From an uncultured Oscillospiraceae bacterium (GTDB lineage Bacteria; Bacillota; Clostridia; Oscillospirales; Oscillospiraceae), in assembly GCA_947629975.1 (NCBI GenBank), contig CANRFU010000016.1:1-33275 (forward strand): DNA of 33,275 bases, read 5' to 3'. The first letter of the stretch is position 1, and each line of letters begins with the position of its first letter. The notes beneath the pieces were generated by a model. That model did no database searches and had not been told where the DNA came from. It saw only the letters and a program-made list of their open reading frames with translations. The position numbers and the translations under genes were made by a program. Positions 1-33,275 of this stretch are shown here, piece by piece.

Positions 1-213
1 GAGGCCATGCGGAAGGAGGAACTTGCGCTGCGAGGCGAGGCGGAGCGGGCCAAGTGGGAGCGGGACCAGGAGCACCAAGAGGGGCTGAACCTGATCTACG
101 AGCTGCGGGAGTACCAGAGTTTCATCGACTCCATCCCGCCAGAGATCTACGAGGAGCTGCGGCGCCAGTATGAGCTGGGCCAGCAGCAGGACCAGTATTT
201 TGATCACAAATGA
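1..213 (+). CDS. C-terminal end of an unidentified protein (partial, runs off left edge)
   Basis: The reading frame is open from base 1 and ends at the TGA at 211-213, so the ATG at 7 need not be the start; only about 70 C-terminal residues are visible. They are highly charged and probably helical, rich in Glu, Arg and Gln, with a motif reading FIDSIPPEIYEELRRQYELG. No catalytic motif is seen and I do not recognise the family. The stop codon overlaps the ribosome site of the next gene (GAGGAGGA at 212-219), so the two are probably co-transcribed. Its place at the cargo end of a mobile element suggests an accessory or mobilisation protein, but that is inference only. Confidence 0.5.
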   Translation, partial: EAMRKEELALRGEAERAKWERDQEHQEGLNLIYELREYQSFIDSIPPEIYEELRRQYELGQQQDQYFDHK

Positions 214-226
214 GGAGGAATCAAAA

Positions 227-583
227 ATGACTTACGAGGAACAGTATCCCCGTCGAGCGCAGATCATCCGCACCAAGGCGGACCGAAAGGCCGCGCCGCT
301 GAGCGAGTACCGTATTCCCACCGAGGATGGAGAGTTCACCGGCACCCTGGCCTTTCGCTGCTGGCACAGAAATAAACCCATGCTGCTGTGCTGCTTCGAC
401 GCGGATGATGGGCGGAAGGTCATGCTCCAAGCCTGGTGGCAGAGTTGGGGCGTGAACTACTCGCCCAAGGAGACGCTCATCAACTTTGCCGACGAGGTCT
501 TTGACGGGAGCCGATGGAGGTGTACTTACCGCAGAAAGGCAAACGGGTACCTCTCCTGGCGGACGGCGGAGCGGACGGAGTGA
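227..583 (+). CDS. Hypothetical small protein
   Basis: This encodes 118 residues starting MTYEEQYPRRAQ. The ATG at 227 is chosen because GAGGAGGA lies 7 bases upstream; an in-frame start at 170 would overlap the previous gene and has no ribosome site. The protein is rich in Trp, Arg and Tyr (for example LQAWWQSWGVNYSPKE) and has no signal peptide or membrane segment. I do not recognise the family. It follows the partial upstream gene with an overlapping stop and ribosome site, and ends immediately against the convergent gene at 584, so both sets of transcripts meet here. Probably mobile-element cargo. Confidence 0.55.
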   Translation: MTYEEQYPRRAQIIRTKADRKAAPLSEYRIPTEDGEFTGTLAFRCWHRNKPMLLCCFDADDGRKVMLQAWWQSWGVNYSPKETLINFADEVFDGSRWRCTYRRKANGYLSWRTAERTE

Positions 584-889
584 TCACTCACTATCCATGT
601 CCTGATAGACGCGGTGAGCGCCCGGAAGAAACTCCGGGCGCTCACTGTCGTATCGATTCAGTTCAATGGCCAGCCGCCACGCCAGCCGGAACCCACTAAT
701 GAAGCTGTCCAGAGAGCGGACGTCCGCGATCTCATCCTTGGCGTCGATGATCCGCAGTACCAAACGGCGGCCCTGCTTGTCCAGCAGTTCACCAAGTGCC
801 TGACGGGCGGCCTCGGCCTCCGCTTCGGCTGCGGGGACTTCGGGGCGGATGTAGAAACTGTCGTATAGGGCTTTGAGGGTTTCGTTCAT
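584..889 (-). CDS. Small DUF6809-like protein
   Basis: This encodes 101 residues, MNETLKALYDSF at the N-terminus and a central SLDSFISGFRLAWRLAIELN. That layout (ALYDSFY start, then FISGFRLGWRLA-type helix and an ERP tail) resembles small proteins labelled DUF6809 that are common in clostridial mobile elements; this is from memory. The start is supported by AGGAGG about 8 bases upstream on the minus strand (around 898-903). No function is known. A perfect 11-bp hairpin (615-625/634-644) lies within its 3' end without a U-tract. It is downstream of the res-mod operon on the same strand, separated from res by 77 bases. Confidence 0.6.
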   Translation of the reverse strand: MNETLKALYDSFYIRPEVPAAEAEAEAARQALGELLDKQGRRLVLRIIDAKDEIADVRSLDSFISGFRLAWRLAIELNRYDSERPEFLPGAHRVYQDMDSE

Positions 890-966
890 ATGTCTCGCCT
901 CCTGTTAGCAAAGCACAATACCACAGGAGGGGGAAGAAGTCTACTGGAAAACTGCCTGCCTCTCGA

Positions 967-3747
967 CTACTGGAAACAGTGTTTTGCAATTATCCCGTCG
1001 ACGTCAGCTATGCTGTAGGAAACATCATTACACCACTCTCCGTATTCGCCGCAATCGTTAACGGCGGCAACCCATTCAGCCAATGCTTTGCGCTTCTCGA
1101 TATCCTTGCGTGTCTCCTGCCCTTTGGTCTCCAATATCAATGTCTTTCCATTGTCCAGGTGAATCAAAAAATCCGGGATATATTTTCTGAAAACACCGTC
1201 AAAGACATAGAGAATTTCGTATCCCAAGTGATCATTTTTGACCCACGATTTTACATGTGGGTTTTTCTCCAGAACATAACTTTCGGTCGCTTCCCAAGCA
1301 CTATCAAAAACACAATGACTGATATGCGAATGCTGCGTTATATAACAGGGTTTGCTCGTGAACCATGTTGGCATATCTCCAGTCGAACGCACCTTTTTGT
1401 TTGCATCAAATATTGGTACGATGCGTTCCGTTTGCTCCAGCTTGATGAAACTCCACAAGTGCTGCACAATGCGATTCATGTTCATCATGTACATAATACG
1501 TTGCCGCAACGGATCTGTATTAAATAAAGGCGGATTTATAACGATTGTACCGGATTTCAGGTATCTCTCAACTAACCGAATGACTTGCCCCAGCAAAGCG
1601 AACTCTGTTCCTTCTTCTTGCCAAGAGGCTTTCATTAAACCGTAGACATTGCTCGCTGCATTGAAAATAATCGTTTGAAGCCGCAGTTGTGAATCAAGCT
1701 TCTGCAGATCGATCTCTGTGCATTTTGTTAAATCGGTTTTTCCATCAACGATAGGAGCAAGATCTGCGCGGAGACGGGTATCGGCAGCGTCAAGCTCCAG
1801 TGTGTCGATTTTATCCAGATCAATGGTCAGCTTAGGCTTAAAAGTCCTATCCAGTCTTATAATATTGGGCCAGGAGATTTCAAATTCCGCCCGGTCCTTT
1901 ACAACTTCTACTTGAGTTTTAGGCGGAGTAACAGGAGAAGTCCCTTGTTCGTCCGTCTCATGCGGCAGGAAGGAAAACGGAATGCCAAAAATATTCACAT
2001 ACTCCGGTGTGAACATATCACTTCCATCTGCCAGATCATAGGAGGTCCGACGCAATCCTCGCCCAACTACTTGCTCACATAGAAGCTGACTGGAAAAAGC
2101 CCGCAGTCCAAGGATGTGAGTCACTGTTTTTGCATCCCAACCTTCGGACAGCATTCCGACAGAAATCACGTTGCGGATCTGTTCACCGCGCTTTCCCCTT
2201 TGACCAACAGTATCTACTGTTTCACGGAGAATGGCAGCGGCATCTTTCTTGCTTACGTTTTTATCGTCACCGTCATCAGATATTTCCGATGTTTGGGCCA
2301 CGACATTCTCTGCCGCATCAATCGTTTTTGAATCGATATGAATCGTGAACTCCGGCTTGCAAAGCTCAGGAACAGGAATGCGCCCATGATCAAACGCATA
2401 TTTGATTCGGGCTGCAGTCTCTGTGCGGTTCGCAACTGTGATCATAACCGGAGGCACAACAGATCCTGCCTCCTTCCACACTTTGTAGAGTTCCAGCCAG
2501 TCTTTCCCCAGCAAATAATACGCCTGAGTTAAAAGATCGGGCAGCGGCTCTTCTTCACCTGCGGAACGGTTAATATCAGTTCGCACAGTCGGATCGTTGT
2601 AAATGTGATACAGCTTGGAACGGAAACTGACAGCGTCCGGTGTTCCATCATCGCGGACTACTACACGCGGGGTTTTGACAAGGCCTGATTCAATCCCATC
2701 GTTTAGCCCAAAGTCGCTGACAATCCACCCGAACAGCGCCTCTTCATCATTTCTTTTCCCGGAAGGCGCAAACGGAGTAGCTGAAAAGTCATAACAGGTT
2801 AGAATATTCCGCGTCTTATTGATACGATCCAATCCGCTGATCCAGATCGTCGCCTGTTGTTCGGCCTCTTTTTGCTCCTTGGTCAATTTGGCTTTATTTT
2901 CGGGATTCTTACGCCAAGCATGGTGGGCCTCGTCGTTAATCACAAGGATATTCCGAGCATTGGACATCTCGCCCAGCACCTCACGGGTATATGCCTCGTC
3001 ACTTTTGGCACCGCGCTTATCCACACTGCGACGCTTGGCGACGGTCTCTTCGCTGTCCCATGCTAGGGCCTGCCAGTTTATGATCATGACCTTGCCCTGG
3101 CGCAGCTTATCCATAAGGCCAACGGGAACCACATTGAACTGGATATAGTAGTTGTCATCCCCACCTGTCTGGAGAACCTGCAAACGGCTTTTTACGGTCA
3201 GCCCAGGGGCCACGATGAACACATACTTGGAAAAACGTCTGTCCTGCGGATAGGTGACCTTGTTGCAAACCATCCACGCAATCAGCATGGCCATAACAGT
3301 AGTCTTACCGCCGCCGGTACATAACTTCGTGCAAATCCTCCGGAACAGGCCGCCGTCGCCCGGAATATCAATGCCGACTTTTTCTGAGTCCGGGGCCTCT
3401 GTCAGCCAAATCAGCGTCTCGATTGCGTCCATCTGACAGTAGAAGAATTGATACTGCCGCGCCGTGGTGTCGTTCCAATGCTCCAACAGCTTATGGGTCA
3501 CGCCGGTCACGCCCGGATAGCCGGCCTCGCGCCACGCCTTGACGCGGGGCCGAATCTTATTGACCAGGGGCAGCTCGATGAACTGTCCGATATCGTTATA
3601 CTGGTTGGAGCCCTGACCGGCGACAAAGTAACCGGCCGGGCGTCTGCCTTCCTCGCGAATAAAGGACTGGCTGTTCAGATCATACTTCCAATGATGGGTC
3701 GGCTCCCGAAAGGCCGAGTTGATAATCAGTTGGTCGATTCCCGCCAT
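967..3747 (-). CDS. Type III-like restriction enzyme subunit: SF2 helicase with C-terminal PD-(D/E)xK nuclease
   Basis: This 926-residue protein has the order expected of a Res subunit (BPTD_3080-type family). A Walker A-like CTGGGKTT is near residue 141, motif II NDEAHHAW near 270 and motif III DFSATPF near 320. Motifs V/VI (MLSEGWDAK then QVVGRGLRR) lie near 540-565. At the C-terminus (about 860-880) YIPDFL followed by LILETKG fits a PD-(D/E)xK nuclease. It would translocate on DNA using ATP and cut unmodified DNA in complex with Mod. Its ATG overlaps the stop of the mod gene by one base (TGATG), so translation is coupled. The helicase residue usually Ser in relatives (GSGKT) is Gly here, which should still bind ATP. 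Confidence 0.9.
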   Translation of the reverse strand: MAGIDQLIINSAFREPTHHWKYDLNSQSFIREEGRRPAGYFVAGQGSNQYNDIGQFIELPLVNKIRPRVKAWREAGYPGVTGVTHKLLEHWNDTTARQYQFFYCQMDAIETLIWLTEAPDSEKVGIDIPGDGGLFRRICTKLCTGGGKTTVMAMLIAWMVCNKVTYPQDRRFSKYVFIVAPGLTVKSRLQVLQTGGDDNYYIQFNVVPVGLMDKLRQGKVMIINWQALAWDSEETVAKRRSVDKRGAKSDEAYTREVLGEMSNARNILVINDEAHHAWRKNPENKAKLTKEQKEAEQQATIWISGLDRINKTRNILTCYDFSATPFAPSGKRNDEEALFGWIVSDFGLNDGIESGLVKTPRVVVRDDGTPDAVSFRSKLYHIYNDPTVRTDINRSAGEEEPLPDLLTQAYYLLGKDWLELYKVWKEAGSVVPPVMITVANRTETAARIKYAFDHGRIPVPELCKPEFTIHIDSKTIDAAENVVAQTSEISDDGDDKNVSKKDAAAILRETVDTVGQRGKRGEQIRNVISVGMLSEGWDAKTVTHILGLRAFSSQLLCEQVVGRGLRRTSYDLADGSDMFTPEYVNIFGIPFSFLPHETDEQGTSPVTPPKTQVEVVKDRAEFEISWPNIIRLDRTFKPKLTIDLDKIDTLELDAADTRLRADLAPIVDGKTDLTKCTEIDLQKLDSQLRLQTIIFNAASNVYGLMKASWQEEGTEFALLGQVIRLVERYLKSGTIVINPPLFNTDPLRQRIMYMMNMNRIVQHLWSFIKLEQTERIVPIFDANKKVRSTGDMPTWFTSKPCYITQHSHISHCVFDSAWEATESYVLEKNPHVKSWVKNDHLGYEILYVFDGVFRKYIPDFLIHLDNGKTLILETKGQETRKDIEKRKALAEWVAAVNDCGEYGEWCNDVSYSIADVDGIIAKHCFQ

Positions 3748-6272
3748 CAGTCGTCACCCACCCTTATCACTTTCAGACTTTCGATTCCCCGGTCATCAAT
3801 GATCTTGACGGCAATCTGTGTATTGGGCTGTACGTTGAACCAGAGAGACTCATTTCCAGCATATTTTTCGATCAGATCCGGGTCGATCTCTGCTTTGAGT
3901 GTCTTAGCGAGTTTAGCCCATCCGTCCTTTTTACCGCCCATGGGGAAGAACACCTGCTTGGGTTCGATACACATCCCGTCATAGTCGGTGTCCAGCATCC
4001 ACATAGCGATCCTGGCGGTGCTGCCCGATTCCACAGTGCCCTTGGTAACGTCATAGTAGTCAAACCCGTTGACCCGGACCTTGAACCTCGTTTTGCTGCG
4101 CTTGTCCTGGATCAGCTCCACATCCGGCTGGCCCACCAGCCAGAAGGACTGGTCGGAGGAGCGTTTTTTCTTCAGGTCTTCCGTCATCAAGTCGGTGTTC
4201 ATCTGCGCCTTGAGCAGCGTCACGCCGGGCCACTTCATCTCGTCGATATCCTTGGCTGCCTCCGGGTCAAACTGGAAGGCGGCGAAGATGATCAGTTTCG
4301 GGGAGGGACGCAAGGTCTCCGCCTCGTCCATGGCAAGCGCCACCATCCGGGAGTCCAACGGTTTCGTCTCTCCAGCAAAGCAGATCACCGCCCGGCGGGG
4401 CACATCTTCTTTCGTCTCCGCCTCCGCCTGCAGGAACTTTGTCCCGGACAGCGGCTCCACGCGGCTGAATTCCAACCTGCTGCCGCCGCGCCCCAGGATG
4501 CCGGTGGCCAGGAGCTGGTCCCGCCAGTCAGACTGCTTGGCGCTGAGGTCTTCCTCCTCTTCGCTGATCTCATCCAGCGGTTTCACCACCGGAGCGGGCA
4601 GTGCCTCCACAGTGAAGGGGCCGGTGATGCGGATCTTGGTCTTGTCGATCTCCGGCTGGTCGTAGAGCGTCTCGGTGGCGGGGGGCTCGTTGTTGGCGAT
4701 GGATTTCAGCGTGATATGCGGCACCGTCTTATAGACAAAGCCGCTGCCTACACCTTGCTCCTCATGGGCCAGCTTGTAGTAGTCGAATGTGGCCGTCATC
4801 AGCCGCTGCTTGGCCAGGGTGATGGCTACCCGCGAGGTGTCGCAGGTAATCCAGCGGCGGCCCCACTGCTCGGCCACATAGGCGGTGGTGCCACTGCCGC
4901 AGGTGATGTCCAAAACAAGATCGCCGGGATCTGTGGTCATAAGCATACAGCGCTGGATGACCTTTATAGCGGTTTGAACAACATATCTTTTATCTTCGGT
5001 AAAGCTACCCGTTCCAGTGTCAGTCCATAACTGTGTAATTGGTACAACAGGGAAATCATCTAAATATCGTACATATTGCAAGCTGTTGGCGGCTACATGT
5101 AACCTGTTCCTTTCGGCTAAGTTACGAAGCCCCTCTATATTAGTTTTCCAAGCTTGGGTATAGGTCTTGCCATTGTATTCAAACGGAATTAGCGGATTTC
5201 CCTGAGATGTGATATTATCAGCTTTATATATCTTCACTCCATCTGGAATTAAGGTGCGATTTGCACGTTCTTCCTTGGTCATTCCACGACGAGTTCCGTC
5301 TGGGAAATCCAGCCAAGTATATGTATCAGCGGTTCCATCCTCAAAAGATTTTGGTAGATATAAGGTCTTATATTTACAATAATCTCTATTTTTTGCGTAC
5401 CAAACTAAAAAGTCAACCCGACTTGCTAAATACTTTGTCGTTACACCACTCGTTTTGACAAAGGGAATAATGTTTAGATAATTCTGTGTTCCAAAAATTT
5501 CATCACACAATTCTTTAATATGATGTACATTTTCATCACTTATCTGCACGAACACACTGCCACTATCCGCCAGCAATTCCCGCGCCAGCAGCAGGCGGTC
5601 ACGAAGATAGGTGAGGTAGGAATGGATCCCCAACTCCCAAGTGTCCCGGAAAGCCTTGATCATCTCCGGCTCCTGCGTCAAGTCCTCGTCCTTCTTGTCC
5701 TTCACATCCCGCTTATCCACAAAAGGCTGAAAATTTGAGCCGTACTTGATACCGTAGGGCGGGTCGATGTACACCATCTGCACCTGCCCGGCCATGCCCT
5801 CCTTCTCCAGCAGGGAGTTCATGATGACCAGGCTGTCGCCCGCGATCAGCCGGTTGGTCCAGTTAACGCCGTGCTGGTAAAACTCGATGCTCTCCCGCCG
5901 TCGGCGCATCCGCTCGGCGGGAGTCTCCGCCTCAAAAAAGGTCTGCTGTCCTTCCAGTTGGCCTTCAATCGCATTGGAGTATTCCTTCATCACCCGTGCG
6001 ATGATGCTGTGCGGTTTAATGGATTCGTGGATATGGATAGAGGAGGTGGGCACGTCAAAGCTTGTCCCCTCCGCTTTACCTGCCCATTGCAGCGTCGGGT
6101 CAAGGTGGGGATCGAACTGGTAGGTCTTTACTTTTTCCTCTGCCTTATCGTGCTGGGCCATGCCGACTGGGGGATTGTTGGTGCGCTTCTTGTCGTCGTG
6201 GGTATAGGCTTCGACGTCGCGCATTTTTTCAGCACCGGCGATAACAGCCGGGTTTTTCCTCGGACGTGCCAT
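3747..6272 (-). CDS. Type III-like site-specific DNA adenine methyltransferase (Mod)
   Basis: This 841-residue protein has the beta-class order: catalytic motif IV DPPY at residues 170-173, and the AdoMet-binding motif I LDITCGSGTTAYVAEQW near 455. Between them lies a target recognition domain. Such enzymes transfer methyl to adenine N6 and give the sequence specificity of the Mod-Res complex. The C-terminal third probably contacts Res. The start ATG sits directly after the TAA of the upstream ATPase gene, and GGAGGCC precedes it. Residues about 235-430 are encoded by clearly AT-rich DNA (about 4980-5570) whereas both flanks are GC-rich, which suggests a swapped specificity domain. The target sequence cannot be read from the protein. 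Confidence 0.9.
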   Translation of the reverse strand: MARPRKNPAVIAGAEKMRDVEAYTHDDKKRTNNPPVGMAQHDKAEEKVKTYQFDPHLDPTLQWAGKAEGTSFDVPTSSIHIHESIKPHSIIARVMKEYSNAIEGQLEGQQTFFEAETPAERMRRRRESIEFYQHGVNWTNRLIAGDSLVIMNSLLEKEGMAGQVQMVYIDPPYGIKYGSNFQPFVDKRDVKDKKDEDLTQEPEMIKAFRDTWELGIHSYLTYLRDRLLLARELLADSGSVFVQISDENVHHIKELCDEIFGTQNYLNIIPFVKTSGVTTKYLASRVDFLVWYAKNRDYCKYKTLYLPKSFEDGTADTYTWLDFPDGTRRGMTKEERANRTLIPDGVKIYKADNITSQGNPLIPFEYNGKTYTQAWKTNIEGLRNLAERNRLHVAANSLQYVRYLDDFPVVPITQLWTDTGTGSFTEDKRYVVQTAIKVIQRCMLMTTDPGDLVLDITCGSGTTAYVAEQWGRRWITCDTSRVAITLAKQRLMTATFDYYKLAHEEQGVGSGFVYKTVPHITLKSIANNEPPATETLYDQPEIDKTKIRITGPFTVEALPAPVVKPLDEISEEEEDLSAKQSDWRDQLLATGILGRGGSRLEFSRVEPLSGTKFLQAEAETKEDVPRRAVICFAGETKPLDSRMVALAMDEAETLRPSPKLIIFAAFQFDPEAAKDIDEMKWPGVTLLKAQMNTDLMTEDLKKKRSSDQSFWLVGQPDVELIQDKRSKTRFKVRVNGFDYYDVTKGTVESGSTARIAMWMLDTDYDGMCIEPKQVFFPMGGKKDGWAKLAKTLKAEIDPDLIEKYAGNESLWFNVQPNTQIAVKIIDDRGIESLKVIRVGDD

Positions 6273-8321
6273 TTAGTTGGCCTCCTTCACCTGATTGGGA
6301 ACATGAATTACTTCACTGAGTTTTGGCTCGAAAAGCTTGTCAAACAGGATTTGATTTCGTCTCTTGGCATCTGCAAGAAGTTTGGTATAAGAAATAACCT
6401 CGAAATATGCATTCCGCTCTCGATTAAATCCCGTATAACCCATATTATCTGGCATACGCGATAAACTTGCATTCATACAATGGGTGCGCATTTTATCTGT
6501 CAGGTCGCATATCACATAGCAGCGAAACAGTGTACCGTCATTAACAGAAAACGTATTTCCATTCGCTTTTTCCTTCCTGCCTTGTCGTATTAAATCTACA
6601 TATTCCCCAACCTGATTAATTGGATTTTTAGCATCATTATCTGGCTTTTTAAACTCTACTATTGTTACAGTTGAAAATGGCTCATCGCTGTCTGAATACG
6701 CAAACGCTCGATCGAAAATGGCAATATCAGGTTCTTTTCTGCTGTTACTCTCAATATAAGGCATAGATTTTAATGTTTTATCAGATGCCAGATACTGATG
6801 ATAAGCTAAGCGTTCATCTACAATCCACAGATTCATTTCTTCAAATTGTATATCATCTGATGTATGTTGCATTGGGCAAATCACGGAATGGATGGCTTCT
6901 TCCTTCTTAAATTTCCCATCATCCTGAACAGTTAATGCATCTTCAAGAATCGTGAGTATTGTCTTTCGGCGTGTTACATATTCGGCTAAGCAAGTTTTGC
7001 TGAGTTCTGTAATTCCGGCCCAATATTGTTCAAACCGCTCATGGAATGTAGAATCAGGGGTATTGACTGCATCCTTAACATCACTCTCCAACTGCTTCCC
7101 TTGCAATTTGAGTTCCCTTTCCCATCTCTGCACATGTTTATGCAATTCAAGATCCAGCGCATCAGCCTTTAATCCAGCTGGTATTTCGTCGTACACCTCA
7201 GGTCGCTTTTGTAGGAGGTACCGGTACATTGGCTTATCGTAAGCAACAAAGTCGTCAATCTTTTTCTGCTTCTCTTTTTTGATATCCGAAATATAATCAG
7301 CAAGATAACCTTTAATAAACTCTACTGCTGTCTTTATAATCGCATCCTCGCTAACTCCGAGCAAAGAGACTTGACCGTTTTTCTCGTCATATTCAAAGTT
7401 GGTTCTAGTTGTATTGACTATCGAATCCAAGTACTTGCTGGTTATGTATCCCACATAGAAGAAACCTCTATCTTCCTTGAGTGGAATAATCTTTTTCTGT
7501 AAATCGGGAATATATATCTTCAGCTCTTTAGTCGCTACTTCCTGTAGGTTCGCACATAGATGCAACTGATGGGTGGGGACTCCTTCCGGAATTCTTAAAT
7601 GGTAAATTGTAAAATCATGACCTTCAATATTGAATCGATCTTGGTCTAATGAATCACTAATATTATCATTGAACAATTTGTTTAAGTTAATTGGGTCCGA
7701 GTCATCATCCATAATTGTTATTTGAGGGCAGGAATCCGAAAGAAAAAACGGGAGACAGTGTTCAATGATTTTTCGGGCAACTGCATCTAATTCCACAGGA
7801 GCCGCGTTTCGGTATGTAGGAGAAAAATCACACAGCTTCACTGTGGTTCCTGTATCTTTAGCTTCAGAATCCGTACAGTTATTTTCTGGATTAATGCCTT
7901 CAGCATTAAAAATAAATCCTCGATGGAAGTATTTCCCCTCTTCTTGAAAAGTACTATTTACTTCCACTTGATTAAACGCCTTTAACCACAAAAAACGGCC
8001 TATGCCTTTGCAACCCTTTTTTATCTTGAGTGTAGAATATGCTGTTAGAAATGAATTATAGTTTGGCGTATCGAATCCAGTTCCATTATCAGTAATTGAA
8101 AAAGACTCAAATTTTTCTAGGGGGCCTTTCTGCTCCATAGTTTGCTGACCAGAGTTCACGCGTTTAGCATAAATCGTGATTGCACCTGCATTTTTATTCT
8201 GAGAATCCTCAATTGCTTGAATTGAATTAACGACTGCCTCAAACAGTGGCCAAAGTGCTTTGCTTTCGGCAAGCTGCATGCTATTTAACTGTCCCCTAAT
8301 GTCAAATGCAAATGTTCCCAT
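6273..8321 (-). CDS. GHKL (Hsp90/MutL-type) ATPase fused to a nuclease-like domain
   Basis: This protein has 682 residues from the ATG at 8321. That start is preferred over the TTG at 8336 and ATG at 8327 because GGAGGAA lies 6-7 bases before it. The N-terminus carries all GHKL boxes: N-box FEAVVNS near residue 30, G1 DNGTGFD near 80, G2 KGCKGIGRF near 100 and G3-like DTGTTVKL further on. A Lys/Glu-rich helical middle follows. Near 530-560, EPDIAIFD and then TIVEFKKP match a PD-(D/E)xK pattern. It probably binds ATP, dimerises and acts on DNA beside Res and Mod. It abuts mod with no gap (TAAATG). Its DNA is much more AT-rich than the chromosome. The role in the system is not known to me. Confidence 0.75.
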   Translation of the reverse strand: MGTFAFDIRGQLNSMQLAESKALWPLFEAVVNSIQAIEDSQNKNAGAITIYAKRVNSGQQTMEQKGPLEKFESFSITDNGTGFDTPNYNSFLTAYSTLKIKKGCKGIGRFLWLKAFNQVEVNSTFQEEGKYFHRGFIFNAEGINPENNCTDSEAKDTGTTVKLCDFSPTYRNAAPVELDAVARKIIEHCLPFFLSDSCPQITIMDDDSDPINLNKLFNDNISDSLDQDRFNIEGHDFTIYHLRIPEGVPTHQLHLCANLQEVATKELKIYIPDLQKKIIPLKEDRGFFYVGYITSKYLDSIVNTTRTNFEYDEKNGQVSLLGVSEDAIIKTAVEFIKGYLADYISDIKKEKQKKIDDFVAYDKPMYRYLLQKRPEVYDEIPAGLKADALDLELHKHVQRWERELKLQGKQLESDVKDAVNTPDSTFHERFEQYWAGITELSKTCLAEYVTRRKTILTILEDALTVQDDGKFKKEEAIHSVICPMQHTSDDIQFEEMNLWIVDERLAYHQYLASDKTLKSMPYIESNSRKEPDIAIFDRAFAYSDSDEPFSTVTIVEFKKPDNDAKNPINQVGEYVDLIRQGRKEKANGNTFSVNDGTLFRCYVICDLTDKMRTHCMNASLSRMPDNMGYTGFNRERNAYFEVISYTKLLADAKRRNQILFDKLFEPKLSEVIHVPNQVKEAN

Positions 8322-8384
8322 GGCCATTTCCTCCAATCATTTTTTGTATTTTATGACAATTAGTGTCCTAAAAAACTCTCTTCA

Positions 8385-9095
8385 TTACGATTGCTCCTTC
8401 TCTTTCTCCCTAAACACCTTAACGTTATAATAATTCCTGCACCGTGTACTACAAAACTCGCTTTTGGGATTGATATTGTAATATATTTGCCCACAGTTTT
8501 TGCAGATTTTCAGTGTCTTCCGCGGGCTGCTGACCAATGCGCTGTATGCGAAATGGAGGAACGCCTCCAGCGAGGAAAACTCCCAGGAAAACTGCGGGCG
8601 CGTCGCTCCTGTCATGTGAAAGCCAATCGATCCGGACAAAGCCAGGAGATCGGAGCCTTTTGGAAGCGGGAGAACCTCCGGTCTGCCTATAATGCTGAAC
8701 CGCTGATACAGGCTTTTGAACACGTTGCGAAAGCGTTCCAATTCCTCGCCATAGCCTTTGCTGTTTACTAAGCGGCTTGACGGCCTCAAATCGGGGTGCT
8801 GGACAGGGGCGGTGTCCTTATCCGCCCCAAGCCCCAGGAGGCCGTAACGGGCCGCAAAATCGGTGCAGGCGTAGTCTTTTGACGGGTCGTCTATGGTAAT
8901 CAGACGCCCCAGTTCCAACGCATTTGCAACCAGCTCTCCAGGCATCTCTGCGCAGTTATACCAAATCAACCTGGGCTGCTCAGAGGCGTCAAGATCCGGA
9001 ACCAAATATTGCACGCCTCTATGTTTTTTAATTGTATAGCCCTGCCACAGAGGCCACATGATGCGCTGGCCTGCTAAGACGTCATTCAATTCCAT
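8385..9095 (-). CDS. Zinc-finger protein (CGNR/DUF6076-like)
   Basis: This encodes 236 residues from the ATG at 9095, which has GGAGGA about 6 bases upstream; the in-frame GTG three bases earlier is too close to it. The C-terminus holds a treble-clef-like zinc ribbon: CKNCGQIYY, then FCSTRCRNYY (C-x2-C...C-x3-C), followed by a basic tail. This resembles CGNR/DUF6076 proteins, often thought to bind nucleic acid. The rest is a mixed alpha/beta region with no motif I recognise. It is the first gene of the leftward run and ends 63 bases before the GHKL ATPase start, so it is probably in the defence operon, as regulator or accessory part. Confidence 0.6.
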   Translation of the reverse strand: MELNDVLAGQRIMWPLWQGYTIKKHRGVQYLVPDLDASEQPRLIWYNCAEMPGELVANALELGRLITIDDPSKDYACTDFAARYGLLGLGADKDTAPVQHPDLRPSSRLVNSKGYGEELERFRNVFKSLYQRFSIIGRPEVLPLPKGSDLLALSGSIGFHMTGATRPQFSWEFSSLEAFLHFAYSALVSSPRKTLKICKNCGQIYYNINPKSEFCSTRCRNYYNVKVFREKEKEQS

Positions 9096-9125
9096 CACAG
9101 TTCCTCCTGTGTAATCGCTGTAATT

Positions 9126-9154
9126 ACTATATCATCTTTCAGCCAGAGCCGCAA
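9126..9154 (-). promoter_or_regulatory. Probable promoter of the leftward zinc-finger/GHKL/Mod/Res operon
   Basis: On the minus strand TTGCGG (9149-9154) and TATAGT (9126-9131) are separated by 17 bases, 31 bases before the zinc-finger gene start. The -35 box lies inside a 12-bp hairpin (9141-9152/9157-9168, one G-U pair), so this stretch may also terminate or attenuate transcription arriving from the sigma-like gene. Just downstream of the -10 lies the 10-base word CGCTGTAATT (plus strand, 9116-9125), which recurs in the promoter at 9748-9776. Confidence 0.5.
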
Positions 9155-9180
9155 GAGCGGTTCTGGCTATTTTTGCATTT

Positions 9181-9690
9181 TTAGAGGTCTTTGCGCCCGG
9201 TCACCAACAGCCGGACCTTCTCGATTGCCCTCCTTCGGAGTTTGGTCACGTTTCGAACCGAGCATCCTAGTTCCTCCGCGATCTCTTTGGTGGAGACCTG
9301 GCATACGACGTTCTCCCAGAGCACCAGCCGCTGGAGGCCGCTCAGCTCTTTCAGCGCCTCGCTGGTGGGATACTCAGCGACCAGTTGGTGGATGTCCTCC
9401 GGGCGTTGGGAGAAGATCACGTCGTCCCATTCCTCCCAGCGGCACAGTTTCCTCCAGTCTCCCGGTCTCTGGACTCTCAGTTCTTCCGGCTTGGGCTCCC
9501 GCTCCGTCACCGTGGGATCCAGATCCGCCCGGTGCTCTTCGTGTCTCCGCTCATTGTTCCCGTCGTAGCGGTCCAATTCGGCCAGAACGCCGTCCCAGTT
9601 GCCGGCGCCGGCCAGTTCCCGGAGCCTATGATCCAGTTCCGCCTCCCGCTTGTCCGCCTCATTGCCCCACTTAAAATTCTTTTCTGCCAT
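9181..9690 (-). CDS. Sigma-70 region 4-like helix-turn-helix regulator
   Basis: This encodes 169 residues from the ATG at 9690. An open frame extends to 9789, but that part encodes a Tyr/Asn-rich stretch overlapping the promoter, so it is excluded. Upstream of 9690 a GGAGGG sits at a longish spacing of about 13. The C-terminal 60 residues contain an HTH, STKEIAEELGCSVRNVTKLR, preceded by LKELSGLQRLVLWENVV, as in sigma-70 region 4 or small sigma-like proteins of clostridial integrative elements. No region 2 is present. The N-terminal half is acidic and charged. It is transcribed divergently from the excisionase-like gene and probably controls element genes. Confidence 0.65.
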   Translation of the reverse strand: MAEKNFKWGNEADKREAELDHRLRELAGAGNWDGVLAELDRYDGNNERRHEEHRADLDPTVTEREPKPEELRVQRPGDWRKLCRWEEWDDVIFSQRPEDIHQLVAEYPTSEALKELSGLQRLVLWENVVCQVSTKEIAEELGCSVRNVTKLRRRAIEKVRLLVTGRKDL

Positions 9691-9747
9691 GGTACCGTTT
9701 TCACCCTCCGAACCGTCTATCTTATAGACGGAGTAATTGTTGTAATT

Positions 9748-9776
9748 ATAATAATCAATTACAGCGCGATTGTCAA
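9748..9776 (-). promoter_or_regulatory. Promoter of the sigma-like gene with palindromic operator candidate
   Basis: TTGACA (minus strand, plus coordinates 9771-9776) is 17 bases from TATTAT (9748-9753), with a TATAAT three bases further on. The inverted repeat GTAATTG (9733-9739) and CAATTAC (9756-9762) brackets the -10 region, so a dimeric repressor here would block transcription. A TATAAT is also present on the plus strand (9747-9752) and could serve the divergent excisionase-like gene. Confidence 0.65.
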
Positions 9777-9792
9777 GAGGGGGCTGCAAATT

Positions 9793-10023
9793 ATGGGCAG
9801 AGAGAATAACGATTTGACCCGCTACCGGGCCATGTTCCGGGGCTACCCGGACGCGCTGACCCCGGAGCAGGTCCGGCAGATGCTGGGTGTGGGCCAGCGG
9901 ACGGCCTACCGGCTGCTGCGAACGGGGGCCATTCCCAGCGTGCGGATGGGCCGGATCTACCGGATTCCCAAGACGGCGGTCATCGACTATCTTTGCGCCG
10001 GGGAAAACTCAGAAAAGACTTGA
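9793..10023 (+). CDS. Excisionase-like helix-turn-helix protein
   Basis: This encodes 76 residues starting MGRENNDLTRYR. The ATG at 9793 follows GAGGGGG; the much longer open frame upstream is a shadow of the sigma-like gene on the other strand. LTPEQVRQMLGVGQRTAYRL followed by GAIPSVRMGRIYRIPKTAV is the winged-helix HTH_17 fold of excisionases and MerR-like DNA-binding proteins. Placed 64 bases before a tyrosine integrase gene, it most likely directs excision (Xis), or represses the integrase promoter. A strong hairpin separates it from the integrase. Confidence 0.8.
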   Translation: MGRENNDLTRYRAMFRGYPDALTPEQVRQMLGVGQRTAYRLLRTGAIPSVRMGRIYRIPKTAVIDYLCAGENSEKT

Positions 10024-10028
10024 AAAAC

Positions 10029-10069
10029 GCGCCGTTCCAAGGTAACATCACAAGACCTTGGAGCGGCGC
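10029..10069 (+). other. Strong stem-loop between excisionase-like and integrase genes
   Basis: A 15-bp stem (10029-10043 with 10055-10069, one G-U pair in RNA) encloses an 11-base loop and ends 4 bases before the GGGAGGT ribosome site of the integrase. There is no U-tract, so it is not a normal terminator; it could limit integrase translation or stabilise the mRNA. Confidence 0.6.
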
Positions 10070-10087
10070 GGAAGGGAGGTATCTGTT

Positions 10088-11338
10088 ATGAAAGGGGAGG
10101 TCACCGGCAGCTTGTTTGAGCGCCGGGGCAAATTTACCGCCATCCTAAGCTACTACGATGAGGACGGCAAACGGCGGCAGAAGTCCGTAGCGCTGGGCAT
10201 CCCGGTGAAGGGCGGGAAGCGTAAGGCGATGGCCAGGCTGGAGGAATTGAAGCGGGAGTTTGCCCTCAAAGAGCCCGCCAAGCCCAAGGAGGAGTCTCCG
10301 CTGTTCGCGGACTATCTGAAGGATTGGCTGAAGATCGCCTCCACCACCATCGAGCGGACCACAAAACAGAGCTATGAGCAGCTGTTCAAGGCCCGTCTGG
10401 ACCCGTTTTTTCGTTCCCGGAAGCTGAAGCTGTGCGACGTAGAGCCCAAGCACATCCGGGAGCTGCACCAGTCCATCCTGGATGACGGCTGCAACGCCAA
10501 TACCGTCATCCACTACCACGCCCTGGTGCGGAAGGCCCTTCAGTACGCCGTGGAGAATGACATGATCCCCAGCAACCCCGCGGACCGGGTGGCACGGCCT
10601 CGCAAGGGCAAGTATCTGGCCAGCTACTATACCAAGGACGAATTGGCGGCGCTGTTCGAGGCCACCAAGGACGACTCTATGGCAGTGGTCATCCAGTTGG
10701 CGGCCTATTACGGTCTGCGCCGGAGCGAGGTGCTGGGCATCCGCTGGAGCGCCGTGGATTTCCAGCGGGGGACCGTGTCCATCAACCACAAGGTCACCGA
10801 ACTCACCGAGAATGGCGAACACCGGCTTTACACCGAGGACAAGCTCAAAACCAAGTCCAGCTTCCGCACCCTGCCCCTGTTCCCGGCCACCCGAAAGCTG
10901 CTGGAAGAACAGAGGGAGAAGCAGGCGCGGTACCGGGCCATGTTTGGCAAGTCCTATTGCCGGGAGTACATAGACTACGTCTGCACCGACGAGTTGGGAC
11001 AGTTGTTCCAGCCAAACTATGTCACCAACCATTTCCGGGTCCTGCTGGAACAGCACGGGCTGAGGCACATTCGATTCCACGATCTCAGACACAGCTGCGC
11101 CACCCTGCTGCTCAGCCAAAACGTCCCCATGAAACAGATCCAAGACTGGCTGGGTCACTCCACCTTCTCCACCACTGCCGACATCTATTCCCACCTGGAT
11201 TTCAGTTCTAAGCAGGAGTCCGCCGCCGCCATCGCCGCGGCCTTCGCCCCGCCGGAGCCCGAACAGGCAGAAGAACAGCTGGGGGAGGTAGAGGAGCAGA
11301 ACGAGGCCCCCCGCTTCAGCATGACCATGGGGGTGTGA
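10088..11338 (+). CDS. int: Site-specific tyrosine recombinase (integrase)
   Basis: This encodes 416 residues from the ATG at 10088, with GGGAGGT 7 bases upstream; the TTG at 10058 lacks one and lies in the hairpin. The N-terminus has an arm-binding-like domain (SLFERRGKFTAILSYYDEDG) and then a SAM-like core-binding domain (LFADYLKDWLKIA). In the catalytic domain, the first Arg is in YYGLRRSEVLGIRW near 210, HDLRHSCATLL near 331, LGHSTFSTT near 357 and the Tyr nucleophile in ADIYSHLD near 367. It integrates and excises the element by recombination at att sites. The intact tRNA-Ser and its partial copies 1.1-1.7 kb downstream are its likely target. Confidence 0.9.
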   Translation: MKGEVTGSLFERRGKFTAILSYYDEDGKRRQKSVALGIPVKGGKRKAMARLEELKREFALKEPAKPKEESPLFADYLKDWLKIASTTIERTTKQSYEQLFKARLDPFFRSRKLKLCDVEPKHIRELHQSILDDGCNANTVIHYHALVRKALQYAVENDMIPSNPADRVARPRKGKYLASYYTKDELAALFEATKDDSMAVVIQLAAYYGLRRSEVLGIRWSAVDFQRGTVSINHKVTELTENGEHRLYTEDKLKTKSSFRTLPLFPATRKLLEEQREKQARYRAMFGKSYCREYIDYVCTDELGQLFQPNYVTNHFRVLLEQHGLRHIRFHDLRHSCATLLLSQNVPMKQIQDWLGHSTFSTTADIYSHLDFSSKQESAAAIAAAFAPPEPEQAEEQLGEVEEQNEAPRFSMTMGV

Positions 11339-11339
11339 G

Positions 11340-11900
11340 GTGAACTACCAAAAGCTGCGGGAGCAGTATCCCGCCGTCATCACCATGGATCAGTTCTACC
11401 GTATCTGTCATATCAGCAAACGCAAGGCCCGGTGGCTGCTGGAGCACGGGGTGGTGCCCTGCCGGGACTCAGGGAAAAAGACCCGGCGATTCAAAATCCG
11501 GCTGGCGGATGTGATTGCTTTTCTGGAGCGTCGGGACGCCGGAGATCCTGCGGTGGCTGCGCCCAAGGGAGCGTTCTCCAGTGGGGTCCACGTCCGCAAA
11601 CCGGGACGGGTTCCCCTTGCCGCCTCGGAACGAGAGAAACTGCGGGTATCTCTCCTGGCCGCATGGGAGAGCTGGCCGGACGCGCTGACAGTGCGGCAGG
11701 CGTCGGAGCTGTGCGGGTGCTCGGAGAACACGATGCACCGGTGGGCGAGGAAGGGCACCGTGGCAAGCGTGGCTTACCGTGGCGCCTATCTGGTGTCGAA
11801 GGAGGGGCTGGCTGGGTGGATGGCTATCAGGCGGGGCGGCGCTCTCAGGCAGAAGCCATGGGAGCCCAGGCAAATTGATGATCCCATCCGTTTCATATAG
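11340..11900 (+). CDS. Protein with two helix-turn-helix (excisionase-like) domains
   Basis: This encodes 186 residues from a GTG at 11340, one base after the integrase stop, so it is translationally coupled. Two HTH_17-like units are visible. The first is MDQFYRICHISKRKARWLLE with a following GVVPCRD wing. The second, after a Pro/Arg linker, is LTVRQASELCGCSENTMHRW with the wing KGTVASVAYRGAYLVSKEGL. Tandem arrangement suggests it bridges two DNA sites, for example in the attachment region or at the element's operators. Family known only by fold; function as a recombination accessory factor is inferred from its position. Confidence 0.7.
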   Translation: MNYQKLREQYPAVITMDQFYRICHISKRKARWLLEHGVVPCRDSGKKTRRFKIRLADVIAFLERRDAGDPAVAAPKGAFSSGVHVRKPGRVPLAASEREKLRVSLLAAWESWPDALTVRQASELCGCSENTMHRWARKGTVASVAYRGAYLVSKEGLAGWMAIRRGGALRQKPWEPRQIDDPIRFI

Positions 11901-11935
11901 CATCGTCAAGAGCCGATAAAAACCGTACATTCGCT

Positions 11936-11983
11936 GACAGGGCTGTTCGGAGCGGGGAGTGCGTCGCTCGGAGGAGCCCTGTC
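11936..11983 (+). other. Long stem-loop downstream of the tandem-HTH gene
   Basis: GACAGGGCT (11936-11944) pairs with AGCCCTGTC (11975-11983). An inner GAGCG/CGCTC pairing makes a branched or extended hairpin. No U-tract follows. The 11-base word GTCAAGAGCCG occurs on either side, at 11905-11915 and 12006-12016. It may be a structured RNA or protein-binding site of the recombination module. Confidence 0.4.
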
Positions 11984-12073
11984 GAACATTTGCTGTTTTC
12001 TGCCGGTCAAGAGCCGGGAGAAATATCCGAAAAACGCCCCTGCCGAGTGACAGAGGCGTGGAAAGGAGTTTTT

Positions 12074-12424
12074 ATGATCACCGGGCTGACAAAGCGGGAA
12101 AAGACCACAGAGATCTGGTTCGATGAGAAAGACCCCAGAATCCACATCCGCACCCACAACACCGATCTGAAAAAGCGGCTTGCCGCCTATGCGCGGCGAA
12201 ACCCCGGAGTATGCCGCCAGACCGACGAAGACCCGGAGACGGGATGTTTGGAATTCGACATTGAAAAAGGGCGGCTTTCCTTCCGGCTGACCGCCCCTTA
12301 CAGCGAACAGCGGCGGGAGGCGGCAAGCAGGGCGGGGAAGGATCACGCTGCCAATTTGTCACATCATGTCCGCAAGGATGAGATGCAGGCCATTTTAGAA
12401 AAAACCGCAAATGCCGGCCCTTAG
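12074..12424 (+). CDS. Small conserved mobile-element protein of unknown function
   Basis: This encodes 116 residues starting MITGLTKREKTTEIWFDEKD. The ATG at 12074 has AAGGAG 5 bases upstream. The sequence has a beta-rich N-terminus, then LKKRLAAYARRNP and FDIEKGRLSFRLTAPYSEQR. I recall similar small proteins near integrases and in prophages of gut Firmicutes, sometimes loosely labelled chaperone; I would not assign that function. No membrane segment. Its stop lies inside a perfect 13-bp hairpin shared with the end of the tRNA transcript from the opposite strand. Confidence 0.65.
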   Translation: MITGLTKREKTTEIWFDEKDPRIHIRTHNTDLKKRLAAYARRNPGVCRQTDEDPETGCLEFDIEKGRLSFRLTAPYSEQRREAASRAGKDHAANLSHHVRKDEMQAILEKTANAGP

Positions 12425-12436
12425 GCCGGCATTTGC
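12399..12436 (-). terminator. Intrinsic terminator of tRNA-Ser (shared by the convergent small gene)
   Basis: A perfect 13-bp stem (12407-12419/12424-12436) encloses a 4-base loop. On the minus strand it is followed by GG and six Ts (12404-12399), the classic arrangement for ending the tRNA transcript 4 bases after CCA. On the plus strand it contains the stop of the small gene but has only a weak T stretch. Confidence 0.8.
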
Positions 12437-12439
12437 TTA

Positions 12440-12531
12440 TGGCGGAGATGGAGAGATTCGAACTCTCGCGCGTTTTTTAGACGCCTACCGCATTTCGAGT
12501 GCGGACCCTTCAACCACTTGGGTACATCTCC
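12440..12531 (-). tRNA. tRNA-Ser (anticodon CGA)
   Basis: Read on the minus strand, the acceptor GGAGATG pairs with CATCTCC, followed by discriminator G and an encoded CCA. The anticodon stem CCGCA/TGCGG encloses the 7-base loop CTCGAAA, giving anticodon CGA (codon UCG). The T arm is GAGAG-TTCGAAT-CTCTC, and there is a long variable arm with a GCGT/ACGC pairing, as expected for a class II serine tRNA. The 3' end faces the mobile element, and 5'-half copies lie upstream, so this gene is the attachment target. Confidence 0.92.
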
Positions 12532-12556
12532 ATGATGAAATTGTCGCTGGGATTTC

Positions 12557-12575
12557 TGTTAGCATTTTGTTAGCA
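12557..12575. repeat. Direct repeat TGTTAGCA, 11-bp period (candidate integrase arm site)
   Basis: TGTTAGCA occurs at 12557-12564 and 12568-12575, one helical turn apart, 26 bases from the tRNA 5' end. Tandem short direct repeats beside a tRNA core are typical of arm-type binding sites for tyrosine integrases. Binding is inferred only. Confidence 0.5.
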
Positions 12576-12662
12576 CGGCCTGAAAACACGCCCTCCCGAA
12601 CAGCCCGCAAATGCCCTGTTTATGCGGGTTTGCGGCGTTTTGTGGGACACTGCCGCGGCATG

Positions 12663-13034
12663 ATTTCGAGTGCGGACCCTTCAACCACTTGGGTACATCT
12701 CCGTGTTTTAGCTTGTTTTTTCATTTGGGCAGAACTATAGGGCAGAACTGCGGGGTGGCGCTCATTCGGGACAATTTGCCCCGCATGCCGGAAAATGCCC
12801 GGGGACAGGACGACCTCCAAATTCTTACATTTCGAGTGCGGACCCTTCAACCACTTGGGTACATCTCCGTATTTCACATTATTTTTCGTTTGGACAGAAC
12901 AACAGGGCAGAACTGCGGGGTGGCGCTCATTCGGGACAATTTGCCCCGCGTGCCGGAAAATGCCCGGGGACAGGATGACCTCCAAATTCTTACATTTCGG
13001 GTCAGGGCCGTTATAACCACTTCGATACCGCTGC
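12663..13034. repeat. Tandem array of tRNA-Ser 5'-half copies (attachment-site scars)
   Basis: The 40-bp segment running from the tRNA anticodon loop to its 5' end (12492-12531 in the intact gene) is repeated at 12663-12702 and 12829-12868, essentially unchanged. A diverged copy lies at about 12994-13034. Spacing is 171, 166 and 165 bp. The roughly 125-bp spacers after copies 1 and 2 are near-identical to each other; the spacer next to the tRNA is different. Each similar spacer contains GGRCAGAAC twice at a 13-bp period (12727/12740 and 12892/12905). No copy has a 3' half, so none is a functional tRNA. From 13035 to 13153 I see nothing further. Confidence 0.8.
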
Positions 13035-13153
13035 ATATTCAGTTCCCGCCCCAGCGGGGCCTCATTAGGATATCCCATTTTGCCGGGAATGTCAATCCCC
13101 CGCGCCGGGTGAAGCGGCCCTTCGTTCCGGCCGCGGGGGAGAGAGCGCCCGCT

Positions 13154-14002
13154 TTACTTCAGATAGGCCAGCACCTCGTCGGTGCGGACGCGGGCGTGGT
13201 CCAGCCCCTGCTGCCACAGGGCCCGGATCTTGTCCGTGTCCGTCTCCACCCGGGAGAAGCCCTTGGTGCTGTCCGGGCAGAACAGGAGGACGTCGCCCTT
13301 CTTCTCGGCGGCGAAGAGTTCCTCCCGGCAGCGGTTGTAGTCCTCCGCCCGGCGTTTCATCACGTCGATAAATCTGGGATACTTGCGGTAACAGGCCCTC
13401 ATCACCGGCAGCAGGCCGTCCGGCTTGCGGACATAGCTCCGCTCCCGGGTGAGGACCACCACCACCCGCTCGCAGTCCTTCTCCAGGGCCCGTTTCCAGG
13501 GGATGCCGTCCGCCGCGCCGCCGTCCAGGCACTTCACGCCCTGGTAGTCGATGATGGGGAACAGCACCGGCATGGCGCAGGTGGCCTTCATGAGGGTGAA
13601 TCTGGGGTCGGTCACGGCGGCCGGGAAGTAGCGGGGCGTCCCCGCCTCGATGTCGGTGACCACCGCCTCCGCCTCCCCCTGCCAGCGCTCCAGGGCGGCG
13701 AAGTCATAGGGCACCAGCTCCGCCGGGATGCGCTCAAAGGAGAACTCCAGCCCGAAATAGCTGCGGTTTCTGGGGTCGATGAGATTACGCTTGCCCATGT
13801 ACCGCTTGTCATTGGCGAAGCGGGTGAGGATCTCCAGGTTGCGTCCGTACTGCCGGGAGAGGAAGCTCATCCCATAGGCGATGCCGGCGGAGGCGCCCAC
13901 CACGTAGTCGAAGTCCAGGCCGGCCTCCAAAAAGCCGTCCTGCACGCCGCTGGAATAGATGGTGCGCAGCGCGCCGCCCTCCAAGACCAATCCCGTTTTC
14001 AT
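13154..14002 (-). CDS. Patatin-like phospholipase family protein
   Basis: This encodes 282 residues from the ATG at 14002, with GGAGG 7 bases upstream; an in-frame TTG at 14020 has none. KTGLVLEGGALRTIYSSGV gives the oxyanion-hole glycine motif, VVGASAGIAYG the GxSxG nucleophile Ser, and CLDGGAADGIP the catalytic Asp (DGG/A). These form the Ser-Asp dyad of RssA/YjjU-type bacterial patatins that hydrolyse acyl esters. No signal peptide or membrane anchor is seen, so it is probably cytoplasmic. Substrate unknown. It is a single-gene unit with its own promoter, divergent from glgB. Confidence 0.88.
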   Translation of the reverse strand: MKTGLVLEGGALRTIYSSGVQDGFLEAGLDFDYVVGASAGIAYGMSFLSRQYGRNLEILTRFANDKRYMGKRNLIDPRNRSYFGLEFSFERIPAELVPYDFAALERWQGEAEAVVTDIEAGTPRYFPAAVTDPRFTLMKATCAMPVLFPIIDYQGVKCLDGGAADGIPWKRALEKDCERVVVVLTRERSYVRKPDGLLPVMRACYRKYPRFIDVMKRRAEDYNRCREELFAAEKKGDVLLFCPDSTKGFSRVETDTDKIRALWQQGLDHARVRTDEVLAYLK

Positions 14003-14035
14003 GCCGGAGCCTCCAGTCAAAGTAGTTCAAAGGGC

Positions 14036-14064
14036 ATTATACGCCTCTTTCCCTGAAATGACAA
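14036..14064 (-). promoter_or_regulatory. Promoter of the patatin-like gene
   Basis: On the minus strand TTGTCA (14059-14064) is 17 bases from TATAAT (14036-14041), 34 bases before the start codon. Confidence 0.75.
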
Positions 14065-14156
14065 GCCCGCGGTTTTTCCCAAAAATCCGCCCCGCCGCCA
14101 TCCGTTCCGGGGCTGACAAACGGTCCCTTTTTGTGTGCTTTTGGCCCCGCTTCGCC

Positions 14157-14185
14157 TTGACTTTGCCTATCCGCTACGGTATAAT
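14157..14185 (+). promoter_or_regulatory. Promoter of the glgBCDA operon
   Basis: TTGACT (14157-14162), a 17-base spacer and TATAAT (14180-14185) lie about 50 bases before the glgB start. The leader is short, with AGGAGGT just before the ATG, and no obvious attenuator. Confidence 0.82.
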
Positions 14186-14234
14186 ATGGTTACGTTAGTA
14201 TGCCTCCCCTATGCGGGGAGGATAGGAGGTACGT

Positions 14235-16436
14235 ATGAAAATGACCGATCAAATCAGCGAGGCGCTGGCCCGGTTCAGCGGCGGGACAAGCACCGACGCC
14301 TACAAGATCCTGGGCGCCCACCGGGAGGCCCGGGACGGGCAGGAGGGGTTCGTCTTTCGGGTCTGGGCCCCCCACGCCAAAAGCGTCCGGGTGGTCGGCT
14401 CCTTCAACGGCTGGGCCACCGACGGCCCCGTGATGGACGGCCTGGACGGCGGCGTGTGGGAGGGCTTCGTGCCCGGTCTGCGCGATTTCGACGACTACAA
14501 GTACTACATCGAGAAGGCGGACGGCTCCTTCGTGTTCCGGGGCGACCCCTACGCCTACCACTGGGCCACCCGGCCCGGCACCTCCTCCAAGGTGTACGAC
14601 CTGGAGGGGTTCGAGTGGAGCGACGGAGCCTATCTGAAGGCCCGGGCCAAAAAGAAGCTGCTGAACAGCCCGGTGAACATCTATGAGATGCACCTGGGCT
14701 CCTGGCGGATGCACGACGACGGCAACCCCTACAACTACGCCGATCTGGCCCGGCAGGTGGCGGACTATGTCACCGAGATGGGCTACACCCATGTGGAGCT
14801 GCTGCCGGTGAGCGAGTACCCCTATGATCCCTCCTGGGGTTATCAGGTCACCGGGTACTACGCCCCCACCTCCCGGTACGGCACCCCCAAGGACTTTATG
14901 AAGTTCGTGGACATCCTCCACAACGCCGGCATCGGCGTCATCATCGACTGGGTGCCCGCCCACTTCCCCAGAGACGAACAGGGCCTGTTCGAATACGACG
15001 GCGACTGCTGTTACGAGCCCGCCGATCCGGTCATGCGGGAGCACCCCGACTGGGGCACCCGGGTATTCGACTACAGCCGGTATGAGGTCCGCTCCTTCCT
15101 GATGTCCAACGCCATGTACTGGCTGAAAGAGTACCACATCGACGGCATCCGGGTGGACGCGGTGGCCTCCATGCTCTACCTGGATTACGGCCGCCGGGGC
15201 CGGGAATGGCACCCCAACAAGGACGGCGGCAACATCAACCTGGACGCCGTCCAGTTCCTGCGGGACGTGAACTCCGCCGCCCTCAGCCATGACCCTAACG
15301 TGCTGATGATCGCCGAGGAGTCCACCGCCTTTCCCATGGTCACCAAACCGGGGTACGACGGAGGCCTGGGCTTCAACTTCAAGTGGAACATGGGCTGGAT
15401 GCACGACATGGTCGGCTATATGTCCACCGATCCCCTGTTCCGCAAGGGGCGGCACAACGACGTCACCTTCTCCCTGACCTACGCCTTTTCGGAGAACTTC
15501 ATCCTGCCCCTGTCCCACGACGAGGTGGTCCACGGCAAGTGCTCCCTCATCAACAAGATGCCCGGCGAGTACGACGACAAATTCCAGAACCTGCGCACCT
15601 TCTACGGCTATATGATGACCCACCCCGGCAAGAAGCTGCTGTTCATGGGCAGCGAGTTCGGCCAGTTCATCGAGTGGGACGAGAAGCGGCCCCTGGACTG
15701 GTTCCTGCTGGACTACGACAGGCATCGCCAGCTGCAGGAGTACGTGAAGGACCTGAACCACTTCTATCTGGATCACCCCGCCCTGTGGGCCAACGACACC
15801 GACTGGCAGGGCTTCCAGTGGATCGCCTGCGACGACGCCGCCCAGAGCGTCATCTCCTTCCGCCGCATCGACCCCAAGGGCAAAGAGGTCATCGTGGTTT
15901 GCAACTTCTGCCCGGTGGAGCGGACCGGCTATGTCATCGGCGCCCCAAAAGCGGGCACCTATGTCCCGGTGCTCTCCAGCGACGACGAAAAGTACGGCGG
16001 CCGGGGCACGAAGCTCTCTCCCGTGGGCGCCAAGAAGATCCCGCAGCACGGGCTGCCCTATTCCATCGAGCTGACCCTGCCCGCCATGTCCACCGTGTTC
16101 TATGAGCGGAAGGTCCTCCGGCGCGAAAAGGCTGATGATGAGGCGGAGACCGCCAAGGCCGAGCCCGCCAAGCCCGCCGCCAGGCGCGGCAGGAAGCCCA
16201 AAGCGAAGGCCGCCGTCCCCGTGGAGGAGCCCAAGCCCGCCGCCAAACGGGGCCGCAAGCCCAGGGCGGAGGCCGCTCCCGCCGGGGAGAAGCCCGCCAG
16301 GGCGAAAAAGAAGACCGCATCCAGGGCAAAAAAGGCGGAGGCCCCCAAGGCCGACGCCGTGAAAGCAGAGAAAAAACCCAGCGCCCGCAAGACCACCGCG
16401 AAAACCAGGACCACCGATTCCAAAGCGACCAAATAA
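14235..16436 (+). CDS. glgB: 1,4-alpha-glucan branching enzyme with a basic AT-hook-like tail
   Basis: This 733-residue enzyme forms alpha-1,6 branches in glycogen. An N-terminal CBM48-like domain ([20 protein letters not shown]) precedes a GH13 barrel. Conserved regions are DWVPAHF (237 on), [10 protein letters not shown] with nucleophile Asp308, MIAEES with acid/base Glu361, and [11 protein letters not shown] with Asp429. The C-terminal beta domain ends near 625 ([10 protein letters not shown]). The last ~105 residues are a low-complexity Lys/Ala/Pro tail with RRGRKPK near 650 and KRGRKPR near 671. These are AT-hook-like and not normally part of GlgB. The ATG at 14235 follows AGGAGGT. First gene of glgBCDA. 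Confidence 0.95.
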
Positions 16437-16455
16437 TATGAGGGGGACGATAACC

Positions 16456-17652
16456 GTGATCGAGCGTAAAAAAGAGTGCATTGCCATGCTTCTGGCCGGC
16501 GGCCAGGGCAGTCGGCTGTACGTGCTGACGGAAGACACCGCCAAACCCGCGGTACCTTTTGGCGGCAAGTACCGCATCATCGACTTTTCCCTGTCCAACT
16601 GCGTCAACTCCGGCATCGACACCGTGGGCATCCTGACCCAGTATCAGCCGCTGGAGCTGAACGACTACATCGGCAACGGCCAGCCCTGGGACCTGAACCG
16701 GAACTTCGGCGGCGCCCACGTGCTGCCGCCCTACACCCGGGCCAAGCACAGTGACTGGTACAAGGGCACCGCCAGCGCCATCTACCAGAACATCACCTTT
16801 GTGGACCGGTACAACCCCAAGTATGTGGTGCTGCTCTCCGGCGACCACATCTATAAGATGGACTATCACAAGATGCTGGAGTTCCACAAGGAGAAGGGCT
16901 CTGAGTGCACCATCGCCGTCATCGATGTCAGCGACGCCGAGGCCACCCGCATGGGCATCATGTCCACCGACGACAACATGGCCATCACCGACTTCGAGGA
17001 GAAGCCCAAGCACCCCAAGAGCAACCACGCCTCCATGGGCGTGTACGTGTTCACCTGGGAGGTCCTGCGCCAGTACCTGATCGCCGACGAGGAGGACCCC
17101 AACTCCGAAAACGACTTCGGCAAGAACATCATCCCCGCCATGCTGAAGGACGGCCGGGCCATGTACGCCTATCCCTTCCAGGGCTACTGGAAGGACGTGG
17201 GCACCCTGGACAGCCTGTGGCAGGGCAACATGGACCTGCTGGATCCCAGCGATCCCCTGAACATCCATGACCCCAACTGGAAGATCTACGCCCGGAACTA
17301 TGCCAGCCCCTCCACCCGCATCGATCCCGCCGCCAAGGTGTCCAACTCCCTGATCTCCGAGGGCTGCATCATCCGGGGCAAGGTGGAGCACTCCGTGATC
17401 TACACCGGCTGCATCGTGGAGGAAGGCGCGGCGGTCACCGGCGCGGTGATCATGCCCAACACCATCGTCAGGAAGGGGGCCGACGTGAACTACGCCATCA
17501 TCGGCGAGCAGTGCGTCATCGAGGAGAACGCCGTCATCGGCGAGAAGCCGCCCGCCGGCGGCGATCCCTTCTCTCACAACGGCATCGCCGTCGTCGGCCA
17601 CAAAAAGACCATCGCCGCGGGCACTGTGGTCAAAGCCAAGGAAATCATTTAA
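16456..17652 (+). CDS. glgC: Glucose-1-phosphate adenylyltransferase, catalytic subunit
   Basis: This enzyme makes ADP-glucose from glucose-1-phosphate and ATP, the committed step of glycogen synthesis. A GTG start at 16456 is preferred because AGGGGG (16441-16446) is 9 bases before it and it leaves the usual short N-terminus before [17 protein letters not shown]; an ATG at 16438 is also in frame. The length is then 398 residues, typical for GlgC. The nucleotide-binding GGQGSRL, then [16 protein letters not shown] and the sugar-binding [10 protein letters not shown] are intact. The C-terminal third is a left-handed beta helix with hexapeptide repeats. It probably forms a heterotetramer with GlgD, encoded next. 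Confidence 0.95.
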
Positions 17653-17666
17653 GGGGGTGCGGCACA

Positions 17667-18782
17667 ATGAATATGACTGGTATCATTTTCTCCGAGATGT
17701 ACGGTGAGGACCTGGGCGTCTTCACCCATGACCGCAACCTGGCGGCCATTCCCTTCGGCGGCCGGTACCGCCTGGTGGATTTCGTGCTGTCCAACATGGT
17801 CAATTCCGGCATCAACAACGTCGGCGTGCTGGCCAAGCAGCACTATCACTCCCTGATGGACCACCTGGCCAACAACCAGGAGTGGGACCTGAACCGCAAG
17901 AACGGCGGCCTGCTGCTGCTGCCCCCCTTCGCCTCCGAGGCGGTGAACCACAACAACCGGGGCAAGCTGGACGAGCTGCGCAACGCCCTGAACTATCTGG
18001 AGAACGCCAACACGCCCTACGTCCTGCTGGCCGACGCCTATGTGGTGTACAACATGGACTACCGTCCCATGCTCCAGGCCCATATCGACAGCGGGGCCGA
18101 CGTGACCATCGCCGCCACCCGGGTGGAGGATAACCCCGGCGCGTTCCCCTCCGTATTCCAGGCGGGCCGCAGCGGCCGCATCACCTCCTATGCCCTGAAC
18201 TGCACCGCCCGCACCGGCGACTACGCCGGCATGGGCGCGCTCATCATCTCCCGCCAGCTGCTCACCAGCGCCATCCGGGAGTACACCGCCCGGGGCATCT
18301 ACCACCTGGAGCGGGACTTCATCCAGCACCAGTTCAACCGGGGCCAGTTGTCCCTGAACCTGTACGAGTTCAAGGGCGTGTGCCTGCGCATCCGGGATGT
18401 GAACGAGTACTTCCAGAACAGCATGGCCATCATCAACGAGGAGGTCGGCGGACCCCTGTTCCGGGGCGACCGTCCCATCTACACCCGCGTCACCGACGAG
18501 GTGCCCACCTATTACGGCCCCGCGTGCTCCGTGTCCGCCTGCGTCATCGCCGACGGCTGCTCCATCGAGGGCGAGGCCGACCACTGCGTGTTCTCCCGGG
18601 GCGTCCGCGTGGGCAAGGGCGCCAAGCTGAAGAACTGCATCATCATGGAGGGCAGCGTGGTCGGCGAGAACGTGGAGCTGGAGAACGTCATCGTGGACAA
18701 GTGGGCCAACATCACCGCCGGCGCCGAACTGAAGGGCTTGACCACCAACCCGGTGATCATCCGGAAAGGAGCCACCGTATGA
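17667..18782 (+). CDS. glgD: Glucose-1-phosphate adenylyltransferase, GlgD subunit
   Basis: This encodes 371 residues from the ATG at 17667, with AAGGGGGTG 8 bases upstream. It is homologous to GlgC (IPFGGRYRLVDFVLSNMVNSGI) but the N-terminal nucleotide motif GGxGxRL is replaced by a sequence reading FSEMYGEDLGVFTHDRN. It is thus a non-catalytic or weakly active partner, as in Bacillus-type GlgC-GlgD enzymes where it raises GlgC activity. The C-terminus is a beta helix (GCSIEGEADHCVFSRGVRVG). Its stop overlaps the glgA start by four bases (ATGA). Confidence 0.93.
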   Translation: MNMTGIIFSEMYGEDLGVFTHDRNLAAIPFGGRYRLVDFVLSNMVNSGINNVGVLAKQHYHSLMDHLANNQEWDLNRKNGGLLLLPPFASEAVNHNNRGKLDELRNALNYLENANTPYVLLADAYVVYNMDYRPMLQAHIDSGADVTIAATRVEDNPGAFPSVFQAGRSGRITSYALNCTARTGDYAGMGALIISRQLLTSAIREYTARGIYHLERDFIQHQFNRGQLSLNLYEFKGVCLRIRDVNEYFQNSMAIINEEVGGPLFRGDRPIYTRVTDEVPTYYGPACSVSACVIADGCSIEGEADHCVFSRGVRVGKGAKLKNCIIMEGSVVGENVELENVIVDKWANITAGAELKGLTTNPVIIRKGATV

Positions 18783-20209
18783 AGATCCTGTTCGCCTCCG
18801 GCGAGTGCGCCCCCTTCATCAAGACGGGCGGCCTGGGCGATGTGGCCGCGGCCCTGCCCAAGGTTCTCAGCGAGGCGCCCGGCTCTGAGATCGCGGTGTT
18901 CATCCCCTACTACAAATCCCTGAAAAACAACCCGGACCTCCAGGTGGAACAGGTGGCGGAGTTCACCGTCCCCCTGTCCTGGCGCAACGTCTACGTCGGC
19001 GTGTTCCGCCTGGTGAGCCGGAAGAAAAAGCTCCAATACTACTTCATCGACAACGAGTACTACTTCTACCGGGACGGCTCCATCTACGGCCACATGGACG
19101 ACGGCGAGCGCTTCGCCTACTTCTCCAAGGCCATCCTGGAGGCCCTGCGGTATCTGAACTGGTATCCCGACGTCATCCACTGCAACGACTGGCAGACCGC
19201 CCTGATCCCCGTGTTCCTCAACGCCTGGTACAAGGGTGTCGAGGAATATAAGGGCATCCACACGGTGTACACGATCCACAACATCGAGTACCAGGGCTGG
19301 GCCGGCCACGACTTCCTGGGCGAGGTCATGGGCCTGGGCGAGGAGTGGCGCAGCGTGGTGGACATGAGCGGCGCGGTCAACTTCATGAAGGCCGCCATCG
19401 TGGCCGCCGACCGGGTCACCACCGTGTCCCGCACCTACGCCCACGAGATCCAGAACAGTTACTTCGCCCACGGGCTGGACGGGGTGCTCCGGGAGAACAG
19501 CTGGAAGCTCACCGGCGTGGTCAACGGCATCGACACCGAGGAGTGGAACGCCGCCACCGACCCGCTGATCTACGCCGACTTCACCCCCGACACCCTGGAG
19601 AAAAAAGCGGAGAACAAGCGCTTCCTCCAGGAGCGGCTGGGGCTGGCCGTCCGGGAAGATGTGCCCGTGGTCATCATGATCACCCGCCTGGCGGGCCACA
19701 AGGGTGTGGATCTGGTCCAGGCCGTCATGGACGACCTGATGTGGGACGATATGCAGCTGGTGGTCATCGGCACCGGCGAGGCCCAGTATGAGGATATGTT
19801 CCGGGGCTACGCCTACGCCTTCCCCCACAAGATGTCCGCCAACATCGTGTTCGACAACACCCTGGCCCATCAGACCTACGCCGGCGGCGACCTGGTGCTC
19901 ATGCCCTCCAAGCAGGAGCCCTGCGGCCTGACCCAGCTCATCGCCATGCGGTACGGCACGGTGCCCATCGTCCGGGAGACCGGCGGCCTGTTCGACACGG
20001 TGCCCGCCTACGACCCCGAGACCGGCGAGGGCCGGGGCTTCACCTTCAAGACCTACAACGCCCACGACATGCTGGACGCCATCCGCCGGGGCTGCGCCCT
20101 GTTCCGCGACAAGGAGGCCTGGGCCGCCCTGCAGAAGAACGATATGCGGGTGGACAGCTCCTGGAAGGCCTCGGTGGAGGACTACTGGGATATTTATCGC
20201 TCTTTCTGA
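18779..20209 (+). CDS. glgA: Glycogen synthase (ADP-glucose type, GT5)
   Basis: This encodes 476 residues, the usual GlgA length. It transfers glucose from ADP-glucose to the growing alpha-1,4 chain. The N-terminus MKILFASGECAPFIKTGGLG has the KTGGL ADP-glucose-binding motif. HCNDWQTALIPV and the C-terminal SKQEPCGLTQLIAMRYGTVP and RETGGLFDTV are the conserved GT-B catalytic and donor-binding segments. The ATG at 18779 lies inside the end of glgD (ATGA overlap), with AAAGGAG upstream, so translation is coupled. It is the last gene of the first glycogen transcription unit. Confidence 0.96.
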   Translation: MKILFASGECAPFIKTGGLGDVAAALPKVLSEAPGSEIAVFIPYYKSLKNNPDLQVEQVAEFTVPLSWRNVYVGVFRLVSRKKKLQYYFIDNEYYFYRDGSIYGHMDDGERFAYFSKAILEALRYLNWYPDVIHCNDWQTALIPVFLNAWYKGVEEYKGIHTVYTIHNIEYQGWAGHDFLGEVMGLGEEWRSVVDMSGAVNFMKAAIVAADRVTTVSRTYAHEIQNSYFAHGLDGVLRENSWKLTGVVNGIDTEEWNAATDPLIYADFTPDTLEKKAENKRFLQERLGLAVREDVPVVIMITRLAGHKGVDLVQAVMDDLMWDDMQLVVIGTGEAQYEDMFRGYAYAFPHKMSANIVFDNTLAHQTYAGGDLVLMPSKQEPCGLTQLIAMRYGTVPIVRETGGLFDTVPAYDPETGEGRGFTFKTYNAHDMLDAIRRGCALFRDKEAWAALQKNDMRVDSSWKASVEDYWDIYRSF

Positions 20210-20219
20210 GAAAAATTCC

Positions 20220-20248
20220 TTGCAAAGCGCATATCTTATTGATATAAT
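20220..20248 (+). promoter_or_regulatory. Promoter of glgP-glk-pgi
   Basis: TTGCAA (20220-20225), a 17-base spacer and TATAAT (20243-20248) lie just after the glgA stop. Transcription would start near 20255, giving a leader of about 165 bases before glgP. Confidence 0.75.
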
Positions 20249-20290
20249 ACCCGCGCTGAGGCGCGCCGCGCCTACGCTGTAACGACCGTG

Positions 20291-20323
20291 CGCTCACAGC
20301 CCGGTGATACCGGGCTGTGAGCG
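20291..20323 (+). other. Perfect 14-bp leader hairpin upstream of glgP
   Basis: The stem 20291-20304/20310-20323 is perfect, with loop TGATA. It lies 35-70 bases downstream of the expected transcription start and is not followed by a T-run. It could protect the mRNA 5' end, act as a weak pause, or bind a regulator. No known riboswitch signature was recognised. Confidence 0.65.
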
Positions 20324-20419
20324 TCTATGGCGTTTCAAAGGGGGCAACCGGCCCCAGAATATGGTTTTGAGTCCGTCAAGAAGATTTGCCGGCCAGGCCG
20401 GCGGTAAGGAGTTTCGCGC

Positions 20420-22834
20420 ATGGATCAGAAACAGATCATTTCCAACCTGGAAAACACTCTGCTGGTGCGCTACGGCTGTCATATGGACAACGCCTCCCCC
20501 CAGCAGATCTACCGTGCTCTGTGCTACAACGTGAACCGTATGCTGGCCGCCCAGAGCGCCGCCTACTACCGGAAGCAGGAGACAGAACACAATAAAAAGG
20601 TCTACTATATGTCCATGGAGTTTTTGGTGGGCACCTCCCTCCGCAACAACCTCTACAACCTGGGGATGGAGGATGTGTTCACCAAGGCCCTGGCCAAGTG
20701 CGGCGTGGATATCCACGACCTGTACGAGCTGGAACCGGACGCGGGTCTGGGCAACGGCGGCCTGGGTCGTCTGGCCTCCTGCTATATGGATTCGGCCGCC
20801 AGTCTGGGCCTGCCCATGACCGGCTATTCCATCCGCTACGAGTTCGGCATCTTCAAGCAGAAGATCATCGACGGCTGGCAGATGGAGTTCCCCGACGACT
20901 GGCTGTCCATGGGCGACGTGTGGCTGGTCCCCCACGAGAGCGAGGCCGTTGAGGTCAAGTTCGGCGGCCAGATCCACTCCTGGGACGACAACGGCAAGTA
21001 CCGTGTGGCCCACCTGAACTATCAGTCGGTCATGGCCGTCCCCAACGATATGTTCATCACCGGCTACAAGAGCGAGGCGGTGAACCCGCTGGTCCTGTGG
21101 AGCGCCAAGTCCCCCAACAGCTTCGATATGTCCGCCTTCTCCCGGGGCGACTACGCCAAGGCCCTGGAGGGCGACACCATGGCCGAGGTCATCTCCAAGG
21201 TGCTCTACCCCGCCGACGACCACATCGCCGGCAAGCGGCTGCGCCTGCGCCAGCAGTATCTGCTGGTGTCCGCCTCGGTGCAGACCATCCTGAAAAAGCA
21301 CCTTCGGGAGTACAAGACCCTGGACAACCTGCCCGACAAGGTATCCATCCACATCAACGACACCCACCCCGCCCTGTGCGTGCCCGAGCTGATGCGCCTG
21401 CTCATCGATGAGTACGACTACTCCTGGGACAAGGCGTGGGACATCACCTGCCGCACCCTGTCCTACACCAACCACACCGTGATGAGCGAGGCCCTGGAGC
21501 GCTGGAGCGAGGATCTGTTCTCCGAGCAGCTGCCCCGGATCTATCAGATCGTGTGCGAGATCAACCGCCGGCTGTATATCGACCTCCAGGCCTTCTACGG
21601 CAACGACTGGGGCAAGCTGGACTATATGGCCGTGGTCGCCAAGGGCGAGATCCGCATGGCCAACCTGTGCCTTGCCTGCTGCCACAAGGTCAACGGCGTG
21701 TCCAAGCTCCACTCCGAGATCCTGAAGGACAGCATCTTCCACGACTACTACGTGATGGAGCCCGACAAGTTCACCAACGTGACCAACGGCATCGCCTACC
21801 GCCGGTGGCTGTGCCAGTCCAACCCGGAGTTGAGGGACCTGCTCAACGAGCTCATCGGCCCCGGCTACACCACCGACAGCACCCAGCTGGAAAAGCTGAT
21901 GAAGTATTATGACGATCCCGCCGTCCTCCAGCGGCTGCGGGAGATCAAGCTGGCCAACAAGGTGCGCCTGTCCAACCTGATCCTCAAGCGCAACGGCCTG
22001 TACGTGGACCCCAACTCCCTGTTCGACGTGCAGATCAAGCGCCTCCACGAGTACAAGCGCCAGCTGCTGAACGTGCTCCAGATCCTCCACATGTATCTGG
22101 AGATCAAGGCCAACCCCAACGCCCCCTTCCAGCCCCGGGCCTTCATCTTCGCGGCCAAGGCGTCCGCCGGCTATATCATGGCAAAGCAGATCATCCAGCT
22201 CATCGTGTCCCTGTCCAAGATGACCAACAACGACCCCGATACCCGGGATAAGCTGAAGGTGGTCTTCATGGAGGACTACAATGTGTCCCTCGCCGAGATC
22301 ATCTGCCCCGCCGCCGAGATCTCCGAGCAGATCTCCATCGCCGGCAAGGAGGCCAGCGGCACCGGCAACATGAAGCTGATGATCAACGGCGCGGTGACCC
22401 TGGGCACCCTGGACGGCGCCAACGTGGAGATCCACGAGCAGGTGGGCGATGACAACATCTTCCTCTTCGGCCTGAAGACCGAGGAGGTCAACGAGTTGTG
22501 GCAGAAGGGCTATCATCCCCTGGACTATGTCCGCGGCGACCCGGAGCTGAAAGCGGTCATGGACGTGCTCATGGGCGGCATCGGCGGCATGCACTTCGAT
22601 GATATCGTCCGCTCCCTGACCACCAACAGCAAGGGCACCGCCGACCCCTATATGTGCCTGGCCGACTTCCACGACTATGTCCGCGCCCAGCGGGAGGTGT
22701 CCAAGGTGTACGCCGACCAGCGGAAGTTCACCAACATGTCTCTGGTGAACACCGCCAAGGCGGGCTTCTTCTCCGCCGACCGGGCCGTCATGGAGTACGT
22801 GGACAACGTCTGGCACGCCAAAGTCAGCCGCTGA
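20420..22834 (+). CDS. glgP: Glycogen/alpha-glucan phosphorylase
   Basis: This 804-residue enzyme releases glucose-1-phosphate from glycogen using inorganic phosphate and pyridoxal phosphate. Typical blocks are YYMSMEFLVGTSLRNNLYNL, the GLGNGGLGRLASCYMDS segment, HINDTHPAL and, near the C-terminus, KEASGTGNMKLMINGA, which carries the PLP-binding Lys. The length matches the non-regulated bacterial class. The ATG at 20420 follows TAAGGAG by 8 bases. It has its own promoter after the synthesis genes, so breakdown can be controlled separately from synthesis; glk and pgi follow. Confidence 0.97.
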   Translation: MDQKQIISNLENTLLVRYGCHMDNASPQQIYRALCYNVNRMLAAQSAAYYRKQETEHNKKVYYMSMEFLVGTSLRNNLYNLGMEDVFTKALAKCGVDIHDLYELEPDAGLGNGGLGRLASCYMDSAASLGLPMTGYSIRYEFGIFKQKIIDGWQMEFPDDWLSMGDVWLVPHESEAVEVKFGGQIHSWDDNGKYRVAHLNYQSVMAVPNDMFITGYKSEAVNPLVLWSAKSPNSFDMSAFSRGDYAKALEGDTMAEVISKVLYPADDHIAGKRLRLRQQYLLVSASVQTILKKHLREYKTLDNLPDKVSIHINDTHPALCVPELMRLLIDEYDYSWDKAWDITCRTLSYTNHTVMSEALERWSEDLFSEQLPRIYQIVCEINRRLYIDLQAFYGNDWGKLDYMAVVAKGEIRMANLCLACCHKVNGVSKLHSEILKDSIFHDYYVMEPDKFTNVTNGIAYRRWLCQSNPELRDLLNELIGPGYTTDSTQLEKLMKYYDDPAVLQRLREIKLANKVRLSNLILKRNGLYVDPNSLFDVQIKRLHEYKRQLLNVLQILHMYLEIKANPNAPFQPRAFIFAAKASAGYIMAKQIIQLIVSLSKMTNNDPDTRDKLKVVFMEDYNVSLAEIICPAAEISEQISIAGKEASGTGNMKLMINGAVTLGTLDGANVEIHEQVGDDNIFLFGLKTEEVNELWQKGYHPLDYVRGDPELKAVMDVLMGGIGGMHFDDIVRSLTTNSKGTADPYMCLADFHDYVRAQREVSKVYADQRKFTNMSLVNTAKAGFFSADRAVMEYVDNVWHAKVSR

Positions 22835-22858
22835 GCCGTCACTGAGGAGGGTTTTTCC

Positions 22859-23764
22859 ATGCGAGAGGTCTGCTTCGGTATCGATGTGGGCGGTACCACC
22901 GTCAAGATGGGCCTGGTGGCCCGGGACGGGCAGCTGCTGGAGAAGCAGGAATTTGTCTCTCCCCACGACGTGGAGGAGATGTTCGACAATATTGCCGTGC
23001 ATATGAGCGAGGTCATGAGCCACTTCCCGGACTGCGAGTGCATCGGCGCGGGCATCGGCGTGCCCGGCCCCGTGGTGAACGAGCGGCTGGTCCGGGGCTG
23101 CGCCAACCTGGGCTGGGGCGATGTGGATGTGGCCGCCGAACTGGGCCGCACCGGTCTGCCCGTCAAGGCCGCCAACGACGCCAACCTGGCCGCCCTGGGC
23201 GAGATGTGGCAGGGAGCGGGCCGGGGCTGCAAAGACCTGGTGCTGCTCACCGTGGGCACCGGCATCGGCGGCGGCATCATCAGCAACGGCCATATGGTGG
23301 CCGGGTCCATGGGCGGCGGCGGCGAGGTGGGCCACATCCCCACCGGCTACCACACCGACTGGCAGTGCGGCTGCGGCAAATACGGCTGCCTGGAGGTCAC
23401 CGCCTCCGCCAGCGGCATCATCCGGGCCGCCCGGCAGTTCTCCCCCTTCAGGGAGGCGAAGCGGGTCACCGCCAAGGACGTGTTCGACGCCGCCAGAGAC
23501 GGCGACGAGAACGCGCGCCGGGTGGTGACCGAGGCGGGCCACGCCCTGGGCCACTGCGCCGCCATCCTGGGCTGCGTGCTCAACCCGGAGCTCATCCTCA
23601 TCGGCGGCGGCGTGTCCGCGGCGGGCCGGCCCCTGATGGACCCCGTGGAGGAGACCTTCCGGCAGGAGGTCTTTGGTCCCTGCTCCAACGTGCGCTTTGC
23701 CCGGGCCATGCTGGGCAACGACGCCGGTATCCTGGGCGGGGCCGCCATGTTCTTCTGCGAATAA
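22859..23764 (+). CDS. glk: ROK-family glucokinase
   Basis: This 301-residue kinase most likely phosphorylates glucose with ATP. FGIDVGGTTVKMGLV is the phosphate-binding N-terminus, LLTVGTGIGGGIISNG the second ATP loop, and GGEVGHIP plus CGCGKYGCLEV the ROK substrate and zinc-binding signature with three cysteines. No HTH is present, so it is an enzyme and not a ROK repressor. GAGGAGGG precedes the ATG at 22859, 24 bases after the glgP stop. Clustering with glycogen breakdown and pgi supports glucose over other hexoses as substrate. Confidence 0.92.
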   Translation: MREVCFGIDVGGTTVKMGLVARDGQLLEKQEFVSPHDVEEMFDNIAVHMSEVMSHFPDCECIGAGIGVPGPVVNERLVRGCANLGWGDVDVAAELGRTGLPVKAANDANLAALGEMWQGAGRGCKDLVLLTVGTGIGGGIISNGHMVAGSMGGGGEVGHIPTGYHTDWQCGCGKYGCLEVTASASGIIRAARQFSPFREAKRVTAKDVFDAARDGDENARRVVTEAGHALGHCAAILGCVLNPELILIGGGVSAAGRPLMDPVEETFRQEVFGPCSNVRFARAMLGNDAGILGGAAMFFCE

Positions 23765-23774
23765 TACATACCGT

Positions 23775-23798
23775 CGGGCCGGCGCTCTCGCCGGCCCG
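23775..23798 (+). other. Intercistronic hairpin between glk and pgi
   Basis: A perfect 10-bp GC stem (23775-23784/23789-23798) has a CTCT loop and no T-run. It is followed within 8 bases by the pgi ribosome site, so it is more likely an mRNA-stability or partial-termination element than a true terminator. Confidence 0.55.
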
Positions 23799-23822
23799 GC
23801 CTGATAAAGGAGACGATGTGTC

Positions 23823-25085
23823 ATGCTGAAACTCGATCTGTCCAACCTGGAGGGTCTGGTATCTCAGGAACAGCTGGACGCCATGGCAGCCGAGGTGGCC
23901 GCCGCCCACGGCAAGCTGTACGATCCCGCCGCCCCCGGCTCCGACTACGTGGGATGGGTGCGCCTGCCCGAGGACTATGACAAGGAGGAGTTCGCCCGCA
24001 TCCAGAAGGCGGCGGCCAGGATCCGCTTCGACTCCGACGTGCTGGTGGTCATCGGCATCGGCGGCTCCTACCTGGGCGCCCGGGCCGCTCTGGAGGTGTT
24101 CCCCGCCCAGGGCATCGAGATCTGCTTCGCCGGCTGCTCCCTCAGCCCCAACGAGCTGAACAAGGTGCTGGACAAGGTCCGGGGCAAAAACTGGTCCATC
24201 AACGTGATCTCCAAGTCCGGCGGCACCACCGAGCCCGCCGTGGCCTTCCGGGTGTTCCGGGACGCCCTGGTGAAGCAGTACGGGGCCGAGGCCAACCGCC
24301 GCATCTACGCCACCACCGACAAGGCCAGAGGCGCCCTGAAGGGCGTGGCTGACGCCAACGGCTGGGAGACCTTCGTGGTGCCCGACGACGTGGGCGGCCG
24401 GTACTCCGTGCTGTCCGCCGTGGGTCTGCTGCCCATCGCCGCCGCCGGCATCGACATCACCGAACTGATGGGCGGTGCCCATGACGCCATGGCCGCCTTC
24501 GACCGGCGGGACATGGGCAACCCCGTGTGGCAGTACGCCGCCGCCCGGAACCTGCTCTACCGCCAGGGCAAGAAGATCGAGCTGTTCTGCTCCTACGAGC
24601 CCTCCTACTCCTTCGTGGGCGAGTGGCTCAAGCAGCTGTTCGGCGAGTCCGAGGGCAAGGACGGCAAGGGCATCTTCCCCGCCTCCGCCCAGTTCACCAC
24701 CGACCTCCATTCCCTGGGCCAGTACATCCAGGACGGCGAGCGCCACCTGTTCGAGACGGTCATCTATGTGGACGACACCGGCTGCGACGTGGCTATCCCC
24801 TACAGCGACGACAACGGCGACAACCTGAACTACCTGGCCGGCAAGCCCCTGAGCTTCGTCCGGGAGATGGCCTTCCGGGGCACCCTGGCCGCCCACAGGG
24901 ACGGCGGCGCGCCCTCCATCGTCATCCGCATGGACAAGATGAGTCCCCGGGCCCTGGGCGAGCTGTTTTACTTCTTTGAGCTGTCCTGCGGCGTCAGCGG
25001 CCATATGCTGGGGGTCAACCCCTTCAACCAGCCCGGCGTGGAGGCATACAAGAAGAACATGTTCGCCCTGCTGGGCCGTCCCTGA
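23823..25085 (+). CDS. pgi: Glucose-6-phosphate isomerase
   Basis: This 420-residue enzyme interconverts glucose-6-phosphate and fructose-6-phosphate, linking glycogen breakdown and glucokinase to glycolysis. VVIGIGGSYLGARAALE and SKSGGTTEPAVAF are the phosphate-binding sites, DDVGGRYSVLSAVGLLP is signature 1 and GVNPFNQPGVEAYK is signature 2. It is of the shorter Firmicutes type (about 420-450) and not the 550-residue form. AAAGGAG is 10 bases before the ATG at 23823. A strong terminator follows 24 bases after the stop. Confidence 0.96.
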   Translation: MLKLDLSNLEGLVSQEQLDAMAAEVAAAHGKLYDPAAPGSDYVGWVRLPEDYDKEEFARIQKAAARIRFDSDVLVVIGIGGSYLGARAALEVFPAQGIEICFAGCSLSPNELNKVLDKVRGKNWSINVISKSGGTTEPAVAFRVFRDALVKQYGAEANRRIYATTDKARGALKGVADANGWETFVVPDDVGGRYSVLSAVGLLPIAAAGIDITELMGGAHDAMAAFDRRDMGNPVWQYAAARNLLYRQGKKIELFCSYEPSYSFVGEWLKQLFGESEGKDGKGIFPASAQFTTDLHSLGQYIQDGERHLFETVIYVDDTGCDVAIPYSDDNGDNLNYLAGKPLSFVREMAFRGTLAAHRDGGAPSIVIRMDKMSPRALGELFYFFELSCGVSGHMLGVNPFNQPGVEAYKKNMFALLGRP

Positions 25086-25109
25086 AAACGTACGATCCTC
25101 GATTTGCAA

Positions 25110-25143
25110 AACAGGCGTCCATCCTGCGGGATGGACGCCTGTT
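25110..25143. terminator. Bidirectional terminator between pgi and the lipoprotein gene
   Basis: A perfect 15-bp stem (25110-25124/25129-25143) has a TGCG loop. On the minus strand it ends in a TTTT run, serving the lipoprotein gene. On the plus strand a T-rich tract follows after a few bases, serving pgi. Confidence 0.8.
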
Positions 25144-25162
25144 CGTTCTATTCTGTCCTTTT

Positions 25163-25510
25163 TCAGCGGCCGGCAGCGCCCTCGCAGATCCACTTCTGAT
25201 AGGCCCATTGCAGATGGGTGTTGTCCACTGTGTCGCTGCTGACAGGTGTGCCGCACTCCTGGTAAACATAGATGCTGGAGTCGCTGTCGCTGGTATAGTA
25301 CTCACAGCCCTTCAATTTCGTGTTGTTCGCCTCCCGCGCGGTCAGTTCTCCCGCATAGGCGTAGCCCTCCGGCAGTTCCTTCTCCGGCATATCCCGGTCA
25401 ATATAACGGTTGCCCGATATGATGATGCTGGGCCGCTCAGCCCAATGGGCGCAGCCCGCCAGGGCCAGCAGCATACACGCCGCCAAAAGAAATGCCATCG
25501 CCCGTTTCAT
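25163..25510 (-). CDS. Small lipoprotein of unknown function
   Basis: This encodes 115 residues from the ATG at 25510, with GAGGAGG 8 bases upstream; an in-frame GTG at 25519 lies within that site. The N-terminus MKRAMAFLLAACMLLALAGC is a lipoprotein signal peptide ending in the lipobox LAGC, so the protein is probably anchored on the outer face of the membrane after lipidation of that Cys. The mature part is acidic and Tyr-rich with a few further Cys (KGCEYYT, YQECGTP, KWICEG). No family recognised. It has its own strong promoter and terminator. Confidence 0.72.
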   Translation of the reverse strand: MKRAMAFLLAACMLLALAGCAHWAERPSIIISGNRYIDRDMPEKELPEGYAYAGELTAREANNTKLKGCEYYTSDSDSSIYVYQECGTPVSSDTVDNTHLQWAYQKWICEGAAGR

Positions 25511-25554
25511 TCCATTCACCTCCTCCCCGTTTTTTACCGCTTTTTGTTATTGTC

Positions 25555-25583
25555 AGTATACTATGTCCACCCATCTCTGTCAA
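25555..25583 (-). promoter_or_regulatory. Promoter of the small lipoprotein gene
   Basis: A consensus TTGACA (25578-25583) is 17 bases from TATACT (25555-25560) on the minus strand, about 45 bases before the lipoprotein start. It is divergent from the yebC promoter. Confidence 0.8.
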
Positions 25584-25608
25584 GCTCGGCATAACTTTCC
25601 CGCACCAC

Positions 25609-25637
25609 TTGCAAACGGGCCGCGATTGTGGTATCAT
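25609..25637 (+). promoter_or_regulatory. Promoter of yebC
   Basis: TTGCAA (25609-25614), a 17-base spacer and TATCAT (25632-25637) lie 44 bases before the yebC start codon. Confidence 0.72.
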
Positions 25638-25680
25638 ACCGAAAGAGTACACCAGTATCCAAACGAAGGGAAGATTTTAT

Positions 25681-26406
25681 ATGTCCGGACATTCCAAGTG
25701 GCATAACATTCAAAAGACCAAGGGCGCGGCCGACGCCAAGCGCTCCCAGGCGTTCACCAAGATCGCCCGTGAGATCATCGTGGCGGTCAAGACCGGCGGC
25801 AGCGGCGACCCCAACAACAACTCCCGCCTGGCCACCGTCATCTCCAAGGCCAGGGCCGCCAATATGCCCAACGACAACATCAAGCGCACCATCGACAAGG
25901 CCGTGGGCTCCGGCAACGCCGACAGCTACGAGGCCATCAACTACGAGGGCTACGGCCCCTCCGGCGTGGCCGTCATCGTGGAGGCGCTGACCGACAACCG
26001 CAACCGCACCGCCTCCGACGTGCGCCACTACTTCGACAAGTTCGGCGGCAACCTGGGCGCCACCGGCTGCGTCTCCTGGTCCTTCGACCAGAAGGGCGTG
26101 CTGGTCATCGAGAAGGAGGACCTGGACGAGGACACCGTGATGATGGACGCCCTGGAGTGCGGCGCCGCCGACTTCGAGCCGGAGGACGAGGTGTTCACCG
26201 TCTACACCGCCCCCGACGACTTCCCCGCCGTCCTCTCCGCCATGGAGGACAAGGGCTATACCTTCCTCTCCGCCAAGGTGGAGATGGTGCCCCAGAACTA
26301 CGTCACCCTCACCGACGAGAAGGACATCTCCAACATGGAGAAGCTCATCGATATGCTGGAGGACAGCGACGACGTGCAGAACGTCTGGCACAACTGGGAC
26401 AACTGA
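25681..26406 (+). CDS. yebC: YebC/PmpR-family DNA-binding or translation-related protein
   Basis: This encodes 241 residues starting MSGHSKWHNIQKTKGAADAK, the family's near-invariant N-terminus; the upstream in-frame extension is not coding. Other family blocks are ANMPNDNIKRTIDKA, YEGYGPSGVAVIVEALTDNR and FGGNLGATGCVSWSFDQKG. Members have been described as transcriptional regulators, and more recently as ribosome-associated factors that help at difficult proline tracts; which applies here cannot be told. Ribosome site GGGAAG is modest. It is a single-gene unit with its own promoter and terminator. Confidence 0.95.
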   Translation: MSGHSKWHNIQKTKGAADAKRSQAFTKIAREIIVAVKTGGSGDPNNNSRLATVISKARAANMPNDNIKRTIDKAVGSGNADSYEAINYEGYGPSGVAVIVEALTDNRNRTASDVRHYFDKFGGNLGATGCVSWSFDQKGVLVIEKEDLDEDTVMMDALECGAADFEPEDEVFTVYTAPDDFPAVLSAMEDKGYTFLSAKVEMVPQNYVTLTDEKDISNMEKLIDMLEDSDDVQNVWHNWDN

Positions 26407-26418
26407 GATCTGTGAATT

Positions 26419-26448
26419 CGGCCCCTCCCGTGCGGGAGGGGCCGTTTT
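26419..26448 (+). terminator. Terminator of yebC
   Basis: The stem 26419-26430/26433-26444 is followed by TTTT (26445-26448). It lies between the convergent yebC and proC genes. Confidence 0.82.
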
Positions 26449-26453
26449 GCGTC

Positions 26454-27275
26454 TCATTTCCCCAGTTCCTGATTGCGCTTCCACGCGGCGATGACCGCGT
26501 CGATGGCGGCGGCCCGGAGGCCGCTCCGCTCCAAGGCGGCCACCCCCGCGATGGTGGACCCGCCGGGGGAACACACCGCGTCCTTCAGCGCGCCGGGGTG
26601 GTCCCCCGTCTCCAGCACCATGGCCGCCGCGCCCAGAGCCGTCTGGGCGGCGTATTCCAGGGCCTTCTGCCTCGGCAGGCCGGCCATCACCCCGCCGTCG
26701 GCCAGGGCCTCGATGTAGGGGTACACAAAGGCCGGGCCGCAGCCCGCCACGGCGGAGAAGGCGTCCATCTGCCCCTCGTCGATGACCTCCACCCGGCCGG
26801 AGGCGGACAGGATCTCCCTCACCGCCGCCAGGTGCGCCTCATCCGTCCCGGGAGCGGCGCACAGGGCGGTCATCCCCCTGCCGACGGCCACGCAGGTGTT
26901 GGGCATGATGCGGAGCAGGGGCACGTCGTACCCCGCCCCCGCCAGAGAGGGCTTCAAGCCGGCGATCTGCTTCCCGGCGGCCATGGAGATCAATACCTTG
27001 TCCTCCCCGGCGGCATGGGATTCCGCCAGCACCGGGGCCAGCTCCTCCAGCAGGGCGGCCATCAGGTGGGGCTTTACCCCCAGGAAAACGTACTCCGCCC
27101 CCCGGAGGGCGGCGGCGTTGTCCGCCGCGGCACAGCCCAGCTCGGCGGCCAGGGCCTCCGCTTTGGCGGCGGTGCGGTTGGACAGGATCACCTGATCCGG
27201 TCCCAGCGCCCGGACGGCGGCCCTCGCCAGCGTTCCGCCCATATTTCCCGTGCCGATAAACGCGGCCTTTTTCAT
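26454..27275 (-). CDS. proC: Pyrroline-5-carboxylate reductase
   Basis: This 273-residue enzyme catalyses the last step of proline synthesis, reducing pyrroline-5-carboxylate with NAD(P)H. KKAAFIGTGNMGGTLAR is the Rossmann dinucleotide motif; VAGCGPAFVYPYIEALADGG and the C-terminal SPGGSTIAGVAALERSG are the ProC signature. The ATG at 27275 gives the normal family length; a GTG three codons earlier is possible, and the ribosome site is weak for both. It is a single-gene unit, convergent with yebC, with a clear promoter upstream. Confidence 0.95.
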   Translation of the reverse strand: MKKAAFIGTGNMGGTLARAAVRALGPDQVILSNRTAAKAEALAAELGCAAADNAAALRGAEYVFLGVKPHLMAALLEELAPVLAESHAAGEDKVLISMAAGKQIAGLKPSLAGAGYDVPLLRIMPNTCVAVGRGMTALCAAPGTDEAHLAAVREILSASGRVEVIDEGQMDAFSAVAGCGPAFVYPYIEALADGGVMAGLPRQKALEYAAQTALGAAAMVLETGDHPGALKDAVCSPGGSTIAGVAALERSGLRAAAIDAVIAAWKRNQELGK

Positions 27276-27311
27276 GTGGGACACCCGCTTTCATTCAGTG
27301 AAGTTATCTGT

Positions 27312-27340
27312 ATTATACCCGTTTGCGCTCCGCCGCGCAA
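27312..27340 (-). promoter_or_regulatory. Promoter of proC
   Basis: On the minus strand TTGCGC (27335-27340) is 17 bases from TATAAT (27312-27317), 37 bases before the proC start. Confidence 0.72.
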
Positions 27341-27410
27341 GCCCCCGTGCCCATTTGATAAAAGCCACCGCTGGCCGATCTGAAAGTCTGAGCGGCGCTC
27401 CCACACAGAC

Positions 27411-27438
27411 GAGCGCCCCGCCGTTGGGCGGGGCGCTC
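27411..27438 (-). terminator. Terminator of the glnA-ANTAR operon
   Basis: A perfect 12-bp GC stem (27411-27422/27427-27438) with a GTTG loop lies 3 bases past the ANTAR-gene stop. The T tract after it on the minus strand is poor (GTCTGTGTG), so termination may be partial. Confidence 0.65.
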
Positions 27439-27441
27439 ATT

Positions 27442-27978
27442 TCACTCCTGGGACAGGATCAGTTTTGCCGTGTCGGTGAGCTTTGCGCCCGCATCCATGC
27501 TCTGCTTCTGCAAAAAGCGGTGTGCCTGCTCCTCGGTCATGCCGTTTCGGTCCATCAACACCGCCTTGGCCTGGGCCACCAGGGCCTGCTCCTCCTCGGA
27601 GCGCTGGGCGGGCCGCCTGCTTTTGGTGGCGGGGCGCTGGAACTGGGCGAGCATCCGCACCGAGGTCAGCAGCTCGCTGCGCCGGATGGGGGACCGGAGC
27701 TTGAAGATGCCCTCCGCCCCGCACAGGTCCAGCCGGGCCTGGGGGGCCACCATCAGCATAGCGCAGCCGGGCGGCAGATCGTGGAACAGGCCCTCGCAGG
27801 ACTGATCGGCCAGCTTGAAGCCGCACACCACAGTGCGGAGCCTCAGCTTCCGGACGGTCCGCTTCACCCCGGCGGCGCTGCGGCAGACCAGACAGGAGAA
27901 GTCTCCGCTGGCCTCCAGGATCTCCTTGACGCGGGCGGCGTTGGCGGCGTTCTCAAAGGCCACGATCACCTTCCACAT
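27442..27978 (-). CDS. ANTAR-domain RNA-binding antiterminator with degenerate receiver domain
   Basis: This encodes 178 residues. The N-terminal ~120 resemble a CheY-like receiver (MWKVIVAFENAANAARVKEI), but the strand that should carry the phosphorylated Asp reads TVVCGFKLADQ, so it probably does not work by phosphorylation at that position. The C-terminal ~55 residues, from AKAVLMDRNGMTEEQAHRFL to LTDTAKLIL, are an ANTAR three-helix RNA-binding domain. ANTAR proteins bind hexaloop hairpins in nascent mRNA and prevent terminators. The gene lies 45 bases downstream of glnA, probably in its operon, and the glnA leader has a matching terminator and hexaloop. This resembles clostridial GlnR-type antiterminators. 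Confidence 0.88.
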   Translation of the reverse strand: MWKVIVAFENAANAARVKEILEASGDFSCLVCRSAAGVKRTVRKLRLRTVVCGFKLADQSCEGLFHDLPPGCAMLMVAPQARLDLCGAEGIFKLRSPIRRSELLTSVRMLAQFQRPATKSRRPAQRSEEEQALVAQAKAVLMDRNGMTEEQAHRFLQKQSMDAGAKLTDTAKLILSQE

Positions 27979-28023
27979 AGTCCCTCACTCCTTTGTTGTC
28001 TTCGTGGGGACAGGCGCCGCGGA

Positions 28024-29355
28024 TCAGTAGTTGATCATGTACTTATCGCGCTCCCAGCTGGAGACGCGGGTGCGGTACTCGTCCCACTCGGCCTCCTTGC
28101 CGGCGATATACTGGCTGCTCACATGCTCGCCCAGGGTCTCCATGACCAGCTTATCCTTCTTCATGGCCACCAGGGCCTCCTCCAGGGAACCGGGCAGGGC
28201 CTCGATGCCGCGGCGGCGCCGGGTGGCGGGGCTCATGGCGAAGATGTTCTCAGTGATCTCGGGGGGCGGAGTCATGCCCTTTTCAATGCCGTCCAGGCCG
28301 GCGGCCAGGCACACGGCCAGGGACAGATAGGGGTTGCAGGCCGGGTCGGGGCAGCGCAGCTCCACGCGGGTGGACTGGCCCCGGGCGGCGGGGATGCGAA
28401 TCAGGGCGGAGCGGTTGGAGGCGGACCAGGCCATGTAGCAGGGGGCCTCGTAGCCGGGGACCAGCCGCTTGTAGGAGTTGACCAGCGGGTTGGTGATGGC
28501 GGCCATCCCCTTCATGTGATGGAGGATACCGGCGATGAAGCTGAACGCCTCCTTGGACAGGCCCTTGTAGCCGTCGGGATCGTAGAACACATTCTTACCC
28601 TCGCGGAACAGGGACATATTAGTGTGCATACCGGAACCGTTGATGCCGAAGATGGGCTTGGGCATAAAGGTGGCGTGAAGGCCGTTCTTCTGGGCGATGA
28701 TCTTCACCGCCAGCTTGAAGGTCATGATCTTGTCGGCGCACTCCAGGGCGGGGGCGTACTTGAAGTCGATCTCGTGCTGGCCCTGGGCCACCTCGTGGTG
28801 AGAGGCCTCGATCTCATAGCCCATCTGCTCCAGGTTCAGGCAGATCTCCCGGCGGGTGGACTCGCCGTGGTCCAGGGGGCCCAGGTCGAAGTAGCCGGCC
28901 TCGTCGTTGGTCTTGGTGGTGGGCTTGCCCTCCTCGTCGGTCTGGAACAGGAAGAACTCGGCCTCGGGCCCCACGTTAAAGGAGTCATAGCCCATGGACC
29001 TGGCCTTCTCCAGCACCCGCTCCAGCACGCCCCGGGGGTCGCCCACAAAGGAGGAGCCGTCCGGATTGTGGATGTCGCAGATCAGCCGGGCCACCTTGCC
29101 GTGCTGGGGCCGCCAGGGGAAGATGACGAAGCTGTCCAGATCGGGATAGAGATACTGGTCGGACTCGTTGATGCGGACGAAGCCCTCGATGGAAGATCCG
29201 TCCAGCATGATCTGGTTGTTGACCGCCTTTTCGATCTGAGAGGCGGTGATAGCCACGTTCTTCAGCTGACCGAAGATGTCGGTGAACTGCATGCGGATAA
29301 ACTTGATGTCCTCTTCTTTGACGATGCGGATGATGTCTTCCTTGGTGTAACTCAT
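28024..29355 (-). CDS. glnA: Glutamine synthetase, type I
   Basis: This 443-residue enzyme makes glutamine from glutamate, ammonia and ATP. The start [20 protein letters not shown] at 29355 follows AAGGGGAAG; upstream in-frame codons belong to the leader. Signatures are FDIFG-like [33 protein letters not shown], the ATP-binding [17 protein letters not shown] and [16 protein letters not shown]. The length and lack of an adenylylation-type insertion fit the GSI-alpha group of Firmicutes, usually controlled by feedback and regulators and not by adenylylation. Expression is probably controlled by leader antitermination involving the downstream ANTAR protein. Confidence 0.96.
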
Positions 29356-29425
29356 ATTGACTTCCCCTTTCCACGCCGGTCCAAACCGGTGCGATATGAT
29401 CTGTGAGGGCTTGGTCACGGTGACG

Positions 29426-29468
29426 AAAAAGGCGCTCCGCCCCGGCAGGGTTCGGAACGCCTTTGTTC
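29426..29468 (-). promoter_or_regulatory. glnA leader attenuator: intrinsic terminator overlapping an ANTAR-type hexaloop hairpin
   Basis: On the minus strand an 11-bp stem (arms 29463-29453 and 29439-29429, one G-U) runs into five Ts (29430-29426), an intrinsic terminator about 70 bases before the glnA start. Overlapping its 5' arm is an alternative hairpin GAAC-AAAGGC-GUUC (29468-29455). Its six-base loop has A at position 1 and G at position 4, the ANTAR recognition rule. The two folds exclude each other, as needed for antitermination. A second upstream hexaloop, usual for ANTAR targets, was not found. Confidence 0.68.
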
Positions 29469-29484
29469 TCCCGTTTCTGCACTT

Positions 29485-29512
29485 AGTATAGCACGAAGCG
29501 GCTTTTTGTCAA
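29485..29512 (-). promoter_or_regulatory. Promoter of glnA
   Basis: TTGACA (29507-29512), a 16-base spacer and TATACT (29485-29490) on the minus strand place the start near 29478, only about 10 bases before the hexaloop hairpin. Confidence 0.78.
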
Positions 29513-29648
29513 CTAAAAATTGCACGGACGCAAAATTTCAGCGCAAAAAACGAGTTTCTATACGCCCGAAACCCGTTTTTTGTGATTATTGACATTTTGC
29601 CGGCACGGGCGGAGACCCCTCCGGCGGGCAAAGGCGCAAAAAAGGGGC

Positions 29649-29677
29649 TTGCCAGTGCGGGGCGGCAGATGTACAAT
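29649..29677 (+). promoter_or_regulatory. Promoter of the ECF S-component gene
   Basis: TTGCCA (29649-29654), a 17-base spacer and TACAAT (29672-29677) suggest a start near 29684. Confidence 0.55.
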
Positions 29678-29683
29678 AGTGGG

Positions 29684-29864
29684 GATGACCGGGGACCACA
29701 GGGGCGGACCCGCGCCGCGGAGTCCCCCCCGCGAACAGCCGGTTTTCCCCCGGACCGCCGCCAGGAAGGCGGCGTCCCCCCTCCCCCGCGCCTTTGAAAA
29801 AAGCCATGAAGGTGATGCCGCTCCGAAGGGCGGCGCCAAGACTTTTGAAAAGGGGAACTCAAGC
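29684..29864 (+). other. Long GC-rich structured 5' leader of the ECF S-component gene
   Basis: About 180 bases of very GC-rich sequence lie between the likely start and the ATG. A 7-bp hairpin CGCCGCC/GGCGGCG (29756-29762/29768-29774) is followed by a C-rich tract. S components for vitamins are often controlled by riboswitches, but I find none of the signature words of the thiamine, cobalamin, FMN or tetrahydrofolate classes. The upstream part, 29513-29648, holds only the start of the divergent glnA promoter region and nothing else I can name. Confidence 0.45.
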
Positions 29865-30437
29865 ATGAACCAGACCGACCGCTCTACCCACATCCGCAAC
29901 CTTGTCCTGGCCGCCCTGTTTATCGCCATCGGCATGGTGCTGCCCTTCTTCACCGGGCAGATCCCTCAAATCGGCAAAATGCTCTCCCCCATGCACCTGC
30001 CCGTGCTGCTGTGCGGCCCCATCTGCGGCTGGCCCTGGGGGCTGGCCGTGGGGCTGATCCTCCCCCTGTTCCGTCACTTCACCCTGGGGATGCCCATGCT
30101 GCTGGACGCCGTGGCCATGACCTTTGAACTCGCCGCCTACGGCGGGATGGTGGGCTTCCTCTACCGCCGTTTCAAAAAGCAAAACATCGCCGCTGTCTAC
30201 TGCTCCCTCATCGCGGCGATGCTGGCGGGGCGCGCGGTATGGGGCGTCGTCCGGGTCATTATGACCGGCGTGACCCAGGAGCCCTTCACCTGGCAGATGT
30301 TCATAGCCGGCGGTTTTATCAACGCCGTGCCCGCCATCATCCTCCAACTGGTGTTCATCCCCGCCATCATGGCGGTCCTGGACCGCACAGGCCTGGTGCG
30401 CTTCCAGGGGAAGCATCCGGAGGCGTCGTCCCGCTGA
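29865..30437 (+). CDS. ECF transporter S component (substrate-binding membrane subunit)
   Basis: This encodes 190 residues with about six hydrophobic segments (for example LVLAALFIAIGMVLPFF and MLLDAVAMTFELAAYGGMVG). MHLPVLLCGPICGWPWGLAV and the N-terminal Ala-rich helix fit the S-component fold that captures a vitamin or similar small compound and docks on the shared ECF energy module. No ATPase or T-component gene is in view, as is usual for group II systems. The substrate cannot be named. The ATG at 29865 follows AAGGGGAAC. fumC starts only 55 bases after its stop, so the two may share a transcript. Confidence 0.82.
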   Translation: MNQTDRSTHIRNLVLAALFIAIGMVLPFFTGQIPQIGKMLSPMHLPVLLCGPICGWPWGLAVGLILPLFRHFTLGMPMLLDAVAMTFELAAYGGMVGFLYRRFKKQNIAAVYCSLIAAMLAGRAVWGVVRVIMTGVTQEPFTWQMFIAGGFINAVPAIILQLVFIPAIMAVLDRTGLVRFQGKHPEASSR

Positions 30438-30492
30438 TATGGCGGCCCTTTGTCCGCTTTGACCCTGATCGACTGAAAGAGGAGGCCCCAGT

Positions 30493-31842
<1,350 letters not shown>

Positions 31843-31972
31843 TCACCGCAAGCGGCGCCGCGCCTGGGCTCCGGGCCATTTCCCCGCCGTCCGCGGCGGC
31901 AGCCGGAAAACATAGCACATTGTGCCATATCATCTTCGGTATTTTGGTACAATTCCGTCAGGAGGCAAACAG

Positions 31973-33145
31973 ATGGATTACGCGAAAGAATCCCTTCGGC
32001 TCCATGGGGAGTGGAGGGGCAAGATCGAGGTAACGGCCACCGTGCCCGTGGCCACAAAGGACGACCTGTCCCTGGCCTACACTCCCGGCGTGGCCCAGCC
32101 CTGCCTGGAGATCCAGAGGGATCCCGGCAAAAGCTATGAGCTGACCCGGCGGTGGAACCTGTGCGCCGTCATCACCGACGGCACCGCCGTGCTGGGCCTG
32201 GGGGATATCGGCCCCGAGGCGGGCATGCCCGTGATGGAGGGCAAGTGCGTGCTGTTCAAATCCTTCGGCGGGGTGGACGCCTTCCCCCTGTGCGTCAAAA
32301 CCAGGGACGTGGACCAGTTCGTGGAGACGGTGTACAACATCTCCGGCTCCTTCGGCGGCATCAACCTGGAGGATATCGCCGCCCCCCGGTGCTTCGAGAT
32401 CGAGCGGAAGCTGAAGGAGCGGTGCGACATCCCCATCTTTCACGACGACCAGCACGGCACCGCCGTCATCACCCTGGCGGGGCTGCTCAACGCCCTGAAG
32501 GTGGTGGGCAAGCGGCTGGACGAGATCCGGGTGGTCACCTCCGGGGCGGGGGCGGCCGCCGTGTCCATCGTCAAGCTGCTCCTGTCCGCCGGGGTGAGGC
32601 ACGTGACCATGTGCGACCGAAAGGGCGCCATCTACGCCGGCCGGGAGGGCCTCAACTGGATCAAGGAGGAGATGGCCCAAGTCACCAATCTGGAGCGGCG
32701 GGCCGGCACCCTGGCCGATATGCTCGTGGGGGCCGATGTGTTCATCGGCGTGTCCGCCCCCGGCACCGTCACCGCGGACATGGTGCGGACCATGGGCCGG
32801 GACCCCGTCATCTTCGCCTGCGCCAACCCCACCCCGGAGATCTTCCCCGACGACGCCAGAGCGGGCGGGGCCGCCGTCATCGCCACCGGGCGGAGCGACT
32901 TCCCCAACCAGATCAACAATGTGCTGGCCTTCCCCGGCATCTTCCGGGGCGCCTTCGACGTCCGCGCCAGCGACATCAACGAGGAGATGAAAATGGCCGC
33001 CGCCCACGCGCTGGCCGGCCTCATCGCCGACGAGGAGCTGTCCGCCGACTACATCATCCCCAAGGCCTTCGACAAGCGGGTGGGTCCGGCGGTGGCAGCC
33101 GCCGTGGCCCGGGCCGCCAGGGACTCCGGCGTGGCGCGGATCTGA
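31973..33145 (+). CDS. NAD(P)-dependent malic enzyme (short bacterial type)
   Basis: This 390-residue enzyme decarboxylates malate to pyruvate and CO2 with reduction of NAD(P). LAYTPGVAQPCLEI carries the catalytic Tyr, VLFKSFGGVDAFPL the catalytic Lys, FHDDQHGTAVITLAGLLNAL the metal-binding Asp pair, and VTSGAGAAAVSIVKLL the dinucleotide motif (GxGxxA). ACANPTPEIFPDDA is the usual C-terminal block. The ATG at 31973 has AGGAGG 7 bases upstream; the open frame to 31922 is not needed. The PTA-like C-terminal extension seen in long malic enzymes is absent. Last gene before a very strong terminator. Confidence 0.94.
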   Translation: MDYAKESLRLHGEWRGKIEVTATVPVATKDDLSLAYTPGVAQPCLEIQRDPGKSYELTRRWNLCAVITDGTAVLGLGDIGPEAGMPVMEGKCVLFKSFGGVDAFPLCVKTRDVDQFVETVYNISGSFGGINLEDIAAPRCFEIERKLKERCDIPIFHDDQHGTAVITLAGLLNALKVVGKRLDEIRVVTSGAGAAAVSIVKLLLSAGVRHVTMCDRKGAIYAGREGLNWIKEEMAQVTNLERRAGTLADMLVGADVFIGVSAPGTVTADMVRTMGRDPVIFACANPTPEIFPDDARAGGAAVIATGRSDFPNQINNVLAFPGIFRGAFDVRASDINEEMKMAAAHALAGLIADEELSADYIIPKAFDKRVGPAVAAAVARAARDSGVARI

Positions 33146-33156
33146 CATCGAACCCA

Positions 33157-33205
33157 AAAAAGGCAGGGCCCTCTCCGCAAAAAGCGGAGAGGGCCCTGCC
33201 TTTTT
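33157..33205. terminator. Very strong bidirectional terminator after malic enzyme
   Basis: A 22-bp perfect stem (33157-33178/33184-33205) with an A5 loop has A and T runs at its base, so it works on both strands. Confidence 0.92.
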
Positions 33206-33215
33206 GTCAAAAGAA

Positions 33216-33238
33216 AACCCCGCCATAGTGGCGGGGTT
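33216..33238 (-). terminator. Probable terminator of a gene entering from the right edge
   Basis: A 10-bp stem (33216-33225/33229-33238) with a TAG loop is followed on the minus strand by TTCTTTTG. It probably ends a leftward gene beyond the window. From 33239 to 33275 no feature is seen. Confidence 0.6.
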
Positions 33239-33275
33239 GAAAAGAGGTTATACCGATAAAGGTGAAAAAACTCCT

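Follow-up and report, generated by a model that had tools for sequence, protein, structure and literature searches.

A GHKL ATPase–Shedu-like nuclease gene abutting a BPTD_3080-type mod–res pair in an uncultured Oscillospiraceae bacterium

Among described proteins, paraMORC3 and VcSduA come closest to the central protein of the locus analysed here. According to the accessible portions of the first description (Iyer, Abhiman and Aravind 2008, PMC2292703), paraMORC3 proteins combine a GHKL ATPase and an S5 domain with a C-terminal domain of restriction-endonuclease fold carrying E-D-ExK. The same portions present paraMORCs as predominantly components of restriction–modification (RM) systems, with a subset of paraMORC3 standing alone, note MORC genes that neighbour type III-type helicases, propose that MORC and paraMORC proteins in RM operons loop or clamp DNA, and assign a GhXhhpXXRhl motif in S5 to the MORC family proper. 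VcSduA of Vibrio cholerae VSP-II WASA is a single GHKL–Shedu protein, classed as Shedu type I-D, which in the part of the report available (PMC12137116, 2025) protects alone against Drexlerviridae and loses protection with either E27A or K557A; from growth curves at all tested MOIs, its authors read direct phage restriction with host viability kept. Elsewhere in the Shedu group, the available parts of two further papers report that EcSduA attaches to DNA ends and cleaves close by (PMC12904381) and that free ends are sensed by some type I Shedu N-terminal domains (PMC12409362). Our literature search found no publication on BPTD_3080 by name and no description of the operon reported below in the titles and abstract openings of matching papers, subscription papers being mostly outside its coverage. 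We conclude that the operon consists of parts of known kinds, and that the GHKL–Shedu-like architecture is already in print (2008, 2025). An earlier note on this DNA gave the role of the GHKL gene as not known to its author; since the architecture is documented in PMC2292703 and PMC12137116, as far as these were accessible, the literature is not wholly silent on that role.

The window, that is, the whole 33,275-bp stretch of DNA analysed, is the entire contig 16 of a 1.86-Mb assembly of 98 contigs. Four minus-strand genes run leftward through 967–9095: a zinc-finger gene that leads the run (8385–9095, 236 aa), a gene for a GHKL ATPase–Shedu-like nuclease of paraMORC3/VcSduA architecture (6273–8321, 682 aa), mod (3747–6272, 841 aa) and res (967–3747, 926 aa). 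The ORFs and junction sequences confirmed the tight packing described before: 63 bp lie between the zinc-finger stop and the GHKL ATG, the GHKL stop abuts the mod start in TAAATG, and mod overlaps res in TGATG. The GHKL ORF was mechanically called from a TTG (6273–8336); the ATG at 8321, preceded by GGAGG, gives the 682-aa product, and the zinc-finger ORF, called at 8385–9098, has its ATG at 9095. All four reading frames are open throughout, and full-length relatives exist for res, mod and the GHKL gene; this layout is therefore not due to chance. The abutment of the genes suggests co-expression rather than a single complex. The explanation we regard as probable, judging from the sequence, is that two anti-phage modules share one operon, probably on an integrated element, and that the GHKL protein is most likely self-contained, co-expressed with the RM pair and no fixed subunit of it.

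Res scored 1089 bits against NF046055, the BPTD_3080 family model, above the curated cut-off of 800, and has a Pfam ResIII match as an SF2 helicase; a PDF…ETK stretch near its C terminus was noted by eye. Mod matched PF01555 (E 1.5e-33) and PADLOC MTase_III (E 2.3e-164) and, by these matches, is a type III-like N6/N4 DNA methyltransferase. The assignment of both proteins made in the earlier note was thereby upheld, and the locus has the arrangement expected of type III RM, a Mod (N6/N4 methyltransferase) adjoining a Res (SF2 helicase-nuclease). Mod and Res are common to the window and to a classical type III system found on a viral contig (L101), whereas the window Res belongs to the BPTD_3080 family and has no match at E 0.01 to the classical Res nuclease domain RE_endonuc (PF19778), which the L101 Res does match. 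Among other BPTD_3080 systems, mod adjoins res in 16 of 17 loci from the phylum, and a same-strand mod accompanies res in 61 of 65 viral-contig loci (9 of these 61 at 0.4–2.4 kb from res), mod not being seen in the other four.

The third protein is, on sequence comparison, a GHKL ATPase of MORC/Hsp90-like fold fused to a Shedu-like PD-(D/E)xK nuclease. Alignments of 12 and 28 rows, window included, showed invariant GHKL residues (E28, N32, D78, G80, G82, G106, G108 and R109) and invariant nuclease residues (D532, E556, K558 and Q570), which bears out the fusion, in the same tight operon, that had been read from the sequence; T159 (G3) was invariant over the 12 rows and is absent from the invariant list for the 28. 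A fold comparison covering residues 1–348 matched them to MORC/Hsp90 ATPase modules. In profile–profile comparison the C terminus showed remote similarity to the SduA nuclease core (92.3%, E 5.5e-7, 147 columns) and scored 90.0% against a full-length Shedu profile, with controls at 0.13–0.17%. A first single-sequence structure model was uninformative (pLDDT 33.9). The protein has the GHKL, S5 and C-terminal nuclease arrangement of paraMORC3, the nuclease part by profile only, and shares with that group, as partly accessible, the RM-operon or standalone setting. It also has the catalytic Glu in GHKL (E28) and the Lys in a C-terminal ExK (K558), both invariant over 28 rows, that mark GHKL–Shedu proteins. 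Like VcSduA it joins an N-terminal GHKL ATPase to a C-terminal PD-(D/E)xK nuclease; the E28–K558 spacing of 530 residues equals that between the catalytic Glu and Lys of VcSduA, a likeness drawn from the partly accessible published description rather than from its sequence, and three relatives of the window protein have E27/K557 exactly.

Curated models speak against part of this picture. The window protein had no match in Pfam, PADLOC or NCBIfam at E 0.01 and no Pfam HATPase match at E 1; among 12 aligned rows, HATPase_c was found in nine (best E 8.1e-5) and HATPase_c_3 in eight (best 1.2e-6), the window's row in neither. SduA_C was not matched at E 10 by hmmscan (one of the 12 rows reached E 0.15), and PADLOC, SduA included, gave no hit at E 10. 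Because neither SduA_C nor the PADLOC SduA model matched, we call the protein Shedu-like and do not file it as Shedu. The missing SduA_C, PADLOC and Pfam HATPase matches in the window protein itself count against our preferred explanation.

The fourth gene is a doubtful part of the system. Its zinc-finger label is based on the C-terminal CxxC…CxxxC stretch, and no Pfam family reached the cut-off for its product. Relatives occur in 9 of 196 class genomes, its own included; plasmids had none, and viral contigs a single match, weak and partial. Inspection by eye of the ORFs beside six relatives, without a family search, found no mod, res or GHKL gene, and BLAST found no relative in the sister operon described below (L058). 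These results gave no support to the zinc-finger protein as a system part.

We read 44 loci of the GHKL family: the window, 10 from plasmids (L035–L044, of 58 plasmid records), 6 genomic (L002, L045 and L102–L105) and 27 from viral contigs (L075–L101). Copies in L036 and L105 are broken, and several loci are cut by a contig end. The GHKL gene lay in a BPTD_3080 operon at one of the 44, the window, so that the expectation that its homologues consistently adjoin BPTD_3080 mod–res largely failed. In at least 6 of the 44 loci it belonged to a closely packed, co-oriented run of genes together with a methylase-type system (BREX-1, Hma, type I or type III), a lower bound because, of the immediate neighbours listed for 32 loci, only part were identified by family search or annotation. 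These are the window, at 0 bp from mod; L043, with the hsdS gene of a type I RM system 9 bp ahead of it; L040, following a type I RM system and then a classical Shedu gene; L044 (5268–16778, Fusobacterium), between PglX (73 bp before) and PglZ of BREX-1; L078 (132–5547), 4 bp after HmaC; and L101 (4940–11992), 58 bp downstream of Res, whereas the window gene lies upstream of mod. Hma systems include a methylase. Other neighbours were a PDC-M01/Septu-like pair (L002), CBASS-like genes by annotation (L037) and AbiE (L042), or ORFs without a family label. In L040 (7610–11004, a Vibrio fluvialis plasmid), the type I RM operon closes with the classical Shedu and GHKL–Shedu-like genes, arranged in tandem and overlapping each other.

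When phage proteins inhibit a type I RM enzyme, the anticodon nuclease PrrC encoded next to it is set off. By analogy, the GHKL-nuclease might be a guard or back-up that stays silent while Mod–Res works and fires on phage inhibition of RM. The tight same-strand runs with type I RM (L040, L043), BREX-1 (L044), Hma (L078) and type III (L101) would suit such a role; they were seen in only 6 of 44 loci, though, and VcSduA works without an RM partner, its authors reading direct restriction with host viability kept (PMC12137116, as accessible), and we consider a guard role very unlikely.

Further searches mostly found the GHKL family without BPTD_3080. The closest GHKL relatives (63–67%; L002, L102 and L075) had no mod–res in the stretch read, which ends 291 bp (L002) or 258 bp (L075) after the GHKL gene and in L102 begins 561 bp before it. 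Among 74 GHKL-family loci scanned, none had a BPTD_3080 Res in the available stretch; one of them (L118) is the L058 place, where the stretch stops short of its res, and contig ends cut others. Comparison by eye found no accession common to the 58 GHKL-bearing plasmid records and the 44 bearing BPTD_3080 Res. A relative of the GHKL protein was present in 1 of 50,697 phage records, and a viral scan with a Shedu protein as query found nothing. A conserved three-protein system as a general rule was rejected on the 0 of 74 loci and the disjoint plasmid sets.

Viewed from the Res side, the association was also rare. The NF046055 cut-off was passed in 18 of 398 phylum genomes and a single-sequence search placed the GHKL protein in 2 of 398, both proteins occurring together only in the window's genome; at E 1e-60, Res was found only in that genome among 291 of the class. 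The A3 search of the phylum matched 380 of 398 genomes, nearly all listed matches covering the first ~80 positions only (ordinary GHKL proteins), and five matches were taken as long (G255, G219, G338, G085 and G066). The 90 Res loci read, with redundancy kept in, were the window, 17 from the phylum (L046–L062), 7 of 44 plasmid records (L106–L112) and 65 of 75 from viral contigs (L178–L242), short weak matches (L243–L252) being left out and L056, L061 and L062 being cut. Profile searches with both GHKL families placed a GHKL-nuclease inside the BPTD_3080 operon at 2 of the 90, the window and L058. In L182, a GHKL ORF truncated where the contig stops lies ~0.9 kb downstream of res. A separate arrangement was seen in L221 (3104–8472), where a GHKL–Shedu-like family member is convergent to the res of a BPTD_3080 mod–res pair, ~0.1 kb away. 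With 1 of 44 GHKL loci and 2 of 90 Res loci, plus the convergent L221, the distinct system suggested in the earlier note was not supported as a three-protein one.

L058 has the Res closest to the window's (81% identical) and a Mod that is 72% identical, and a gene for a 667-aa GHKL–PD-(D/E)xK protein lies 2 bp before its mod. In a tree of 25 Res proteins, the window and L058 were sisters (100/99), with L057 next (100/99) and then L062 (100/100); L057 has no GHKL gene in its operon, and L062 showed no GHKL match in the 328 bp available before mod. Nine of 500 label shuffles were as clustered as the two GHKL-occupied Res operons. The two GHKL proteins were rejected as orthologues, since they are alike by profile only: BLASTP gave E 0.036, and profiles 99.1% (E 4.6e-19) over 567 columns, most of the length. 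The C terminus of the L058 protein scored 94.6% against the window's by profile and 0.17% against Shedu, so a Shedu-like assignment of its family is not supported; members lie near RM enzymes (type ISP in Phaeobacter, LlaMI in Psychrobacter) or elsewhere. In both operons the final codons of the GHKL gene contain the GGAGG that precedes mod. Either the slot was filled twice, or it was filled once and then refilled by a distant relative. The accessible portions of the paraMORC3 description (PMC2292703) name neither BPTD_3080 operons nor a slot common to two families.

Since two sister operons carry different GHKL-nuclease families in one slot, there may be a functional link within this clade, and the shared slot is the sole result that speaks for it. 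It weakens the reading of independent modules, because genes that ride along independently should not gather in sister branches. The GHKL-nuclease might then be a true third subunit in the clade, looping or clamping DNA for Mod–Res and delivering a second cut. The differently filled slot of L058, the GGAGG placed within the last GHKL codons in both operons and the general MORC/paraMORC proposal for RM operons (PMC2292703, as accessible) argue for such a subunit; against it, 88 of the 90 BPTD_3080 loci read (some cut), L057 among them, showed no GHKL gene within the operon, and the GHKL family otherwise occurs without BPTD_3080. On balance we judge a third subunit unlikely.

The genomic setting bears on how the operon was assembled. 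To its right lie a gene for a protein with sigma-70 region 4 (9181–9789), a tyrosine integrase gene (10058–11338) and tRNA-Ser (12440–12531), which together indicate that the operon is probably carried on an integrated element; no bounding direct repeat was recognised among the 20 largest of 38 repeat families in 1–13000. Within 12440–12886, ~40 bases of the tRNA-Ser gene recur at 12663 and 12829 and a 118-nt repeat is found at 12717 and 12882, possibly traces of repeated integration at the tRNA. An operator-like repeat, TAATTACAGCGATTAC, lies on the minus strand ahead of the operon (9111–9126), and its second copy in the window precedes the sigma-like gene (9733–9748). Its 14-bp core, ATTACARCRATTAC (minus strand, 9111–9124 and 9733–9746), occurs exactly twice in the 1.86-Mb assembly, the pattern having been defined from the same two copies that it counts; one copy is just before the first gene of the operon and the other beside a TTGACA-17-TATTAT promoter-like site of the sigma-like gene. 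The core is possibly an operator shared by the operon and that gene.

GC content is mosaic, at 38.9% for the GHKL gene, 53.3% for mod and 49.1% for res. Low GC fits a separate acquisition of the GHKL gene, although values below the surroundings were also obtained for the L058 GHKL gene (36.7%) and for three measured close relatives of the window gene (31–38%). Promoter-like sites also occur within the gene run (for example, minus strand 8305–8278), with 15 found versus 10.4 ± 3.0 in shuffles. Such sites, together with the mosaic GC, the integrase and tRNA-Ser nearby and the variable neighbours of the GHKL family, could mean that a mobile element merely accumulated defence genes that are functionally unrelated and abut by accident. 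The TAAATG junction and the likewise filled slot of L058 argue otherwise, and we regard this account as highly improbable.

In the explanation that we prefer, of two co-expressed modules, the first would be a BPTD_3080-type Mod–Res in which, going by the family, Mod would place methyl groups on host sites, and DNA that lacks them would be cut by the ATP-driven Res. The second would be the GHKL–Shedu-like protein, most likely working on its own as VcSduA does, although its gene abuts mod–res. Its GHKL–S5 part would dimerise and close on ATP, like MutL or MORC, and closure would gate the C-terminal PD-(D/E)xK nuclease, which would cut phage DNA. As for such gating in VcSduA, what the accessible part of the report shows is limited to the loss of protection on mutation of the ATPase site or the nuclease site (PMC12137116).

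A relay from RM to Shedu-like nuclease is a doubtful further idea, in which the clade would keep the slot for an ATP-gated, possibly DNA-end-sensing nuclease: Res would break unmethylated phage DNA and the GHKL-nuclease would act on the ends. If true, it would turn a restriction cut into destruction of phage DNA. On the question whether GHKL-nucleases in RM operons cooperate with the RM enzyme or act independently, the 2008 work went no further than a proposal, and nuclease-linked GHKL ATPases (MutL, MORC, paraMORC and VcSduA) are proposed kin of eukaryotic MORC proteins. The window and L058 form a natural test pair for this question: their mod–res genes are closely related (72% and 81%), and the slot they share holds two different GHKL-nucleases; L057 carries no GHKL-nuclease.
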